A stretch of DNA of 61,289 nt from Bdellovibrionales bacterium. GTDB taxonomy: Bacteria; Bdellovibrionota; Bdellovibrionia; Bdellovibrionales; UBA1609. The stretch is taken from assembly GCA_007121385.1 (NCBI GenBank), contig SKLV01000004.1, forward strand, positions 1 to 61,289, given 5' to 3'. The position numbers were made by a program, and so were the translations under genes. Under the pieces are notes generated by a model that was not told the DNA's origin, searched no databases, and worked only from the letters and a program-made list of their open reading frames with translations. Below are positions 1 to 61,289 of the stretch, piece by piece (the first letter of the stretch is position 1; each line of letters opens with the position of its first letter).

Positions 1-7
1 GTGGACT

Positions 8-1147
8 ATGGCAGAGGTGAAGGTGTCCAAAACCCAGGCAGTGCCCGAGTCTTCTCTTTACGAGGTGGCCAAGCTCTATTGTGAGCGGGGCGATCTCTTG
101 TTGGCTCTGGAGAAGCTCAATGAAGCGGCTTCTCAGGCCAAAAAGCTGCGCCAGATGGATGAGTTCCTCAAATGTCAGAATATGCTTTTGCGGATCTATG
201 CCGAGCTGGAAGACCATAAGAATATCGATGCCACCAAAGAGTATTTGCAGGACTTAGTGATTAAGGATCAGTTGGCCCTCAACTCTAAAACTTACTACAG
301 CTTGGCCCTTTGTGCTTCTTATAAGCGCCAACAGAAAGTGGCCCAGGAGTATTTGGAAAAGGCTTTGGCCCTGGCTTTGGAAAAGGATAGCAAGGAGGAT
401 ATCTGCTATGCCATCCATGGTTTGGCCTTAGTTTACTATGCCCAGAAGCGCTATGAGGATGCTTTAAAAGAGATCTACAATCTTCAGGTCTTCTTCCAGG
501 TTTTGCCCATGCCGGAACTCAAGCTCTCAAGCCGAATTCTCAATGGGCTGATTTTACGAGACATGGGGCAGACCGAGCAGGCTCTGGATGTTTTTTGGCA
601 GTGCTATGATATCTTGAAAACTCAGAAAAACCTCTACAGTTACCTCCATCTTCTCTTCGCCATGGGGGCCACCTATCAAGATATGGGTCACCATGATTTG
701 GCCCGCATTTACTTGATGTTGGCCAAGCGCTCGGTGGACCCGGAGAATTTGCCCTATTTGAGTCGCCGGATTGAAGCTCGACTCGAGGCCATGGGAGAGA
801 GTGATCACTCCGAGTACGACATTGTCTTTGATCGCTCTTCCAACTCGGTGATTGAGCGCAAAAAGGGGAAAGTGGATTTTAAAAATCAGTTTGTCCTCCT
901 GGATTTGTTGCGGCTGTTTTTGCGGAGTCCGGGAGAGGTCCATTCTAAAGAGTCCTTAGTCAAAAAAGTTTGGCGTCAGGACTATGACCCCGCTGTTCAC
1001 GACAATAAGATCTATGTGACCATTAAAAGATTGCGCAAGATGATTGAACCCGACTACGACAAGCCCAGATATATCTTTCGGGCTAAGAATGGTTATTACT
1101 TGAGTAAGAACACCAAGGTGTTGTTTCAGGCTGAGGGGTCTCAATGA
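8..1147 (+). CDS. TPR protein with C-terminal OmpR/PhoB-type winged-helix domain
   Basis: The first ~260 residues are helical and repetitive, with TPR-like pairs such as ALEKLNEAASQAKKL and AQEYLEKALALALEK, so this part probably binds protein. The last ~100 residues (from about DIVFDRSSNSV) match an OmpR-type winged helix: the stretch before HSKESLVKKVW, the recognition region VHDNKIYVTIKRLRKMIE and the wing YIFRAKNGYYL. It is probably a cytoplasmic transcription regulator that receives its signal through the TPRs rather than a receiver domain. The frame is open to the left window edge, so the true start could lie outside; the ATG used is the first one visible. Its stop overlaps the next gene by ATGA, so the two are translationally coupled. 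The target genes are unknown. Confidence 0.75.
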   Translation: MAEVKVSKTQAVPESSLYEVAKLYCERGDLLLALEKLNEAASQAKKLRQMDEFLKCQNMLLRIYAELEDHKNIDATKEYLQDLVIKDQLALNSKTYYSLALCASYKRQQKVAQEYLEKALALALEKDSKEDICYAIHGLALVYYAQKRYEDALKEIYNLQVFFQVLPMPELKLSSRILNGLILRDMGQTEQALDVFWQCYDILKTQKNLYSYLHLLFAMGATYQDMGHHDLARIYLMLAKRSVDPENLPYLSRRIEARLEAMGESDHSEYDIVFDRSSNSVIERKKGKVDFKNQFVLLDLLRLFLRSPGEVHSKESLVKKVWRQDYDPAVHDNKIYVTIKRLRKMIEPDYDKPRYIFRAKNGYYLSKNTKVLFQAEGSQ

Positions 1148-1701
1148 ACCCATTGAAGAGATCACTTTTAGTTTTTAGCATTCTGATCGCTGTATGGTCT
1201 CCCTGGGCTCAGGCTCAGTTCGATGATCCTCTTCCTTGGCCTTGGGGTTCCGAGTGTCCCTTTCCCTGGGCTGAACTCGATGGGCTTTGGGAGATCAATG
1301 ACCCTGAAGTGGGAGGCTATTTCTATTTTGTTTTGGAAAACCAGTCTGAATGGGAAGAGAGGCCTCTGTTGAGGCTGTGGAAATATAGCCTAGACGGCCG
1401 CTTAGTGGCCTTTGGACAGGGTCATGTCCACTGGAGAGAGAAGTCCGTCCAGCTGACCCTAGCCCCCGCGGCGGGCTCGGTGATCAGTTACCAGATCATT
1501 TTACGCAGCTATCCCGATCATCGGCTCAAGGATGGGGCGAGCAGCTGCTTTGGGCCAGGTGGTCAGGTGATGCTCTTTACACTGCGCAAATTCTACAAAG
1601 AACGGGTTGTTGACCTTCACTACCACCTTAAAAAAGTGCGATTTGCTCCCCTTTTTGAAAGGGGTCGGCAAAAAGGTTCTAGACAGAAGCCGGATTTTTA
1701 A
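1144..1701 (+). CDS. Secreted hypothetical protein
   Basis: I do not recognise a family. A clear Sec signal peptide opens the protein (basic MNPLKR, hydrophobic LLVFSILIAVW, cleavage after AQA at about residue 24), so it should be periplasmic or secreted. The mature part is rich in tryptophan and aromatics (PWPWGSECPFPW), has two early-to-late cysteines that could form a disulfide, and looks like a small beta domain. It starts inside the stop codon of the TPR/winged-helix gene (ATGA), so it is likely co-expressed with that regulator. It is either a target or a sensory partner; nothing in the sequence decides which. Confidence 0.65.
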   Translation: MNPLKRSLLVFSILIAVWSPWAQAQFDDPLPWPWGSECPFPWAELDGLWEINDPEVGGYFYFVLENQSEWEERPLLRLWKYSLDGRLVAFGQGHVHWREKSVQLTLAPAAGSVISYQIILRSYPDHRLKDGASSCFGPGGQVMLFTLRKFYKERVVDLHYHLKKVRFAPLFERGRQKGSRQKPDF

Positions 1702-1732
1702 CTATTTTCGCCTCTCTTTTTAGAGAATCTCT

Positions 1733-1808
1733 AGGGCCTTAGCTCAGTTGGTAGAGCGCCACCCTTACAAGGTGGATGTCGTCGGTTCGACCCCGGCAGG
1801 CCCTACCA
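1733..1808 (+). tRNA. tRNA-Val (anticodon UAC)
   Basis: A full cloverleaf can be drawn. The acceptor arms AGGGCCT and AGGCCCT pair perfectly over 7 bp. The D arm is GCTC-AGTTGGTA-GAGC, the anticodon stem CCACC/GGTGG encloses CTTACAA with anticodon TAC, and the T arm has the TTCGACC loop. The CCA end is encoded. A 13-nt odd palindrome (TAGAGA-A-TCTCTA, 1721-1733) abuts the 5' end. The thioesterase gene follows 32 bases downstream. Confidence 0.95.
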
Positions 1809-1840
1809 ATTTTTCTGTTCCCCTTGCTCAGGAGTCCACC

Positions 1841-2353
1841 TTGCCAAAATCCAAGTCCAAAGGGACTCTGGGTCCTCTGGACCCCCGCCCTATGAGTCAA
1901 TCTTCAGTGACTATGACCGAGATGGTTTTACCAGTGCACACCAATTCACTGGGAACCATCTTTGGAGGTGTCATCATGTCCTGGATTGATATCGCTGCAG
2001 CCATTGCGGCCCAGAGGCATTCTGGTCGACCTGTAGTCACGGCAAGCATTGATGATCTTCATTTTATTGCACCTGCATACAATGGTTGGGTGGTGAATTT
2101 AAAGGCCAGTGTAAATTACGTATCAAAGACCTCCATGGAGGTCGGGGTTCGGGTGGATGCAGAAAACCCAGTGAAGGCTTGTAGTCACCACACAGCTTCT
2201 GCCTATTTAACCTTTGTGGCTTTGGATGAGGAGGGCAAACCCACTCAAGCTCCGCCGGTGGTGCCCGAGTCCAAAGAGGAAAAGCGTCGCTTTGCTGCCG
2301 CTGAGCTCAGGCGGAAATGGCGGCTGGAACGTCGTCAACTTCACGGCCGTTAA
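1841..2353 (+). CDS. Acyl-CoA thioesterase, hotdog fold (YciA/ACOT type)
   Basis: This enzyme hydrolyses acyl-CoA thioesters to free acid and CoA in the cytoplasm. The hotdog signature is clear: TEMVLPVHTNSLGTIFGG followed by the long central helix VIMSWIDIAAAIAAQRHS, then VVTASIDDLHFIAPAYNG. The HTNSLGTIFGG loop corresponds to the active-site region of this family. The ORF track start lies inside the tRNA and is not credible. I chose the TTG at 1841 because CAGGAG sits 6 bases upstream; the ATG at 1892 has no ribosome-binding site. The C-terminus is long and charged (ESKEEKRRFAAAELRRKWR). The gene probably reads on from the tRNA promoter or its own. Confidence 0.85.
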   Translation: MPKSKSKGTLGPLDPRPMSQSSVTMTEMVLPVHTNSLGTIFGGVIMSWIDIAAAIAAQRHSGRPVVTASIDDLHFIAPAYNGWVVNLKASVNYVSKTSMEVGVRVDAENPVKACSHHTASAYLTFVALDEEGKPTQAPPVVPESKEEKRRFAAAELRRKWRLERRQLHGR

Positions 2354-2373
2354 ATCAAATTCCAGCCCAGGTC

Positions 2374-3105
2374 CTAGCTCCACACCAGAATTTGTTCTCG
2401 TCGATAGCCTAGGAGAGAGAAAACTAAAAAGAGGCTGGTAAAGCCGATCACGATGATCAGACTTTCACTGGGGAAGCTACTGCTGGAAGAGGCCCAGACC
2501 AGTTCGCCATAGTGTCGGGTGGGAGTCCACTCGCTCACTCGGTGCAATTTCTCAGGGAGCATTTGGGGAGGGGTGAGGAGGCCGCCAATATAAGAGAGAG
2601 GCAGATAGACCAAGTTGGCTAAGGGCAGGGCTGTTTTTTCTTTCACCCAGTAGCCAAAGGCAATTCCCATGGGGGCAAAGGCCAGACTGCCCAGGGCCAA
2701 GGTGACGAGCAGCTGACTGGCCTCCGTCCAGCTCCATCGGGCCGGGGTGAGAGTGAGAGCGAGAGTCAACACAAGGCCTGCGCTGGTGAGGGCCACTAAA
2801 GTGGCAATGAGAGCTCGGGAGAGAAGGGGCAGCCAAGAGGGAGCAGGTAGGGTGCGAATATACAATGTCCATTTACTTGTACGATCTTGAGCTGTCCCTA
2901 TGCCAAACTGGAAAAAGACCACACCAAAGACAGCAAAGGCACAAAAAGAGCCGGCCATAAAGGCCGCCTGACTCTGCTCCTGGCTCTCGGGGACAGCAAA
3001 AATAAAGTAAAACAGGCTGGGAAAGGCGAGGGTGGGGATGGTGTAGCCTGGTTGGCGAAGTAAGTCCATCAGCTGAAAGTGGAGTGTTCGCAAAAGAAGT
3101 TTCAT
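2374..3105 (-). CDS. ABC-2 type transporter permease
   Basis: This is the membrane subunit of an ABC exporter. It has about six hydrophobic segments, including YTIPTLAFPSLFYFIFAV, FCAFAVFGVVFFQFGIGTA, the ALIATLVALTSAGLVLTLAL region, LGSLAFAPMGIAFGYWV and IIVIGFTSLFLVFSLLGY. The conserved ABC-2 element LPLSYIGGLLTPPQMLPEKL precedes the last membrane span. Its ATG overlaps the stop of the ATPase gene (ATGA), so the two form a minimal exporter operon. The substrate cannot be deduced; such pairs commonly export small hydrophobic molecules or drugs. Confidence 0.85.
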   Translation of the reverse strand: MKLLLRTLHFQLMDLLRQPGYTIPTLAFPSLFYFIFAVPESQEQSQAAFMAGSFCAFAVFGVVFFQFGIGTAQDRTSKWTLYIRTLPAPSWLPLLSRALIATLVALTSAGLVLTLALTLTPARWSWTEASQLLVTLALGSLAFAPMGIAFGYWVKEKTALPLANLVYLPLSYIGGLLTPPQMLPEKLHRVSEWTPTRHYGELVWASSSSSFPSESLIIVIGFTSLFLVFSLLGYRREQILVWS

Positions 3106-3983
3106 GGTGGTGGCTCCGACTGCACTTCGTTGGTGAGGTGAATAAAAGCCTCCTCGATAGAGGGAGAAGAGACTTCTAGGTGAGAGAATTCGACCTTTTG
3201 CTCAAAGAGGGCCTTAAGTCTCTCTTCCGGCTGGGAATCACAGCAGATATAAAAATGATTGCCCTCCAAAGCCCACCGGGCATCCAGGCTTCGCAGATCC
3301 ACTTGAGATCTAAGCCGCACCTGGCGAGACTGCAAGAGAGCCTTTAAGCCTTGGGGGGTGCTCTCCCGCAAAACTTGCCCCTTGTGCAGAATGATCAAGC
3401 GGTCCCCTAGGCGCTCAGCTTCATCCATCTGATGAGTGGAAAAAAGCAGAGTGATCTTTTCGCGGGCCACATAGTCGCTCACAAAGTCATAAAAGCGATG
3501 GCGGTTTTCCAGATCAACAGCAGTGGTGGGTTCATCCAGAAGAACCACTTTTGGTCGGCCAATAAAGGCCAAGGCGAGCCCTAAGCGACGCTTCTCACCC
3601 CCGCTGAGGCCCCCGGTTTGCCGACTCATCAAATGGGTCAAATCAAAGGATTGAGCTAGAAAACCCAAAGCGAGGGGTTGAGAGTAGTGAGAGGACACCC
3701 AGCCCATGATTTCGGCCACTCGGGAGTGAGAGGGAAAGTCGTTCTCCTGAAGGCAAAAGCCCACCTGAGACTTTAACTGCGGATGTCCCACGGGTAAGTC
3801 CAAAATATTAATATCACCTAAAGTGGGTCTTCGAAAGCCGCTGAGTAAAGACATGAGAGTGGATTTGCCAGCTCCGTTGGGGCCAAGAAGGGCCACTTTC
3901 TCCCCCTCTTGTAAGGTGAAAGAGACCTCCTTCAGAGCCTGGCGTCCAGCAAAAGCCTTAGTCAAATTTGTGATTTTGATCAC
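3102..3983 (-). CDS. ABC transporter ATP-binding protein
   Basis: This is the nucleotide-binding subunit that powers the ABC-2 permease encoded just downstream. Walker A (LLGPNGAGKSTLMSLLSG) lies at about residues 32-49. The Q-loop is in VGFCLQENDF, the signature is LSGGEKRRLGLALAF, Walker B is VVLLDEPTTAVD and the switch histidine is in LLFSTHQMDEAERLGD. The C-terminal ~70 residues resemble the accessory domain of DrrA/CcmA-type exporters. It is transcribed away from crtE; the 118-bp gap to crtE holds the promoters of both. Confidence 0.9.
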   Translation of the reverse strand: MIKITNLTKAFAGRQALKEVSFTLQEGEKVALLGPNGAGKSTLMSLLSGFRRPTLGDINILDLPVGHPQLKSQVGFCLQENDFPSHSRVAEIMGWVSSHYSQPLALGFLAQSFDLTHLMSRQTGGLSGGEKRRLGLALAFIGRPKVVLLDEPTTAVDLENRHRFYDFVSDYVAREKITLLFSTHQMDEAERLGDRLIILHKGQVLRESTPQGLKALLQSRQVRLRSQVDLRSLDARWALEGNHFYICCDSQPEERLKALFEQKVEFSHLEVSSPSIEEAFIHLTNEVQSEPPP

Positions 3984-4101
3984 AAAAACTCCTCAGAAAA
4001 TAGAACTACTTATTGAATCTCTCGTGGCGATCTTTGTCATGAGAAAAAGTTGGACATTGTAGGTATTTTCGTTAGCCTATGAATCCAACCAGGGGTGGGG
4101 G

Positions 4102-5166
4102 ATGCCAGAGATTTCAGGTCTTTTAGAGACAGCTCGTGAGGGAACTTTAGAGCCCTCACATCTGTTAGCTCAAGTTGAAACACTGATGCAAGAAAGCTTT
4201 AACTCTTTGCGGCCAGAACCTTTGGCCCAATGGAGTCGAGAGCACCTGCAAGCCGGAGGTCGTCGTCTGCGCGCCAGGATGGCCTTAGAGGTGGGACAAA
4301 TTCTCAATGTGGAAACTCAATGGGCGACCAGCTGGGCGGCGGCCTGTGAGCTTCTTCACAACGCCACTTTAGTTCTTGATGATATTCAAGATCAGGATTG
4401 TCAGCGTCGGGGGCAGCCCACGCTCTGGCAACAACATGGTTTGGGGCCGGCCTTGAATGTGGGAGAGCTTTTGTTGATGTGGCCTCATCTGATGGTTCGC
4501 CAGATGCATATTCCAGCCGAACAGCAGGTTCATCTTCTTGGAAAAATCGCCGAAACCTCTGTGGCTTTGGTCTGTGGACAGACGGAGGAGCATCTGTTGC
4601 AAGAGCAATTGGGTCGGGAGGACTTATGGCAGCTTTATCTAGAGGCCATCAGCGGCAAGACTTCGCCGCTCTTTGAGCTGCCCGTATGGGGTTCGGTCTT
4701 TTTGGCCAAAGGAGATCCAGTTCTAGCCCAGCGCTGGGCTCAGCCTTTTAGACAGTTTGGGGTGGTCTTCCAGTTGGCAGACGATCTGGCGGATGCTTTG
4801 GGGAAAAAACAGGGGCGCTCTCGGGGGGCTGATTTGTGTGAGGGCAAAGTGTCGGCACTCATTCCTCTCTATCTCAAGGAGCGACCAGATCAGCTCTCTG
4901 CCATTAAGGAACTTTTGCGGTCAGAGCGAAGTGAAGTCAGCGCCCAAGTGGTGGAGTATTGGCTCCAAGAGCTTCAGGCAGAGGGTGTTTTTGATGAACT
5001 CAAAGCTCGAATTATATATTGGCTTCAGGCTTTTACGCAAAGTCCTTTAAGACAGGAAAATCCTGAGATATTTAATATGGGAGTAAAATACCTTAAGCTG
5101 GTTCTGTCTGGCCTGGGTTGGTCTCAAGAAGAACAAGGAGATTTTTATGCCGTCCTCTCAAAGTAA
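4102..5166 (+). CDS. crtE: Polyprenyl diphosphate synthase (probable GGPP synthase)
   Basis: This enzyme condenses isopentenyl diphosphate with allylic diphosphates, probably to geranylgeranyl diphosphate for carotenoids. The first Asp-rich motif is DDIQDQD (residues 93-99, spacing DDxxxxD). The second is QLADDLADAL (about 224-233). Upstream, GGRRLRARM is the usual substrate-binding region. At 354 residues it is longer than typical (~300) because of a C-terminal helical extension. It starts at ATG after a purine-rich AGGGGTGGGGG. Its last 20 bases overlap crtI, so it leads the crt operon. It could also supply prenyl chains to MenA; product chain length cannot be read by eye. Confidence 0.85.
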   Translation: MPEISGLLETAREGTLEPSHLLAQVETLMQESFNSLRPEPLAQWSREHLQAGGRRLRARMALEVGQILNVETQWATSWAAACELLHNATLVLDDIQDQDCQRRGQPTLWQQHGLGPALNVGELLLMWPHLMVRQMHIPAEQQVHLLGKIAETSVALVCGQTEEHLLQEQLGREDLWQLYLEAISGKTSPLFELPVWGSVFLAKGDPVLAQRWAQPFRQFGVVFQLADDLADALGKKQGRSRGADLCEGKVSALIPLYLKERPDQLSAIKELLRSERSEVSAQVVEYWLQELQAEGVFDELKARIIYWLQAFTQSPLRQENPEIFNMGVKYLKLVLSGLGWSQEEQGDFYAVLSK

Positions 5167-6715
5167 CTCGAAGGCTGTAGTGATTGGGTCCGGTTTTGGT
5201 GGTCTGGCTGCCGCCATCCGCTTAAGAGCTAAAGGCTACCAAGTCACTGTGGTCGAGGGAATGGATCAACCGGGCGGAAGGGCTGCTGTCTTCAAGAGAG
5301 ATGGTTTTACTTTTGATGCCGGACCTACAGTGATCACAGCTCCTTATCTGCTGCAGGAGCTATTTGGGTTGTTGGGGGCGGACTGGAAAGATTACTTTGA
5401 GTTGACCCCTATTGATCCCTTTTACCGCATTGTCTTTGCCGATGGCAGTCACTTTGACTATGTGGGTGAGGAAGAGCGCATTCTTGAAAACATTCGCCAG
5501 TTGAGCCCCGGGGACGTGGATGGCTATCGCCGTCTCGCCGCCCATGCGCAGAGAATTTTTGATGTGGGTTACACGGGGCTGGCCGATCAGCCCTTTGAGA
5601 AGTTTACAGATATGTTAAGAGTGGCTCCAGACATGATTCGCCTCCAGAATTATCGCAGCGTTTATGGTTTGGTGAGTCGATATGTGAAGGACGAGAGGTT
5701 GCGTCAAGCTTTTAGTTTTGAGCCTCTTTTGGTGGGAGGCAATCCCTTTACCACGACAAGTATTTATCTTTTAATCCATTGGTTGGAGCGTAAATGGGGA
5801 GTTTGGTTTGTTAAAGGAGGAACCACAGCTCTGGTTGGGGCTCTGGTTCGTCTCCTAACTGAACAAGGTGTGGAGTTTCGCTATGGCTCCCCGGTGGCAA
5901 GAATTCAGGTGGACAAAGGCCAAGTGAAGGCCGTGGAAACGGAGAGGGGAGAAGTGATCGCCGCCGATGTGGTGGTGGCCAATGCGGACCCCATTAAGGT
6001 CTATGGCCAAATGGTGGATTCCCGCTGGCTTAAAAAGCACAGCCCTCAGAGTCTTAAGAGAAAAAAACAGTCTATGAGCCTCTTTGTGGCCTATTTTGGT
6101 GCCAAGAAAACCTATCCCGATCTGGCCCACCACACCATATTGATGGGACCTAGATATCGAGGACTCTTGAAGGATATTTTTTCAAAGAGAGTATTGGCCG
6201 AAGACTTTAGTCTCTACCTCCATGCTCCTACCCGCACCGACGCCTCTTTGGCTCCAGAGGGTCATGAATGTTTTTATGTGCTCTCGCCCGTGCCTAATAA
6301 CTTGAGTGGGATCAATTGGCAGGAGGAGGGAGAGAGGTATCAAGACAAGATTTTTTCCTGGCTGGACAAAAACTATTTGCCCGATCTAAAAGCCAACTTG
6401 ATCTCCACCAGCTTTATCACTCCGGATTATTTTGAACAGAATTTGCGAACTCATCAGGGGGCGGGTTTTGGACTCGAGCCTAACTTTCGTCAGTCCGCTT
6501 ACTTTCGCTTTCACAATCGCTCAGAGGACATTCAGGGACTGTACTTTGTGGGGGCCAGCACTCACCCCGGAGCTGGAGTGCCAGGAGTTTTGAATTCAGC
6601 CCGTCTCTTGGATAAAGTTCTGCCTGCTTCGGCTCAATCTTGGGTGGCTCCCAAGCTCAAAGAGAGTCGATCTTCCGCCCCACGACAAGAAGGAGAGCCA
6701 CTTGACGCCTTCTGA
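5147..6715 (+). CDS. crtI: Phytoene desaturase
   Basis: This FAD-dependent enzyme dehydrogenates colourless phytoene, typically to lycopene, at the membrane. The N-terminal dinucleotide-binding motif is VVIGSGFGGLAAAIRLRAKG, followed by VVEGMDQPGGRAAVFKRDGF and FDAGPTVITAP, all hallmarks of CrtI. The C-terminal FAD motif GLYFVGASTHPGAGVPGVLN is intact. Its 522 residues are a normal length for the family. The ATG is preceded by AAGGAG and lies inside crtE, and its own end overlaps crtB by 14 bases. Whether it makes three or four double bonds cannot be decided here. Confidence 0.92.
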   Translation: MPSSQSNSKAVVIGSGFGGLAAAIRLRAKGYQVTVVEGMDQPGGRAAVFKRDGFTFDAGPTVITAPYLLQELFGLLGADWKDYFELTPIDPFYRIVFADGSHFDYVGEEERILENIRQLSPGDVDGYRRLAAHAQRIFDVGYTGLADQPFEKFTDMLRVAPDMIRLQNYRSVYGLVSRYVKDERLRQAFSFEPLLVGGNPFTTTSIYLLIHWLERKWGVWFVKGGTTALVGALVRLLTEQGVEFRYGSPVARIQVDKGQVKAVETERGEVIAADVVVANADPIKVYGQMVDSRWLKKHSPQSLKRKKQSMSLFVAYFGAKKTYPDLAHHTILMGPRYRGLLKDIFSKRVLAEDFSLYLHAPTRTDASLAPEGHECFYVLSPVPNNLSGINWQEEGERYQDKIFSWLDKNYLPDLKANLISTSFITPDYFEQNLRTHQGAGFGLEPNFRQSAYFRFHNRSEDIQGLYFVGASTHPGAGVPGVLNSARLLDKVLPASAQSWVAPKLKESRSSAPRQEGEPLDAF

Positions 6716-7568
6716 GGTCATGGCCCATCATGCCAAGTCTTTTTATTGGGCCTCTCACTTTCTGTCACCCATCCGCTTTTCTCGAGTGGCGAGGCTCTAT
6801 GCTTTTTGTCGCCATGTGGATGATTCAGTGGATTTGACCACTCCTGAGGAGGGACGGCGCCAACTGGATCTGATTGGCCAGGAGATGCAGGGTCTGGCTC
6901 CAGCCCGGGCTGAGGTGGCCTTAATGCTGGAGCTGATGGAGGAGCTAGATATTCCCCTGGATTGGCCCATGCAACTTTGGCAGGGGGCCGATTTTGATCT
7001 GAGCGGGCAGAGCATTGAAACAGATGCCGATCTGCTCGTCTACTGTTACCGAGTGGCCGGGGTGGTGGGATTGCTGATGTGTCCCCTTTTAGGAGTGCAC
7101 AACCCCAAAGCTTGGCCCTTTGCCATTGATTTGGGAATGGCCATGCAGTTGACCAATATCTGTCGGGACGTGGGAGAGGATGCCGAGCGGGGACGAAACT
7201 ACATTCCCGCGCGGCGCTGGCGGCGGCCTGCGGGAGAACCGCCCCCCCAGGCGGGCGAATTGGTCTTGGAGCTCCTGGATCGAGCCGATAGCTATTACGA
7301 AAGTTCCAGGCGGGGTTACAGTTTTATTCCCTGGCGGGAGCGGCTAGCCATTTCAGTGGCCGCCCGAGTTTATCGGGGGATTGGAGTGAAGATTCGCAAG
7401 GACCCAGGGCAAGTAATGCATCGACGAGTTTATCTGTCGAAGGGTGAAAAACTCTACTGGACTCTTATCGGCTTAAAGGATTTTGTTTTCAGTTTTTCTA
7501 ATCACTTTGTCCCCCATCAACAGGAACAACATCAGGCTCTTCGGGGACTTCCGGGGGTGAGCTCATGA
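6702..7568 (+). CDS. crtB: Phytoene synthase
   Basis: This enzyme joins two geranylgeranyl diphosphates head to head to give phytoene, the first committed carotenoid step. The squalene/phytoene synthase motifs are intact: SFYWASHFLSP near the N-terminus, the first Asp motif DDSVD (40-44), and the second motif NICRDVGEDAERGRNYIP with DVGED at 156-160. The start is a TTG at 6702, chosen because AAGGAG lies 6 bases upstream and no better codon is near. It overlaps crtI by 14 bases and the cyclase by ATGA. A GC-rich patch inside (around 7225-7255) encodes a variable loop. Confidence 0.92.
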   Translation: MTPSEVMAHHAKSFYWASHFLSPIRFSRVARLYAFCRHVDDSVDLTTPEEGRRQLDLIGQEMQGLAPARAEVALMLELMEELDIPLDWPMQLWQGADFDLSGQSIETDADLLVYCYRVAGVVGLLMCPLLGVHNPKAWPFAIDLGMAMQLTNICRDVGEDAERGRNYIPARRWRRPAGEPPPQAGELVLELLDRADSYYESSRRGYSFIPWRERLAISVAARVYRGIGVKIRKDPGQVMHRRVYLSKGEKLYWTLIGLKDFVFSFSNHFVPHQQEQHQALRGLPGVSS

Positions 7569-8356
7569 CCTATTCCCAATTCCATTTGATTTTTACTTTA
7601 CCTCTTCTTGCTCTTCTTATTTTTGTCTCACGCCGAACCTGGCTGGGACGAGAAAACCAGCTTTTTATGGGCCTGGGCTTTTTATGCCTTATTGCCTTTG
7701 TCTACACCACCCCTTGGGACAACTACCTCGTGTACAGGGGAGTTTGGGGCTACGAGCCCCATAGGGTCTTGGCCGTGATCGGCTATGTCCCCATAGAGGA
7801 GTATGCCTTTTTTATTCTGCAGACTTTAATCACAGGCTTCTTTTTGTGGAACCTGCGAGTTCGGTTTAATTGGAAAGGCTCACCCCGCCTTCCCTTAAGC
7901 CCCTTTTGGGTGAAGGCCTTAGGGGTTGGTTTCTATTTGGCCTTGGCTCTTTGGGGACTTTGGGTGTGGGGAGACCAGCCCTGGACCTATATGTCTTTAA
8001 TTTTGGTTTGGGCCTACCCGGTGTTGGCTTTTCAATGGGCCTATGGGGGGGACCAACTGCTGAAGGACTGGCCCTATTTTTTGGTAGGGGTTGCTGTGCC
8101 CACCCTATATTTTGGTGTGGCCGATGCCATTGCCATCTATCTGGGGGTTTGGGAGATTTCAGCCCTCTACACCACGGGTTGGATGATAGGGAATTTGCCC
8201 TTTGAGGAGGGTTTCTTTTTCCTCACCACTAATTTATTGGTTGTGCAGGGCCTATGGCTCTTTTGGTGGGTTTGGGATCAAGGCAAGATTCCAGGGCAAA
8301 ATCGACTGGTGCTCTGGGGCTCAGCTCCTCAGCAAGAAATGGAGATGAACAGATGA
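7565..8356 (+). CDS. crtYcd: Lycopene cyclase, fused CrtYc-CrtYd type
   Basis: This membrane enzyme cyclises lycopene ends. The protein is an internal duplication: the first half has PWDNYLVYRGVWGY and GYVPIEEYAFFILQTLITG, and the second has IAIYLGVWEIS and GNLPFEEGFFFLTTNLLVVQG. These are the P-x-E-E repeats of the heterodimeric bacterial cyclase (CrtYc and CrtYd), here in one 263-aa chain with about six to seven membrane spans. It is joined to crtB and to the next gene by ATGA overlaps. No hydroxylase or ketolase gene is visible nearby, so the likely end product is beta- or gamma-carotene. Confidence 0.85.
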   Translation: MTYSQFHLIFTLPLLALLIFVSRRTWLGRENQLFMGLGFLCLIAFVYTTPWDNYLVYRGVWGYEPHRVLAVIGYVPIEEYAFFILQTLITGFFLWNLRVRFNWKGSPRLPLSPFWVKALGVGFYLALALWGLWVWGDQPWTYMSLILVWAYPVLAFQWAYGGDQLLKDWPYFLVGVAVPTLYFGVADAIAIYLGVWEISALYTTGWMIGNLPFEEGFFFLTTNLLVVQGLWLFWWVWDQGKIPGQNRLVLWGSAPQQEMEMNR

Positions 8357-8871
8357 GAAGAGAAAAAAAATATAAAATTTTAGTTGTCTGCCTTGTAGCT
8401 TTGAAGGTTTCACTTTTAAGTCTTGCCGGCTGCAGCCATCGTGGGGTCCATCAAGAGTGGTGGCGGGGGAGCTCTCACCAAGAGAGTATGGCAACGCTGG
8501 CTCAGCATTTGGGTGGATTTGCTGTGGCCATGTGGGAGATCGGTTACCGTTATCGGGAGCTTTACTGGGCGGGGCAGGACCAAAACTGGGAGTACGCTGA
8601 ATATCAGTTGGAAGAGATGAGAGAAGCTCTGGAAAAAGGGGTGGAAAGGCGTCCTGCTCGCGCCAATTCAACGCAGATGATCCTTCCCCTGCTGGATCGA
8701 ATGGAGAAGTTGATTTCTGAAAAAGATCTAGAAGCCTTTAATGGAGGCTTTCAAAAGCTCACTCAATCTTGTAATGCCTGCCATACTGCCGAACGAGTGA
8801 GCTTTATTCGCATTGAAGTTCCTCGGGAGAGGTTTTCGACCTTCAGTTTGCCCATGGCCCCAGGGCCTTGA
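8353..8871 (+). CDS. Monohaem c-type cytochrome-like lipoprotein, last gene of the crt operon
   Basis: The ORF track starts inside the cyclase; the ATG at 8353 overlapping the cyclase stop (ATGA) is the sensible start. The N-terminus is a lipoprotein signal (MRREKKYKILVVCLVALK, lipobox LAGC, lipidated Cys27). A single haem c site CNACH is at residues 140-144. The ~110 residues before it are helical (LAQHLGGFAVAMWEIGYRY, WEYAEYQLEEMREALEKG), reminiscent of four-helix cytochrome c' proteins. It should sit lipid-anchored in the periplasm. It is the only redox protein in the carotenoid operon, and its role there is unknown. Confidence 0.8.
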   Translation: MRREKKYKILVVCLVALKVSLLSLAGCSHRGVHQEWWRGSSHQESMATLAQHLGGFAVAMWEIGYRYRELYWAGQDQNWEYAEYQLEEMREALEKGVERRPARANSTQMILPLLDRMEKLISEKDLEAFNGGFQKLTQSCNACHTAERVSFIRIEVPRERFSTFSLPMAPGP

Positions 8872-8914
8872 CAAGCGTGGGCGAGGGATTGGGTCCTGAA
8901 TGGATGCTCCTTAT

Positions 8915-9727
8915 TTAATGGAGTTGTTGAGGACACAATAGATCTACTGTGTCTTCCAGGGCTTGGCGGACTAGATCTCTTTGGGTGAACATCAATCGAT
9001 CGGTGGCATATTCCAGATTGGGGCCCAAGGGCGACCAATCTCCCATTTGGCGCAGGAGCTGCTCCACCTCCAGGGCTCTGACGTCGGAGTCGGGGACAAA
9101 GTCTTTAGGTAAATGATAAGAGCGAATCAGCTCCAAAACATGAAAGTAAAGAGCCACCCAAGCCACCCCTCGGACCACTGTGCCTCGAACTCTTCCCCCA
9201 CCGTAGATTTGTGGATAGTGGTGTAGGGCTTGAATTAAAATGACTGAGGCCATGGTTTTAAAAGTAGGGCCTAAGGACTGTAAAAGATGCTGATAGCTGC
9301 GGGAGCTCTCCCCAAGCTGCAATAGGTTTTCTAGCTCTAACTCAAGCAAAATTCCATAGTGTCCGTTTAAAGCGGGCAGATAATCAATAGGTAGCCAAAG
9401 CGGGCTCAGCCAGTGGCATTGATGTTCTTGATACTGGACCACCTGAGTGGCTCGGGGGGCTTCGTTAAAGCCTTCGCAGGTTTGATAGTTAAAGTGTCCC
9501 CCCCGTAGGGCAAGAATTACTGTGCGTCGGGTCCTCTGCAGGGAAGAGGTATTGTAGAACTGGGGATAGAATTCGGTGTGATCAATCTGGCTTTGCGACC
9601 AATCTTCCGGCTCCACACAGAGGCCGTCGTAAGCTGAGTCTGAACCAAGGGCTCCGGCAAACGCAGGAGGAGAGCTGAAAGGGACGAAAAGAGCCAAAAA
9701 AACGACAGCGATCTTGAGGCCAAGCAT
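8915..9727 (-). CDS. Secreted hypothetical protein
   Basis: I recognise no family. The signal peptide is clear (MLGLKIAVVFLALFVPFSSPPAFA, cleavage after AFA). The mature region has at least four cysteines (GLCVEPE, QTCEGF, HQCHWL and LLCPQQ near the end), suggesting disulfides in the periplasm, and a mostly helical middle (LLLELELENLLQLGESSRS). It converges on the crt operon, with 43 bases between the stops, and is divergent from the next secreted protein across a 158-bp promoter region. Confidence 0.6.
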   Translation of the reverse strand: MLGLKIAVVFLALFVPFSSPPAFAGALGSDSAYDGLCVEPEDWSQSQIDHTEFYPQFYNTSSLQRTRRTVILALRGGHFNYQTCEGFNEAPRATQVVQYQEHQCHWLSPLWLPIDYLPALNGHYGILLELELENLLQLGESSRSYQHLLQSLGPTFKTMASVILIQALHHYPQIYGGGRVRGTVVRGVAWVALYFHVLELIRSYHLPKDFVPDSDVRALEVEQLLRQMGDWSPLGPNLEYATDRLMFTQRDLVRQALEDTVDLLCPQQLH

Positions 9728-9885
9728 TGCGCAGCATGATGTGGGTCTTTATGAGGCCAGGCTAGAATTTTTTATATTTTTGTAGAAAGTACCAGGCTCT
9801 GAAGCACTGCAAGTAGAAAAGTCTATGCGTTGTCAGCCTCTCCTCGCTTACGTAAAAATCTTTTATCTTCATTAAGGGGGGGATT

Positions 9886-10986
9886 ATGTTTTCCAAAATA
9901 GCTATTGGTTCTGTTTTTGCTTTATCAGCGCTCTGGCTGAGTCCATCTCATGTCAAGGCCAACCCACTGACCTATGAAGGGGGAGTGGTGGAGTACTCAG
10001 AGCCCACCTATTTGATGTGCGAAGGGAATGTGGAGCTCACTCAGCACCTGGCTCGTGCGGCCATCACCTCTCTGCAGAATATATTGCTGGAGATTAACGA
10101 GCGCTTTCCTCTTCCTGATCAGGTGATTGACTATCAAACCATTGAGCAGATGGACCGCCACGAGGATGAGATTTTAAAGGCCTTGGGGCGCATCAATGAA
10201 TTTGTGGGCAAGCAGAGAGCGCGTCGGGGTGGAGAAGTGGGTTGGCACCAAACCTGTCCCAAGGCCATGGTGGTTGTTGGGGGACGTACTTTCAGCGCCA
10301 AGAGCTTTCTCGCCGCTCCCGGTGGTTCTGTAGCCGTGGGTGTGGTCATTATGCCCACTTTGCGCCACCGCTACGACAGCACCACAGGAGCTTATTTAGG
10401 GACCTACTTTTGGCCTGAGATGGCTTTGGTGGGTTGGCCCAATGCAGACATTGGCTTAGGGCTTGGGGATAAGACCTCCTCAGGACGAATTTTTGGTGGT
10501 CTGATCTGGGATATTGAAGATGTGATGTCTAAGGCAGAAGACTTTCACGGCTTTGCTGTGGGTGGCTCGGGGACAGCCATGGGCTTACCCAGTCGGTTGA
10601 CCTCCCTGCCTCTATTTGCTGGATTGAACGCCTTTTTGGGAGGCCGAGGCTTGAATGTGAAGATGGGAGGAGTCAAGCAGATTTCCCGGGCCTCCGAAGC
10701 TCAGGTGGAGTTTGCCTACGTTCTTTTTGGCTCCAGTTTTAGCCGGTTCAATGAATTGCCAAGAACTCGCTTTGAGTCCCATGTCAATCTGGCCTCGGTT
10801 TTATCTTTTGACAATTTGGCCAAGCTTCTGGGCAACGCCCTTGTGGACTCTGGTCGTCGACAGGAGCAGGCCATTCAGGAGAGTCTTCGTCGAGCTGTTG
10901 AGGAGTATTTAATTGACCCCGATATGCAGCAGCCCACTCCACCTAGAAGAGGGCCTGGAATCAATCCTCCTTCAGCTCCTCGATGA
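9886..10986 (+). CDS. Secreted hypothetical protein
   Basis: No family is recognised. A Sec signal peptide (MFSKIAIGSVFALSALWLSPSHVKA) precedes a 341-residue mature protein. The middle is glycine-rich and beta-like (GGSVAVGVVIMPTL, MALVGWPNADIGLGLGDKTSSGR, FAVGGSGTAMGLPSRLTSL), and the end is proline-rich (PTPPRRGPGINPPSAPR). The composition would suit an outer-membrane or surface protein. The start is supported by AAGGGGGGG before ATG. The DsbA-like gene follows 67 bases later in the same direction and could help fold it. Confidence 0.6.
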   Translation: MFSKIAIGSVFALSALWLSPSHVKANPLTYEGGVVEYSEPTYLMCEGNVELTQHLARAAITSLQNILLEINERFPLPDQVIDYQTIEQMDRHEDEILKALGRINEFVGKQRARRGGEVGWHQTCPKAMVVVGGRTFSAKSFLAAPGGSVAVGVVIMPTLRHRYDSTTGAYLGTYFWPEMALVGWPNADIGLGLGDKTSSGRIFGGLIWDIEDVMSKAEDFHGFAVGGSGTAMGLPSRLTSLPLFAGLNAFLGGRGLNVKMGGVKQISRASEAQVEFAYVLFGSSFSRFNELPRTRFESHVNLASVLSFDNLAKLLGNALVDSGRRQEQAIQESLRRAVEEYLIDPDMQQPTPPRRGPGINPPSAPR

Positions 10987-11053
10987 TGATGCGGTGAGTT
11001 CATGACTCCCTTAGACTTCTCTGGTAGTTTCAGCTTTTAAGGAGGATGAATTT

Positions 11054-11740
11054 ATGGCTTCAAAGTGGATTTCTTTGCTGACAGTTTTTGGTTTTACAGT
11101 GGCCTGCACGGCGCAAATCGACGACGAGAAGATGAAGCAATGGGTGATGGACAACCCTGAGGTGATTATGGAGTCGGTGATGGCCTATCAGAGGACTGAG
11201 CAGGAGAGAAACCAGCCTCAGCCAGCCATGGTGAGCCAGTTCCGCAAAGAGCTCTTTGAATCCGGAGGCAGTCCCATGGCGGGAAATCCTAAGGGCAAGG
11301 TGGAGGTCGCTTACTTTTTTGACTTCAACTGTGGTCACTGTGCTCGCCAAAGCGACACCATCAATGCTGTATTGGCAGCTAATAATGATGTCAAAGTGGT
11401 TTACAAGAACTTTCCTGTTCTGGGTCCATCCTCAGAGTTGGCGGCTCGGGCGGCTTTGGCAGCTCATCAGCAGAACAAGTTTAAAGAGTTCTACTCTGAG
11501 GTCTACAAGACTCGAGAGCGCAGTGTTGAGGCCTTTAAAGGGATTGCCTCCCGCCTAGGCCTGGATGTGGATCAATGGGAAAAGGATTTGGAGTCAGAGA
11601 AGGTTCAGCAGGAGCTGGAAGCCACCCGCAATTTAGCCCAAAAGATGAAGATCGGTGGAACCCCTTTCTTGGCCATTGCCCCGGATAAGGTTTTCCCCGG
11701 TCGGGTGGATGAGCTTAAGGCTGTCATTGAGAGCCTCTAA
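11054..11740 (+). CDS. DsbA/Com1-like thioredoxin-fold protein, probable lipoprotein
   Basis: This is a periplasmic thiol oxidoreductase of the DsbA superfamily (Com1/BdbD-like). The active site CGHC is at residues 93-96 in YFFDFNCGHCARQS, and the cis-proline loop is GGTPFLAIAPD near residue 205. The N-terminus has a hydrophobic stretch ending FTVAC-TAQ, which could be a lipobox (Cys18), so the protein may be anchored. The helical region before the fold (MDNPEVIMESVMAYQRTEQ) is common in this subfamily. The ribosome-binding site AAGGAGG is strong. An intrinsic terminator follows 40 bases after the stop. Confidence 0.85.
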   Translation: MASKWISLLTVFGFTVACTAQIDDEKMKQWVMDNPEVIMESVMAYQRTEQERNQPQPAMVSQFRKELFESGGSPMAGNPKGKVEVAYFFDFNCGHCARQSDTINAVLAANNDVKVVYKNFPVLGPSSELAARAALAAHQQNKFKEFYSEVYKTRERSVEAFKGIASRLGLDVDQWEKDLESEKVQQELEATRNLAQKMKIGGTPFLAIAPDKVFPGRVDELKAVIESL

Positions 11741-11779
11741 GCCTTAAGAAGACTTTCTGATCATAAAGCCCGCATAAGT

Positions 11780-11823
11780 AGGCCCAACTGAGGATTAAGT
11801 CCTGAAAAGTTGGGTCTTTTTTT
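11780..11823 (+). terminator. Rho-independent terminator after the DsbA-like gene
   Basis: Arms GGCCCAACT (11781-11789) and AGTTGGGTC (11808-11816) pair over nine positions with one G:T, and a run of T follows directly (TCTTTTTTTG). This is the clearest intrinsic terminator in the window. Confidence 0.8.
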
Positions 11824-11964
11824 GTCCTTCAGTGCCCTTTTTGGGCTCTCTTCTAAGGGTTTTAGACCAAACTGAGCCCCTATGGGCTTCCTGAGGCTTT
11901 TTTGTCTCTGGCATGGGCTTTGCTCAAGTAGCTGGCTGTAAGAAAGCGAAATAGGAGCAAAAAT

Positions 11965-12609
11965 ATGCGTAAGGGAAAAATTAAAGCATGGGCACTCTCA
12001 CTGATTTTTATGATTGGGGCTTCTCAGGCCTTTTCCAGAAGTCTGGATAGCACCTTGGACTTGGACTTCGACCTCGAGGCTGAAGAGTTGCAAGTCTTTG
12101 ATGCTCAACAGTTAGAGGAGGCCGCTCGTCAAGAGGCTTTGGCCCTGGAGAGAGAGTCTCGGCGGCTGGAAAATGAGATCAAGAGGTCTGAGCGGCAGAG
12201 GGAGAGGCTCAAGACTCGTGTGGAGAGGTTGTCTCAGCGCTATGACAATAGCTTGGCAGTCTTTCAGCGAGTGGAAAAAAGAGCCCAAGCCGAGGAAAGA
12301 CGTTTACGTCAGGCTGAGGCTGAGGTGAATAAAGTAGAGGCCAGAGTGGATCAAGTGGAAAATCAGGCCATTGAGGCTCGAAATCGAAGGCTGGCTGCGG
12401 AAAAGCGTATTGGGCAAGCGGAAAAGAGAAGAAAGCAACTGACCCAAAGGTTGGAGCAACTGCGTCGTGACCTGCAGAAAGAGCAAAATTTATCTCGATC
12501 CTTACAGCAGAGGGAGCAAAGACTGGAAAGAGAGAATCAGCGCTTGGCTCGACTGGTGGAGCAAGAGCAGCACAAGTTGAATTTTTATGCGGACAGGGCT
12601 TTTGACTGA
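11965..12609 (+). CDS. Exported coiled-coil protein
   Basis: A signal peptide (MRKGKIKAWALSLIFMIGASQAFS) is followed by an acidic stretch (LDSTLDLDFDLEAEELQVFD) and then ~150 residues of almost uninterrupted coiled coil rich in Arg, Glu, Gln and Leu (ERESRRLENEIKRSERQRER, AEAEVNKVEARVDQVE). There is no catalytic domain. Such proteins usually act as periplasmic scaffolds, for example alongside peptidoglycan hydrolases, but nothing here names a partner. It has its own ribosome-binding site (AGGAG). Its stop lies 7 bases from the stop of convergent rnhA. Confidence 0.65.
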   Translation: MRKGKIKAWALSLIFMIGASQAFSRSLDSTLDLDFDLEAEELQVFDAQQLEEAARQEALALERESRRLENEIKRSERQRERLKTRVERLSQRYDNSLAVFQRVEKRAQAEERRLRQAEAEVNKVEARVDQVENQAIEARNRRLAAEKRIGQAEKRRKQLTQRLEQLRRDLQKEQNLSRSLQQREQRLERENQRLARLVEQEQHKLNFYADRAFD

Positions 12610-12616
12610 GCCGAGC

Positions 12617-13420
12617 TCAGATCTCGTCCTCTTCTACAGAACCACGATAACCCCAAGAGGCCAAAATGGCCTCTTCGTCTTTTGAGCTTTTGGCTTTTTT
12701 AAAACGGGCTCCCGAGCGGTTTTTTACCCTGGCCTCACATTGGGCCCAAGTCTTATGGCGAAGAACTCGTCCATCCACATAACTTAAATAGGAGTGGGGG
12801 TTTTTAGTCTTTCCCTCCGAAGAGGAGCTTTTGTTGGCGAGAGGGGGGAGTTCATCTTCTTGAGGGAGTTGGGTCAGGTCCACTCCGTAGTCCCTTAAGG
12901 GGCCATAATAGAGTTCAGGGAGTCGGCCTTGACTAAAGTCCACGGCAATTTGGTCGCAGCGCTCATTGCCCGGGTTGCCACTGTGACCTCGAACATAAAG
13001 CCACTTCAGGGAGAACCCCAGTTTTTTAATTTGGTGCACTTGTTGATCTAACTTTTCCCAAAGGTCTTGATTGAGAACCGCCTCTCCTTGACTGGAACGC
13101 CAGCCGCGCTTTTTCCAGTTAAAAATCCACTGGGTGATGCCGCGAATGACATAGGTGGAGTCAGTGTAAAGACAAATTTTGTCCTCCCCCAAAGGAGACT
13201 TCTTGGCAATAAGATTCAAGGCCTCAATAGTGGCCTGCATTTCCATGCGGTTATTGGTGGTTTGTGGCTGGCCCTGACCTAGCTCAAAAACTTTTTGGAG
13301 AGAGGGGATATAGACAATGGCTCCCCAACCTCCAGGGCCTGGGTTTCCCGAGCAGGCCCCATCGGTAAAAATTAAAACCGAAGACTTAGTCGCGACGATA
13401 GCCGCCGCCTCCGCCGCCAC
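12617..13420 (-). CDS. rnhA: Ribonuclease HI with a C-terminal HBD/viroplasmin-like extension
   Basis: This enzyme cleaves the RNA strand of RNA-DNA hybrids. The acidic catalytic set is intact: FTDGACSGNPGPGG, NNRMEMQATIEAL, LYTDSTYVIRG, then GHSGNPGNERCDQIA. After the catalytic domain (about residues 14-165) comes a linker. The last ~50 residues (YVDGRVLRHKTWAQCEARVK, then GARFKKAKSS) resemble the small hybrid-binding domain that eukaryotic RNase H1 carries at its N-terminus. The upstream ORF part is only a shadow of the RRM gene. The start is uncertain: GTG at 13420, overlapping the RRM gene by 35 bases, is my best guess, with GTG at 13432 as the alternative. Confidence 0.85.
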   Translation of the reverse strand: MAAEAAAIVATKSSVLIFTDGACSGNPGPGGWGAIVYIPSLQKVFELGQGQPQTTNNRMEMQATIEALNLIAKKSPLGEDKICLYTDSTYVIRGITQWIFNWKKRGWRSSQGEAVLNQDLWEKLDQQVHQIKKLGFSLKWLYVRGHSGNPGNERCDQIAVDFSQGRLPELYYGPLRDYGVDLTQLPQEDELPPLANKSSSSEGKTKNPHSYLSYVDGRVLRHKTWAQCEARVKNRSGARFKKAKSSKDEEAILASWGYRGSVEEDEI

Positions 13421-13700
13421 GACGGAAACCACCGCCTCCACCTTCACGGGGAGCCTGAGGCCGGGCTTCCGCCACAGTGATATTGCGGCCATCCATATCC
13501 TTGCCATTAAAGCGGGAGATTGCCTGCTGGGCCTCTTCGTCAGAGGACATTTCCACAAAGCCAAAGCCTTTTGATCGCCCACTGTCTCGGTCCGTGATCA
13601 CACGGGCGGACTCCACCTGGCCCACTTCAGAAAAGGCTTCTTTTAACGACATATCGTCGGTTGAGTAGGACAAGTTGCCTACATATAATTTTTTACCCAT
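13386..13700 (-). CDS. RNA-binding protein, single RRM with Gly/Arg-rich tail
   Basis: This small cytoplasmic RNA-binding protein has one RNA-recognition motif. RNP2 is LYVGNLSYS near the N-terminus and RNP1 is SKGFGFVEM in the middle. The tail is an RGG-like stretch (GGGGGFRRGGGGGGYRRD), as in cyanobacterial and plant glycine-rich proteins linked to cold stress. The start is MGKKLYVGN at 13700 with AAGGAG seven bases upstream; the longer ORF in the track has no such site. The last 35 bases overlap the proposed rnhA start, suggesting coupling. Confidence 0.9.
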   Translation of the reverse strand: MGKKLYVGNLSYSTDDMSLKEAFSEVGQVESARVITDRDSGRSKGFGFVEMSSDEEAQQAISRFNGKDMDGRNITVAEARPQAPREGGGGGFRRGGGGGGYRRD

Positions 13701-13829
13701 TAGGTCTCTCCTTAGGAACTTAAAAGCACCATCCCTCCAAAGCCCCACCTACAGGGCATAGGGCGGATGGCCAATGACTATGCAGGAGCTTATCATGTGA
13801 TTTTACCCCTTCGCCACAGAATTTTAGAG

Positions 13830-15707
13830 TTAACTGCGGCGGATAATGCTTCTCATATTGCCTTTGAGCACTTTTTTTCGCAGGCGAATGCTTTTGGGGG
13901 TCACCTCAATCCACTCGTCGTCATCGATCCATTCGATGCAGCGCTCAAGGGTCATCTCGCGCAGCCCCTTAAGGGTGACCAGGGCCTCTGATCCGGCCGC
14001 CCTTACATTGGTCAGCTTCTTTTCCCGGCAGGGGTTTACATTGAGGTCGTTTTCTTTATTGAATTCACCAATAATCATGCCCTCATAGACAGGGACTCCT
14101 GGGGGCGTGAAGAGCACCCCCCGGTCTTCCAAGTTGAGCAGGGCATACTCCATGGTCACCCCATCCCGGTCAGAGACCAGAGCCCCCCAGGACCGGTGGA
14201 GCATATCTCCCTTCCAAGGCACATACTCCACAAAGCGGGAACTGAAAATCCCCTCCCCCCGGGTGGCGGTGAGGAACTTAGTCCTCATTCCCAAAAGGCC
14301 GCGAGTGGGGATGTCAAACTCCAGACGGACCCGATTCTGTGTCCCCTCAGGGCCCGACTGAGTCCCACTGGGAACGTAGCTGATTAATATACCCTTTCTC
14401 TCTTGAAACATCCGCGTCACATCGCTGGCGTAGCTTTCAGGAACATCCAGAGTGGCCCTCTCGAGGGGTTCGGTCTTCTGCCCAGTTTCGTCTTTTAAGA
14501 AGAGGACCGCTGGACGACCCACCATAAACTCCAAGCCCTCTCGGCGCATCTGCTCAATCAAAATGGCAAACTGCAGTTCCCCCCGGCCTAAAATGCGGAA
14601 TTGGTCCGGCTGTTCAGTTTCTTCAAAGCGAATAGCCACATTTTGTAGGACCTCTTTTTGCAGGCGTTCCCTGAGTTTGCGGGACTGAACAGCTTCCCCC
14701 TCCCGTCCTGAAAAAGGTGAGGTGTTAACGGAAAAAATCATGGCCAAAGTGGGGGGATCAATTTCCAGTCGAGGAAGAGTGGGAATTTGATCTCCTTCAG
14801 CCAGAGTGTCGCCAATTTGAAAGTCCTCACTGCCAGCCACCACTGCAATGTCCCCGGCCTGAATCTCTGGGGCCTCCGTCTGCTTAAGGCCGCTGTAAGA
14901 AAAAAGCTTAGTGACAGAAAAACTCTCCTTGACCTCTTGTCCCTCTTCATTCAAACCCCGCCGCTGAATACGCAGACCCGGTCGGATGGATCCGGAGAGG
15001 ACTTTGCCGATGGCCAAGCGGCCCACAAAATCAGACCAGCCCAGATTGGTGGTCATCATCTGAAATCCCCCCGCATCCTGAATCTCGGGGGCGGCCAAGT
15101 GACGGACAATGGTCTCAAAAAGAGGTTCCAGGGAGCCCGCTTTGGCCCCACTGATCAACTGAGGAACTTCCTCAAAATCGGGGGTGCACCAGCCCTCTCT
15201 GGCACAGGCGTAGAGAATGGGAAAATCAGCCTGGGATTCGCTGGCCCCCAGATCAATAAAGAGATCAAAGGTCTGGTTGACCACTTCGGCCACCCTCACC
15301 CCATCCGAGCACTCGGGCCGATCGACCTTATTGATCACCAGAATGACCCGCTTTCCCTGGGAAAGGGCCTTTTGCAGTACAAAACGGGTTTGGGGCAGGG
15401 GGCCCTCGGCTCCATCAACAAGGAGGACAGCCCCATCCACCATTCCTAAAATTCGCTCCACCTCCCCGCCGAAGTCGGCGTGTCCGGGGGTGTCCACGAT
15501 GTTGATTCTGGTGTCCTTGTATTGAATGGCCGCATTTTTGGCCTGAATGGTAATGCCTCTTTCCCTCTCCAAATCCATGGAGTCCATCACTCTCTCTTCC
15601 ACCTGGTCTCGAGCTGAAAAGGTTCCTGCTTGCTTTAGCATATGGTCAACAAGGGTGGTTTTCCCGTGGTCCACATGGGCGATAATGCAAATATTCCTAA
15701 GATTCAT
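13830..15707 (-). CDS. typA: GTP-binding protein TypA/BipA
   Basis: This is a translational GTPase that binds the ribosome and aids assembly and stress adaptation. The G motifs are AHVDHGKTTLVD (G1), RGITIQAKN (G2), DTPGHADFGGE (G3) and NKVDRP (G4). The C-terminal part carries the TypA-specific region GVPVYEGMIIGEFNKENDL and TNVRAAGSEA. I place the start at 15707 (MNLRNICIIAHVDHG), giving 625 residues, close to the family norm; an ATG at 15719 is possible. The start overlaps the kinase stop by 11 bases, so the kinase and typA appear to be one transcription unit. Confidence 0.92.
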   Translation of the reverse strand: MNLRNICIIAHVDHGKTTLVDHMLKQAGTFSARDQVEERVMDSMDLERERGITIQAKNAAIQYKDTRINIVDTPGHADFGGEVERILGMVDGAVLLVDGAEGPLPQTRFVLQKALSQGKRVILVINKVDRPECSDGVRVAEVVNQTFDLFIDLGASESQADFPILYACAREGWCTPDFEEVPQLISGAKAGSLEPLFETIVRHLAAPEIQDAGGFQMMTTNLGWSDFVGRLAIGKVLSGSIRPGLRIQRRGLNEEGQEVKESFSVTKLFSYSGLKQTEAPEIQAGDIAVVAGSEDFQIGDTLAEGDQIPTLPRLEIDPPTLAMIFSVNTSPFSGREGEAVQSRKLRERLQKEVLQNVAIRFEETEQPDQFRILGRGELQFAILIEQMRREGLEFMVGRPAVLFLKDETGQKTEPLERATLDVPESYASDVTRMFQERKGILISYVPSGTQSGPEGTQNRVRLEFDIPTRGLLGMRTKFLTATRGEGIFSSRFVEYVPWKGDMLHRSWGALVSDRDGVTMEYALLNLEDRGVLFTPPGVPVYEGMIIGEFNKENDLNVNPCREKKLTNVRAAGSEALVTLKGLREMTLERCIEWIDDDEWIEVTPKSIRLRKKVLKGNMRSIIRRS

Positions 15708-16725
15708 AGATCTGTCCATTTCTCTTGGGCAGTTGAACTTTGAAGCAGGCTCCACCCAGAGGAGACGGCTCCACCATAATACGGCCCTCATGGGCCTCCA
15801 CACACATTTTCACTGACAAAAGTCCCAATCCTCGTCCCAGCCCTTTGGAGCTGGTGAAGGGAGAAAACAGCTGCTCCCTCTCTTCTGCAGGAATCCCAGG
15901 GCCGTTGTCATGGACCTCCAAAAAGAGGTCTGAGTCGTCCTCCTGGATATGGACCTCAATCTGTCCACCACCTTCACTCACGGCTTCTGAGGCGTTGAGA
16001 ACTAAGTTAATGAGAATTTGGTGAACGAGTAGAGGGTAAGCTTCCAGGTTTGAGCGATCAGAGGCCAGGGAGGATTGGAGCTGGAGACTGATCCCACGGT
16101 TTTTGAGTTGGGGCTGTAAAAGGTCTAGGTCCTCTCTGACAGCCTTTACCAAGTCCAACTGAGTTCTTTCCCCAAAGGCATTGGCTTCCCCCACCTGTCG
16201 CATTTTTTGACCCAGTTGGTTAAGAGTGTCCATCCCCTTGAGAAGCCTTTTGAGATCAAGGGTCAGAGGCTCTTCTGCTCTCATCTCCTCTAAACCAGAA
16301 CTCTGTACTGACCTTATATTGGCACCGCTTTTCTCCAAATAAGCCCTTAGGCGCTCGGAGGCGAAGGTCATGGATTGGAGAACATTATTGTAGTCGTGGG
16401 CCACTGAGGCCATTAAAAGGCCGGTCATGGCCTGCCGCTGTGAGTTCAGAAGCATTTCCTGGCCCTCTTGGACTTTTTGGCCAGCCTTTTCAATAGAGCG
16501 TAAAAAGTAATAGAGGAGTGAAAATAACAGCAGGGCCCCAAAGCCCACAAATGTAATTCCCTTCTGCACTTCAAATCTTTGAAATTCCTCAACAGTTTCA
16601 AAATGTTTTAAACCCCATTGACCTGTTAAATGGATGTACAGAGCGGATAGGGAAAAAAAGATCAGGGAGGCTAGGAGAGCCGAGCGCAAAGCCTGGGATT
16701 GGGGAGTGAAGAGTTTTTTTTGCAC
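15697..16725 (-). CDS. Membrane sensor histidine kinase
   Basis: Two membrane spans (ALLASLIFFSLSALYIHL and ITFVGFGALLLFSLLYYFL) bracket a tiny ~25-residue outside loop. The dimerisation helix follows with the likely phospho-histidine H110 in ASVAHDYNNVLQ. The ATPase domain has N box ILINLVLNASEAV, G1 DNGPGIP and G2 GLGRGLGLLSVK. The small loop means there is no large periplasmic sensor, so it may sense membrane state. No response regulator is adjacent; it overlaps typA instead. The orphan receiver at 44340 is far away, and a link would be a guess. Confidence 0.85.
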   Translation of the reverse strand: MQKKLFTPQSQALRSALLASLIFFSLSALYIHLTGQWGLKHFETVEEFQRFEVQKGITFVGFGALLLFSLLYYFLRSIEKAGQKVQEGQEMLLNSQRQAMTGLLMASVAHDYNNVLQSMTFASERLRAYLEKSGANIRSVQSSGLEEMRAEEPLTLDLKRLLKGMDTLNQLGQKMRQVGEANAFGERTQLDLVKAVREDLDLLQPQLKNRGISLQLQSSLASDRSNLEAYPLLVHQILINLVLNASEAVSEGGGQIEVHIQEDDSDLFLEVHDNGPGIPAEEREQLFSPFTSSKGLGRGLGLLSVKMCVEAHEGRIMVEPSPLGGACFKVQLPKRNGQIYES

Positions 16726-16862
16726 GGAATTTTTCAGCTCTTGTAATCTTGTCCAATGGCCTTGCGAAACAAGTGATTTTCGGGTTTAAGGAGTATTTTA
16801 ACCTGCACGTCACAGGATGTTAATGACTGCCCGGATTTGGGTCAATGTCTTAGGGAGGTTTT

Positions 16863-17996
16863 ATGAAAAGTATTCCGCGCCAAAGCTTTAAGGAGCTGGT
16901 TGAGCACAATCAGTCGCCCAGTGTGACCATTTACTCCCCCATGGTGGTGGCGGGTTCCGAAGTGCAGCAGAACCCCATTCGGTTTAAAAACCTACTGAAT
17001 GAGGCGCGCAAGGTCTTAAGCGAGGAGCAGCAGGGGATGCTCGAGCCGGCGGAAAAGCTGCTTCAGGACCCCATGTTTTGGCAATATCAGGGGCCCGGTT
17101 TGGCTGTTTTTATCGCTCCGGGGGTATTTAAGTATTATCACCTGCCTTTGGATGTGGAGCCTCTGGTTCAGGTGAGTCAGCACTTCCACATTAGTCCTCT
17201 GATTCGGGTCTTCAATGAGGATGGTCAATTTCATATTCTGACCTTCAGCATGGGCTCAGCCCGCCTGTATCAAGCCAGCCACTTTGACCTGGAAGAAGTG
17301 GAACTGGGTCCTGGAGTGCCAAAGAGTTTGGATGAAGCCTTAGAAGGCCTGCAAAAGGAAAAAGCCCTCAACTATCATTCTCAAAATACTGGTGGAGGAG
17401 CTGAGGCCGTCTATCATGGCCACGACGACCCCAATGCTCATCGTCAAGATCTTCTGCGTTGGTTTAGACCCCTGGCCCAAGAAGTCTCTCGTCTTCTGAA
17501 TCACAACGGCGGGGGGCCTTTGGTTCTTGCCGGAGTGGAGTATCTCCATCCGATTTTTAAAGAAGCTTTGAGTTACCCAGGCCTGGTGGAAAAGGGAGTG
17601 ACTGGCTCTCCAGAGGAGTGGAGTGAGAAAGAGCTCCTTGAGAAGGCCTGGCCCTGTGTGGAAGAGGTGGTTAAGGCCAAAGAGGTGGCCACTCTCGAGA
17701 GGCTCAACAACCTCAGTGGTTCGGGAAAGACCTCTGAACAGTTGGAGGAGGTGGTTAAAGAGTCCTTGCAGGGCCGGGTGGACACCCTCTTTTTGAGGCG
17801 AGGACACCAGGTTTGGGGAGAGTGGATGGAAAAGGAGGGGGCTGATTTTGAGGTGAAAAAGGCCACCCCACCTTTGGCTGAGGAACTCGCCAACTTGGCC
17901 GCCATTTACACCATTCGCAAAGGGGGAAAAGTCCATGTGATCAACCCTGAGACCATGCCCCGAGAGGCCAATTTAGCCGCCCTTTTTCGCTACTGA
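16863..17996 (+). CDS. baeRF-type protein (bacterial archaeo-eukaryotic release factor-like)
   Basis: The N-terminus VTIYSPMVVAGSEVQQNPIR, the KNLLNEARKVL helix and the downstream FIAPGVFKYYHLPLDVEPLV pattern fit the bacterial aeRF1-like (baeRF) families, whose domains resemble eukaryotic release factor 1 and its ribosome-rescue relatives. The C-terminal part (RVDTLFLRRGHQVWGEW) resembles the L7Ae-like end of the same fold. I see no GGQ motif. Function is unknown; ribosome rescue or hibernation has been suggested for the family. The gene converges on mscS and overlaps its stop by 7 bases. Confidence 0.6.
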   Translation: MKSIPRQSFKELVEHNQSPSVTIYSPMVVAGSEVQQNPIRFKNLLNEARKVLSEEQQGMLEPAEKLLQDPMFWQYQGPGLAVFIAPGVFKYYHLPLDVEPLVQVSQHFHISPLIRVFNEDGQFHILTFSMGSARLYQASHFDLEEVELGPGVPKSLDEALEGLQKEKALNYHSQNTGGGAEAVYHGHDDPNAHRQDLLRWFRPLAQEVSRLLNHNGGGPLVLAGVEYLHPIFKEALSYPGLVEKGVTGSPEEWSEKELLEKAWPCVEEVVKAKEVATLERLNNLSGSGKTSEQLEEVVKESLQGRVDTLFLRRGHQVWGEWMEKEGADFEVKKATPPLAEELANLAAIYTIRKGGKVHVINPETMPREANLAALFRY

Positions 17997-19138
17997 GCAG
18001 GAGGAGTGAGGGTCTCTTCCATGGAGGAGGGGCCCTTGTGGTCCGCCGAGCCTGTCCCCGGGGCACTGACATGATTGACATAAACTGTCCGAGTGGGATA
18101 GGCAAAGCCGATTCCTCTCTCAGCAAAGGCCTTAAATAATTCCAAGTTAATCGCTTGCTGAGCATCCATATAAGTTAAATAGATCCTATCTTTCACATAG
18201 TAGACCACTTCAAAGTCCAGGGAGAAGTCTCCGTACTTCTGAAAGTGAGCGCGATCAAAGCGGGCCATGGGCCGCCTTTCCACAATCTCTTTGACGATTT
18301 CAGGGATCTGGACCAACTGCTCATAGGGTGTTTCGTAGAGAACTCCAAAGTGAAACACCGCTCGCCTTTCGTTCATGCTCTGAAAATTGCGAATGCGGCT
18401 CTGAAGAAGATCTGAGTTGGAAAAGATCAAGAGTTCACCGCTGAGACTGCGAACCCGGGTGGTCTTTAAGCCCACTCTTTCTACGGCCCCCGAAAAATCA
18501 CCGATAACCAAAAAATCCCCCACGGCAAAGGGCTTGTCGAGCACGATAGTTAAAGAGGAAAAGAGGTCAGAGAGGATGTTTTGTAAAGCTAGAGCAATGG
18601 CCACACCGCCAATACCTAGGCCAGCGATCAGAGCCGTTATATTGACTCCCATCTGATCCAGGGCCAAGAGAACCAGTAGGCTGAGAAGGGCGGCTTTGGC
18701 CACAAAGGTGGCCAGGCCCAAGGCTGTGCCAATGGTGCGGTCATCGGGGGGACGATTCTCGCTGTAGACCTTGGCGTAGTGGTCAATCAGGCTATTGGCC
18801 CAAATGATCAGCTGAACAAAAATGGCCAAGGTGACCGCTATGGCAATGACCTGTTCGGCTTTGGCGGGGAGCTGCAAAAAGTAGAGGGCACTGTAGAGAG
18901 CCAGGGCCAGTAAAAATAAGAAGTAGGTTTTGCGGGTGGCTGGGCGCAAAACTTTAAAAAGGGGATTGTTCTGGCGAAGGGATCCAGGAGCACCATCTTG
19001 CTGCAGCCAATAGCGCAGATATTTTAGGCCATAGAAGCTGACAAAAAAGACAACTCCGGCCACCAGCCAGGCTCGTAAGCTGTTATTCCAAAGGACAAAG
19101 TCACTCATCCACTGGTTTAAACTGATTAGTTGGTCCAT
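17990..19138 (-). CDS. MscS-family mechanosensitive channel
   Basis: This small-conductance channel releases solutes on hypo-osmotic shock in the inner membrane. Four to five spans lead to the pore-lining helix region ALIAGLGIGGVAIALALQNI, followed by the typical beta domain LSDLFSSLTIVLDKPFAVGD and VERVGLKTTRVRSLSGELLI. The C-terminal soluble part is intact (GVLYETPYEQLVQIPEIVKE). The ATG has GAGG seven bases upstream. The MBL hydrolase gene lies 17 bases upstream on the same strand, so they may be co-transcribed. Confidence 0.9.
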   Translation of the reverse strand: MDQLISLNQWMSDFVLWNNSLRAWLVAGVVFFVSFYGLKYLRYWLQQDGAPGSLRQNNPLFKVLRPATRKTYFLFLLALALYSALYFLQLPAKAEQVIAIAVTLAIFVQLIIWANSLIDHYAKVYSENRPPDDRTIGTALGLATFVAKAALLSLLVLLALDQMGVNITALIAGLGIGGVAIALALQNILSDLFSSLTIVLDKPFAVGDFLVIGDFSGAVERVGLKTTRVRSLSGELLIFSNSDLLQSRIRNFQSMNERRAVFHFGVLYETPYEQLVQIPEIVKEIVERRPMARFDRAHFQKYGDFSLDFEVVYYVKDRIYLTYMDAQQAINLELFKAFAERGIGFAYPTRTVYVNHVSAPGTGSADHKGPSSMEETLTPPAQ

Positions 19139-19155
19139 TTGTTTACCTCATTCAT

Positions 19156-20058
19156 TTAAAGCAAAAATCGTTTTAAGGTTTTTTGGGTTTCCACGGGCTG
19201 GAAGCGGCCATCCATCTGTTGCAGGCCGGAGGCCGCATAGAGATCATCGTGGGTGTAAAAGACCAGCCATTTTTCCTTCAGAGCCCGCTGGTAAATCTGG
19301 GCCTTCTCATCAATCAGCTGTTCGGGAAAGCGATCATAGCCCATGGTGATGGGGAGATGAACCCAGTGGGTGCCGGGGATTAAGTCTCCCGCATAAAAGA
19401 CGGACCTCTCAGTGCCGTGAAAAAGGCTGTGCATCTGTCCCGGTGTGTGACCCTGGCTGTAAATAAACTCCAGGCGCTCATGAAGCTCGGTAGGCAAGAG
19501 TCCCTGAGGGGCCCGGCCGCCCTGAATCAAACTCAGGCGACCACTCTCTTTCAACTTATCCCTCAGGCCCGGGATAAAGGAGGCCCTGTCTCTGGAGTGG
19601 GGGTGAGTGGCTCTCTCCCAGGCCTCCTGACCCACTAGGTATTGGGCTTTGGGAAAGAGGAGGCGATCTTTCCCCTGCTGGATTTCCTGGTAGGTGGGTA
19701 ACAGCCCGCCAGCGTGGTCAAAATGAAGGTGGGATAAAATGACATAGTCAATGTCCTCTTCTCCAAGACCCAAGGCGTCCAAGTTTTCCAACAGCTTATG
19801 GCTTTGAGGATCTTCGACTCCAAAGCGCTCGGCCAGTTTGGGTTCAAAAAAAGCCCCGATGCCGGTTTCGCAGAGTAAAGTTTTCCCATAGGCCTCAATT
19901 AAAAGTGCTCGGCAGGCCAGCAAGATTCGACCCTGTTGATCTGGCGAAGTCCACCTTTCCCAAAGAGCCCTGGGGGCATTGCCAAACATGGCTCCTCCAT
20001 CCAGGCGCTGCCGGTTGCCTTCCACGGAGCTAATAAGGACATCAGAATTCTTGTGCAT
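19156..20058 (-). CDS. MBL-fold metallo-hydrolase
   Basis: The metal-binding signature HLHFDHAGG is intact, followed by the third histidine region SQGHTPGQMHSLF and the bridging aspartate in FYAGDLIPGTHWVH, then YTHDDLY near the end. This layout is typical of lactonase-like and YtnP-like MBL hydrolases of about 300 residues, probably cytoplasmic because no signal peptide is seen. The substrate is unknown; quorum-signal lactones are one possibility. It precedes mscS closely and is divergent from dps. Confidence 0.8.
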   Translation of the reverse strand: MHKNSDVLISSVEGNRQRLDGGAMFGNAPRALWERWTSPDQQGRILLACRALLIEAYGKTLLCETGIGAFFEPKLAERFGVEDPQSHKLLENLDALGLGEEDIDYVILSHLHFDHAGGLLPTYQEIQQGKDRLLFPKAQYLVGQEAWERATHPHSRDRASFIPGLRDKLKESGRLSLIQGGRAPQGLLPTELHERLEFIYSQGHTPGQMHSLFHGTERSVFYAGDLIPGTHWVHLPITMGYDRFPEQLIDEKAQIYQRALKEKWLVFYTHDDLYAASGLQQMDGRFQPVETQKTLKRFLL

Positions 20059-20172
20059 GGCAAATTTTTACCACCTAAAAGCGCAAAGTAAACCGTTAAA
20101 AGATCTCAACACTTTAGGCCTTGCCCCTCTTTGAATGATGCGCCATATTGACCTTTAAACGGAAGGAGTTTT

Positions 20173-20643
20173 ATGCAGCCCAATATTGGAATCAAGGAAT
20201 CAGATCGTAAGTCTATTGTTGAAGGCCTGAGCCGGGTCCTGGCCGATAGCTACACTTTGTATTTAAAAACACATAATTTTCACTGGAATGTCACCGGGCC
20301 CATGTTTCAAACTCTGCATGCCATGTTTGAGGAGCAGTACACTGAGTTGGCTACGGCTGTGGATGATATAGCTGAGAGAATTCGAGCTCTTGGCGAGTTT
20401 GCCCCCGGCTCCTACAAGGACTTTGCCCTGCTGAGCTCGGTGAAAGAGGCCGAGGGAGTTCCTCCAGCTCGCAAGATGATTGAAGAGCTTTTAGAGGCCC
20501 ATGAAACCGTGATTCGCACTTCTCGAGATGTGCTTCCCCATGCGGACCAAGCCAATGACGAGGCCACTTTGGATCTGCTCACTCAGCGCATCCAGCTTCA
20601 TGAAAAGACGGCCTGGATGCTCCGCAGCCTTCTTGAGGACTAA
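20173..20643 (+). CDS. dps: Dps-family DNA-protecting ferritin-like protein
   Basis: Dps forms a 12-subunit shell that oxidises and stores iron and can shield DNA from peroxide. The ferroxidase residues are in [20 protein letters not shown] and [20 protein letters not shown]. The 156-residue length and the final helix [20 protein letters not shown] fit the family well. The start has AAGGAG just upstream. Its TAA stop overlaps the TAG of the convergent reductase in the four bases CTAA. Confidence 0.92.
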
Positions 20644-21680
20644 AAGGGACCGGGGGCCTTGAGAGGTAGAGGTTGCAGTGCGACTAGGCTGCGACCAGTG
20701 GACTGCCGCTGTAACATTCTCTCTGCGGCCTCAGGAATTTGCTCTAAGGAGAGGGTTTGGGAAACCAGGCCCTCTAAGTTTTTAGGTTTCCACTCCGAAG
20801 CTAGGAGTTCCCAAATTTTAAGCCGCAGAGGTCGAGGGGTGTTGTTGGAGCTAATACCTAAAAAACTGACTCCCCTTAAGATCATCGGCATGACAGAACA
20901 GTGGAGTTCTGATCCACCGGCCAAGCCCACACAGGCAATATTACCCCACAGATCAACATGGCGACTGAGGCCAGCCAAGAGCTCTCCGCCCACATTATCG
21001 ATGGCTCCCGCATAGCGAGCCCTTTCCAGGGGGCGAGAGCCCAAGTGGAGCTCTCCTGGAGAGAGGACCTTGGTCGCTCCCAGTTCCATAAGAAAATTGG
21101 ACATATCTGCCTTTCCAGACACCGCAATCACTTCATAGCCCCTTTGGGCCAAAAGGCCAGTGGCCAAGCTGCCCACACCTCCGCTGGCTCCTGTCACCAC
21201 CACGGGGCCTTGTTCAGGTCTCTGCCCATTTTGCTCCATTCGGTAGAGGCTGAGTGCCGCAGTGAATCCGGCGGTCCCTAGAATCATGGCTAGGCGAGTA
21301 TCTAAGCCCTGGGGAATGGGCACCACCGAAGTGGCCGGCACTCTCACTATTTCCGCATAGCCCCCATCTTGATCCTCTCCCAGTCCACAGCCTGTGACCA
21401 AAACCTTTTGCCCTGGTGAGTATTCAGCAGACTGGGACTCCACCACCTCTCCAGACACATCAATTCCCGGAACCAAGGGCAGTTTTTTTAGTATGGGTGC
21501 TCGACCTGTGACGGCCAGAGCATCCTTGTAGTTGAGGCTGGAGAATTCGGTACGGATAAGAACCTCTCCCCGGCCCAAATGTTCAATGTCTATATTTTCC
21601 AAACTGACCTGCTGAGCTTGAGAGGCCTTAGATTTTTTCGGTTCTATCGAGTTAACTCGGAGAGCACGGATCTGTTTCAT
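20640..21680 (-). CDS. NADPH:quinone/acrylyl-CoA reductase, YhdH/AcuI type (MDR family)
   Basis: This zinc-free medium-chain reductase uses NADPH to reduce activated double bonds; AcuI-type members reduce acryloyl-CoA to propionyl-CoA. The characteristic YhdH pattern is seen: [40 protein letters not shown], the nucleotide-binding [20 protein letters not shown] and [13 protein letters not shown]. The N-terminal ~15 residues are longer than usual and lysine-rich. It shares stop-codon bases with convergent dps. The substrate is not fixed by the sequence. Confidence 0.85.
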
Positions 21681-21742
21681 GCTTCGGAGAATGTCTTGGC
21701 CTCGGGGCCTGTGTCAATCCCAGTTACCCAGATCAAAACAGC

Positions 21743-22801
21743 TTAATGTGAAACAAAAAAGTTTTTTTCTAGATAAACAGATCCACCCACCAGAACCTCT
21801 ACCTGATAGTGGCCGGGCATACGGCGTACCTGGGGTTGGGACTCCCGAGATTGGAGTTGGTGGCCTGTGGGGAGGGTAATGCTCCATTCGTAAAGTAATT
21901 CCCCACCATCCTCTTGGGGGACCTTAGCCTCTAGAGTGAGCTCTCTTGCCGATTGGCTCAAGGGAATATGAAGTTGGAGCTGGGAGGCCTGAGTGACTTG
22001 GTGGATCACAGATTCAAAGGCCTGGCTGGCTTGAGAAGGGGAGAGGGGCAATCTCGGGGCCTCGTCTTCATCAAGGGGAAAAAAACTGGAGTCAAGGGGA
22101 TGGGATCTCCAATCACAGTGGACATGGGAACGATAGAGCTGAAAAAAACTGGCCCCCCAAGCCAGACAGAGCTGAGCCAGTTCTCTCAGTTCAACTCCAG
22201 GAGAATAAAAGTCCAAAGCATCTCCATAGGTGTGCCGTGACCAGCGCGCCCCACCAATGCGAAAATTATGACCGGGGTTTCTGTAGGCACTGGTGACGAT
22301 CATGGGATTTCCCAAAGATTCCCGAATAAGCTCAATTCGATCTAAGGCGGGAGCTGAGTACAGACCAAAGCGTCCTCGATGAGGCCAAATCAGTTCGGAG
22401 ATTTTAAAGTGGGGGGAGAGCTGCAAATAGTGGGGCCAACGGGAAGCATCTAGAACTCTTGATGGAGGACGATACTGTTGGGGATCAAAGCTTGGGGGAA
22501 AGTCTTCATCCATGAGGGGATCTAAGTAAAGGTAGTCTTGAGGGTTTTCAGGCAACTCGTCCAGTTCCAGAACCTCAAGACAAAGTCCTTCTCCAGACGA
22601 ACCGGGATAGCAGGCGTAGTGAATGGGGAGTGTAGGGGTCTTAGGGTGTTTGGCATCAGGGACTCGCACCTCCTCTTGCTCACCCTGTAGGCCAGAGATC
22701 TGTTCTTTTGGGATAAGAGGTCCACAGTGAATTAAAAGCCCACCCAGGAGGATGAGCACAGAGCCTTTGACAATGGTCATAAAAAAATTATTGTTCTCCA
22801 T
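21743..22801 (-). CDS. Lipoprotein with M15-like peptidase domain
   Basis: A hydrophobic leader (VKGSVLILLGGLLIHC) suggests a lipoprotein with Cys26, though His at -1 is unusual. Residues ~125-220 match the zinc D,D-peptidase fold (M15/YcbK-like): VTSAYRNPGHN, then SRHTYGDALDF supplying His and Asp ligands, and SHVHCDWRSH supplying the last His. This suggests trimming of peptidoglycan cross-links in the periplasm. The C-terminal ~110 residues look like a beta-sandwich (LLYEWSITLPTGHQLQSRES). The start is weakly supported because no good ribosome-binding site is visible. Confidence 0.75.
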   Translation of the reverse strand: MENNNFFMTIVKGSVLILLGGLLIHCGPLIPKEQISGLQGEQEEVRVPDAKHPKTPTLPIHYACYPGSSGEGLCLEVLELDELPENPQDYLYLDPLMDEDFPPSFDPQQYRPPSRVLDASRWPHYLQLSPHFKISELIWPHRGRFGLYSAPALDRIELIRESLGNPMIVTSAYRNPGHNFRIGGARWSRHTYGDALDFYSPGVELRELAQLCLAWGASFFQLYRSHVHCDWRSHPLDSSFFPLDEDEAPRLPLSPSQASQAFESVIHQVTQASQLQLHIPLSQSARELTLEAKVPQEDGGELLYEWSITLPTGHQLQSRESQPQVRRMPGHYQVEVLVGGSVYLEKNFFVSH

Positions 22802-22880
22802 AATGAGAGGGACAAGTTGGAGGGCTTTTTAGGTCCCTCCTGTCCTAAGAATATGGACCATGGTCCTGAAAGAGGTCTTT

Positions 22881-23465
22881 ATGAAGGGGTTAGAAGAAGC
22901 TCAGTTTGACGGCAAAGCTCTAGCGCAATTGATGCGATCTCGGCGAACTGTTCACAGTTATCGTAAAGCGGAGCCGGATCGCTCCCTCATTGAGCGGGCT
23001 CTGGAGTTGGCCCTCTGGTCTCCCAATCATCGCTCTACGGCCCCTTGGCGTTTCGTCTGGGTGGGGAGCCAGACTCGGGAAAAGTTAGCGCACTTAGCTG
23101 TGGAGCTAAAAGAAAAAGAGGGCAATTTGAGTGAGGCCAAAAAAAAGGCAGTCTATCAGAAAATTTTGGAGCCTGCGGCCCTAGTGGTTCTTGGCTGCCT
23201 TCGTGATCCCGACCCTTTGGTGGAGAGAGAAAATTACGCCTCTGTGGCCTGTGGAGTGCAAAATGCCAGTCTTTATCTGTGGTCTCAAGGCTTGGGGACC
23301 AAGTGGGGCACGGGGGCTCTCACTCGCCACCCCCAAGTCTATAAGTGGATGAATCTAGACCCTCAAAAAGTGGAGATGGTGGGCTTTTTTTGGATAGGAC
23401 CCTTTGACTCCTCGCCTAAGCCCCCGCCCCGGCCTCCTCTCAGCCAGCTTTTGTCAGAGGTCTGA
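22881..23465 (+). CDS. Nitroreductase-family flavoprotein
   Basis: This is an FMN-dependent oxidoreductase of the nitroreductase superfamily, probably cytoplasmic. The FMN-binding start MRSRRTVHSYRKAEPDRSLI, the ALWSPNHRSTAPWRFVWVG region and NASLYLWSQGLGTKWGTGAL are typical. I prefer the ATG at 22881, which has AGAGG at good spacing, over the upstream start in the track. Its natural substrate cannot be assigned. The last 12 bases overlap the convergent gene at 23454. Confidence 0.85.
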   Translation: MKGLEEAQFDGKALAQLMRSRRTVHSYRKAEPDRSLIERALELALWSPNHRSTAPWRFVWVGSQTREKLAHLAVELKEKEGNLSEAKKKAVYQKILEPAALVVLGCLRDPDPLVERENYASVACGVQNASLYLWSQGLGTKWGTGALTRHPQVYKWMNLDPQKVEMVGFFWIGPFDSSPKPPPRPPLSQLLSEV

Positions 23466-23828
23466 GCGTCTCAGTCTCTGCATTGCTTGAAGAGGGGAGG
23501 GTATCTCATTCAGCTGGCTCTGAGTTTGAGTCCAAAAATTCTCTAGAGAGAGAGGCTTTTTTTTGAGACCCCAAAGGATTTCTAAGGTTGGAGAGGTTTT
23601 CCAGCTTAACTGGCGACGGCCCATCTTCAACTCAAAGGCGGACCTGGGAAGGGCACTGAGGCGGACTCCTTCGGGTGAAGGGGCTTCATCTAGACCTAAG
23701 GCCAAGCCCTTTTGGTCTAAGGTGGCACAAATGAGAAAGCCCGCCCAATCCACTCCCACTCCCAGCTGGGGCCAACTTCGTTCAGAGTTAGGTTTGGCTT
23801 CGCGGTTGATCTCCACTTGCATGGGCAT
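23454..23828 (-). CDS. Small hypothetical protein
   Basis: I recognise no family. The 124-residue soluble protein has no signal peptide or membrane span. Its first half is beta-like (MPMQVEINREAK, VDWAGFLICATLDQKGLALGL) and its second half is charged and helical (ENFWTQTQSQLNEIPSPL). The start at 23828 is backed by AGGAG seven bases upstream, which argues that the gene is real. It lies 57 bases after the DUF2914-like gene on the same strand and may be co-transcribed with it. Confidence 0.55.
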   Translation of the reverse strand: MPMQVEINREAKPNSERSWPQLGVGVDWAGFLICATLDQKGLALGLDEAPSPEGVRLSALPRSAFELKMGRRQLSWKTSPTLEILWGLKKKPLSLENFWTQTQSQLNEIPSPLQAMQRLRRSDL

Positions 23829-23885
23829 TCTCTTTCTCCTAAAAAGTGAACATTTTCCTTAGCATAGTCCCTGTCAAAGAGTGGA

Positions 23886-25025
23886 TCAATGAACTTCTGT
23901 TCGCCAGTAGCGTCGAATAGTCGTATCTGACTCAGGGTCGTCATCTCTATAAAGAGGGCTGCGGAGGATACGAAAGCCAATGCGGCCAATTTCTCTTTGA
24001 TCTGGGGTCAAAACTCTCACTCGCCAGCGACCCATTTGGTAGTTACTCTTAAAACCAAAGCCTCGAAAGCCCTCCTCTCGACCTCCTAAGATTTGAATGG
24101 GAATTCGATCTGTGGTGTGCCAAACTCCATCTTCGCCCAGGAACTCCCAGTTCATATGGACATTCCCTCTAAAGCCAGAAGGGGAAAACAGGCGAAAGAA
24201 CACATGAACTCGATCTCCTGGAAGGGCGTAAAATCGTTGATCACCTCGGTGCCAAAATCTCCACCATGGCCGTTGGTGATAAAGAACATACTGGTCTTCT
24301 TGGCGTTCGACCTGGTGAAAGACTCCCATGTACTGAATGGAGAGGGGGACAGGGGGAATCCAACGCATTAAGTACAGCCCCAGAAAAAGTACGAACACCG
24401 CAAAAACGGGTCCCAGGACCTGGACAAGGACCTCTCGGGTTGTTCGTCGCCAGTAGAGAATGAGGGCTAAGAAGCTCAATGGGATTAGGCCTACAAAAAG
24501 AGAAAGGAGAAAGACCCAAAAGCCGATGCTTCCAAGAGCAATAGGGACCATATAGGTGGCATAGGAAAACCAACAGAGGCTGAGAAGGGACATCTTTATC
24601 TTCAGTCCCAAGGCACGAAACTGGCTGAGCTCATTGGCCAAGAGCAGTAAAAATATAATCAGTAAAAAACCAAAGGACACCACGAGAGAGGCACTTTTAA
24701 AGTAAAATATCGTATAGGCACTCAACAGGCTTCCAAAGCAAAAGTGCAAGGCCAGTGGACGAGCTGACCAAACCTTGTGGACCATCCATCTTGAGGGTTC
24801 GGGGGTGGGCCAGATCTCCATAAAGCTGAGCATTAAGAGTGTGGCTAGAGACAGGTAACCAAGCTGTGAAAAAATGGCAAAGGGACTGTCTATGCGATCT
24901 AAAGTGATGAGATCGAAGATCACCCCACCAATAAAAAATAAAACAGGAAAAATCCTATTCCAGTCAATTCGTCGCCAAAAGGAAGGCGGTGGGTTTTGAT
25001 CAACTATTTCCGGAATTTGATCCAT
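23886..25025 (-). CDS. Polytopic membrane protein with C-terminal DUF2914-like domain
   Basis: About eight hydrophobic segments (for example IFPVLFFIGGVIFDLITL, SLVVSFGFLLIIFLLLLA, FWVFLLSLFVGLIPLSFLAL) occupy residues ~20-225. The last ~120 residues form a soluble beta domain with NVHMNWEFLGEDGVWHTTDR, GFGFKSNYQMGRWRVRVLT and REIGRIGFRIL, a pattern I associate with DUF2914. The function of that domain is not established. The loops are unusually rich in Trp and Arg. The gene is divergent from the outer-membrane protein gene across 120 bases. Confidence 0.7.
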   Translation of the reverse strand: MDQIPEIVDQNPPPSFWRRIDWNRIFPVLFFIGGVIFDLITLDRIDSPFAIFSQLGYLSLATLLMLSFMEIWPTPEPSRWMVHKVWSARPLALHFCFGSLLSAYTIFYFKSASLVVSFGFLLIIFLLLLANELSQFRALGLKIKMSLLSLCWFSYATYMVPIALGSIGFWVFLLSLFVGLIPLSFLALILYWRRTTREVLVQVLGPVFAVFVLFLGLYLMRWIPPVPLSIQYMGVFHQVERQEDQYVLYHQRPWWRFWHRGDQRFYALPGDRVHVFFRLFSPSGFRGNVHMNWEFLGEDGVWHTTDRIPIQILGGREEGFRGFGFKSNYQMGRWRVRVLTPDQREIGRIGFRILRSPLYRDDDPESDTTIRRYWRTEVH

Positions 25026-25145
25026 AGGAAGTTGAGTTTACATTTGAAGCGCTGATCTTGCAGCCAGTCTAGAGTCTTGATTTTGTCTGGTCCATAAAGG
25101 ACTGGTCTTCAGTAGGAAAGGAATTTCTGAGAAGGTAGAGAGGTA

Positions 25146-25859
25146 ATGCGTAAAGCCGATAAAGAGATGGGGGTATCAATGCGTCAGTGGAAAAAACTTA
25201 TTTTCTTAGGGATTGTGTTTTTGATCACTCCATCCACCTGGGCCCAGATGGCTCCCCGGCCCAATATGCAGATGCGGGGGGTGGCAGGAAGTTTAGGGGG
25301 AGGTTACACGGACTTTTATGTTTCCTCACCCTCAGCCAATTTTAAGATGGATAGGGGTGTATTTCTGGCCGGTGCTGGGGAGAGGGCCTTTGACTTTTTG
25401 AACCTGTATATGACTTTCACGCTTAGCATGATGATCGCAGAGGGCATGACCAATTATGATTATACGACTTTAAGTGGGCAAAATTACACTGAGACCGATG
25501 TGCAATTTCGCAGCAATATGCTAGAAGCCAATTTAGGGTTAAAATTCAAGCTCATTGACAATTACTGGGTCCGTCCCTATGCAGAAGCTGGTGGTATCGG
25601 AGGCTATCACGAGGTGAGCTACACCAGTAAGCTGAGCCAACTGGCCGCCCAGGGCCCTGATTTTAAGAGAAAAGATGCAATTATGGGAGCTGGCTGGTAT
25701 CAAGAGTTTGGACTAGAAGTGGATTTTAGTGAGGCTTTTGGGATCAAGGTGGCCGCACGATTCTCAGAGGTCGAGACGAAAAAGCTGGAAACTCTGGCCA
25801 ACCAGCCGATTCGTTTCAAGGCGGAGACTTACTATCTCTCCGCTCTGCGAAGCTTTTAG
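25146..25859 (+). CDS. Outer-membrane beta-barrel-like protein
   Basis: A signal peptide (LIFLGIVFLITPSTWAQ) leads into alternating, glycine- and aromatic-rich beta strands: GSLGGGYTDFYVSS, NLYMTFTLSMMIAE, NMLEANLGLKFKLIDNYWVR, WYQEFGLEVDFSE and KVAARFSEVE. The last residue is phenylalanine (ALRSF), the usual C-terminal signal of outer-membrane barrels. The size suggests an eight-stranded barrel of the OmpA/OmpW sort. The function is unknown. Its TAG shares bases with the TAA of the convergent small membrane gene (TTAG). Confidence 0.7.
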   Translation: MRKADKEMGVSMRQWKKLIFLGIVFLITPSTWAQMAPRPNMQMRGVAGSLGGGYTDFYVSSPSANFKMDRGVFLAGAGERAFDFLNLYMTFTLSMMIAEGMTNYDYTTLSGQNYTETDVQFRSNMLEANLGLKFKLIDNYWVRPYAEAGGIGGYHEVSYTSKLSQLAAQGPDFKRKDAIMGAGWYQEFGLEVDFSEAFGIKVAARFSEVETKKLETLANQPIRFKAETYYLSALRSF

Positions 25860-26038
25860 CGAGCAGAGCGTTTTCGGGCATAGCGATAATCGTATCTCAT
25901 ATAGAGAATCACCACGCCAGCGAGGGTTAGAGCCAAGACACTCAGTTTAAGTATGGCGCTTTCAGGTACAGAAGTACTTACCAGCCAGGCGCCAGCCAGC
26001 AGAGCAAAGGGCTTGAGTTCATAAAAAAGAGTAGGCAT
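25856..26038 (-). CDS. Small membrane protein, 60 aa
   Basis: The 172-aa ORF in the track runs into the region opposite the esterase gene. The real gene is probably the short form MPTLFYELKPFALLAGAWLV onward, whose ATG has a near-perfect AAAGGAGG eight bases upstream. It encodes two hydrophobic segments (PFALLAGAWLVSTSV and ILKLSVLALTLAGVVILYM) and a basic tail (RYDYRYARKRSAR), so it likely sits in the inner membrane with its C-terminus in the cytoplasm. No function is known to me. Confidence 0.65.
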   Translation of the reverse strand: MPTLFYELKPFALLAGAWLVSTSVPESAILKLSVLALTLAGVVILYMRYDYRYARKRSAR

Positions 26039-26106
26039 CTTTATATCCTCCTTTTGAAACAGTTTATAATGAGTCAGAAAAAATTGAAAAAAAATCTGTT
26101 TACATA

Positions 26107-26119
26107 TCTCAAATTGAGA
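26107..26119. promoter_or_regulatory. 13-nt inverted repeat in a divergent promoter region
   Basis: TCTCAA-A-TTGAGA is a perfect odd palindrome lying between the 60-aa membrane gene and the esterase gene. The position suits a repressor site, but no regulator is linked and chance cannot be excluded. Confidence 0.25.
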
Positions 26120-26175
26120 CATTATCTGAAAAAAGATTAGACAGAAGCTTCGGTTTTTAGCCTTTGAGGAAAACA

Positions 26176-26889
26176 ATGTTTTTAGAGAAACCAGTTTGTT
26201 TAGGTCCCCTTGAGGTTTTGCAAAGTGGACCTTTAAAAAAAGAATCTGGGGGTGCCCAGCCCCTGAATTTAGTGTTGTTTCATGGCTATGGAGCCAATTG
26301 CCATGACCTGTACCCTCTTCATCGGGAAGTGAGACTTCGGGGAGAGGTCCAGTGGACTTTCCCCAATGGTCCATTGGAGATAGAAATTGCTCCGGGTTTT
26401 TCAGGCCGGGCTTGGTTTCCCATCGATGTGCAGGAGCATGAAAGAGCCCAGCGCTTGGGGCAGCAGGTGGACTATTCTCAAAAGAGTTCAGCTCGCATGC
26501 ATTCAGCGCGAGACAAGGCTTTGAGTATGCTTAAGGAGTTAAACTGTCCTTTGGATCGACTGGTTTTGGGGGGATTTAGTCAGGGAGCTATGCTCGCTAT
26601 GGAGCTGACGCTCAGCCTCCCTCAGCCGCCCCTGGGGGTGGTATTGCTTTCGGGGACCTTGGTGGATCAACCCAATTGGTCGGGTAAGGCTAAACATTTT
26701 CCTGGCCTGCGATTCTTTCAGAGCCATGGAAAACGAGATCCCATTTTGCCCCATGAGGGAGCCCAAAAGCTGGAGGGGGTTTTAAAGGCCTCTGGCTGGG
26801 AGGGGGAATTGGTTTCCTTTAATGGGGGCCATGAGATCCCCTTTACAGTGCTTCAGTCGCTCTCAGACTTTTTGCAATCTCTCAGTTGA
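26176..26889 (+). CDS. Alpha/beta hydrolase, carboxylesterase/phospholipase type
   Basis: This is a serine esterase of the EstB/YpfH (acyl-protein thioesterase-like) group. The oxyanion strand NLVLFHGYGANCHDLYPL, nucleophile elbow LGGFSQGAMLAMEL, acid region SHGKRDPILP and final histidine NGGHEIPF give a complete Ser-Asp-His triad. The ATG at 26176 follows GAGGA at good spacing, so I drop the four extra residues from the TTG in the track. No signal peptide is seen, so it is cytoplasmic. The upstream region holds a 13-nt palindrome. Confidence 0.85.
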   Translation: MFLEKPVCLGPLEVLQSGPLKKESGGAQPLNLVLFHGYGANCHDLYPLHREVRLRGEVQWTFPNGPLEIEIAPGFSGRAWFPIDVQEHERAQRLGQQVDYSQKSSARMHSARDKALSMLKELNCPLDRLVLGGFSQGAMLAMELTLSLPQPPLGVVLLSGTLVDQPNWSGKAKHFPGLRFFQSHGKRDPILPHEGAQKLEGVLKASGWEGELVSFNGGHEIPFTVLQSLSDFLQSLS

Positions 26890-26906
26890 GACTACCGGAT
26901 GAAACA

Positions 26907-28079
26907 CTAGAGATTGTCGTAGTCCACCTGAACTCTTCGTGAAAGAGGGCGGGCTTGGCAGGTAAGAGCCTCGCAAGCGGAGATATTTTCTTCTGTGAGA
27001 ATGCCGGGATCATCTTGGACCACACGGCCTTCAATCACCTTGGCCATACAGGCCATGCAGGCTCCCTCCATACAGGAGTAGGGAGGGTTGAAGCCCGCAT
27101 TGATCAAGGTTTCCAAGATAGACTCATCCGGGTTGGCAGTCACTTCACAGGTCTCCCCATTGAGGAGGGCCACAATGACTTGGGGCTGCTCACCAGGAAC
27201 CTTGGGCTGGCCAATGTAGGTGAGATCCTCATCCTCTACTTCATCCTCAACCTGGGAGCTTGGAGTTGCCGAGGCGGATGCGGGCGGCATGGGCAATCCA
27301 AAGCTTTCTATATGGATCAGCTCCGGCTTCACCTTATGAATTTGAGTCAGTTGCTCACGAATGAGCTCCATAAAGGAGGTGGGACCGCAGAGGTAGTGTT
27401 CCTCGGGCAGTTGGCCTGACGGCCCGGAGAGGTTTTTCCCCCTGGCCTCTGAGATGAGCTGGGTTAGGATTCTCTCGTCTACCCGTCCTTGAGCCCCTGC
27501 CCAGGCCGATGAGGGCTGGCTGAGTTGATGAACCAAGGTGAAGCGGTCTCCATGTTTGCTTTTCCAGTCTTCCAGCTCCTGACGATAGATAATGTTGTCT
27601 TCACCACGGTTGCAGTACAGAAGGGTAACCTGATTTTGCGGGTTCATGGAAATCACTGTTTTGAGAATTGAAAAAATAGGAGTGATACCACTGCCGCCGG
27701 CGTAGAGAAAATAATGGCGGGGCTGCAAATCAGCAGGCATTTTAAAAAACTGACCTTGAGGAGGTGTTGTCTTTAAGGTCTCTCCTTCTTTTATTCGATC
27801 AACTAAAAAAGTCGACCCCTTGCCCTTGGGGACTCTTTTTATGGTGACTTTAAACTCTGAGTCCACAAGAGGTGTGGTGCTCAAAGAGTAACTGCGTTTA
27901 ATCTCTTCACCGTCAATGTCCATAAAAAAAGTAACAAATTGTCCCGGCTTATAATTGAATTCAGAGCGATTCTCTGGAGGTATCTCTAGCACTAGGGTGC
28001 AGGCCTCGGGAGTCTCCATAATTTTTTGGGCGACTTTGAGGGGGCGAGTGAGTTTTTCAGTGAGAGAGGAGGAAGACAT
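26907..28079 (-). CDS. NAD(P)H-dependent flavin reductase with C-terminal 2Fe-2S ferredoxin (PaaE/HCR type)
   Basis: This protein passes electrons from NAD(P)H through FAD to a ferredoxin centre. The FAD-binding motif is IKRSYSLSTTP, the nucleotide-binding domain has YAGGSGITPIFSILK and YLCGPTSFM, and the C-terminal ferredoxin has CMEGACMACMAKV with the fourth cysteine in EALTCQARP. An acidic linker (SSQVEDEVEDEDLT) joins the parts. The partner oxygenase or acceptor is not in this window. AAGGAG precedes the start, and dapF ends 24 bases upstream, so they are likely one operon. Confidence 0.88.
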   Translation of the reverse strand: MSSSSLTEKLTRPLKVAQKIMETPEACTLVLEIPPENRSEFNYKPGQFVTFFMDIDGEEIKRSYSLSTTPLVDSEFKVTIKRVPKGKGSTFLVDRIKEGETLKTTPPQGQFFKMPADLQPRHYFLYAGGSGITPIFSILKTVISMNPQNQVTLLYCNRGEDNIIYRQELEDWKSKHGDRFTLVHQLSQPSSAWAGAQGRVDERILTQLISEARGKNLSGPSGQLPEEHYLCGPTSFMELIREQLTQIHKVKPELIHIESFGLPMPPASASATPSSQVEDEVEDEDLTYIGQPKVPGEQPQVIVALLNGETCEVTANPDESILETLINAGFNPPYSCMEGACMACMAKVIEGRVVQDDPGILTEENISACEALTCQARPLSRRVQVDYDNL

Positions 28080-28103
28080 AAAACAATCTCCTTATCGCAG
28101 TTT

Positions 28104-28937
28104 TTAGGGTTTGAGAGGGTAAATTTCCGCAATGTAATGAGCCGGACCATATAAAATGGGTTGGGGGCCCTGGAAGCTCACAGTGACTTGCCCCCCAGGG
28201 AGCTGAACTTGAATGGGTTGGGGGCCTGGATGTTGTTGGCGGTGGGCCCAGGCCGCCGCAACGGCTCCTGTACCGCAGGCCAGGGTGAAATCCTCAACCC
28301 CTCGCTCAAAGCTGACAGAGTGAACAGCTTCCGGAGAGGTTTCACGGACAAAGGTCACATTGGCCCCTTCTTCACCAAAATGCGGGTGATTGCGAAGGTA
28401 TTCAGCCACGGGCTTCATTTTTTGAAAGTCAAAAGTTCCCTCGGTCTGCAAAACAATATGGGGCACTCCCGAGTCCACATAAGAGTAATTGATAGTTTGG
28501 CCGTGGCTCTCCATTTGTCCTTGAGCCTCGTGGACCTTGAGAGGGGACATCTCCACACTGACAAAGCCCCTAGGGTGGACCTGAGCCCGAATCAGTCCGG
28601 CCTGGGTTTGAAAGCAGAGGGGGTGTTGGTCCTCTGTGAGGGGGCCACTTTGTTCAGCAAACCAGCGGCTAACGCATCGGGCCGCATTGCCGCACATCTC
28701 GGCCGAGGATCCATCAGAGTTATAAAAATCCCAAATAAAATCAATATCTTGACATCCAGGCTTGACCAGAATCAAACCGTCAGAGCCAATGCCAAACTGA
28801 CGATGGCAGAGCTGGGCGGCCACTTGGGAAGGGGGGAGGTCTTGCGCCAACTCTTGCCAGGCCCTCTGACCTTCAGGGGATCTGAGGTCAGCAATCAGAA
28901 AATCATTTCCCGTGCCAGACATCTTAATGAGTTTCAT
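28104..28937 (-). CDS. dapF: Diaminopimelate epimerase
   Basis: DapF interconverts LL- and meso-diaminopimelate for lysine and peptidoglycan. The protein begins MKLIKMSGTGNDF, the catalytic cysteines lie in AEMCGNAARCVSRW and FTLACGTGAVAAAW, and the length (277) is normal. It is followed after 24 bases by the flavin reductase gene on the same strand. The long ORF on the opposite strand (28161-29006) is a shadow. Confidence 0.95.
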   Translation of the reverse strand: MKLIKMSGTGNDFLIADLRSPEGQRAWQELAQDLPPSQVAAQLCHRQFGIGSDGLILVKPGCQDIDFIWDFYNSDGSSAEMCGNAARCVSRWFAEQSGPLTEDQHPLCFQTQAGLIRAQVHPRGFVSVEMSPLKVHEAQGQMESHGQTINYSYVDSGVPHIVLQTEGTFDFQKMKPVAEYLRNHPHFGEEGANVTFVRETSPEAVHSVSFERGVEDFTLACGTGAVAAAWAHRQQHPGPQPIQVQLPGGQVTVSFQGPQPILYGPAHYIAEIYPLKP

Positions 28938-29029
28938 GGGGGCAATTTAGAGTTGGCGTCTCTGAGATGCAATCAATTTTGCCCTGGTATGGATTTTGAT
29001 ACTTGAGAGGGTGAGAAAGGTGGTCCCTG

Positions 29030-29194
29030 ATGATCAAAGCCAATTTAATGAAAAAACAGAGCCAAATTGCAGTGGATTTGACCCAAGAGAGCCAAAATTC
29101 GGCTCTGGAAGTGTCCAAAATTGAGCTGCCTCTCACAGCCGCCCTGACATTTATCTTCCTATTGATAGTTTCCCAGCCCTTTTTCTCGGCTTAA
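29030..29194 (+). CDS. Possible small tail-anchored protein, 54 aa
   Basis: This ORF is too short for the track. It starts at ATG with AAGGTGG six bases upstream. The soluble part is polar (MIKANLMKKQSQIAVDLTQE) and the C-terminus is one strong hydrophobic segment (LPLTAALTFIFLLIVSQPFF), as in a tail-anchored membrane protein. It reads toward dnaE2 and overlaps that gene's 3' end by 36 bases, so part of its sequence is constrained by DnaE2. It could be a chance ORF; conservation in relatives would decide. Confidence 0.4.
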   Translation: MIKANLMKKQSQIAVDLTQESQNSALEVSKIELPLTAALTFIFLLIVSQPFFSA

Positions 29195-32100
29195 AAGAGA
29201 AAGAGCCTCCGGGTCTTTTGAGCTGAATCCCCTAGGGGCTCTTAGGGGCCTTAGAGCTTCAGCCCGGATTTGAGCCCGGCCCAGGTGGTTTTCCACTCGG
29301 CCAGTGATCTCCAAGAGGGGTTGCTGTTGCAGGACCTGCCGCTGGGCCAGGTAGATTTGCGGACTCAAAATCACATTAAAAAGTCCCCACTCATCCTCAA
29401 GAGTTAAGAAAGCAAACCCCTTAGCCGTTGGGGGTTTTTGAAAAGTGCTCAGAAGCCCCACCAGAGTGACCCTTTGACCGGAACGCAGTTTTTTCAAGGA
29501 GGCACTGGTCCAGGGACTGATTTTCTCTTCCCGAATAAAACTGCGCAAAACTCTTAGAGGGTGGAGAGTAAGACTGTATCCTTGATGACTATACTCCCTT
29601 TGCATCTGTTGCCAGGGCGCTTCTGGCGGCAGTGGCGGGCGATCTACATCTTTTAGGGGAGCTTGGCTAAAGAAAAAGCTTTTGCGGTCGAGATTGAGAG
29701 ATTGAATTTTCCAAATGGCCCTGCGAGGGCTTTTTTCAAAGCTGGACAGGGCTCCGGCTGCAGCCAGGAGTATGAGTGCAGATCGAGGCAGCTCGGTGCG
29801 ACGGACAAAGTCTTCTAGGCTGCTAAAGCCCCCCCTTTCTCTTCTTTCCAAAAGAAGTTGATCCGTCCATTTGCGATGGAGGCCAAAAAGGGCGCGAAAG
29901 CCGACACGGACAGAGAGAAGGGGCCCCTTTGAGGGCTCTAAAGCGTAGTCATAATCAGAGTGTTGGACATCTAAAGGCAAAAAGGGCACTTGCTGCCTTT
30001 GCGCCTCTGCAATCAAAGTTCGAGGGGCATAAAACCCCATGGGTTGACTGTTGAGGAGAGAGCAAACAAAAACATCGGGATGATGAGCCTTTAAATAAGA
30101 ACTGGCATAGGTGATGAGAGCAAAGCTGGCGGCATGGCTCTCTGGGAAGCCATAGGAGGAAAAGCCCACAATCATCTGATAAATTTGTTCGGCAAAGCGG
30201 GGTTCAATATCATGGTTGAGCATGCCGTTGATCAGTCGCTGACGAAGCCCTTGCATGACTTGTGGTTTTTTCCAGGAAGAGGACATAAGTCGGCGCAGCT
30301 CATCAGCCTCTCCCGGTGTGAAACCACAGACGGCGGAAGCCATCTGCATGATCTGTTCTTGGAAGATAGGAACACCATAAGTTTTAGACAAAATGGGGAT
30401 CAGAGCCGGATGGGGATAGTGTTCTCTCTCCAGTCCATGGCGCCGTTTTAAGTAGGGGTGAACCATCCCCCCTTGAATGGGGCCAGGGCGCACAATGGCC
30501 ACCTGAACCACGAGGTCGTAAAAGCATTTGGGCCTGAGTCGAGGTAAAAGGGACATCTGGGCTCGAGACTCGATTTGAAAGACCCCGATAGTTTCGGCCC
30601 TTTGAATCATTTGATAGGTCTTAGGGTCTCCAGAGGGAATTTTTGCCAGACTGAGATCAAGACCTTTTTTGCTTTTGAGCAGAGCGAAGCTGTGTTTGAG
30701 CGCCGTCAGCATTCCCAATCCCAATAGGTCAATCTTCATCATTTTCAAGGCTTCCAAGTCGTCCTTATTCCATTGCACCACAAAGCGGTCAGCCATAGTG
30801 GACTGTTCCACGGGAACACATTCGGTGATGGGTCTTTGGGTGATAACAAAGCCCCCAGTGTGAATCCCAATATGTCGTGGAAAACCATAGAGTTGAGAGG
30901 TGAGCTCGATCAAAAGGCGAAATCGGCTCTCACTGAGTCCCCAGAGTCTCTGGGGCAGAGAGGGCTCCTGCTGAAAGCTTTGCCACAGTCCTTTAAGGCC
31001 CTCCTTGCCCATGCTTCGTACAATGGAGCTGAGAGTCTCTGAAGGCACCTCTAAAGCCTTGGCCACTTCTCGTAAAGCCATTTTGGATCGATAGCAGATG
31101 ACGGTACAGACCATGGCGGCGTGTTGGACTCCATAGCGCCGATAGACATACTGGAGGACCTCCTCCCGGCGGTCACTCTCAAAGTCCACATCAATATCGG
31201 GAGGCTCTCCTCGCTCTTTGGAAATAAACCTCTCAAAGAGAAGGTCTATTTTTTCCGGGTCCACAGAGGTCAGACCCAAAAGATAGCAGACGACGGAGTT
31301 GGCTGCAGAACCTCGGCCCTGGTAGAGAATATTGTTCTTCCTTGCAAATTCACAGATGTCCCACAAAGTAAGAAAGTAGTCCTGGTACTGAAGTTCCTCA
31401 ATCAGAGCCAACTCCTTTCTTAATAGGCTCAGCACTTTATCAGAAGGACCTTGGGGAAACCTCCATTTTAAGCCCTCCTCAGCCAAGTGCTGGAGATAGG
31501 TCTGTGAAGTGTGGCTCTTTGGCACAGCGGCCTTTGGGTACTGGTATTTGAGTTCATCGAAAGAAAATGAAATACGCTGAGCAATTTTCACACTTTGCTT
31601 CAGAAGGTCTGGTCGATCTCGCCAAATCTGGGCGAGATCCAAAGGGCTTTTGAGGTATCGCTCCTGGTTACTCAGCAGTCGAGTTTTGGCCTGGGAGAGA
31701 GAAACTCCGTGGAGAGAGCAGGTCAACACATCAAAGAGGGCCTTGCGCTCAGGCAGGTGCATGACCGGCCGTTGGGTGGCCACCAGCTGGAGGCCCCATT
31801 GGGTCTCCAATTGAAAGGCCTGTCTTTCAAGAAGGTGGCTTTCCCAAGTCATGTCTCGCCAAATGGGGAGATACATTCGATCGCCAAGAAGCTCATGCAA
31901 AAACTGGAGATCTTCAAGAGACCATGGGGGCAGAGCAAGCACAATCAGATCGTCAGAGTGGTCTTTGAGTATTTTCAGGTCAAATTGACTGAAGGTCTTT
32001 GGGGCCGGACGCTTGGCTGTGGTGATTAACCTACAGAGCTGAGTGTAGCCCTCTTTATTCATAGGCAGAAGAGCCAGAGAGCTTTTATTTTTTAACCGAA

Positions 32101-32377
32101 GTTCAGCTCCACAGATGAATTGAAAAGACTCTCCAAGAGGGTTTCCTGTTGCGGAGAAGAGGGGGTCAAAAGAGGAAACCTGGTAGGCCTGACGATGAGC
32201 TCGAACCACTCCATAAAGTCCATCCAAATCACAGAGGGCCAAACCCTGGTAACCCAGCTCCTGAGCCCGGCTCACCATCTCTTCGGGGGAAGAGGCTCCC
32301 TGTAGGAAGGAGAAGTAACTCCTTCCTAAAAGTTCAACATAGGGTGGAGGGCAGAGGCTGACTTCAGTAGTAACCAT
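29159..32377 (-). CDS. dnaE2: Error-prone DNA polymerase III alpha subunit, DnaE2/ImuC
   Basis: This is the catalytic polymerase of the ImuA-ImuB-DnaE2 mutasome, which copies across DNA damage. The N-terminal PHP-like domain begins YVELLGRSYFSFLQGASSPE. The polymerase active site is GEPPDIDVDFESDRREEV with DLLGLGMLTAL further on. The end carries an OB-fold nucleic-acid domain (GQRVTLVGLLSTFQ, FAFLTLEDEWGLFNVIL). Its 1072 residues are normal for DnaE2. It overlaps imuB by 14 bases and is the last gene of the lexA operon. Confidence 0.93.
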   Translation of the reverse strand: MVTTEVSLCPPPYVELLGRSYFSFLQGASSPEEMVSRAQELGYQGLALCDLDGLYGVVRAHRQAYQVSSFDPLFSATGNPLGESFQFICGAELRLKNKSSLALLPMNKEGYTQLCRLITTAKRPAPKTFSQFDLKILKDHSDDLIVLALPPWSLEDLQFLHELLGDRMYLPIWRDMTWESHLLERQAFQLETQWGLQLVATQRPVMHLPERKALFDVLTCSLHGVSLSQAKTRLLSNQERYLKSPLDLAQIWRDRPDLLKQSVKIAQRISFSFDELKYQYPKAAVPKSHTSQTYLQHLAEEGLKWRFPQGPSDKVLSLLRKELALIEELQYQDYFLTLWDICEFARKNNILYQGRGSAANSVVCYLLGLTSVDPEKIDLLFERFISKERGEPPDIDVDFESDRREEVLQYVYRRYGVQHAAMVCTVICYRSKMALREVAKALEVPSETLSSIVRSMGKEGLKGLWQSFQQEPSLPQRLWGLSESRFRLLIELTSQLYGFPRHIGIHTGGFVITQRPITECVPVEQSTMADRFVVQWNKDDLEALKMMKIDLLGLGMLTALKHSFALLKSKKGLDLSLAKIPSGDPKTYQMIQRAETIGVFQIESRAQMSLLPRLRPKCFYDLVVQVAIVRPGPIQGGMVHPYLKRRHGLEREHYPHPALIPILSKTYGVPIFQEQIMQMASAVCGFTPGEADELRRLMSSSWKKPQVMQGLRQRLINGMLNHDIEPRFAEQIYQMIVGFSSYGFPESHAASFALITYASSYLKAHHPDVFVCSLLNSQPMGFYAPRTLIAEAQRQQVPFLPLDVQHSDYDYALEPSKGPLLSVRVGFRALFGLHRKWTDQLLLERRERGGFSSLEDFVRRTELPRSALILLAAAGALSSFEKSPRRAIWKIQSLNLDRKSFFFSQAPLKDVDRPPLPPEAPWQQMQREYSHQGYSLTLHPLRVLRSFIREEKISPWTSASLKKLRSGQRVTLVGLLSTFQKPPTAKGFAFLTLEDEWGLFNVILSPQIYLAQRQVLQQQPLLEITGRVENHLGRAQIRAEALRPLRAPRGFSSKDPEALSLLSREKGLGNYQ

Positions 32378-33671
32378 GGAGGTAGTATTGGTCTTCGACT
32401 CGATCGTGATAAACCCAAAGACACTCCCCCTTAGGGCTTAAGGCCACATAGTAGTCACGGCCCCTTGTGCTCTCCCACCAACTTTCTTCCAGTCTTTCCA
32501 CAGGGTAAGAGCTCAGAAACTCCAGCTTTCGGAGCTCTTTTCCTGAAATTCTTTGAGGGCTTGAGAAGAGAAGGGAAGGGCGAGGAGCGGAGCGCAAACT
32601 GGAGCTGTGAGCTGGTTTAATTTGAAAGCTTTTGCCGTCCACGTGAACTTGGTCCTCTATAGGTTCATAGTCCATAAACTCAAAGTTCAATTGCCAACTC
32701 TTTTCCGGTAAAATTTCGTCTTTGAGTTGAAAAAAACCTGAGTGGACTTCGGCTTGTCTGAGAAGTCCTGATAGGGCATGAACTTTATCTTGGTCTTTTA
32801 CTCGGGGCTGCCAAAAATCCAATTGCTCAATCCTTTCGGGAACAGGAAGAGCTTCGATCTCAATATGCTGAATGGGATTGTCGAGTTCAATAGACTCCAG
32901 TTTGTGTTCGATCAGCTTCATTAAAATATCTAAGTCTCGACAGGCTTGGAGCGGCTGAATTTCAAGGAGATGTATTTGTCCTGAAAATTCACAGTGCAAA
33001 TGGAGGCGAATTCGCTGGGCAAACTCTCCTCGCCCCTGAAGTCGGGCTAAAAGCCTCTGCAGCTGCTTCTCAATACAGTGAAGCAAAAAAGACATCAGGG
33101 AGACGGAAAAATCCAAGTGAATAAATTCAATAAGAGCTTCTTTTGGAATATAAGGAGATAAGGCCTGTTGCTCGCGCCCATGAATCTTTTGCCACAGGCG
33201 CTCTCCAGTTTTGCCCCACTGTTGTCTTAAAGAGTCTCTTGAAATCTGCTGAATATCAGAAATTTGATTTAAACCGACAAGTTTGAAAAAGCTAATAATT
33301 TGTTCAATTTGATCTTCAGGCTGCCAACAGATAAGGCCTTCTAGATGATTGAGGGCAGCCAGAGGGAGGGGGCCTAAGGCCGATGAGTCTTCATTGGGGC
33401 GACTCATGGATGAGGGCTGATACAGACTGAGACCTTGGGCTGTGCTGGGCTGATCCGCAATGGCTGCTGAGAGAGGTAAATGAAGAGATTGGCTCAGTTG
33501 GAGGACTTCACGCAGCAGTTGGGATTCTCCACCAAACAAATGAGCTGTTGAGGAGATATCCAGAAATAGAAGTCCTGGTTTGCGGTACTGAAGCTGGGGA
33601 GAAAATTGCAAAAAAACTTCAGCTAGCGATGGCTTTTCGTTTTTTTGAAAGTTGAGGCATAAGGTCCGCAT
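32364..33671 (-). CDS. imuB: Y-family polymerase-like mutasome protein ImuB
   Basis: ImuB resembles Y-family polymerases but serves mainly as the hub that links DnaE2 to the sliding clamp. The start MRTLCLNFQKNEKPSL has GGAG eight bases upstream; the longer ORF in the track lies inside imuA. LLFLDISSTAHLFGGESQLL corresponds to the palm region, with conserved LFLDI and LFGG. The C-terminal half is the little-finger-like and ImuB-specific part (LPEKSWQLNFEFMDYE). It overlaps imuA by 53 bases and dnaE2 by 14. Confidence 0.88.
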   Translation of the reverse strand: MRTLCLNFQKNEKPSLAEVFLQFSPQLQYRKPGLLFLDISSTAHLFGGESQLLREVLQLSQSLHLPLSAAIADQPSTAQGLSLYQPSSMSRPNEDSSALGPLPLAALNHLEGLICWQPEDQIEQIISFFKLVGLNQISDIQQISRDSLRQQWGKTGERLWQKIHGREQQALSPYIPKEALIEFIHLDFSVSLMSFLLHCIEKQLQRLLARLQGRGEFAQRIRLHLHCEFSGQIHLLEIQPLQACRDLDILMKLIEHKLESIELDNPIQHIEIEALPVPERIEQLDFWQPRVKDQDKVHALSGLLRQAEVHSGFFQLKDEILPEKSWQLNFEFMDYEPIEDQVHVDGKSFQIKPAHSSSLRSAPRPSLLFSSPQRISGKELRKLEFLSSYPVERLEESWWESTRGRDYYVALSPKGECLWVYHDRVEDQYYLHGYY

Positions 33672-34293
33672 AGAGAACTCTCCTTTGAAAAGACTTGGGG
33701 GTCGGACGATGTAAGGCGCGCTCAATTTCCACAAGCGGTCCCTGAGTCCGAAGGATAGTGGCATAAAAGGGAGACTTGAGGGGTTGTTGTTGCTGACTTA
33801 AAATCACAATGGAACACTGATAGCGTTGAGCTAATTTTCTGAGTTTTTGAATCTGTGAATGCGGAGGGCTGAGGTGATCCCAATGACAGCCAATGATTTC
33901 AAAAAGAGATGTTGATAGGAGTTCTCCCATAATCCACAGCCACTGCTTAGGATTATGTCTATGGCCTTCGACAACAAAAATTTTGGAAAGGTCACAATCC
34001 TTTTGAAAAAGTCCCCAAGGGCAAAGTTTTAAATGTTGAGGACTGACCCAGGCCGCCCACAGCTGCCTTTGGGTGAGAGGTGGGAGAGCCTTGAGCCAAA
34101 GAGCAGTAGGTCCTAAGCCTTCAGATCCGTAAATCAGGCTCACTTCACCCTTAGGCCAGCCAGACCATAAAAAAAATTGATCTAAAGGAGGGCAGCCCGT
34201 AGGCACTGCGGAGGCTGTGCGAATTTGGTCACAGCTCACAAGATGTCTGGCCAACTGACAGCGCAATTGGGAAAGGTGTTTTGTCTTAGACAT
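33619..34293 (-). CDS. imuA: RecA-like mutasome protein ImuA
   Basis: ImuA is a short RecA/SulA-like partner needed for ImuB-DnaE2 mutagenesis. The opening PTGCPPLDQFFLWSGWPKGEV matches the family start (G-x-x-LD-x-x-L-x-x-GW-P-G). The Walker A position reads LIYGSEGLGPTALWL, in which the usual lysine is missing, so ATP binding may be weak. A Walker B-like strand follows (LFEIIGCHWDHL). It lies 11 bases after lexA and overlaps imuB. The identification rests largely on operon position plus the N-terminal motif. Confidence 0.8.
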   Translation of the reverse strand: MSKTKHLSQLRCQLARHLVSCDQIRTASAVPTGCPPLDQFFLWSGWPKGEVSLIYGSEGLGPTALWLKALPPLTQRQLWAAWVSPQHLKLCPWGLFQKDCDLSKIFVVEGHRHNPKQWLWIMGELLSTSLFEIIGCHWDHLSPPHSQIQKLRKLAQRYQCSIVILSQQQQPLKSPFYATILRTQGPLVEIERALHRPTPKSFQRRVLYADLMPQLSKKRKAIAS

Positions 34294-34304
34294 TTTTTAC
34301 TCTC

Positions 34305-35024
34305 TTAAAGTGAAAACCGTCTGAGCAGTCCAGTAACAATTCCCTGTATTTCCACCTGATGTGGTTCAAACCACATGGAAACCATTTGCTGGTTTGCAGG
34401 TCGTAATTCTACAAGAGCGGGAGCCTGAGCTAAATGTGGAGGAATCTGTGGATATCTGTGGATAAGTTTTGTTGTATTTTCGTGCAAATAGAACTTTTTT
34501 ACTGTGGCCTCATTGTCCACAATGGCGACAACAGTCTCTCCATTGCGGGCTATGGACTGTTTTTGAATAAAAATAGTATCACCATCAAAAATACCATCTT
34601 CAATCATAGACTGGCCTTGCACCTTTAAAGCAAAGCTCTTTTCTGGGTGGGAGATGTAGTCTTTGGGAACTTCAACAAATTCATTGTGTGCGAGAGCCTC
34701 TATGGGGCGACCGGCGGCCACTTTTCCCAGCAGGGGGAGGCAGAGGGCCTCAGTGGTCAGGGACTCTGAAAGTCCTATGGGCTGGGAAGAGGGAGGAGGT
34801 TGGAGGAGGCGGAGGGCCCGCTTCTGATTGCCTCCAGGAAGATCAATATAGCCTTTTCTATGCAACTGTTTGAGGTAGCGCTGCACAGAATTGAGAGAGG
34901 CAAAGCCAAAGTGCTCGCGAATTTCTTGAAAAGAGGGGGCCGTGGCTTCCCGAACAAAGAAATCATGTAAAAAATCCATGACCTTTCTTTCTTTGGCGGT
35001 GAGAGGGCGTAGAGGGCTTGTCAT
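34305..35024 (-). CDS. lexA: LexA repressor
   Basis: LexA represses DNA-damage genes until RecA-stimulated self-cleavage. The winged-helix DNA-binding domain is at residues 8-70 (APSFQEIREHFGFASLNSVQ). The cleavage bond is A104-G105 in KVAAGRPIEA, with catalytic S139 (VQGQSMIEDG) and K176 (NEATVKKFY), all intact. At 239 residues it is longer than E. coli LexA because of a linker and C-terminal additions. It heads the imuA-imuB-dnaE2 operon. Its promoter is embedded in four 11-bp repeats, consistent with autoregulation. The start has GTGAGG upstream. Confidence 0.92.
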   Translation of the reverse strand: MTSPLRPLTAKERKVMDFLHDFFVREATAPSFQEIREHFGFASLNSVQRYLKQLHRKGYIDLPGGNQKRALRLLQPPPSSQPIGLSESLTTEALCLPLLGKVAAGRPIEALAHNEFVEVPKDYISHPEKSFALKVQGQSMIEDGIFDGDTIFIQKQSIARNGETVVAIVDNEATVKKFYLHENTTKLIHRYPQIPPHLAQAPALVELRPANQQMVSMWFEPHQVEIQGIVTGLLRRFSL

Positions 35025-35056
35025 AATTAAAACCTCACTTTTTGATCTCAGTTCAA

Positions 35057-35085
35057 AAAATAAGTGTAAATAAAGTGTAAGTCAA
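35057..35085 (-). promoter_or_regulatory. Candidate promoter of lexA-imuA-imuB-dnaE2
   Basis: On the minus strand TTGACT (35085-35080) is followed after exactly 17 bases by TATTTT (35062-35057), which fits a sigma-70-type promoter with a weak -10. The -35 box and spacer are made of the direct repeats, so a protein bound there would block RNA polymerase. Confidence 0.5.
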
Positions 35086-35105
35086 GTGTAAGTAAAGTGG
35101 AAGTA
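35062..35105 (-). repeat. Four 11-bp direct repeats, candidate LexA operator
   Basis: Plus-strand units are AAGTGTAAATA, AAGTGTAAGTC, AAGTGTAAGTA and AAGTGGAAGTA, exactly abutting. Read toward lexA they give TTCC-N7-TTAC-N7-TTAC-N7-TTAC, one half-site per helical turn. The array lies 38 bases upstream of the lexA start codon. Confidence 0.75.
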
Positions 35106-35249
35106 TGGTGGTTTTTGGTCTAAAGTCCTGGTCGTAGTGACCTTGTATTTATACCCCTAATGGCAGCCATAAGGCTTTCTCTCTGCATCTAAAAGAGCCT
35201 CGAATCCCTAACATTTTTTCAATAACCATGTTTTTTTTGCATGATTTAA

Positions 35250-35270
35250 AGGCCTCAGTTTTACTGGCCT
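35250..35270 (+). other. Small stem-loop upstream of the S1 protease gene
   Basis: AGGCC and GGCCT pair around an 11-base loop, 19 bases before the protease ATG. It may affect translation or be chance; no T-run follows. Confidence 0.25.
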
Positions 35271-35288
35271 CACAAAAAAGGGGGTGCC

Positions 35289-37172
35289 ATGAAGCTTTTA
35301 AGGGGGGCTTTATTGGGTCTGATCATCATGGGGGGGCCATGGGTTGCTCAGGCGCAAATCGATTTTGGGGAAGAGTTCTTTCAGGAGAATTTTGGGGCTA
35401 ATCTGGTTCAACCACAAATTATTGGTGGCGATCCTATTCCAGCCAATCGCTACCTGGCCACCTTAGTGACAGCAGAAGGAGATCCTTTTTGCGGAGGCAC
35501 TTTTATTGCCGAGCGAGTGATCCTCACGGCAGCTCATTGCGTAAATGGGCGATCCCAGAGGCCTGACTTTGCCGTGGTGGTGGGAGCGCAAAGCCTGTCT
35601 GAACTCTATGGCGCAAGGCGGCTGGCTGTCAGGGCTATTCGAGTTCACTCCGGGGTGGCTTCTCCCAGCTATAATCAAGCTCATCAGGATGATATTGCCC
35701 TGCTTTTTTTAGCTGATTATTCGGCTCGGCCTCTGGCTGAGCCGGTGCAACCCCTCTCTCTTTACAGAGGGACCTATGGGAACTTGGAGAGAGAAAAAGT
35801 CAGGGCTATGGGCTGGGGCAATATGTCTAATTTAGGAAGAGTTCTTGCCCGCAATCTCATGGCCGTAGAGATTGAGGTGGTCAGTCCTGAGGAGTGCCGT
35901 CAACTCAATGTGCCTCTGCAGTCGGCCTCAGAGCGCAGTATTGCAGAAAAATACGCTCATATCTCCAGTGTTCATCAGCTCTGTGCTGCCCATCCGCAGG
36001 GCGGTCGGGACACCTGCCAAGGGGACTCAGGAGGGCCCTTGATCTGGACATCTCCCTCTGGAGAGCAGTTCTTAGTAGGGGTCACTAGCTGGGGATTCAG
36101 CTGCGGACAGAGAGGTTTCCCAGGAGTCTATGCTCGGGTGGCCAGCTATGGGGACTGGATTGATGAAGAGATAGAGGCCTACTGGCGGTTTGAAGAGGAG
36201 GGTGGTATCGAGAACCCCACTCGGCTTGCTGAAACTTTTGTGGGACCAGATCTGTCGATTGTCACCGAGGATCGAGACCCCTCGGGAGCCCGAAGGGTCA
36301 ATATGAAACGCTTTACTCAGCCTTCTCTTGAAGATTGGGCTAGAAGTTACTCTCCCTTGGCCTCAGGGACTCAATCCCTGTTCTCTCACCAGTGGAAGGA
36401 TATTAGAGGAAGAAATTTTGACTATCGCATTTATCCCTCAACCTCCTCTCCTCATGAGTTTACGGCCCATCTGACCACTCCCATTGGCCGTTTTCAGGCT
36501 CCTTCACCTTGGCAGAGTTCAGCTCTCGTGGTGTCTTGTCCTTTGCCTAAAGATTTTGAACTCGGATCAAGAGTGGCTCTGCTTCAGGATTTTGATCGTG
36601 GCACAGCCCAGATCACTTTAAATGGAAAATTCTGGCGGGCTCAAGAGCGCTCAGACTTCTCCCAACTCGTCCAGGAGAAAAGCGAAGTGATTTTTTGCGA
36701 GGTGGGAGACTCAAGGCTGAGTCTGGGGCTATGGCAAGATCTCTCCGGGCAAAGAGATCTCTTTGTCCAATTGCAGGACCCACTTTTTGGTTCACAAATT
36801 TTTACCATTGAGACGGCCGTTGAGGAAACCAACCCTGGAGCCGCGTTGAGGTTTGAATTGCGTTTGAGGGGTCAGGAGGTGGCTCTCTTTAACCCTCATG
36901 ATGTGGACCTTTACTATTGGGAGCTGGATTGCAATGAGGCCATGTCCATTCAAGTGGCTCACGCAGGCTTTTCCTCGGGACAAAAATTGGCGAGAGAAGA
37001 GGGAGTTACAGAGAGCCTGGGATATCGCTGGACTGTGGATCATCGGGTCGGAGATTTTTGGAAGATCCCGGCAGGCACAGAGGTGTCCTTCCAGTTGGAA
37101 AGTCCCGTCAGTGTCTCTGGCCTTAAATGCACTTTAAATGGCCAAAGCATCAATGTGACCGAAGTTCTGTAG
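35289..37172 (+). CDS. Secreted trypsin-like serine protease (S1) with ~310-aa C-terminal extension
   Basis: A signal peptide (MKLLRGALLGLIIMGGPWVAQAQ) and short pro-region precede the mature start IIGGDPIP (residue 44). The catalytic triad is H83 (LTAAHC), D135 (DDIALLF) and S247 (CQGDSGGPL). Asp241, six residues before the serine, predicts cleavage after Arg or Lys. The S1 domain ends near residue 297. The remaining ~310 residues are beta-rich without a motif I know (RFQAPSPWQSSALVVSCPLP, NPHDVDLYYWELDCNEAMS) and may bind substrate or the surface. Exported trypsins of this kind are numerous in predatory Bdellovibrio. Confidence 0.9.
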   Translation: MKLLRGALLGLIIMGGPWVAQAQIDFGEEFFQENFGANLVQPQIIGGDPIPANRYLATLVTAEGDPFCGGTFIAERVILTAAHCVNGRSQRPDFAVVVGAQSLSELYGARRLAVRAIRVHSGVASPSYNQAHQDDIALLFLADYSARPLAEPVQPLSLYRGTYGNLEREKVRAMGWGNMSNLGRVLARNLMAVEIEVVSPEECRQLNVPLQSASERSIAEKYAHISSVHQLCAAHPQGGRDTCQGDSGGPLIWTSPSGEQFLVGVTSWGFSCGQRGFPGVYARVASYGDWIDEEIEAYWRFEEEGGIENPTRLAETFVGPDLSIVTEDRDPSGARRVNMKRFTQPSLEDWARSYSPLASGTQSLFSHQWKDIRGRNFDYRIYPSTSSPHEFTAHLTTPIGRFQAPSPWQSSALVVSCPLPKDFELGSRVALLQDFDRGTAQITLNGKFWRAQERSDFSQLVQEKSEVIFCEVGDSRLSLGLWQDLSGQRDLFVQLQDPLFGSQIFTIETAVEETNPGAALRFELRLRGQEVALFNPHDVDLYYWELDCNEAMSIQVAHAGFSSGQKLAREEGVTESLGYRWTVDHRVGDFWKIPAGTEVSFQLESPVSVSGLKCTLNGQSINVTEVL

Positions 37173-37208
37173 TCTGGGCTCAGTGTGCAGACTCAGTGGA
37201 TCTCTAAT

Positions 37209-37247
37209 CCTTGAGCAAGAAGTTGAGCTTGAAGTTTTCGCTCAAGG
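37209..37247. other. Inverted repeat between convergent genes
   Basis: CCTTGAGC (37209-37216) and GCTCAAGG (37240-37247) are perfect inverted arms around a 23-base loop, in the 127-base gap between the S1 protease and the lipoprotein gene. It may act as a bidirectional terminator, although no T-run is present. Confidence 0.35.
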
Positions 37248-37299
37248 TCAGAGGTCTATCAAGAGGGAGGGTTGTTAAAGGGCTGACTTTGGTTTAGTT

Positions 37300-37791
37300 T
37301 TATGGGTCTTGGCCTTCGTACTTAAGACTTAAGGCAATAGCCAGAGACAGCCATATACCCTCGGCCTGCTTTTGGCTGATCTGCTGACTCTTTTGCATTT
37401 TCCTTAAGAGGTCCCTGATGCGATTCTGCTGGGGCTCAAGGTAGTTCATATTCTCAGCCGCAATATCATGAATCTGATCGTATTCCACCACCAGAGCCCA
37501 GTTACTCAGAGCTAAAGATAAAACGATGTCGGAGATCTCCGGGCTGGACTTGAAACAACCGGTCAACAGGGCAGAGGTCTCGTAAACCAAATCAGTGATT
37601 TTGGCATCACTCTGCCGAGGACTTGGAATACTGTGGGCTTGCTCGAGGCGCAAAGGGAGTTGGGCTCGCTGTGCCTTCAAGCGCTCGCATTCGCTGGTGA
37701 GAGAGACCTGTGAGACCGATGGGGTGGAGCTGCAGGCCACCATCCACAGGGCGCTCAGACTCAAAATCAGTTTAAAAAATAGCATGTCCAT
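37300..37791 (-). CDS. Hypothetical lipoprotein
   Basis: No family is recognised. The leader MDMLFFKLILSLSALWMVAC ends in a plausible lipobox (MVAC, Cys20), so it is probably membrane-anchored in the periplasm. The rest is helical, with a long amphipathic end (QNRIRDLLRKMQKSQQISQK). It lies 17 bases after the cysteine-peptidase-like gene on the same strand and is likely in one operon with it. Confidence 0.6.
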   Translation of the reverse strand: MDMLFFKLILSLSALWMVACSSTPSVSQVSLTSECERLKAQRAQLPLRLEQAHSIPSPRQSDAKITDLVYETSALLTGCFKSSPEISDIVLSLALSNWALVVEYDQIHDIAAENMNYLEPQQNRIRDLLRKMQKSQQISQKQAEGIWLSLAIALSLKYEGQDP

Positions 37792-37808
37792 CTCCTCTTT
37801 AGATTCTT

Positions 37809-38621
37809 TTAGGGTTTAGGGTAGTAAATGGCAACGAGCTGTCGACCTCGCACTGGATTTCTTGAGCAGAAATCACTGCAAAATTGAGCTTGTTCACCCG
37901 TGTTCACTTTGACCTCTATATGTCCATACCCATCCGGTCCCCCACTGTAAACGAGAATGGCGCCCGGGGGGGCCTGTTCAATGGCCTGAGCGGGCTGGCT
38001 ACGAACTTGGCTCTCGAGAATCTGATCAAACTTTCCAGTTCTCCTGAGATAGCCTTTACTGTGGGCTTCAATGGCATAGGTCCCAGGAAGTCGGGTGGAG
38101 GTAATTCCCGCAGCAAGCAGAGCATCTTTGACCCCGGCATAGCAAAGACCTTTAGAACGGTTCCGACCACAAATTCGAGATTTTCCCGTGTTCTTCTGCA
38201 CCCTCTGTGTGGGGGTGCGGCAGGCATCAGCAGCCTTCACCACCTCGGTCATCAGTTTTCGGGCCTTGGCCTGTTGGCTGGGCGTCGTGGGATAAGTGCT
38301 TGAGACCTGCACTGGAATTGGAGTCACAACTTGGCCCACGGCTGTGGATTGAGCTAATTGAGCTACCGGAAGACTGCGCTGAACCTGGGCCAAATCACTC
38401 AAGTTGCGTCGCTGCGAGGAAACTGGAGACTGGCTGGAGCCTCGGCGGCCGCAGCTGGCACTCGAACAATAGCTGGCCTCTGTGCGATAGCGGGACTCAT
38501 AGGCCTCTGAGTCCAGAGGACCTAAATGGCTCGGGCTCATTAGAAAGGGAAAGAGAGCCGGCCAGGGCATCAGCCAGTGGGGCAGAAACAAGGGAGAATA
38601 GGAAAAGGGCAAAAAGTTCAT
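37809..38621 (-). CDS. Putative NlpC/P60- or CHAP-like cysteine peptidase
   Basis: The C-terminal ~130 residues look like a cysteine amidohydrolase acting on peptidoglycan. RSKGLCYAGVKDALLAAGI offers the catalytic Cys at the head of a helix, and PPGAILVYSGGPDGYGHIEV offers the strand with the catalytic His. Extra cysteines (FCSDFCSRNP) may form disulfides. The N-terminus (MNFLPFSYSPLFLPHWLMPW) is hydrophobic but Pro/aromatic-rich and lacks basic residues, so it is an odd signal; the true start may be a later Met. The middle is Ser/Gln-rich linker. The family call is by pattern only. Confidence 0.6.
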   Translation of the reverse strand: MNFLPFSYSPLFLPHWLMPWPALFPFLMSPSHLGPLDSEAYESRYRTEASYCSSASCGRRGSSQSPVSSQRRNLSDLAQVQRSLPVAQLAQSTAVGQVVTPIPVQVSSTYPTTPSQQAKARKLMTEVVKAADACRTPTQRVQKNTGKSRICGRNRSKGLCYAGVKDALLAAGITSTRLPGTYAIEAHSKGYLRRTGKFDQILESQVRSQPAQAIEQAPPGAILVYSGGPDGYGHIEVKVNTGEQAQFCSDFCSRNPVRGRQLVAIYYPKP

Positions 38622-38811
38622 ACACAGTTTAAGGGAGCAAGTCTTGGACCTGTTTACTTTTTGTCCAGAGGCCTCGGCTAAAGTATTAAAATTAATAAGG
38701 TTTTATCTGCCTCCTTAAGCTCATGGCCACTGTCAAAAAGCTAGACTGAGACAAAAAATGTCCCTAAATTGACCCTTTCATTCAGTCAAAAGGAGAGAAA
38801 TCTAAGAGGAG

Positions 38812-39537
38812 ATGGAATTGGAGCAGAATCTGGAAGAGCCGAAGGAGGTGGTTGTCTTTGGGAGACCCCAGCTGGTGGAGAGCTGGAGACAGGCCCTGAA
38901 AAAAGAGTTTGAGAAGGAATATATGATCCAACTCAGGAACTTTTTAGCGCAAGAGAAGACAGCACAAAAAACAATTTTTCCCAAGGGCTCGGAGTACTTT
39001 GCTGCTCTCAACGAGACCCCTTTGGAAAAAGTCAAAGTGGTGATTTTAGGTCAAGACCCCTATCACGGGCCCGGTCAGGCCCATGGTCTCTGTTTTTCAG
39101 TTCGTCCGGGAGTGAAGCCGCCTCCTTCCTTACAGAATATTTTTCGTGAACTGCAATCCGATTTAGGCATAGAGCCACCGCTGCATGGCTGTTTGAAGTC
39201 TTGGGCGGAACAGGGAGTCTTGCTTCTCAATGCGACATTAACCGTGGAGGCTGGGCGAGCGGGCTCTCATCAAGGTAGGGGTTGGGAAACTTTCACAGAT
39301 CAAATCATCGCCCTTCTCAACGAGAGGAGAGAGGGCTTAGTCTTTATGCTCTGGGGGAGTTACGCGCAAAAAAAGGGTCAATTTATCGACCGTAAAAGAC
39401 ATTTGGTCCTTGAGGCTCCTCATCCCTCTCCTCTCTCGGCCCATCGAGGTTTTTTGGGTTGTCGCCACTTTTCCAAAGCCAACACCTATCTTCAATCCCA
39501 GGGCCAAGAGCCCATCAACTTTTCCTTGATCCCCTAA
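38812..39537 (+). CDS. ung: Uracil-DNA glycosylase
   Basis: Ung removes uracil from DNA to start base-excision repair. The catalytic water-activating motif [20 protein letters not shown] and the C-terminal [17 protein letters not shown] loop are both intact, as is [10 protein letters not shown]. Its 241 residues are normal, with a ~30-residue charged N-terminal addition ([19 protein letters not shown]). I see no LexA-like repeat upstream, so SOS control is not indicated. Confidence 0.95.
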
Positions 39538-39558
39538 AAGGGACCAAGTACCTTTTTA
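39536..39558 (+). terminator. Possible weak terminator after ung
   Basis: AAAAGG and CCTTTT pair around GACCAAGTA and end in a short T-run, directly after the ung stop. The stem is only six A/T-rich pairs, so the call is weak. Confidence 0.4.
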
Positions 39559-39598
39559 ACGGCGGCGGGGCGTCGAAATTGCTGAAGGGGAGAAGTGT

Positions 39599-41215
39599 AT
39601 GGGAAATGTATTACTAGCTGGGACAGTATTAAAGTGGTTGGCCTTGGTTTTAATTTTGACGTTGAGTGCCTGCACATCGCAAAAGAGAGAAAAAACTCTA
39701 GTCTATTGCTCCGAGGGCAGTCCGAGCACCTTTAATCCTCAGTTGGCCACTGATGGCCCCAGTTTCAATGCGAGCTCCCGAGTCATCTACAATCGTTTGG
39801 TGGACTTCTCTCCCGGGGGCACTGATCTGATCCCCTCCTTGGCAGAATCCTGGGAGATCTCCAAAGAGGGTCGACACTACACCTTTAAGTTAAGGCCCGG
39901 AGTTCAGTTTCACTCTCGAGGTGACTTTACTCCAACGCGAAATTTTAATGCGGAAGATGTTCTTTTTAGCTTCAATCGGCAAAGGGACAAAGAACACCCC
40001 TATCACAGCGTGAACAATGCGGGTTATGAGTATTTTAACTCCATGGCTATGGGTGAGCTCATTCAGAATATTGTGGCTGTGGATGAGAGGACAGTTCGCT
40101 TTGAACTCTCTCGCCCTGAGGCCCCCTTCTTGGCCAACTTGGCTATGGATTTTGCCAGTATTCTGTCCGCAGAGTATGCAGAACACTTAGCTCAGAGAGA
40201 GGCCAAGGAGAAAATAGATTGGGAGCCGATTGGCACCGGGCCCTATGTCTTTAGAAGCTATGTCAAAGACAACTTGATTCGTTACCAGGCCCATCCTGAG
40301 TACTTTGAGGGGCCAGCCAAAGTCAGTCGGTTGGTTTTCAGCATCACCCCTGAGCCCAGTGTTCGCTACCAGAAGCTCAGGGCGGGAGAGTGCCATTTGG
40401 TGGCTGAGCCCTCGCCCTCAGATTTGGTGTCCATGCGCACAGATTCGCGAGTGCAAGTGCTGTCTCAGCCAGGCTTGAATGTCGGCTATGTGGCCATGAA
40501 TGTGGAAAAGCCCCCCTTTGATCAGCTTAAGGTCCGTCAAGCCATCCACCATGCCCTCAATCGAGCCTCCTATATTGAGGCGATTTATATGGGTCAGGCC
40601 CAAGTGGCTAAAAACCCGATCCCCCCTACGCTTTGGTCCTACAATGACCAAGTGAAGGACTATGACTACAATCCAGAAAGAGCTCGTGAACTCCTCAGGG
40701 AAGCTGGATTTCCCGATGGCTTTCAAGCCGAGATGTGGACTCTCCCGGTGTCTCGACCTTACAACCCGGATGGTCGAAAAATGGGAGAGTTAATTCAAGC
40801 CGACTTAGCTCAAGTGGGCATTCGCTTGAGGTTGGTGACTTTTGATTGGCCCACCTACTTGGCAAAAGCTCGCCAGGGAGAACACCAACTCCTGCAGTTG
40901 GGTTGGACGGGAGACAATGGGGATCCTGATAATTTTCTCAATGTTTTGCTGGGTTGTCGCGGAGTGGTCGCGGGCAGCAATGTGGCTCGCTGGTGTCATC
41001 AGGAGTTTGAAGACTTGATCTCTCGAGCTCGCACCCTCAGTGATCAGGGGGAGAGAGAGAAGCTCTATCGCCAGGCCCAGAAAATTTTTAAACGAGAGGC
41101 TCCTTGGGTCACATTGGCTCACTCGGTTGTTTTTCGCGCTCTATCGCCAGAAATTGAAGGTTATCAAATATCTCCATTTGGTACAGAGTCCTTTCATCGA
41201 ATTGGGTTCAAGTAA
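39599..41215 (+). CDS. dppA: Peptide ABC transporter substrate-binding lipoprotein (SBP_bac_5)
   Basis: This protein captures di- or oligopeptides for import. The lipoprotein signal LALVLILTLSACTS gives the lipid-anchored cysteine. The family 5 hallmarks are present: STFNPQLATDGPSFNASSRV, LIPSLAESWEISKEGRHYTF, RPGVQFHS and VRQAIHHALNRASYIEAIYM. Its 538 residues are typical of DppA. GGGGAG precedes the start. It leads a cluster with two permeases but no ATPase. The dpp symbol is by similarity; nickel or other ligands are possible. Confidence 0.88.
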   Translation: MGNVLLAGTVLKWLALVLILTLSACTSQKREKTLVYCSEGSPSTFNPQLATDGPSFNASSRVIYNRLVDFSPGGTDLIPSLAESWEISKEGRHYTFKLRPGVQFHSRGDFTPTRNFNAEDVLFSFNRQRDKEHPYHSVNNAGYEYFNSMAMGELIQNIVAVDERTVRFELSRPEAPFLANLAMDFASILSAEYAEHLAQREAKEKIDWEPIGTGPYVFRSYVKDNLIRYQAHPEYFEGPAKVSRLVFSITPEPSVRYQKLRAGECHLVAEPSPSDLVSMRTDSRVQVLSQPGLNVGYVAMNVEKPPFDQLKVRQAIHHALNRASYIEAIYMGQAQVAKNPIPPTLWSYNDQVKDYDYNPERARELLREAGFPDGFQAEMWTLPVSRPYNPDGRKMGELIQADLAQVGIRLRLVTFDWPTYLAKARQGEHQLLQLGWTGDNGDPDNFLNVLLGCRGVVAGSNVARWCHQEFEDLISRARTLSDQGEREKLYRQAQKIFKREAPWVTLAHSVVFRALSPEIEGYQISPFGTESFHRIGFK

Positions 41216-41218
41216 CTC

Positions 41219-42232
41219 ATGTTAAGCTTGATCGGACGCCGTCTGCTCAGCTCTATACCCACTTTACTAGGCGTGTCCCTGGTGGCTTTTTTTCTCATTC
41301 GCTGGGTCCCAGGAGACCCGGTGATGTTGATGCTGGGAGAAAGGGGAGGCAGTCCTGAACTCTACCAGCAGATGCAGGCTCAACTGGGCTTGGACCGTTC
41401 TTTAGGAGAACAGTACCTTAAGTTTTTAGGTCATATACTACAGGGAGATTTTGGAACTTCCGTGGTCTCTCGGCGACCTGTCTTAGAAGAATTTTTGGCC
41501 CGGTTTCCTGCCACTGTGGAGCTCTCTCTTCTGGCTCTCTTTTGGGCTGTAGTATTAGGAGTGCCCTTGGGGGTTCTGGCTGCCATTAAGAGATCTAGCT
41601 TTTGGGATTACAGTTTGATGAGTGGAGCCCTGGTGGGCTATTCCATGCCCATATTCTGGTGGGGCATGATCCTCATTTTATTTTTTTCTGTGGGCTTGGG
41701 TTGGACCCCTGTTTCGGGGAGAATCAGTGTATGGCATGAGGTGGAAGTGGTCACCGGCTTTATGTTGATAGACACATGGTTGAGTGGGGGAGGGGTTGAG
41801 GTCTTTGCAGATGCATTAAGGCATATGATTTTGCCTGCCATCGCCTTGGGAACTTTGCCCTTGGCGGCTATTGCCCGCATGACAAGATCCAGCGTTTTGG
41901 AGGTCCTGCGTGAGGACTATATTCGGACGGCCAAAGCGAAAGGTCTCAAGCATCGGCAGGTGGTGATGAACCACGCTTTGCGCAATGCACTCATCCCTGT
42001 CGTGACGGTAATAGGTTTGATGGGAGGCACTCTTTTAACGGGAGCGATTTTAACAGAGACTATTTTTTCCTGGCCAGGAATTGGGCGCTGGCTGGTCAAT
42101 TCGGTGGCCGCCCGGGATTATCCCGTGATTCAAGGGGGAATCCTTTTAATCTCTTTCGTCATCATTACGGTGAATCTTCTGGTCGACTTAGTTTATCTTT
42201 GGGTCAACCCTCTATTGCGGGATCAAATATGA
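41219..42232 (+). CDS. dppB: Peptide ABC transporter permease (DppB-like)
   Basis: This inner-membrane permease has six spans and the DppB start LSLIGRRLLSSIPTLLGVSL. FFLIRWVPGDPV is the classic periplasmic loop. The cytoplasmic EAA loop, which contacts the ATPase, is REDYIRTAKAKGLKHRQVV. GAILTETIFSWPGIGRWLV completes the signature. It begins three bases after dppA and overlaps dppC by ATGA. Confidence 0.92.
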   Translation: MLSLIGRRLLSSIPTLLGVSLVAFFLIRWVPGDPVMLMLGERGGSPELYQQMQAQLGLDRSLGEQYLKFLGHILQGDFGTSVVSRRPVLEEFLARFPATVELSLLALFWAVVLGVPLGVLAAIKRSSFWDYSLMSGALVGYSMPIFWWGMILILFFSVGLGWTPVSGRISVWHEVEVVTGFMLIDTWLSGGGVEVFADALRHMILPAIALGTLPLAAIARMTRSSVLEVLREDYIRTAKAKGLKHRQVVMNHALRNALIPVVTVIGLMGGTLLTGAILTETIFSWPGIGRWLVNSVAARDYPVIQGGILLISFVIITVNLLVDLVYLWVNPLLRDQI

Positions 42233-43101
42233 GCTCGTGGCAGGTCATTATGTCCCCTCTTTGGGTGGCCATAAAGAAAAATCGAGGAGCTCATCTTAGC
42301 TTTTGGTTTTTGATGACTCTGGTGATTTTAGCTGTTTTCGCTCCCTGGGTGAGTCCTCACAGCCCGACTCAAGTTTATCCAGAACATTTTCGTCAGCCGC
42401 CCATTTGGCTCGCCGGTGGAGGTTGGCCTTTTATATTGGGCACCGATGACCTAGGGCGGGATCTTTTAAGTCGTCTGATTTATGGAGCTCGGGTGTCTTT
42501 GATGGTGGGCTTTATGGTGGTCAGTCTTTCTCTGTCCGTAGGGCTGATTTTAGGTGTCCTTGCTGGCTATTTTGGTGGGCGAGTGGATGCCTTAATTATG
42601 CGCTTTGTGGACGTTCTTATGTCTCTCCCCAGTATCCTTTTGGCCATCGTGATTGTCGCCGTTTTGGGCCCCAGTCTGACTAATTCTGTGATTGCGGTCA
42701 GTGTCGTTTCCTTGCCCAATTTTATTCGTATTATTCGCGGGGCTGTATTGGCCGAAAAGGTCAAATCCTATGTGGATGCCTCCCACGGTTTTGGCTCCAC
42801 TCACTTTCGTGTGGCTGTACTCAATATTTTACCCAACTGTGTCGCACCCATAATTGTCCAATCCACCCTTGGGTTCAGTGATGGAATTTTGAATGTGGCC
42901 GCTTTGGGGTTTTTGGGACTAGGAGCTCAGCCGCCGACTCCCGAGTGGGGGGCTATGCTTTCGGACTCCAAGGCCTATATTGAGTCGGCCTGGTGGTTGG
43001 TCACTTTACCAGGGCTCTGCATATTGTTCGTTGTTCTCTGTTTTAATATATTAGGTGATGGCTTGCGTGACGCCCTAGACCCCAAACTGAAGGGGCGTTA
43101 A
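42229..43101 (+). CDS. dppC: Peptide ABC transporter permease (DppC-like)
   Basis: This is the partner permease of DppB. LGTDDLGRDLLSRLIYGARV is the family marker, and the EAA-type loop is VKSYVDASHGFGSTHFRVAV. The end AALGFLGLGAQPPTPEWGAM is also typical. I place the start at ATG 42229, which overlaps the dppB stop by ATGA, instead of the TTG further upstream. The expected ATPase genes (dppD, dppF) do not follow; aroB does. Confidence 0.92.
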   Translation: MSSWQVIMSPLWVAIKKNRGAHLSFWFLMTLVILAVFAPWVSPHSPTQVYPEHFRQPPIWLAGGGWPFILGTDDLGRDLLSRLIYGARVSLMVGFMVVSLSLSVGLILGVLAGYFGGRVDALIMRFVDVLMSLPSILLAIVIVAVLGPSLTNSVIAVSVVSLPNFIRIIRGAVLAEKVKSYVDASHGFGSTHFRVAVLNILPNCVAPIIVQSTLGFSDGILNVAALGFLGLGAQPPTPEWGAMLSDSKAYIESAWWLVTLPGLCILFVVLCFNILGDGLRDALDPKLKGR

Positions 43102-43119
43102 TTTCAGATTGAGGAGTTT

Positions 43120-44205
43120 ATGAAAACATCTAAATTTCCTTCTCTTCGCAGCCAGGTGTTGTTTCTTGAGGACCTACCCGGAATAAAAAAAATATCTTTG
43201 GTGTTGGGCTTTGAGCCAGAGCAGATTGTTGTTATCTATGACAAAAAACTTTATGCTCATCCCAATGTAAAAGCTTGGTTGAAGAAGTTTCCCCTCAGCT
43301 ACGGAGTGCGTGCTGGGGAGAAGCTTAAAGATATAGATTATTTTCCCCTTCATTTAAAAAAGATCATGAAAGTGATGGGGCCTTCCGCACCCCAAAATAT
43401 GTGTTTTGTGAGCCTAGGAGGAGGCAGCCTTGGTGATTTTGTTGGCTTTTTGGCCAGCATTTTTAAGAGAGGAGTTCCTCTGATTCATATCCCCACTACT
43501 TTTTTGGCTGCGATGGACTCTGCTCACGGGGGAAAAACAGCTTTAAATGTGGGTACAGTCAAGAATCAGGTAGGGTCCTTCTATCCAGCAACCGCTGTCC
43601 TTATTATTCAATCTCTTTTGCAGACTTTGTCAAAAAAACAGCTTCAATCAGCAGCTGGAGAGTTGATGAAAATGGGGCTCATTAAAGGGGGAGAGTTGGG
43701 CTCTGCTCTCCAAGGCCAGAGTAAAGAAGAGCTGAAGTGGCTGTGGGACTTTTTGCCTCAGGCTATTGAGGCCAAGTATGAGGTGGTGGAGAGAGATCCC
43801 TTCGAGACTCAAGGGGAGAGGCAGTGGCTCAACCTTGGTCACTCACTGGGACATATTTTGGAAGCTCACTACGGTCTTGCCCATGGAACTGCGGTGGCCC
43901 ACGGACTTGTTTTTTCAATTCAGTGGAGCTTTCACCGTGGTTATTTAAAGGCGCAAGACACTGAAGACATGCTGCATCTAGTGAGAGAGGGAACTGGGAT
44001 TTCAAGCCCAGAGGAGTTTTTTCGGCAGAATAAAAAAATGTCCTTGAAGCAAATGTCCAAGTATTTGAATCAGGATAAAAAGCGAATCGACAGGAGCCAT
44101 CTAAGCTTTGTGTTTCTGAGCGGCTGGGGGCGGCCCATGCGCCGAAAGGTCACCCAGGAGTCCTTTTTTACCGAGGCTCGGAGGCAGGGCTGGATCAGTT
44201 TTTGA
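43120..44205 (+). CDS. aroB: 3-dehydroquinate synthase family protein
   Basis: AroB converts DAHP to 3-dehydroquinate in the shikimate pathway using NAD and a metal. The NAD site is SLGGGSLGDFVGFLASIFKR, then HIPTTFLAAMDSAHGGKTAL. Metal ligands appear as AAGELMKMG (Glu), LNLGHSLGHILE (His) and LAHGTAVAHGLVFS (His), and DKKRIDRSHLSFVFL carries the substrate lysines. The DSAHGGKTALNVGTVKNQVG stretch departs from the commoner DSSVGGKTGVN, so a sugar-phosphate cyclase relative cannot be excluded. GAGGAG precedes the start 18 bases after dppC. aroF lies 1.5 kb further on. Confidence 0.8.
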   Translation: MKTSKFPSLRSQVLFLEDLPGIKKISLVLGFEPEQIVVIYDKKLYAHPNVKAWLKKFPLSYGVRAGEKLKDIDYFPLHLKKIMKVMGPSAPQNMCFVSLGGGSLGDFVGFLASIFKRGVPLIHIPTTFLAAMDSAHGGKTALNVGTVKNQVGSFYPATAVLIIQSLLQTLSKKQLQSAAGELMKMGLIKGGELGSALQGQSKEELKWLWDFLPQAIEAKYEVVERDPFETQGERQWLNLGHSLGHILEAHYGLAHGTAVAHGLVFSIQWSFHRGYLKAQDTEDMLHLVREGTGISSPEEFFRQNKKMSLKQMSKYLNQDKKRIDRSHLSFVFLSGWGRPMRRKVTQESFFTEARRQGWISF

Positions 44206-44229
44206 GCAGACCTTTTGGAGTTCAATGGC

Positions 44230-44278
44230 TGAATTTGGCCCTTGTCTCAAGATGAGACAATAAAAATTCAATTTTTTT
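44230..44278 (+). terminator. Intrinsic terminator after aroB
   Basis: Nested stems TGAATTT/AAATTCA and TTGTCTC/GAGACAA enclose a five-base loop and are followed by ATTTTTTT. It ends the dppABC-aroB unit. The inner stem could instead be an operator-like palindrome for the next gene. Confidence 0.6.
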
Positions 44279-44339
44279 AGGGGTTTCCACTTAAGCCCAG
44301 ACTTTAGTCTGCCGATAGATTCTTGGTTGAGGAGAACTT

Positions 44340-45005
44340 ATGAATCTAGGCTCCGTGAGGATTTTACTAATCAGTGATCAGCTGATCAATCAGCAGTGGG
44401 TTGAGAGCTTATTGACCCGCATGGGACATGCCTTTGTCACGGCTGACAACTTGGATTTGGCTGGCTACTGGTTGGAGCATAAGGTTTTTGATTGTCTTCT
44501 TTTGGATTCAAACAGTCATTCAAATCTGGCTCTAGATGTGGCCCAGGTTTTGAGATCAGGACAGTTTTTTAGACAAAAAAATACTCCGATGATATTGCTC
44601 AGCTCCAGTTTTGACTCCAAAGCGATGAAGGAGTTCTTGTCTTTGGGAATCGATGATTTCTTAATAAAGCCTTTAAAAGTCAACTCCTTGGCGGATAAGA
44701 TAAATCAAGTTTTGGCTTTAAAGAATCTTAAAAGCCTGTCTCTCGATGAGCAAAAACACTGGATTCAAGCCCTAGTGGTCAATATTCGAGAACATTTGCA
44801 AAAGGGAGAAGAGATTTGGGTTCCGACCAAGGGAGCCAGTTTAATGCAGCTTTTAGATCAAACAGCTGCGGGTCAGCAGGGCTTGGAGCGAATTACTGAA
44901 CAGGCTAGAGACCTCATCCAGCCGGTGTCGGAGGTCTCCTTAGTGCATCTCAATAAAAGTCTTGGTAAAATTGAGGAGTTTATCCTTCACCAGTGGGCGG
45001 CTTAA
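44340..45005 (+). CDS. Orphan receiver-domain protein with helical C-terminus
   Basis: Residues 1-125 form a CheY-like receiver: RILLISDQL, phospho-acceptor D56 (DCLLLDSNSH), Ser88 (ILLSSSFD) and K110 (FLIKPLKV). The acidic pocket has only one Asp (D13) where two acids are usual, so phosphorylation may be altered. The C-terminal ~95 residues are helical with no DNA-binding or enzymatic motif (ALVVNIREHLQKGEEIWV, ERITEQARDLIQPVSEV). It may signal by protein contact. It converges on menG/ubiE and overlaps it by 26 bases. Confidence 0.75.
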   Translation: MNLGSVRILLISDQLINQQWVESLLTRMGHAFVTADNLDLAGYWLEHKVFDCLLLDSNSHSNLALDVAQVLRSGQFFRQKNTPMILLSSSFDSKAMKEFLSLGIDDFLIKPLKVNSLADKINQVLALKNLKSLSLDEQKHWIQALVVNIREHLQKGEEIWVPTKGASLMQLLDQTAAGQQGLERITEQARDLIQPVSEVSLVHLNKSLGKIEEFILHQWAA

Positions 45006-45759
45006 GAGGGGCTCTTTTTCTGGCTCGATATATAAAGCTGGCCCCACCCATAAGACGTATGAATTCCACTTGATCAAAGGCCTCAGTTTTTTCCATGAGA
45101 TGGACAAAAGCTTCAGCTGCAGGAAACTGATTGGAAGAGCGGTTGAGGTATTCGTAGGCAGAGCGATGGCCTGTGACTAAGCCCCCAAGACGAGGGACAA
45201 CATGCTGAAAATAGAAGCGGTAGAGGTTTTTAAACAGGGGCCACTGGGAATCCCCGGTTTCTAAGACCATAACATATCCGCCACTACGAGTGACTCGGGC
45301 CATCTCCTTCAGTGCACGCAAAGGGTCACCGACATTGCGGATGCCATAGGCAATACTCGTAATATCAAAGTGCTCACTTGGGTACTTCAAGTTTAAGACA
45401 TCAGCCCACTCAAACTGCACGTCTAAGCCCTTTTCTTTTGCTTTGAGGGGTGCCCACTTAAGCATATCCTCACAAAAGTCAGTTCCAATCACTTGGCCTT
45501 CTGGTCCCACATGAGCTTTGAAGTCGAGGGCTAAATCACCCGTCCCCGTGGCACAATCCAAAACCTTAGCTCCTTTTTTTGCCTGACTCCAACGCACCAG
45601 TTTTTTTCGCCAGCGTCGGGCAAGACCAAAGGTGATCACATCATTGGCCTTATCATAGTCTGAAGAAATGGAGCTAAACAGTGACCGGATAAAGTCCGGA
45701 TTGGGGCGGGTGCTGCTTTGAGGCTCTAAAGAGGGGGTGGGGCTCTGAAGGTCTGTCAT
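44980..45759 (-). CDS. menG: Demethylmenaquinone methyltransferase (MenG/UbiE)
   Basis: This SAM-dependent enzyme methylates demethylmenaquinone, the last step of menaquinone synthesis. Motifs are FSSISSDYDKANDVITFGLA at the start, the SAM site AKVLDCATGTGDLALDF, FDITSIAYGIRNVGDPLRAL and the end MGGASFIYRARK, all typical of UbiE. No ubiquinone genes are seen, so MenG is the likelier role. Its ATG overlaps the aroF stop (ATGA). It sits back to back with the men operon. Confidence 0.9.
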   Translation of the reverse strand: MTDLQSPTPSLEPQSSTRPNPDFIRSLFSSISSDYDKANDVITFGLARRWRKKLVRWSQAKKGAKVLDCATGTGDLALDFKAHVGPEGQVIGTDFCEDMLKWAPLKAKEKGLDVQFEWADVLNLKYPSEHFDITSIAYGIRNVGDPLRALKEMARVTRSGGYVMVLETGDSQWPLFKNLYRFYFQHVVPRLGGLVTGHRSAYEYLNRSSNQFPAAEAFVHLMEKTEAFDQVEFIRLMGGASFIYRARKRAPLKPPTGEG

Positions 45760-46601
45760 TGAGGCTTCGCCAATCTCCGGCCAAACACCGGGAGGAGTTG
45801 ATCCAGTTGATCCACCAGTCGGCTGAACTGAGGTAGATCCAAGGCTTGAAAGCCATCTGAGAGAGCTTTTTCAGGCTCTGGGTGAACCTCCACCATAACC
45901 CCATCACAACCCGCTGCCGCTGCTGCACAGGCCACTGAGGCCACTAAATCTTTATTGCCCGTTCCGTGGGAAGGGTCGGCTATGATGGGAAAAGAAGTGT
46001 AGCGCTTGATGTAGGCTATGGCATTGATATCAAAAGTGTTGCGAGTGGCTGTTTCAAAGCTGCGAATTCCTCGCTCGCAGAGTATGACTTGTTCGTTCCC
46101 ACCCTGAGTGATGTATTCAGCAGCGAGAAGCCACTCTTTGATAAGAGCCGATAGGCCTCTCTTTAACAAAATAGGTTTATTCAGTGTGCCTAGCTCTTTA
46201 AGGAGAGGGTAATTGTACATATTTCGAGAGCCCACCTGGAAGACATCCACCACATCCATCATATCGCCAATTTGCCGGGGGTCAGTGATCTCAGAAACAA
46301 AAGGCAGACCCACCTGCTCTTTGACCTGACGAGCAATGGAGTAGGCCTCGGTGCCTAAACCTTGGAAGCTGTTGGGGTGGGTGCGCAGTTTAAAAAGTCC
46401 TCCTCGGAGAAAGCTGGCTCCTCTCTGGCGAACCTCTTGGGCCACATTTAAAAAATGACTTTGGGACTCTAGGGAGCAGGGGCCGGCGATCAGGGTGAAC
46501 TCGTCTCCTCCTATAGAGAGAGACCCAACATTAACGCGCATAGTCTTTGGTGGGAAATTTGATTTTTCCAACAACTTCTCCAAATGCCCTTTGACTATCA
46601 C
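45756..46601 (-). CDS. aroF: DAHP synthase, type I-beta (KDO8P synthase-like)
   Basis: This enzyme condenses phosphoenolpyruvate and erythrose 4-phosphate to DAHP, the entry to the shikimate pathway. Diagnostic stretches are [69 protein letters not shown] and [14 protein letters not shown]. The short N-terminus lacks the ferredoxin-like regulatory domain found in some homologues, so feedback control may be weak. The start is a GTG at 46601 with GGGAG only three bases away; ATG 46541 is an alternative. It is divergent from menF. Confidence 0.9.
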
Positions 46602-46676
46602 AATCTCCCGCGAATTTTGAGCGGATTGTTGAAATAACTCAGTGACCTTTTACAAGATGCGAAATAGGACAAGGTC

Positions 46677-47795
46677 ATGCTTGCTCTGGACTCTCAATTT
46701 CTGGTGGAAGGGGCCCTCTTGACCGAGCCAGGAGGGGGTCTTCGCTTGGGACTGGGGCCTTTGGGGCGTTTTGCCTCTTTGGAGGAGGCTTTGAGCAAAG
46801 GCAGTCAGGCTGTCTTTTACGCTCCCGATTTTTTTCAAAGTGATCCTCTACCCTGGCTAGCCTTTACTGAAAGTCATCATTTGACCTTGAAGGAGTTGGA
46901 AGAGCAGCTTCTCCATTGGAGTGAAAGGGATTCTCTTCCCTCTGCGCAGGAGGAGTCTTGGCAGGAGCCTGATCTGGAGGTCTTTAAGGAGGATTTCTTT
47001 CAGGCTCAGGAGCTGTTTCGCCGGGGTTTGGCCAAAAAAGTAGTTCCCCTGGTCTTTGCCCAGCGCCCAGGCTCTGTGAGCCGCGATCAGAGAAAAAGGG
47101 CTCTCCTTCAGGCTCTGAGGTCCCTAAAGTATTTGAACTCCTCCAAAGGTTGGGGTCCATCCTCTTGGCTCTATGGATATTGGTCTGAATCGGAGGGCGA
47201 AGGCCTTTTGGGTCTGAGTCCTGAACTTTTATTCTGTCTTACAAAGCCGGGCGAGTTGCGCTCTCTGGCTTTGGCTGGAACAGGATCTCTCGATGGTCCA
47301 CCGCTTCTCTCAGACCCCAAACAGTTGGCTGAGCACAATTGGGTGGTGCAGGGACTTTGTGATCGCCTCGGAGGTCTGGGAGAGGTTAAAGTAGGGCCCA
47401 CTTTTGAGTGGGCTCTCTCTCATCTCAAGCATCTGCGCACGGATATGGAGGTGGGACTTTCCAAAGCGCCGGACTTTCTGGATCTGGTCAATAGGCTACA
47501 CCCCACAGCCGCCTTGGGAAGTTATCCTCTAGAGGCTTTACCCCTTTGGATTGAGAGAGCCTCCGACTCCAATCGAAGCCGTGGTCGCTTTGGCGCACCC
47601 TTTGGCTTTTATCAGAAGCCTGAGGTGGGGCCATCTTGGGCCGTGGTGGCCATTCGCAATCTTCAATGGTCACAGGGCCAGACCCTTTTAGGTAGCGGCT
47701 GTGGCCTAGTGGCACAAAGCCAATTGCTGGATGAATGGAATGAGTTGAACTTAAAGCGTTCGGCGGTGAGAAAAATATTTTTTGGGAGGAGCTGA
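46677..47795 (+). CDS. menF: Isochorismate synthase
   Basis: MenF turns chorismate into isochorismate, the first committed menaquinone step. The C-terminal chorismate-binding domain has KKVVPLVFAQRP (catalytic Lys), GLLGLSPELLFCL, LALAGTGSLDGPP, DPKQLAEHNWVVQGLCDRL and LHPTAALGSYPLEAL, in the usual order. The N-terminal third is shorter and less conserved, as usual. It is the first gene of the men operon, 75 bases from divergent aroF. A salicylate or anthranilate enzyme is unlikely in this context. Confidence 0.92.
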   Translation: MLALDSQFLVEGALLTEPGGGLRLGLGPLGRFASLEEALSKGSQAVFYAPDFFQSDPLPWLAFTESHHLTLKELEEQLLHWSERDSLPSAQEESWQEPDLEVFKEDFFQAQELFRRGLAKKVVPLVFAQRPGSVSRDQRKRALLQALRSLKYLNSSKGWGPSSWLYGYWSESEGEGLLGLSPELLFCLTKPGELRSLALAGTGSLDGPPLLSDPKQLAEHNWVVQGLCDRLGGLGEVKVGPTFEWALSHLKHLRTDMEVGLSKAPDFLDLVNRLHPTAALGSYPLEALPLWIERASDSNRSRGRFGAPFGFYQKPEVGPSWAVVAIRNLQWSQGQTLLGSGCGLVAQSQLLDEWNELNLKRSAVRKIFFGRS

Positions 47796-47801
47796 GCAGA
47801 G

Positions 47802-49457
47802 GTGGGCAATATTGAAGGAAGTCTTTGGCTTTTGCAGGCTCTTGCCAAAATGGGAGTGCGGGAGTTTTGCCTCTGTCCTGGGTCACGAAATGCCCCTTTA
47901 GTCGAGCTACTCTCTCGCTCCCAAGGTCTTAAGGTCTGGACTTTTTTTGAAGAGAGATCGGCCGGATTCTTTGCCTTGGGACGAGCCCAAGTGCGAGGCG
48001 GGCCTGTGGCTGTTGTCACCACCTCAGGGACGGCTGCGGCCGAATTGCTCCCGGCCTGCATAGAGGCTCACTATCTTGGAGTTCCCCTTCTGTGGGTGAC
48101 CGCAGACCGTCCTAAGAGCTATCGCCTTCAAGGGGCTCCCCAGAGCATTGAACAAGTGGGGCTGTTCTCTGCCTATGTGCAGTCCTGTTTGGACATCAGC
48201 TTTGCTGATGGGGAAGAGGTCTGCAAAAATGAGATTCGCAAACTCAGTCTCTGGGATCAAAAGGGCCCAGCGCAATTGAATTTATGTTTTGATGAGCCTT
48301 TGGTGAATGCTCCTATTCCAGAGTCCCAAGTCCTTGACTTCTCACCAGACCAGGAGGCTGCCTTCGGAGGCCGACCAAGGGGGCTAAAGAGCTTGGATTT
48401 GCCTTCGGTAAACTTTGTGGAGCAATTTGCCCGACAGAGCCGACAGCCTTTGGTGATTGTGGGGGGCTTGCCCCTCTGGGCCCGATCCCCAGTGGCCGAG
48501 CTCTTGAGCGCCCTCGGCGCCCCCTGCATCACGGAGGCCCCCTCGGGTCTGCGCCAAGGGCCTCAATCCTTGGCGGGTTTGCGTTGGTTGAGTGATGATT
48601 TTGTTTTGCGTGAGGCCATAAGGTCGCAAGAAGTAGATGGAATTTTGCGCCTCGGTGGGGTCCCCTCCCTGCGTCTGTGGCGCGACTTGGAATACGAGTT
48701 GAGAGATCTTCCTGTCCTGTCTCTGGCTTGGCCCCCCTTTTCTGGTCTCAGTGAGGGGCGTGCCAAGACGTTGGATTTAGAGTCTATTCTCGCTGAGCCC
48801 AGTCAGATCTTAAAATTTCTGACTCCTTGGTCCATCAGCGCAATAGAGAGGCTTAGGGAAAGAGATCAGCGGCGTCGCCAGCAGATGGACTCAATGCTCG
48901 CCACCGAGCCTCTCTCCGAGTGGGCTTGGGTTCGCCATTTTTCAGGGGTCATTGGGGATCACTCTCAGGTCTTTTTGGGCAACAGTTTGCCCATTCGGGA
49001 ATGGGACCTCTGGGCGGTGCAGGAGGAAAAGAACTGGCGGATTCATGCCAACCGAGGGGCCAATGGAATCGATGGACTCGTCTCCACCTTTTTAGGTCTA
49101 GTGAGGGGGGGCGAGGAGCAGAACTGGGCCCTTTTAGGGGACCTCAGCGCTCTCTATGACTTGGCCGGATTGTGGCCCCTTGCCCAAGTGGAGAAAGAGT
49201 GGGGCGTCCCGGTTCAGCTCGTGGTGGTCAACAATGGTGGGGGGCAAATTTTTCGCTCCCTCTATCAAAACCCCATCTATCAAAATAGCCATCAGCTGGA
49301 TTTTAGCCATTGGGCCAAGATGTGGGGTCTTGGCTACCGCCGGGTGCAGAAGCCGGAGGACCTAAAGCCCCTTGACTCTGGGTCCATGATCTTTGAAGTT
49401 TGTCCTGACAATCAGGCGACTCAGCGCCTGGAACAGGCTTTAAAGAGAGGACTATGA
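47802..49457 (+). CDS. menD: SEPHCHC synthase (2-oxoglutarate decarboxylase/synthase)
   Basis: MenD, a thiamine-diphosphate enzyme, adds succinic semialdehyde from 2-oxoglutarate to isochorismate. The family start is clear: GVREFCLCPGSRNAPLVELL, then VWTFFEERSAGFFALGRAQ and VAVVTTSGTAAAELLPACIE. The C-terminal cofactor region has HANRGANGIDGLVSTFLGL, LLGDLSALYDLAGL and VVVNNGGGQIFRSLY. The start codon is GTG, six bases after menF. It ends in an ATGA overlap with menH. Confidence 0.94.
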   Translation: MGNIEGSLWLLQALAKMGVREFCLCPGSRNAPLVELLSRSQGLKVWTFFEERSAGFFALGRAQVRGGPVAVVTTSGTAAAELLPACIEAHYLGVPLLWVTADRPKSYRLQGAPQSIEQVGLFSAYVQSCLDISFADGEEVCKNEIRKLSLWDQKGPAQLNLCFDEPLVNAPIPESQVLDFSPDQEAAFGGRPRGLKSLDLPSVNFVEQFARQSRQPLVIVGGLPLWARSPVAELLSALGAPCITEAPSGLRQGPQSLAGLRWLSDDFVLREAIRSQEVDGILRLGGVPSLRLWRDLEYELRDLPVLSLAWPPFSGLSEGRAKTLDLESILAEPSQILKFLTPWSISAIERLRERDQRRRQQMDSMLATEPLSEWAWVRHFSGVIGDHSQVFLGNSLPIREWDLWAVQEEKNWRIHANRGANGIDGLVSTFLGLVRGGEEQNWALLGDLSALYDLAGLWPLAQVEKEWGVPVQLVVVNNGGGQIFRSLYQNPIYQNSHQLDFSHWAKMWGLGYRRVQKPEDLKPLDSGSMIFEVCPDNQATQRLEQALKRGL

Positions 49458-50215
49458 TTCAGCTTATTGCCCTGCATGGATTTCTCAACCGCGGAGATCT
49501 TTTTGATCAAACTCTGGGCCACTGGGCCGCGGACCATCCAGAATTGGAGTTCAGCGCCTGGGCGCCCGATCTCTTTTCCCCAGACAGCCCTCTGTCTGCA
49601 GACTTGACCATGTCTGAATGGGCCGAGCGCTTTTGCGAGCTGGTGGAAGTGCACACTCATCCCGAGGAGCCCCGGGTGATCATGGGCTACTCAATGGGGG
49701 GGCGTTTGGCCATGCAGGTGCTCTTGGCTTACCCTCAGCTCTGGTCAGCAGGAGTACTCATTTCCGCCCATCCTGGGGAAGAGGACAATGCTCAACGCCA
49801 GGAATGGCGTGAGTCATGGATGGATCGATTTTCTTCCGAGGAGAACTTTTCCCAAGTTGTGAATGAGTGGCAAAGTCAGGAGCTTCTCGCTTCTTCTCCG
49901 GGAAAAAAGTATAAGGTGAGGGAGGAGGACTTTGATCGGGAGGCCTTGGCTTTGGCCCTGGCAAGGTGGGACCGAACCCAACATCTCTTTTCCCTTGAGG
50001 AGGTGGAGGACATAGGCCGTCCTCTGCTGTGGTGTTGGGGCCAACAAGATGGTGTTTACTCTCAACTCTACCGTCAGCTCAAGGAGCAGGGAATCCCAGG
50101 GCAGTGGACGGAGGTTCCAGGGGCGGGGCACCGGGTGCCCGTGGATGCCCCACGGGAACTGGCTTCGGCTATGGTCAAATTTTTACAGTCCATAGGACTG
50201 GGAGGTCAAAAGTGA
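49454..50215 (+). CDS. menH: SHCHC synthase, alpha/beta hydrolase
   Basis: MenH eliminates pyruvate from SEPHCHC to give SHCHC. It is an alpha/beta hydrolase fold with IALHGFLNRGDLFDQ, the nucleophile S80 in IMGYSMGGRLAMQVL, an acid in WCWGQQDGVYSQ and the histidine in GAGHRVPVDAP. Position between menD and menB with a four-base overlap on both sides supports the role. A further 71-aa gene starts inside its stop codon. Confidence 0.88.
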   Translation: MIQLIALHGFLNRGDLFDQTLGHWAADHPELEFSAWAPDLFSPDSPLSADLTMSEWAERFCELVEVHTHPEEPRVIMGYSMGGRLAMQVLLAYPQLWSAGVLISAHPGEEDNAQRQEWRESWMDRFSSEENFSQVVNEWQSQELLASSPGKKYKVREEDFDREALALALARWDRTQHLFSLEEVEDIGRPLLWCWGQQDGVYSQLYRQLKEQGIPGQWTEVPGAGHRVPVDAPRELASAMVKFLQSIGLGGQK

Positions 50216-50427
50216 GTGAAGTGAAGCTTTCAGATGGTGGACAATTTATGGAGCTTAAAACGACTGACAATCAATTGGTTCAGATTCGGCGTTCGGCTGT
50301 AGGAGCTGTGGAAGAAGTTCCGGGCACCAGTCGGTCTGGGGGCCATTTGCGAGTCTATGTGGGAGGCTATCGCTTCTCCATAGAGGCCAAGGTTGAAGAT
50401 GTGATGGAAAAGTTAAAGGAGAGTTAA
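50212..50427 (+). CDS. Small protein of unknown function inside the men operon, 71 aa
   Basis: The real start is GTG at 50212, overlapping the menH stop as GTGA, with GGAGG six bases upstream. The longer ORF in the track is a shadow of menH. The protein is a compact beta-hairpin-plus-helix sequence: VKLSDGGQFMELKTTDNQLV, QIRRSAVGAVEEVPG, HLRVYVGGYRFSIEAKVEDV and a short helix MEKLKES. The pattern of strand, strand, glycine turn, strand and final E-D-V-x-x-K-L resembles FlbD/SwrD-like small proteins, but I cannot confirm homology. It is a reproducibly coupled gene, not a chance ORF. Confidence 0.75.
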   Translation: MSEVKLSDGGQFMELKTTDNQLVQIRRSAVGAVEEVPGTSRSGGHLRVYVGGYRFSIEAKVEDVMEKLKES

Positions 50428-50430
50428 AAT

Positions 50431-51297
50431 ATGCAATTAGACAAAGAAAGAGAGGGTGGACCGAAGGGGACCTCTGATCCCGTGGTTTGGATGCCGGTCA
50501 AAAAGTTTCAAGACATACGGCTCGAGCGCTCTCAGGACGGAATTGCAAAGATCACTATCAATCGCCCTGAGGTCCGCAATGCTTTTCGCCCGCAAACCGT
50601 TCTTGAACTGCAGGAGGCTTTTTATTGGGTCCGGGAGGAACCGGAGATTGGCGTGGTGATTCTCACTGGAGAGGGCAAAGAGGCCTTTTGCGCCGGAGGT
50701 GATCAGAAAGTCCGTGGTCATGCGGGTTATGTTGGAAAAGATGGAGTGCCGCGATTAAATATTTTGGATGTGCAAAAGCAGATTCGCTCCCTTCCCAAGC
50801 CTGTCGTAGCCATGGTGGCTGGTTATGCCATTGGCGGCGGTCATGTTCTCCATGTGGTCTGTGATTTGACCATCGCAGCCGACAATGCCCGCTTTGGACA
50901 AACAGGTCCAAAAGTGGGCTCTTTTGATGGAGGCCTCGGATCTAGCTACCTGGCCCGGATTGTGGGGCAAAAGAAAGCTCGGGAAATTTGGTATCTTTGC
51001 CGGCAGTACTCCGCCGCAGAAGCTTTAGAGATGGGCTTGGTGAATAAAGTGGTCCCCTATGAGCAGCTGGAAAAAGAGACTGTGGCTTGGTGTCGAGAGA
51101 TCCTGGGGCATTCACCCTTGGCTCTTCGCTGCCTTAAAGCGGCTCTCAATGCCGACTGTGATGGTCAGATGGGTTTGCTGGACTTAGCGGGTAACGCCAC
51201 TCTGCTCTACTATATGTCTGAGGAAGCCAAGGAAGGTAAAAACGCTTTTGTCGAGAAGCGAGAGCCGGATTTTAGCCAGTTTCCACGCCTACCCTGA
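50431..51297 (+). CDS. menB: 1,4-dihydroxy-2-naphthoyl-CoA synthase
   Basis: MenB closes the second ring of the naphthoquinone from succinylbenzoyl-CoA. It is a crotonase-fold enzyme with the MenB signatures [57 protein letters not shown] and [20 protein letters not shown]. Its 288 residues are normal. It begins three bases after the 71-aa gene and is followed by menA after 13 bases. Its assignment is among the firmest in the window. Confidence 0.95.
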
Positions 51298-51310
51298 GGA
51301 GAGATATCGA

Positions 51311-52201
51311 ATGACTCATTGGTGGACCGCCTTTCGTCCCAAAACCTTGTCTGCAGCAGTGGTTCCCGTGGTGGTGGGGACGGCCCTGGTGCCCACTTTT
51401 GGAGGTGAGATCCTCTGGTGGGTCACTGGTCTGGCTTTATTCGCCGCCCTGATGATTCAGCTGGCCACCAACCTCTTCAATGATGTCATAGACTTCAAAA
51501 AAGGAGCTGATACAGAGGCGAGGCTGGGACCCACTCGGGTCACTCAGAGTGGGATGATTTCTGAGAAGGGAGTTTTTTGGGCCGCCATAGGTTTTTTACT
51601 TTTAGCCTTTCTCGCTGGAATCCCCCTAGTTCTACACGGGGGATGGCCTATTGTCGCAATAGGTTTGGTGTCCCTGTTTTTAGCTTATGCCTACACAGGA
51701 GGGCCATTCCCCTTGGCCTACCTTGGTTTGGGCGAGATCTTTGTGGTGCTTTTTTTCGGTCTTATTGCTGTGGGTGGAGTTTTTTACCTGCATACGCTCA
51801 GCTTTCATCCTGCGGCGGCAGTGGCCGGATTGCAGGTGGGCTTCTTGGCCACCGCTCTTTTGGTGATTAACAATATTCGTGATCGGGAACAGGACCTAAA
51901 AGCCCACAAAAAAACCTTGGCTGTTCGCTTTGGTCTGCGGTTTTCTCGTGTGGAGTTGCTGTTAATCTATCTGCTGAGCTTTGGTTTAGGAGCCTATTGG
52001 TTTATGCAGGGGCTTTGGCTTATGGCTTTTTTGCCCTTGGTGGTTTGGCCTCTGGTGCGCCAAGTGATCCACCAAGTTTTTTTCACTCAGCCGGGGGCTC
52101 ATTACAATGAGTTACTGGGAAAAGCAGCAGCCATTCATGTTCTGTTTGGAGTCCAGCTGGTTTTTGCCTTGGTGGTCAGCGGATTTTTACAGTGGCCTTA
52201 G
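51311..52201 (+). CDS. menA: 1,4-dihydroxy-2-naphthoate polyprenyltransferase
   Basis: MenA attaches the isoprenoid tail to dihydroxynaphthoate in the membrane, giving demethylmenaquinone. It is a UbiA-type enzyme with about eight spans. The first Asp motif is TNLFNDVIDFKKGADTEARL and the second NNIRDREQDLKAHKKTLAVR. I use ATG 51311 (MTHWWTAFRPKTLSAAVVPV), preceded by GAGGAG; the upstream ORF part is menB shadow. It overlaps menC by 10 bases. The prenyl donor could come from a synthase outside the window. Confidence 0.93.
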   Translation: MTHWWTAFRPKTLSAAVVPVVVGTALVPTFGGEILWWVTGLALFAALMIQLATNLFNDVIDFKKGADTEARLGPTRVTQSGMISEKGVFWAAIGFLLLAFLAGIPLVLHGGWPIVAIGLVSLFLAYAYTGGPFPLAYLGLGEIFVVLFFGLIAVGGVFYLHTLSFHPAAAVAGLQVGFLATALLVINNIRDREQDLKAHKKTLAVRFGLRFSRVELLLIYLLSFGLGAYWFMQGLWLMAFLPLVVWPLVRQVIHQVFFTQPGAHYNELLGKAAAIHVLFGVQLVFALVVSGFLQWP

Positions 52202-53184
52202 TGAGGTTAAAAGGAGTCGGCCTGAGCCCCTATGAACTGAAGCGGGTGGATCAGAGAGGGGTGGTGTCGGGAACTCTGCTTCGCTGCGAGTTTTCCTCTG
52301 AAGACCAAAAAGCATCCTCCTTGGTGGGCTACTCCTGTTTGCAAACTTGGCCTTCGCTGGGAGAGCCTCGCTGGGAGGGCCTGATTCCTCTATTGAAATT
52401 AGGTGAGGAGGCCCACCGCCAGTCCCTCTTGCTTCAGCGGTGTTTGGAGATGGCCGCTGAGGACGCTCAAGCCAGAGGCCAGGGGCGAGCTCTTTTGGGC
52501 GAGACAGTGGAGTTGCCCTCAAGTCACGCGTTGATCTGGTGGCCGGAACCGGGAGAAAAGAGCTCCCAGCTCTCGGCCGACTGGCTTAGGCAAAAAGTCA
52601 CTTATGATTTTTTTAAGCTTAAGATATCGGCCCAGCAGGTGCAGACAGAGCCAGGAGCTCTCAAGAATTTTGTGGAGTCCCTGGGGCCAGAGCATAGGCT
52701 TCGCTTGGACTTTAATTCCAGTTTTAGATCCTCTGGGGAGTTTTTGACCTGGTGGAGGGGAGTGGAAGATTGGCTAAGGCCCTTTGTGGACTTTATGGAG
52801 GACCCTGTGGACAGTGGGAGCCTTCAGGAGTGGCAAGAGCTAGAGCAAGCGGCTCCGGTGGCCGCTGATCGGCAGTCAGAGCCAGAGGTTTTGCAAGCTG
52901 CCAGCATCAGGATTTGGAAGCCTCTGGTTCATCGTGAGCCCCAGTCTCCGCGAGTGGTCACTACCACCAATTTAGATCACCCCTTGGGGCAGGCCTATGC
53001 CGCTTTTAAATCCATAAAGAGACCTCCGGAGACTTGTGGCCTTCAGACGGCCCATGTCTACGAGCGAGACGCCTTCTCCGAGAGTATAAGCTACGATGGG
53101 CCTCGTATGAGGTTTTGCTCTGAAGGCTTAGGTTTTGGATTTACTCCTCAGTTGGAGTCTTTAGATTGGATCAGTCTGGATTAA
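52192..53184 (+). CDS. menC: o-Succinylbenzoate synthase (enolase superfamily)
   Basis: MenC dehydrates SHCHC to o-succinylbenzoate. Sequence identity within this family is low, but the catalytic set is readable: K142/K144 in FFKLKIS, metal ligands D173 (RLDFNSSF), E203 (FMEDPVD) and D226 (AADRQSE), and K243 (RIWKPLV). The start may be GTG 52192 or GTG 52201; both overlap menA and neither has a strong ribosome-binding site. Position between menA and menE supports the call. Confidence 0.88.
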   Translation: MALVRLKGVGLSPYELKRVDQRGVVSGTLLRCEFSSEDQKASSLVGYSCLQTWPSLGEPRWEGLIPLLKLGEEAHRQSLLLQRCLEMAAEDAQARGQGRALLGETVELPSSHALIWWPEPGEKSSQLSADWLRQKVTYDFFKLKISAQQVQTEPGALKNFVESLGPEHRLRLDFNSSFRSSGEFLTWWRGVEDWLRPFVDFMEDPVDSGSLQEWQELEQAAPVAADRQSEPEVLQAASIRIWKPLVHREPQSPRVVTTTNLDHPLGQAYAAFKSIKRPPETCGLQTAHVYERDAFSESISYDGPRMRFCSEGLGFGFTPQLESLDWISLD

Positions 53185-54371
53185 TGATGAGCTTTTTAGG
53201 ATCAACCACTGAGGCTCTTAATATTGATTGGGATCAAGAGAGGGCCAGTCATCTTTTGTTGAATGATCGTTGGCCTCAGTCTGTGCGAGAGGGCTTAACG
53301 AAGTGGACCCAACAGGTCAGGCAGGAGTGGCCGGGGCTCATATGGTTGGCCACCTCGGGGACAACTGGCCGAAGTGGATATCGATTGGTGGGCTTGTCCC
53401 GCCAAGCTCTTTTGAGCTCAGCGCTGGCAGTGAATCGACATTTGCAGGTTCTCCAATCGGATCACTGGTTTTGTCCTCTTCCTCTTTTTCATGTAGGTGG
53501 TTTGGCCATTTTGGCCCGGTCTTTTCAAGCTGGACTGGCAGCTCCAGCCATCTGGAACGAAGCCTGGGACCCACAAGAATTTTGTTTGGCCCTTGGCGAC
53601 AGTCGGGCCACTTTAGCCTCTCTGGTTCCCACTCAAGTCTATGACTTAGTATCAAAGGGGCTTAAAGCGCCTTCTGTACTCAGGGCTCTTGTGGTGGGGG
53701 GAGGAGCCCTAAGTCCATTCCTGTACCAGAGAGCTAGGGAACTCAACTGGCCTCTTTTGCCCAGCTACGGGATGACGGAGTGCTCGTCGCAAGTGGCAAC
53801 AGCCTTATTGAGCTCCTTGGATCGGCCTGCTCAAGATTTTGCGGAGGATTTGCCTGAGCTGAGAAGGCTGGAGCACATTCAGTGGGCCACTGATGTAGGC
53901 TCTCAAGTATTACGAATTAAGAGCCCATCTCTTCTTACAGCCGTGATTGAGGTGGATTTACGGAATCCGGGAGCTTTTGCCTATGACCCTAAGCAAGAGG
54001 GATGGTTTCAAACTGAAGATATTGTGAGCTTAGAAGGCGAGAACTCCCTGCGCTTTATAGGTCGGGTGGGGGAGACTCTTAAAGTGAGCGGAGAGTTGGT
54101 CAATTTGCATTTCCTCAATTCTCGACTCCAAGAAATGATTATGGAGAGGGACCCTTCTCGGATTCAGAGTCTAGTGGTGGTGGCCAGAGCCTGCCCCCGT
54201 CGTGGTCATAATATGATCTTACTTGCTGAGAAAGATGTGCCTCTCCAGTGGGTGGAAGATCTTCGGCAGACTTACGATCAGTCTGTTTTCCCCTACGAGA
54301 GGATGACTGCTGTGGAGTGGGTGGATAAAATCCCTCGCAACTCCATGGGTAAAGTCCAATGGGGCCGGTAA
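53184..54371 (+). CDS. menE: o-Succinylbenzoate-CoA ligase
   Basis: MenE activates o-succinylbenzoate with ATP and CoA, feeding MenB. It is an acyl-adenylate enzyme: the P-loop-like motif IWLATSGTTGRSGYRLVGLS, LPLFHVGGLAILARSF, LPSYGMTECSSQVATA and the hinge region FIGRVGETLKVSGELVN, with the terminal lysine in RNSMGKVQWG. At ~395 residues it is shorter than the common 450-500, mainly from a trimmed N-terminus. The ATG at 53184 shares a base with the menC stop (TAATG). It is the last men gene. Confidence 0.92.
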   Translation: MMSFLGSTTEALNIDWDQERASHLLLNDRWPQSVREGLTKWTQQVRQEWPGLIWLATSGTTGRSGYRLVGLSRQALLSSALAVNRHLQVLQSDHWFCPLPLFHVGGLAILARSFQAGLAAPAIWNEAWDPQEFCLALGDSRATLASLVPTQVYDLVSKGLKAPSVLRALVVGGGALSPFLYQRARELNWPLLPSYGMTECSSQVATALLSSLDRPAQDFAEDLPELRRLEHIQWATDVGSQVLRIKSPSLLTAVIEVDLRNPGAFAYDPKQEGWFQTEDIVSLEGENSLRFIGRVGETLKVSGELVNLHFLNSRLQEMIMERDPSRIQSLVVVARACPRRGHNMILLAEKDVPLQWVEDLRQTYDQSVFPYERMTAVEWVDKIPRNSMGKVQWGR

Positions 54372-54387
54372 TTCTAGTCGAGTTAAA

Positions 54388-56130
54388 TTAATGCCCAGAG
54401 TTGATTTGAGTTAAGTTTTTAAAGCTTGATCTTTCTAACATCTCGTAAAAATCTCGCCGTTGACCAACTGCCAGGATTTCAATTTCCCTCATATCTCTTT
54501 TAATATGATAGGCGATTCTCAATCGCAGTCCCTCTAGGTTCACTTTGTGACGACGGACCCGATGCTTTCTAAAAACATTATGGGCCAGTACACCATTGGT
54601 ATAGGGGCTTTGGGCAATCTGGGGGAAAATCTCATGGACCAATCGGTCAGCCACGGAGGCGTTGCCCAGGCTAGCTAAATTTTTTTGTACCTTCAAGGAA
54701 AGAGGAGCGAGAGAGTGGGGTCGGGAATAATTTGGAGTCGATGGGAGCGATGATTTCGGGGGAGAGTCTGGATGGGGGCTTTGAGTCTTTCTCTTGTTGG
54801 GGTTGGGTGCTGCCGGAGAACTGGATTTCTTAAGCCAGGCTTCTTCACCAGAGAGCCAAAGAGCCTTAGTGCGAGCGACTGGGGGTGAAGCCTTTTGAGC
54901 GGGCCTGACTATGGGAGATCGCAGTGACTGTATTTGTCTTCTCAATTCTGCAAGCTCCGACTTCATGGCTTTACGGAGGGAGTACTCCAGTTGACCACTT
55001 TGGAATTTATGCAGGACAAGACCTACTGAAACATAGTCAAAGAGTTCAAGGAGAATTGAGGAGACCCCTGATTTATAACCCATATTCTTTATACTTTTTT
55101 GAGCTAGGTCACGATCATAATCGAGAAAGCTAAGGGGCTCTGGGTGCATGCTGCTGAAGACAGCTTTTTCTACAAGAGGCAAAATTTCAATCAGCTGATA
55201 AAACAACATTTCTTTGATTGAGGCCACTTCAAAAGATTCAAATTTGTGTCTTAAAGAGATTAATTTTTTACTCGCTGAAGCATCGATTCCTCTAACGAGT
55301 TTGTCCAGCTCCGTGGGCTCCTGTTGGGCTTTGAAGTCCATGTAAACTTGCCGATACTCCAGTTGACTAGGGCCTCTTTCCAGGACAAAGAGGAGAAAGT
55401 CATTGATGGCTTTATCTCGCCGGGGCCAAAGGTACTCATCGATATACATTTTAAGATTAGTTATAAGAAATTGATCAAAGTCTTCATCTACATCCAGTCC
55501 ACTGTTAAGAAACTGGTGCTTGAAACGATCCTGGTGGTGCTGGGGGTGCATAGAAACAAGGGTTCTAGTCACAAATTCAGTAAAAAGGGGCCCATGTGGA
55601 AGGTTCGCAAATTCTTCCCGCTGGCTGAGTTGCCAGATCAGGGATCTGTACAGCTCTTGGGCCAGTTTCTTGGCCAGACGGGGAGGGGCTGAGCCCGATC
55701 CAAAAAGGGCAAGGGGATCCTCTGAGTCGGCCCCCGACCAATGGGAGAGTATGCTTCGAATTTCCTCAAAGTTGGCATCTGTAGGAGAGAGCAGAGAGAG
55801 ATTAAGCTGGCGGGTGAGCTGCTCAAACCAAAAGCGGCGAAGCTGAGTCTGTGTGGGGGAGGTCTTTTCTAGAAAGAGGGCCACCTCGCTGAGTTGATCG
55901 AAGGCCTCTACAAGGTCTTTAGCCTCTTCCAACTTGAGCAGCTCAGGCCGCGAAATCCCAAAAATTTCCTGAGCTCGAGCGGAAGAAAGGGAAAAAATCG
56001 GTTCCCCCTTCTCTAAGAGCGAGGAGCAGAGTTGGGGGAGTTGAGAAGGGGCCCCGGAGCCGGCAGCCACTCGCTCTGGAAAAGCTCCCAGGAAGACAAA
56101 TGGGAAGGTCAATAGCCAAAAATTTTTCAT
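54388..56130 (-). CDS. Secreted protein with C-terminal RelE/ParE-like domain
   Basis: The ORF in the track is too long; MKNFWLLTFPFVFLGAFPER at 56130 is a good signal peptide (cleavage after VAA), giving ~580 residues. The first ~390 residues are helical and match nothing I know. A Ser/Pro/Lys-rich linker follows (SSSPAAPNPNKRKTQSPHPD). The last ~100 residues run helix-helix-strands: SVADRLVHEIFPQIAQSPY, RRHKVNLEGLRLRIAYHIKR and EIEILAVGQRRDFYEMLE. This is the RelE/ParE toxin pattern (Y-R-L-R...I...VGHRxxVY). No antitoxin-like gene is adjacent. No strong ribosome-binding site is visible at the chosen start. Confidence 0.7.
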   Translation of the reverse strand: MKNFWLLTFPFVFLGAFPERVAAGSGAPSQLPQLCSSLLEKGEPIFSLSSARAQEIFGISRPELLKLEEAKDLVEAFDQLSEVALFLEKTSPTQTQLRRFWFEQLTRQLNLSLLSPTDANFEEIRSILSHWSGADSEDPLALFGSGSAPPRLAKKLAQELYRSLIWQLSQREEFANLPHGPLFTEFVTRTLVSMHPQHHQDRFKHQFLNSGLDVDEDFDQFLITNLKMYIDEYLWPRRDKAINDFLLFVLERGPSQLEYRQVYMDFKAQQEPTELDKLVRGIDASASKKLISLRHKFESFEVASIKEMLFYQLIEILPLVEKAVFSSMHPEPLSFLDYDRDLAQKSIKNMGYKSGVSSILLELFDYVSVGLVLHKFQSGQLEYSLRKAMKSELAELRRQIQSLRSPIVRPAQKASPPVARTKALWLSGEEAWLKKSSSPAAPNPNKRKTQSPHPDSPPKSSLPSTPNYSRPHSLAPLSLKVQKNLASLGNASVADRLVHEIFPQIAQSPYTNGVLAHNVFRKHRVRRHKVNLEGLRLRIAYHIKRDMREIEILAVGQRRDFYEMLERSSFKNLTQINSGH

Positions 56131-56226
56131 GGGAAAAAGAGGTCTAACGAGAAATACTGCGCAGCGCAATAAAGTTCTCCTAGGCGGGTAAAATTTTTGC
56201 TGATCCGGCTCATAGAATGGGCAAAA

Positions 56227-57354
56227 ATGAAGCCTATGAAAGCAAAACCAAGAGTTCAGGGGCTCCTTATTCGATTTTTTTTGGCTGTGGCCTGGATGGC
56301 GGCCTTGGGACTGAGGCCGAGTTCTCTGCAGGCCCACTCCTGGGTTGGGGTCTATAAGGACCAAGTGGACTCCGTGGTCGTCGTTCTCGGCCAGGGCGTT
56401 TGTGCAGGCTCCCTGGTGAGTGAAGACTTGGTCCTCACGGCATGGCATTGTGTCCCTTATCTGAGAACGGTTTTTGTCGTTTTGAGAAATCCAGAGGTTC
56501 GCCTGAGGGCGCAAGTGATTGATCGGGATCGTCGTCACGACTTAGCCCTTTTGCGTTTAGAGAAACCTGTGGAAGGAAGAAAGGTTTTGCGTCTGGCAGG
56601 AAGGAGTTCAGACTCTCAGGAGTCCTCGCTGCAGGAGGGCGACCCTGTGGCCACCATTGGCCACCCCCTGGCCATTTCTACCCGATGGCTAAGTGGTGTT
56701 CTTCTTGATGATCGAGCCTACCTGATCTCTGCGGGAATTGTTTCTAAGATCAATGAGAAGAATATTATCAGCGATCTATCGTTAAGCCCTGGAAACTCAG
56801 GGGGACCACTCTTGAATCAAAAAGGGGAGATGGTGGGAGTGGCCTCAGCTAAATTGGTTGGCCTAGCAGCTGGACAAATTGGCTATTTTACCCCAGTGGA
56901 GAAAGCGACTCCCTTAATGGAGAATTCGGAGAAGAAAGGTCCCTTGCCTTGGTGGTGGGCAGATAATAGTCAGAGGCTCTTTTTGACCCTGGTTTTAGAC
57001 CCCGTTCTTGATGAGTTGGGCCGGGACCTGAGTCATTGGGGTTTGGAATGGAGTCTTGCACTTCGAGATCGATGGCGCTGGTCCCTCGGGAGGACTCGTT
57101 GGGGGTCAAGTGAAAACATGTTGTATTGGCGAACTGGATATCTTCATCGTTTTTCTCGGCAGGGGATCGGGACCACAAGCTTAGATGTGAGTGTGGGTGA
57201 AAACTACTATCGGTTCTCTGCAGGACAAACTGGTCATGCCACTGCTTTGGCTTTGGGGCTTCAGTTGAGAACACTTAGGTTTGAGTGGGCTCGACTCTTT
57301 CACCCTGAAGTGGAGGGGAGCTCTTTCACTGTGGGCTTTGGAGTCGGGCGCTGA
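56227..57354 (+). CDS. Secreted trypsin-like serine protease with beta-rich C-terminus
   Basis: A long signal region (LLIRFFLAVAWMAALGLRPS, cleavage near LQA) precedes a compact S1-type domain. The triad is H74 (LTAWHCV), D105 (RRHDLALLRL) and S191 (LSPGNSGGPLL), closer to the HtrA/glutamyl-endopeptidase style than to trypsin 35289. A C60-C75 disulfide is likely (GVCAGSL, AWHC). From about residue 255 the sequence turns into alternating aromatic strands (WGLEWSLALRDRWRWSLG, YWRTGYLHRFSRQGIGTTSL, SFTVGFGVGR) that resemble a small beta-barrel. I use ATG 56227; the TTG in the track is not needed. Confidence 0.8.
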   Translation: MKPMKAKPRVQGLLIRFFLAVAWMAALGLRPSSLQAHSWVGVYKDQVDSVVVVLGQGVCAGSLVSEDLVLTAWHCVPYLRTVFVVLRNPEVRLRAQVIDRDRRHDLALLRLEKPVEGRKVLRLAGRSSDSQESSLQEGDPVATIGHPLAISTRWLSGVLLDDRAYLISAGIVSKINEKNIISDLSLSPGNSGGPLLNQKGEMVGVASAKLVGLAAGQIGYFTPVEKATPLMENSEKKGPLPWWWADNSQRLFLTLVLDPVLDELGRDLSHWGLEWSLALRDRWRWSLGRTRWGSSENMLYWRTGYLHRFSRQGIGTTSLDVSVGENYYRFSAGQTGHATALALGLQLRTLRFEWARLFHPEVEGSSFTVGFGVGR

Positions 57355-57357
57355 AGA

Positions 57358-57765
57358 CTAATTTTTTCGGTCGATAGTGATGGCAAAGCGTTTAACACCG
57401 CCAATTTTTACAGCATCAATGATCTCGACCACCTGACCATGAGAAGCCTCTCTATCTGCGGAAATAATTGCTTGAACTTCCGGGTTGGCCTGGCTGAGTT
57501 CCTGGGACTTAGTAGTGATGGAGGCAATGTCTGCATCTTGTCCGTTGACGAGGATACGACCATCGGCCGCCAAGGTGACATTGAATTCGGAGGGGCCACT
57601 GTCTTCACCACTAGCCGCTTGGGGTAGCTGAATTTTGATATGGCTTTGCATAATAAATGGTGTGGTGATCATAAAAATAATTAAGACCACCAGAATAATA
57701 TCTACAAAGGGTACGATATTGATTTCTGATATAGGCTCATCGTCTCCAGAAATTTTTCCCGCCAT
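57358..57765 (-). CDS. exbD: ExbD/TolR-family proton-channel protein
   Basis: This is the single-span partner of the ExbB/TolQ channel that uses proton motive force. The N-terminus ISEINIVPFVDIILVVLIIF carries the conserved aspartate in the membrane helix, and the periplasmic domain (LAADGRILVNGQDADIASIT, VQAIISADREASHGQVVEII) is typical. It overlaps the stop of exbB by one base. No TonB, TolA or receptor gene is nearby, so TonB-type, Tol-type or gliding-type use cannot be separated. Confidence 0.9.
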   Translation of the reverse strand: MAGKISGDDEPISEINIVPFVDIILVVLIIFMITTPFIMQSHIKIQLPQAASGEDSGPSEFNVTLAADGRILVNGQDADIASITTKSQELSQANPEVQAIISADREASHGQVVEIIDAVKIGGVKRFAITIDRKN

Positions 57766-58403
57766 TAGGCCTTTTCCCCTGAGATGTTATTTTTAGCGTA
57801 GGCGAGGCATACATCACGTACGCTTTCTAAGCTCATAAGAATTGATTTTACCTGTCTTTGAAAATAGTTGTACGAAATAACGGCTGGGATAGCGACCATT
57901 AAGCCCACAGCGGTGGCAATAAGGGCTTTGGAGATTCCTATCATCACTGCAGCTGGATCGCCCTGAGTGACGGCTAGAGCTCTAAAGGCATCCATAATTC
58001 CAAATACAGTTCCTAAGAGACCAATAAAGGGGGCATTAGAGCCCACCGTCGCCAGAAAACTCAGGTATTTTTCCAAATAGGGTCGCTCCATGTTGGCATA
58101 GGAATTAAATATTTCCTCAAGTCCAACAGAACCATGTTCGCGGGCATGTCTCAGCCCATAGCTGAGGGCTCGTCCCTCTAGGCTGTCGCGGTCTCGCCCA
58201 ATGTCTTCGATCTCCTTGAGGCTATTGGCCTGGAGGGACTCCCTCAGTCGGGCGCTGACCTTAAGGCTGTTTCTTTTAACTGCCCTCAAGACCAGCCATC
58301 GTTCCAAAATAAAGGCAATACTAAATATACTAAGGGCAATGAGAATCCACAGGGTTATATCGTGCCCCAGGTCTGCAATCAGGTATAGGCGCTCTGTGAG
58401 CAT
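57765..58403 (-). CDS. exbB: MotA/TolQ/ExbB-family proton-channel protein
   Basis: This is the channel-forming partner of ExbD in the inner membrane. It has three spans (ITLWILIALSIFSIAFIL, FLATVGSNAPFIGLLGTVFG, LIATAVGLMVAIPAVISYNY) and the family marker NAPFIGLLGTVFGIMDAF. I start at MLTERLYLIADLG (58403) because GAGGAG lies just upstream; the ORF in the track is nine residues longer. It is divergent from the sulfatase-like lipoprotein gene. Confidence 0.92.
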   Translation of the reverse strand: MLTERLYLIADLGHDITLWILIALSIFSIAFILERWLVLRAVKRNSLKVSARLRESLQANSLKEIEDIGRDRDSLEGRALSYGLRHAREHGSVGLEEIFNSYANMERPYLEKYLSFLATVGSNAPFIGLLGTVFGIMDAFRALAVTQGDPAAVMIGISKALIATAVGLMVAIPAVISYNYFQRQVKSILMSLESVRDVCLAYAKNNISGEKA

Positions 58404-58486
58404 AAAGATCTCCTCTGTATTTTTTTCCACAAGCCTGTTAAATTATGGCTGCTCCCAAATCTAGGGGTCAAGGTGGTATTGAGTTT

Positions 58487-60322
58487 ATGAAGGTGTTTAG
58501 GCTGATTTTTGTGCTTTCCCTCCTCCTTGGGCTCACTCACTGTACTTTCAAGTCGAGTCAGCAGCCCTCTATTTTGTTGATTGCTGTTGAGGGCTTGGGC
58601 TTTGATTTAGTGGCGTGTGGATCTGAACAGATGTTATCCCCGGAAATGTCGGGCTTTAATATCTTTTGCGATGAGGCCGTGCGCTTTACCCACTCCTTCA
58701 CTCCATCAACCATGAGTCAATCCGCCTTGGCTTCGTTATTGTCAGCGCGTTATCCCCATGAGCATCAAGTCTGGCATAACGGGCCGCAATTCCTTTCTGC
58801 ACAAATTAAGACAGTCACTGAAGAGGCAGTGGAAATAGGTCATCGCACCGCCTTCTTCTCTGGCGGAGCCCCAATCTGGAGAAAGTCCGGTCTCAGTCAG
58901 GGGTTTGAAGTCTTTGAAGACAACCTAAAAATAAGTTTTGAAAGACTTTATCGACCTGCTTCACAAAATATCAACCTTTTCCTCTCATGGATAGATCGAG
59001 AAGTTCAATCCAGCCCCTTTTTTTCTGTGGTCTATCTTGCAGACTTGCAGTTCTCTGAGATCTCAACCGTCTCTTCTACGGGTCAGGCCCGTGAGCGAAG
59101 TCTTTTAGGGCAGTTGACGGAAGTGAGTGAATCTTTGGTCCAATTGAAGATGGAGATGGAGAGACGTCGAATTTGGGATAAAACAACAATTTTATTAGTT
59201 GGCCTTAATGGAATTAGCACAATAACTCGTCCTCAGGAGCTCAGGGCCATCAATTTGCATTCAGAGGCGACTAAGGTGGCCACGTTTATTAAACCCTCCC
59301 AAAAAAGAAGAGATTTAGGTTTAGAGTGGAAAATAGATCGAAATATCAGTCTGGTGGATGTGGGAGCGACGCTTTACGATCTTCTGGATGCCGTTGTTCC
59401 AAAACCTCGAGAGAGGATTCTAGAAGTAGTGAGCTTGACGCCCACTCTGAATAAGCCTCAAGTGAGCTGGGATCCTGATCGGACTATATTGATTGAAAGT
59501 GGTTGGGCTCAGTGGAGAGGAGTGGGCCCCACAAAGTTTGCTTTAAGAACCGGCCAATTTCTTATCTTTTATGAGCAACCTTTGCGTATTTATAACACTC
59601 TGATCGATCGAATGGAGCTCAGTCCCCTTCCTGAAGATGATGGTCTTTACTCAAATCTGGAAAAAAAAGCTCTAGAATTGTTCCTCAATAAGGAATTTGC
59701 TCCCTGGGATCAGCCAGATTTAAGTTTAATTGAAAAAATTCAGTTGGGAAAAAGGCTGTGGAGCCTCAGTCAGATTAAGGATGAGGCTGTTTTTGTGGAA
59801 CTTGAAGATCTATTGGAAGAGCGCCCTTGGGATAGCCAGCTTTTGGAGTGGAGGTGGCAATGGGCATTCAATAAAAAAGATTGGGATTATTTTTTGAATT
59901 TGGGAGATCAGTCCAGCCTAGCCTTGAAGACCGCTGCAAAAAAAAATAGCGGTCAGTCCATCAGCGGTCTTGACCTCAGGGGTTGTGAGGTTTGGTTAGA
60001 TCGCACCAAGGCTCCTGAGAGACGCCCAACAGCTCAGGAGTGTGGGGAAGATGGTTTTGTTCTTTTGGTGGACTGGGTTTTGGAAACGGATTCCCAGCGA
60101 AAGCTAGTCCTTCAGGAAGCTTACCTGCGCCACTATTTTAATCGTGAACTGAGGAATCAAGTTGCCAAAATGAACTTTTTGGCCTCTCTCAGTTGGGATG
60201 TAGATATCAACTTGCCAAAGGGGCCTACTCTCGAAGAGGTCTATCTTTCTCTTCCGGAGAACCGGCGCTATGCAACCATTGTGCGAAACCGGGCTTTAAG
60301 TCGAGGGGACCTTTATTATTAA
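58487..60322 (+). CDS. Sulfatase/alkaline-phosphatase-fold lipoprotein, probably catalytically degenerate
   Basis: The start MKVFRLIFVLSLLLGLTHC gives a lipoprotein signal with Cys19 (His at -1 is unusual). Residues ~27-110 follow the sulfatase fold: ILLIAVEGLGFDL where active enzymes have a metal-binding D, and TMSQSALASLLSARYPHEHQ where they have C/S-x-P-S-R. The later metal motif (DHGE-type) reads GLNGISTITRPQE. The key acids therefore appear lost. The C-terminal ~250 residues are helical and may be TPR-like. It shares stop bases with the convergent PP2C-like gene (TTAA). Its function may be binding rather than hydrolysis. Confidence 0.65.
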   Translation: MKVFRLIFVLSLLLGLTHCTFKSSQQPSILLIAVEGLGFDLVACGSEQMLSPEMSGFNIFCDEAVRFTHSFTPSTMSQSALASLLSARYPHEHQVWHNGPQFLSAQIKTVTEEAVEIGHRTAFFSGGAPIWRKSGLSQGFEVFEDNLKISFERLYRPASQNINLFLSWIDREVQSSPFFSVVYLADLQFSEISTVSSTGQARERSLLGQLTEVSESLVQLKMEMERRRIWDKTTILLVGLNGISTITRPQELRAINLHSEATKVATFIKPSQKRRDLGLEWKIDRNISLVDVGATLYDLLDAVVPKPRERILEVVSLTPTLNKPQVSWDPDRTILIESGWAQWRGVGPTKFALRTGQFLIFYEQPLRIYNTLIDRMELSPLPEDDGLYSNLEKKALELFLNKEFAPWDQPDLSLIEKIQLGKRLWSLSQIKDEAVFVELEDLLEERPWDSQLLEWRWQWAFNKKDWDYFLNLGDQSSLALKTAAKKNSGQSISGLDLRGCEVWLDRTKAPERRPTAQECGEDGFVLLVDWVLETDSQRKLVLQEAYLRHYFNRELRNQVAKMNFLASLSWDVDINLPKGPTLEEVYLSLPENRRYATIVRNRALSRGDLYY

Positions 60323-61008
60323 AAATTCTCCAAAGTAATTTGCCCGATCCAAAAAGGCATATCTTTATCTGTTTGAGACAGAATCTGAGTCAGGCTATCC
60401 GATGATCGGAGCTCTTCTTTATCCCTATAGAACTCAGGGGGAGTCAGTGTTCTTGAAAGGAGAAGAAGCTCATCTTTGGGTTGAAGGCGGAATGAAAATG
60501 AGTGAATGTTGAGGCTCGGTTCAAGGCCTAACAAATATTGAGGCAATGGGTTTAGAAAATGATGGCTCGCACTGAGTTCCAAAGTGGCGTCAATGGGGGC
60601 ACTCAGTGGAGTGAGGGGTAGTCCTCGACGATTAAGATAGACGATGGGTTGTCCCACCTGGGCGCAGATCAGCTGAGGTCCTAGCCGGCAAGCTGCGAAT
60701 ACCTCCACACCGGCAGTGTACTCATCCCGATTGTCTTCTCGGTAAACACCTTGATTGGCCAAGTAAAGGGCTGTTCTCAGATTGTTTTCCGCGGGAGAGA
60801 GACAGCTCAAAGTGGGAAATGGGGTGGTGGCCTCCAAGTCATTGAGGCTTGAAAGAAAGAAATCTTGGATAATTTCCACAGTTCTCTTGGCGGCAGACCT
60901 TGGTCCCCAAGGTGTGACTACGAGGTAAAGTTGATCGTTTGGTTCCTGTAATATTTCGGGGCGGGGACGAAAAAATTTACCGCTATAAGATCGCTCATGA
61001 ATGGGCAT
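60319..61008 (-). CDS. PP2C-like protein, probable pseudophosphatase
   Basis: The chain can be laid onto PP2C phosphatases: LYLVVTPWGPRSAAKRTVEI sits where active enzymes read LxAVADGMGGHxxGExAS, so the metal-binding Asp and the DG-GG motif are gone. NLRTALYLANQGVYRED matches the following helix, and YTAGVEVFAACRLGPQLI plus CAQVGQPIVYLNRRGLPLTP match the GTT and VGDSRxYLxRxG strands, again without the acids. I start at MPIHERSYSG (61008), backed by GGGAGA. The next gene upstream (TPR-like) is 16 bases away, suggesting co-expression. Confidence 0.55.
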   Translation of the reverse strand: MPIHERSYSGKFFRPRPEILQEPNDQLYLVVTPWGPRSAAKRTVEIIQDFFLSSLNDLEATTPFPTLSCLSPAENNLRTALYLANQGVYREDNRDEYTAGVEVFAACRLGPQLICAQVGQPIVYLNRRGLPLTPLSAPIDATLELSASHHFLNPLPQYLLGLEPSLNIHSFSFRLQPKDELLLLSRTLTPPEFYRDKEELRSSDSLTQILSQTDKDMPFWIGQITLENF

Positions 61009-61024
61009 TTTTATCTCCCAAGCT

Positions 61025-61289
61025 CTATTCAAAAACTAACCGATAAGCTCTTAGCTTTTGAGTTGCTCTATTGTAATAATCTTCACCAGGAAGGCTTTCA
61101 GCCCGAATCTGCTGCCACATCTCTTTTGCGGCCTCCACATTGCCAATGTCTTCTTCTATAATGCTTCTTTGATAGATGGGTTGCATTTTCTGGCGGAGGG
61201 CATTCATGCTGTCGTTGATTAGGCGTTGCGCTTGGCTGTTCTCAGGAGTGAGTTCAATCACTTGGCGACAGGTCAAAATGGCATTGCGA
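61025..61289 (-). CDS. TPR-like protein, 3' part only
   Basis: The frame stays open to the right window edge, so the 5' part of the gene is missing; the start in the track is internal. The visible end (RNAILTCRQVIELTPENSQA, AKEMWQQIRAESLPGEDYYN) has the A-x-x-x-C/V-I-E-L-x-P-x-N rhythm of tetratricopeptide repeats and is predicted helical. Function cannot be told from the fragment. It precedes the PP2C-like gene in the same direction. Confidence 0.55.
   Translation of the reverse strand, partial: RNAILTCRQVIELTPENSQAQRLINDSMNALRQKMQPIYQRSIIEEDIGNVEAAKEMWQQIRAESLPGEDYYNRATQKLRAYRLVFE

What the first reader, a model, noticed from the sequence alone, without database searches (positions are those of the whole stretch)
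35057..35105. Four abutting 11-bp direct repeats overlapping the lexA-mutasome promoter
Seen: AAGTGTAAGTA-type units repeated four times with exact 11-bp phase, giving TTAC-N7-TTAC-N7-TTAC (plus TTCC) toward lexA, with a TTGACT-17-TATTTT promoter inside. Known: from memory, the published B. bacteriovorus LexA box is the palindrome TTAC-N3-GTAA, and alpha-proteobacterial LexA uses direct repeats GTTC-N7-GTTC with the same spacing. Inference: this LexA may keep the TTAC half-site but read it as a direct repeat, a new operator architecture.
Basis: partly seen in the sequence, partly recalled or inferred. Interest (0 to 1): 0.75.

Follow-up and report, generated by a model that had tools for sequence, protein, structure and literature searches.

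The report
LexA operator made of direct repeats
The DNA-damage repressor LexA of this Bdellovibrio-related bacterium almost certainly binds head-to-tail TTACAC repeats spaced 11 bp in front of its own gene, not the mirror-image site published for Bdellovibrio, and the bases of such repeats track three amino acids of LexA across many bacteria.

Summary
Four 11-bp units lie at 35062-35105, the strongest tandem array in the window, upstream of lexA-imuA-imuB-dnaE2. The array is not a local oddity: 27 of 30 lexA promoters in the order hold TTAC-N7-TTAC (38 period-11 pairs against 0.45 in shuffles), in runs of 2-6 half-sites. The same repeat precedes dinB, umuD, imuA, recA, pgpA (upstream of recA) and ruvC in relatives, and is not enriched in genomes lacking lexA. 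Half-site bases covary with recognition-helix residues 45, 48 and 49 of the LexA encoded next door. Rules fixed on 59 LexA predicted 120 of 129 bases in 52 fresh ones (best of 5000 shuffles 107). One genome with three LexA copies has three different repeats. So LexA very probably reads the repeats. The published Bdellovibrio palindrome TTAC-N3-GTAA appears to be the centre of a composite site at lexA and imuA; at dinB in all ten Bdellovibrio genomes examined, HD100 included, only the direct repeat is present. Direct-repeat LexA operators are already known in Alphaproteobacteria and Balneolaeota, so this is a new variant of a known kind. Binding itself was not tested, and the covariation rests on few independent evolutionary switches.

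The parts
35062..35105 (-). Array of four 11-bp direct repeats, predicted LexA operator
   Evidence: conserved in 27 of 30 lexA promoters of the order
35097..35102 (-). Half-site 1, TTCCAC (one mismatch to TTACAC)
35086..35091 (-). Half-site 2, TTACAC
35075..35080 (-). Half-site 3, TTACAC; overlaps the end of the -35 hexamer and lies in the promoter spacer
35064..35069 (-). Half-site 4, TTACAC; in the promoter spacer, next to the -10 hexamer
35080..35085 (-). Predicted -35 hexamer TTGACT
   Evidence: TTGACT at the same place relative to a half-site pair in many relatives
35057..35062 (-). Predicted -10 hexamer TATTTT
34305..35024 (-). lexA, 239 aa; wHTH with recognition-helix residues N45, Q48, R49; cleavage site A104-G105; S139/K176
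33619..34293 (-). ImuA-like gene, second gene of the operon
   Evidence: NF033429 E=1e-13, below its cut-off
32364..33764 (-). ImuB-like gene (degenerate Y-family polymerase)
   Evidence: weak polymerase IV matches E about 5e-4; position between imuA and dnaE2
29159..32377 (-). dnaE2, error-prone DNA polymerase
   Evidence: NF004225 1170 bits, over cut-off

Best explanation
The array is the operator through which LexA represses its own operon, lexA-imuA-imuB-dnaE2. Each TTACAC is a half-site for one winged-helix domain, and neighbouring half-sites in the same orientation, 11 bp (about one helical turn) apart, are occupied together on one face of the DNA. Half-sites 3 and 4 fill the spacer of the TTGACT/TATTTT promoter, so bound LexA should block RNA polymerase; half-sites 1 and 2 would hold a second dimer. 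DNA damage would trigger RecA-assisted self-cleavage at A104-G105 and release the operon. Shown by sequence: the repeats, their conservation, their placement at SOS genes, and their covariation with LexA residues 45, 48 and 49. Inferred: binding, the number of dimers, repression, and induction by damage.
For: Conservation: 27 of 30 lexA promoters in the order have TTAC-N7-TTAC; 38 period-11 TTAC pairs against 0.45 expected; 2-6 consecutive half-sites per promoter. Other targets of TTACAY-N5-TTACAY in relatives, confirmed by profile or RecA match (L064 and L072 dinB by matching N-termini only): dinB, umuC-like, umuD, imuA (ImuA model, below its cut-off), recA, pgpA about 1 kb upstream of recA, ruvC. 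Hits against reversed-pattern control: 103 vs 50 in 46 genomes with lexA (p 1e-5), 8 vs 6 in 13 without; 63 vs 8 in 13 further genomes of genus Bdellovibrio. Covariation in 59 LexA genes with their own promoter repeat: half-site base 3 A with Q48 33/33, base 5 A with N45 27/27 and G with G/A45 32/32, base 6 C with R/N/K49 39/39 and G with D/E/Q/G49 20/20. Held-out: 120/129 correct in 52 fresh LexA, shuffles mean 94.5, maximum 107 of 5000. Paralogs in one genome (G145) carry TTACAC, TACGG (weaker) and GTTCGG matching their helices. Self-cleavage residues are invariant.
Against: No binding experiment. The covariation involves only 4-6 base changes per position on the LexA tree, 1-2 on supported branches, so no position passes a sign test alone. 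The frozen rule for base 3 failed in 7 of 50 fresh cases, six of them one helix type (ATxQxH), so that part of the code is incomplete. In the window's own genome no other gene has the repeat above control level. The half-site definition T[A/T]C[A/G][C/G] was chosen after seeing the data. Non-lexA loci were picked by eye from the pattern list.
Confidence: 0.9

Rival explanations
1. LexA of this lineage recognises the published palindrome TTAC-N3-GTAA, and the direct repeats are incidental or duplicated half-palindromes.
For: The palindrome is published for B. bacteriovorus (PMC8565304) and is present at lexA and imuA in Bdellovibrionaceae, centred between two direct-repeat pairs of opposite orientation.
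Against: No TTAC-N3-GTAA upstream of this lexA; only 3 of 30 lexA promoters in the first set have it, all in one family. At dinB in ten Bdellovibrio genomes, HD100 and Tiberius included, only the direct repeat is present. In one lexA promoter (L318) and one imuA promoter (L322) the right arm is GTAG while the direct repeat is intact.
Confidence: 0.06
2. Another regulator that binds 11-bp direct repeats, such as an OmpR/PhoB-type response regulator, reads the array.
For: PhoB/PhoP boxes also have about 11-bp spaced direct repeats (own knowledge).
Against: Targets in relatives are SOS genes; the motif is not enriched in genomes lacking lexA; half-site bases follow the helix of the adjacent LexA, including between paralogs in one genome.
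Confidence: 0.03
3. The array is a chance or slippage-made tandem repeat with no regulatory role.
For: Short tandem repeats arise by replication slippage (general knowledge).
Against: Kept in phase at the same place across an order while flanks diverge; same unit at unlinked SOS genes.
Confidence: 0.01

Closest known systems
B. bacteriovorus LexA box, TTAC-N3-GTAA (Campoy et al. 2005, cited in PMC8565304 and PMC3323433; paper itself not held)
   Same: Same TTAC half-site; lexA and the imuA-imuB-dnaE2 cassette as targets; canonical SOS genes mostly outside the regulon, as in the window's genome.
   Different: Here the half-sites are in direct, not inverted, orientation with 11-bp phase. In Bdellovibrio the palindrome sits between two direct-repeat pairs at lexA and imuA, and is absent at dinB.
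Alphaproteobacterial LexA box, GTTC-N7-GTTC (also Acidobacterium capsulatum)
   Same: Direct repeat with the same 11-bp phase.
   Different: Half-site GTTC rather than TTAC; I know of no multi-copy arrays of this kind there (memory).
Balneolaeota LexA box, TTACACATATTTTWTACATA (PMC7739468, shown by gel shift)
   Same: Direct repeat, nearly the same half-site TTACAY, similar targets (recA, polymerases IV and V, a radical SAM protein).
   Different: The printed consensus puts the half-sites 13 bp apart rather than 11; different phylum.
E. coli LexA-SOS box
   Same: Same protein family; residues 45, 48, 49 here align with E. coli N41, E44, E45.
   Different: Palindromic CTGT-N8-ACAG operator (from memory); shorter inter-domain linker.

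Membership tests
LexA family | wHTH LexA DNA-binding domain plus S24 peptidase domain | tested here: met
   PF01726 and PF00717 over cut-off; TIGR00498 169 bits against cut-off 111
LexA family | Self-cleavage site Ala-Gly and catalytic Ser/Lys | tested here: met
   A104, G105, S139 and K176 invariant in 18 aligned LexA
LexA family | Binding to the operator upstream of its own gene and release on DNA damage | not testable with these tools
   needs gel shift, footprint and induction
Published Bdellovibrio LexA box TTAC-N3-GTAA | Inverted TTAC half-sites with 3-bp spacer | tested here: not met
   absent upstream of this lexA and in most lexA promoters of the order
Direct-repeat LexA operators (as in Alphaproteobacteria) | Two half-sites in the same orientation, 11-bp period, upstream of lexA and other SOS genes | tested here: met
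Direct-repeat LexA operators (as in Alphaproteobacteria) | Half-site GTTC | tested here: not met
   half-site is TTACAC
lexA-imuA-imuB-dnaE2 mutasome cassette | Co-directional lexA, imuA, imuB, dnaE2 | tested here: met
   imuA and imuB by weak matches and position

The most novel reading that the evidence does not exclude
The 11-bp direct-repeat LexA operator is a widespread and old architecture (Bdellovibrionota, Acidobacteriota, Gemmatimonadota, Patescibacteria and other MAGs) with a modular residue-to-base code: half-site base 5 set by residue 45, base 3 by residues 48 and 50, base 6 by residue 49. The alphaproteobacterial GTTC repeat and the Bdellovibrio palindrome would be special cases, and a LexA operator could be predicted from the protein alone.
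Probability: 0.45. Interest if true: 0.78.

Novelty: new variant of a known kind. Interest (0 to 1): 0.64.

Why it matters
It revises the accepted LexA box of the Bdellovibrio group and predicts regulon members that a palindrome search would miss, such as dinB in B. bacteriovorus HD100. It also offers a simple, testable code linking three LexA residues to operator bases, which would help explain how this repressor changes its target sequence so often in evolution, and how several LexA copies coexist in one genome without cross-talk.

Tried and rejected
Long inter-domain linker as the cause of direct-repeat reading: linkers are long in the order (54-124 residues from helix to cleavage site by my measure, one exception at 42), but many direct-repeat LexA elsewhere have short ones (about 40), so rejected. 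recA of the window's genome as a second target: no half-site upstream; it follows what looks like cinA. Genome-wide one-mismatch sites in the window's genome: 11 hits including the array against 19 for the control, so nothing beyond lexA. The 2005 Bdellovibrio, 2016 Verrucomicrobia, 2015 Betaproteobacteria and 2017 Patescibacteria papers are not held, so what exactly was mutated in the 2005 study could not be checked. Tree-based sign tests were underpowered.

Full report
WHAT IS THERE. The array is real and exact: four 11-bp units at 35062-35105, read on the lexA strand as TTCCAC, TTACAC, TTACAC, TTACAC with starts at 35102, 35091, 35080 and 35069. It is the best-scoring tandem repeat of the window, and the triple TTAC-N7-TTAC-N7-TTAC, even with one mismatch, occurs nowhere else in the 2.4-Mb genome. 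A TTGACT-17-TATTTT promoter lies inside it, with half-sites 3 and 4 in the spacer. Downstream are lexA, an ImuA-like gene, an ImuB-like gene and dnaE2. The genome has one LexA.

CONSERVATION. LexA was found in 46 of 59 related genomes. Of 30 lexA upstream regions read, 27 hold TTAC-N7-TTAC. Period-11 pairs number 38 against 0.45 in dinucleotide shuffles, with peaks also at 22 and 33, while TTAC-N3-GTAA occurs three times, all in one family. Arrays have 2 to 6 consecutive half-sites. The same-genus relative keeps four phased units, two of them degenerate. Named MAGs of Bdellovibrionales and Pseudobdellovibrionaceae show the same.

OTHER TARGETS. Exact TTACAY-N5-TTACAY sites outside lexA promoters, chosen from the list by eye, lie at dinB (5), a umuC-like gene, umuD (3), imuA (3), recA (2), pgpA about 1 kb upstream of recA (3), ruvC, radical SAM genes, and four ImuA-like genes that no model confirmed. 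The dinB calls for L064 and L072 rest on N-termini matching the profile-confirmed L067; the imuA calls rest on a below-cut-off ImuA match for one member. Against a reversed-pattern control, sites are enriched in genomes with lexA (103 vs 50) and not in genomes without (8 vs 6). In the window's own genome only the lexA operon stands out, and recA there has no site. This fits the title of the 2005 study, which reports canonical SOS genes outside LexA control in B. bacteriovorus (reference listed in PMC3323433).

WHO READS IT. The strongest evidence is covariation. In 59 LexA genes that carry an 11-bp direct repeat upstream, written xT[A/T]C[A/G][C/G], base 3 follows residue 48, base 5 residue 45 and base 6 residue 49 of the encoded protein without exception. 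These align with E. coli N41, E44 and E45, which I recall as base-contacting residues in the solved LexA-DNA complex (entries listed). I then fixed the rules and tested them on 52 LexA under 90% identical to the first set: base 5 correct in 42 of 44, base 6 in 35 of 35, base 3 in 43 of 50; 120 of 129 in all, against a mean of 94.5 and a maximum of 107 in 5000 shuffles. Six of seven base-3 misses are one helix type with His at residue 50, so base 3 seems to need both Q48 and Tyr/Phe50 for A (post hoc). A new pairing appeared: His49 with A at base 6 (GTACGA, GTTCGA), though two His49 helices go with GTACGG. Genome G145 has three LexA genes, each with its own repeat fitting its helix (TTACAC, TACGG with a weaker array, GTTCGG); G188 and G027 have two each. 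A shared third regulator would not explain this. Caveat: on the LexA tree only 4 to 6 base changes per position are needed, few on well-supported branches, so the covariation is far from 100 independent events.

THE PUBLISHED PALINDROME. Two genomes are identifiable by length: 3,988,594 bp (B. bacteriovorus Tiberius) and 3,782,950 bp (HD100). In genus Bdellovibrio, lexA and imuA have a four-half-site composite, two forward and two reverse, whose centre is TTACACTGTAA or TTACATAGTAA, that is, TTAC-N3-GTAA. dinB has only the direct repeat, abutting its start codon, in all ten genomes seen, HD100 included. A lexA promoter (L318) and an imuA promoter (L322) have lost the right arm of the palindrome and kept the direct repeat. 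The palindrome therefore looks like the middle of a larger site. I could not read the 2005 paper to see which bases were tested, and LexA may use both arrangements in that family.

BREADTH. In 62 LexA upstream regions from Acidobacteria, Gemmatimonadetes, Bacteriovoracaceae, Patescibacteria and other MAGs, exact 7-mer direct repeats are raised at lag 11 only (20 against 0.4), and no inverted repeat is raised. Half-sites drift (TTACGC, TACGG, TTTCAC, TTTCGC, TTCGG, GTTCGG) but the phase stays, often within the -35/-10 spacer. Not all LexA do this: another Bdellovibrionota group has a palindrome TACCATAC-N4-GTATGGTA, and a desulfobacterial group a 12-bp direct repeat CAGTA-N7-CAGTA. Whether the shared 11-bp architecture is ancestral or repeatedly evolved was not tested; PMC7739468 argues for repeated origin.

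VERDICT. It is a new variant of a known kind, because direct-repeat LexA operators are known elsewhere, including a TTACAC-type one in Balneolaeota. The revision of the Bdellovibrio box, the predicted dinB site in HD100 and the residue-base code are what a specialist would find new.

Noticed in passing
L066, L069, L323, L330 (Bdellovibrio genomes): TTTACATATAATTTACATAT-type repeat followed by TTGAC about 200 nt upstream of a conserved HTH gene that resembles mobile mystery protein A (by eye); either a LexA target or that protein's own operator.
   Followed up: no
L071 and L086: Two families share an unannotated protein of about 200 aa behind a direct repeat; in L086 it sits in a TTGACTTACACATAACTTACACAT promoter. 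Candidate uncharacterised SOS gene.
   Followed up: partly
L266-L286 group, e.g. L273, L280, L283, L286; also L287, L293: Other Bdellovibrionota LexA (helix AVGTVQDHV or similar) have a palindrome TACCATAC-N4-GTATGGTA upstream instead of direct repeats.
   Followed up: partly
L139, L143, L157, L161: Desulfobacterota-like LexA (helix NTVTTY or NTVVTY) have CAGTA-N7-CAGTA, a 12-bp direct repeat, in the -35/-10 spacer.
   Followed up: no
G145 (L261-L263), G188 (L256, L257), G027 (L027, L264): Genomes with two or three LexA paralogs, each with a different promoter half-site.
   Followed up: partly
window 35289-37172 (+): Trypsin-like serine protease gene divergent from lexA; shares the intergenic region but has no array of its own.
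   Followed up: no
G002, G003, G010, G014, G015, G018, G022 and others: 13 of 59 related genomes have no LexA match; most of them are small (1.2-2.1 Mb).
   Followed up: no
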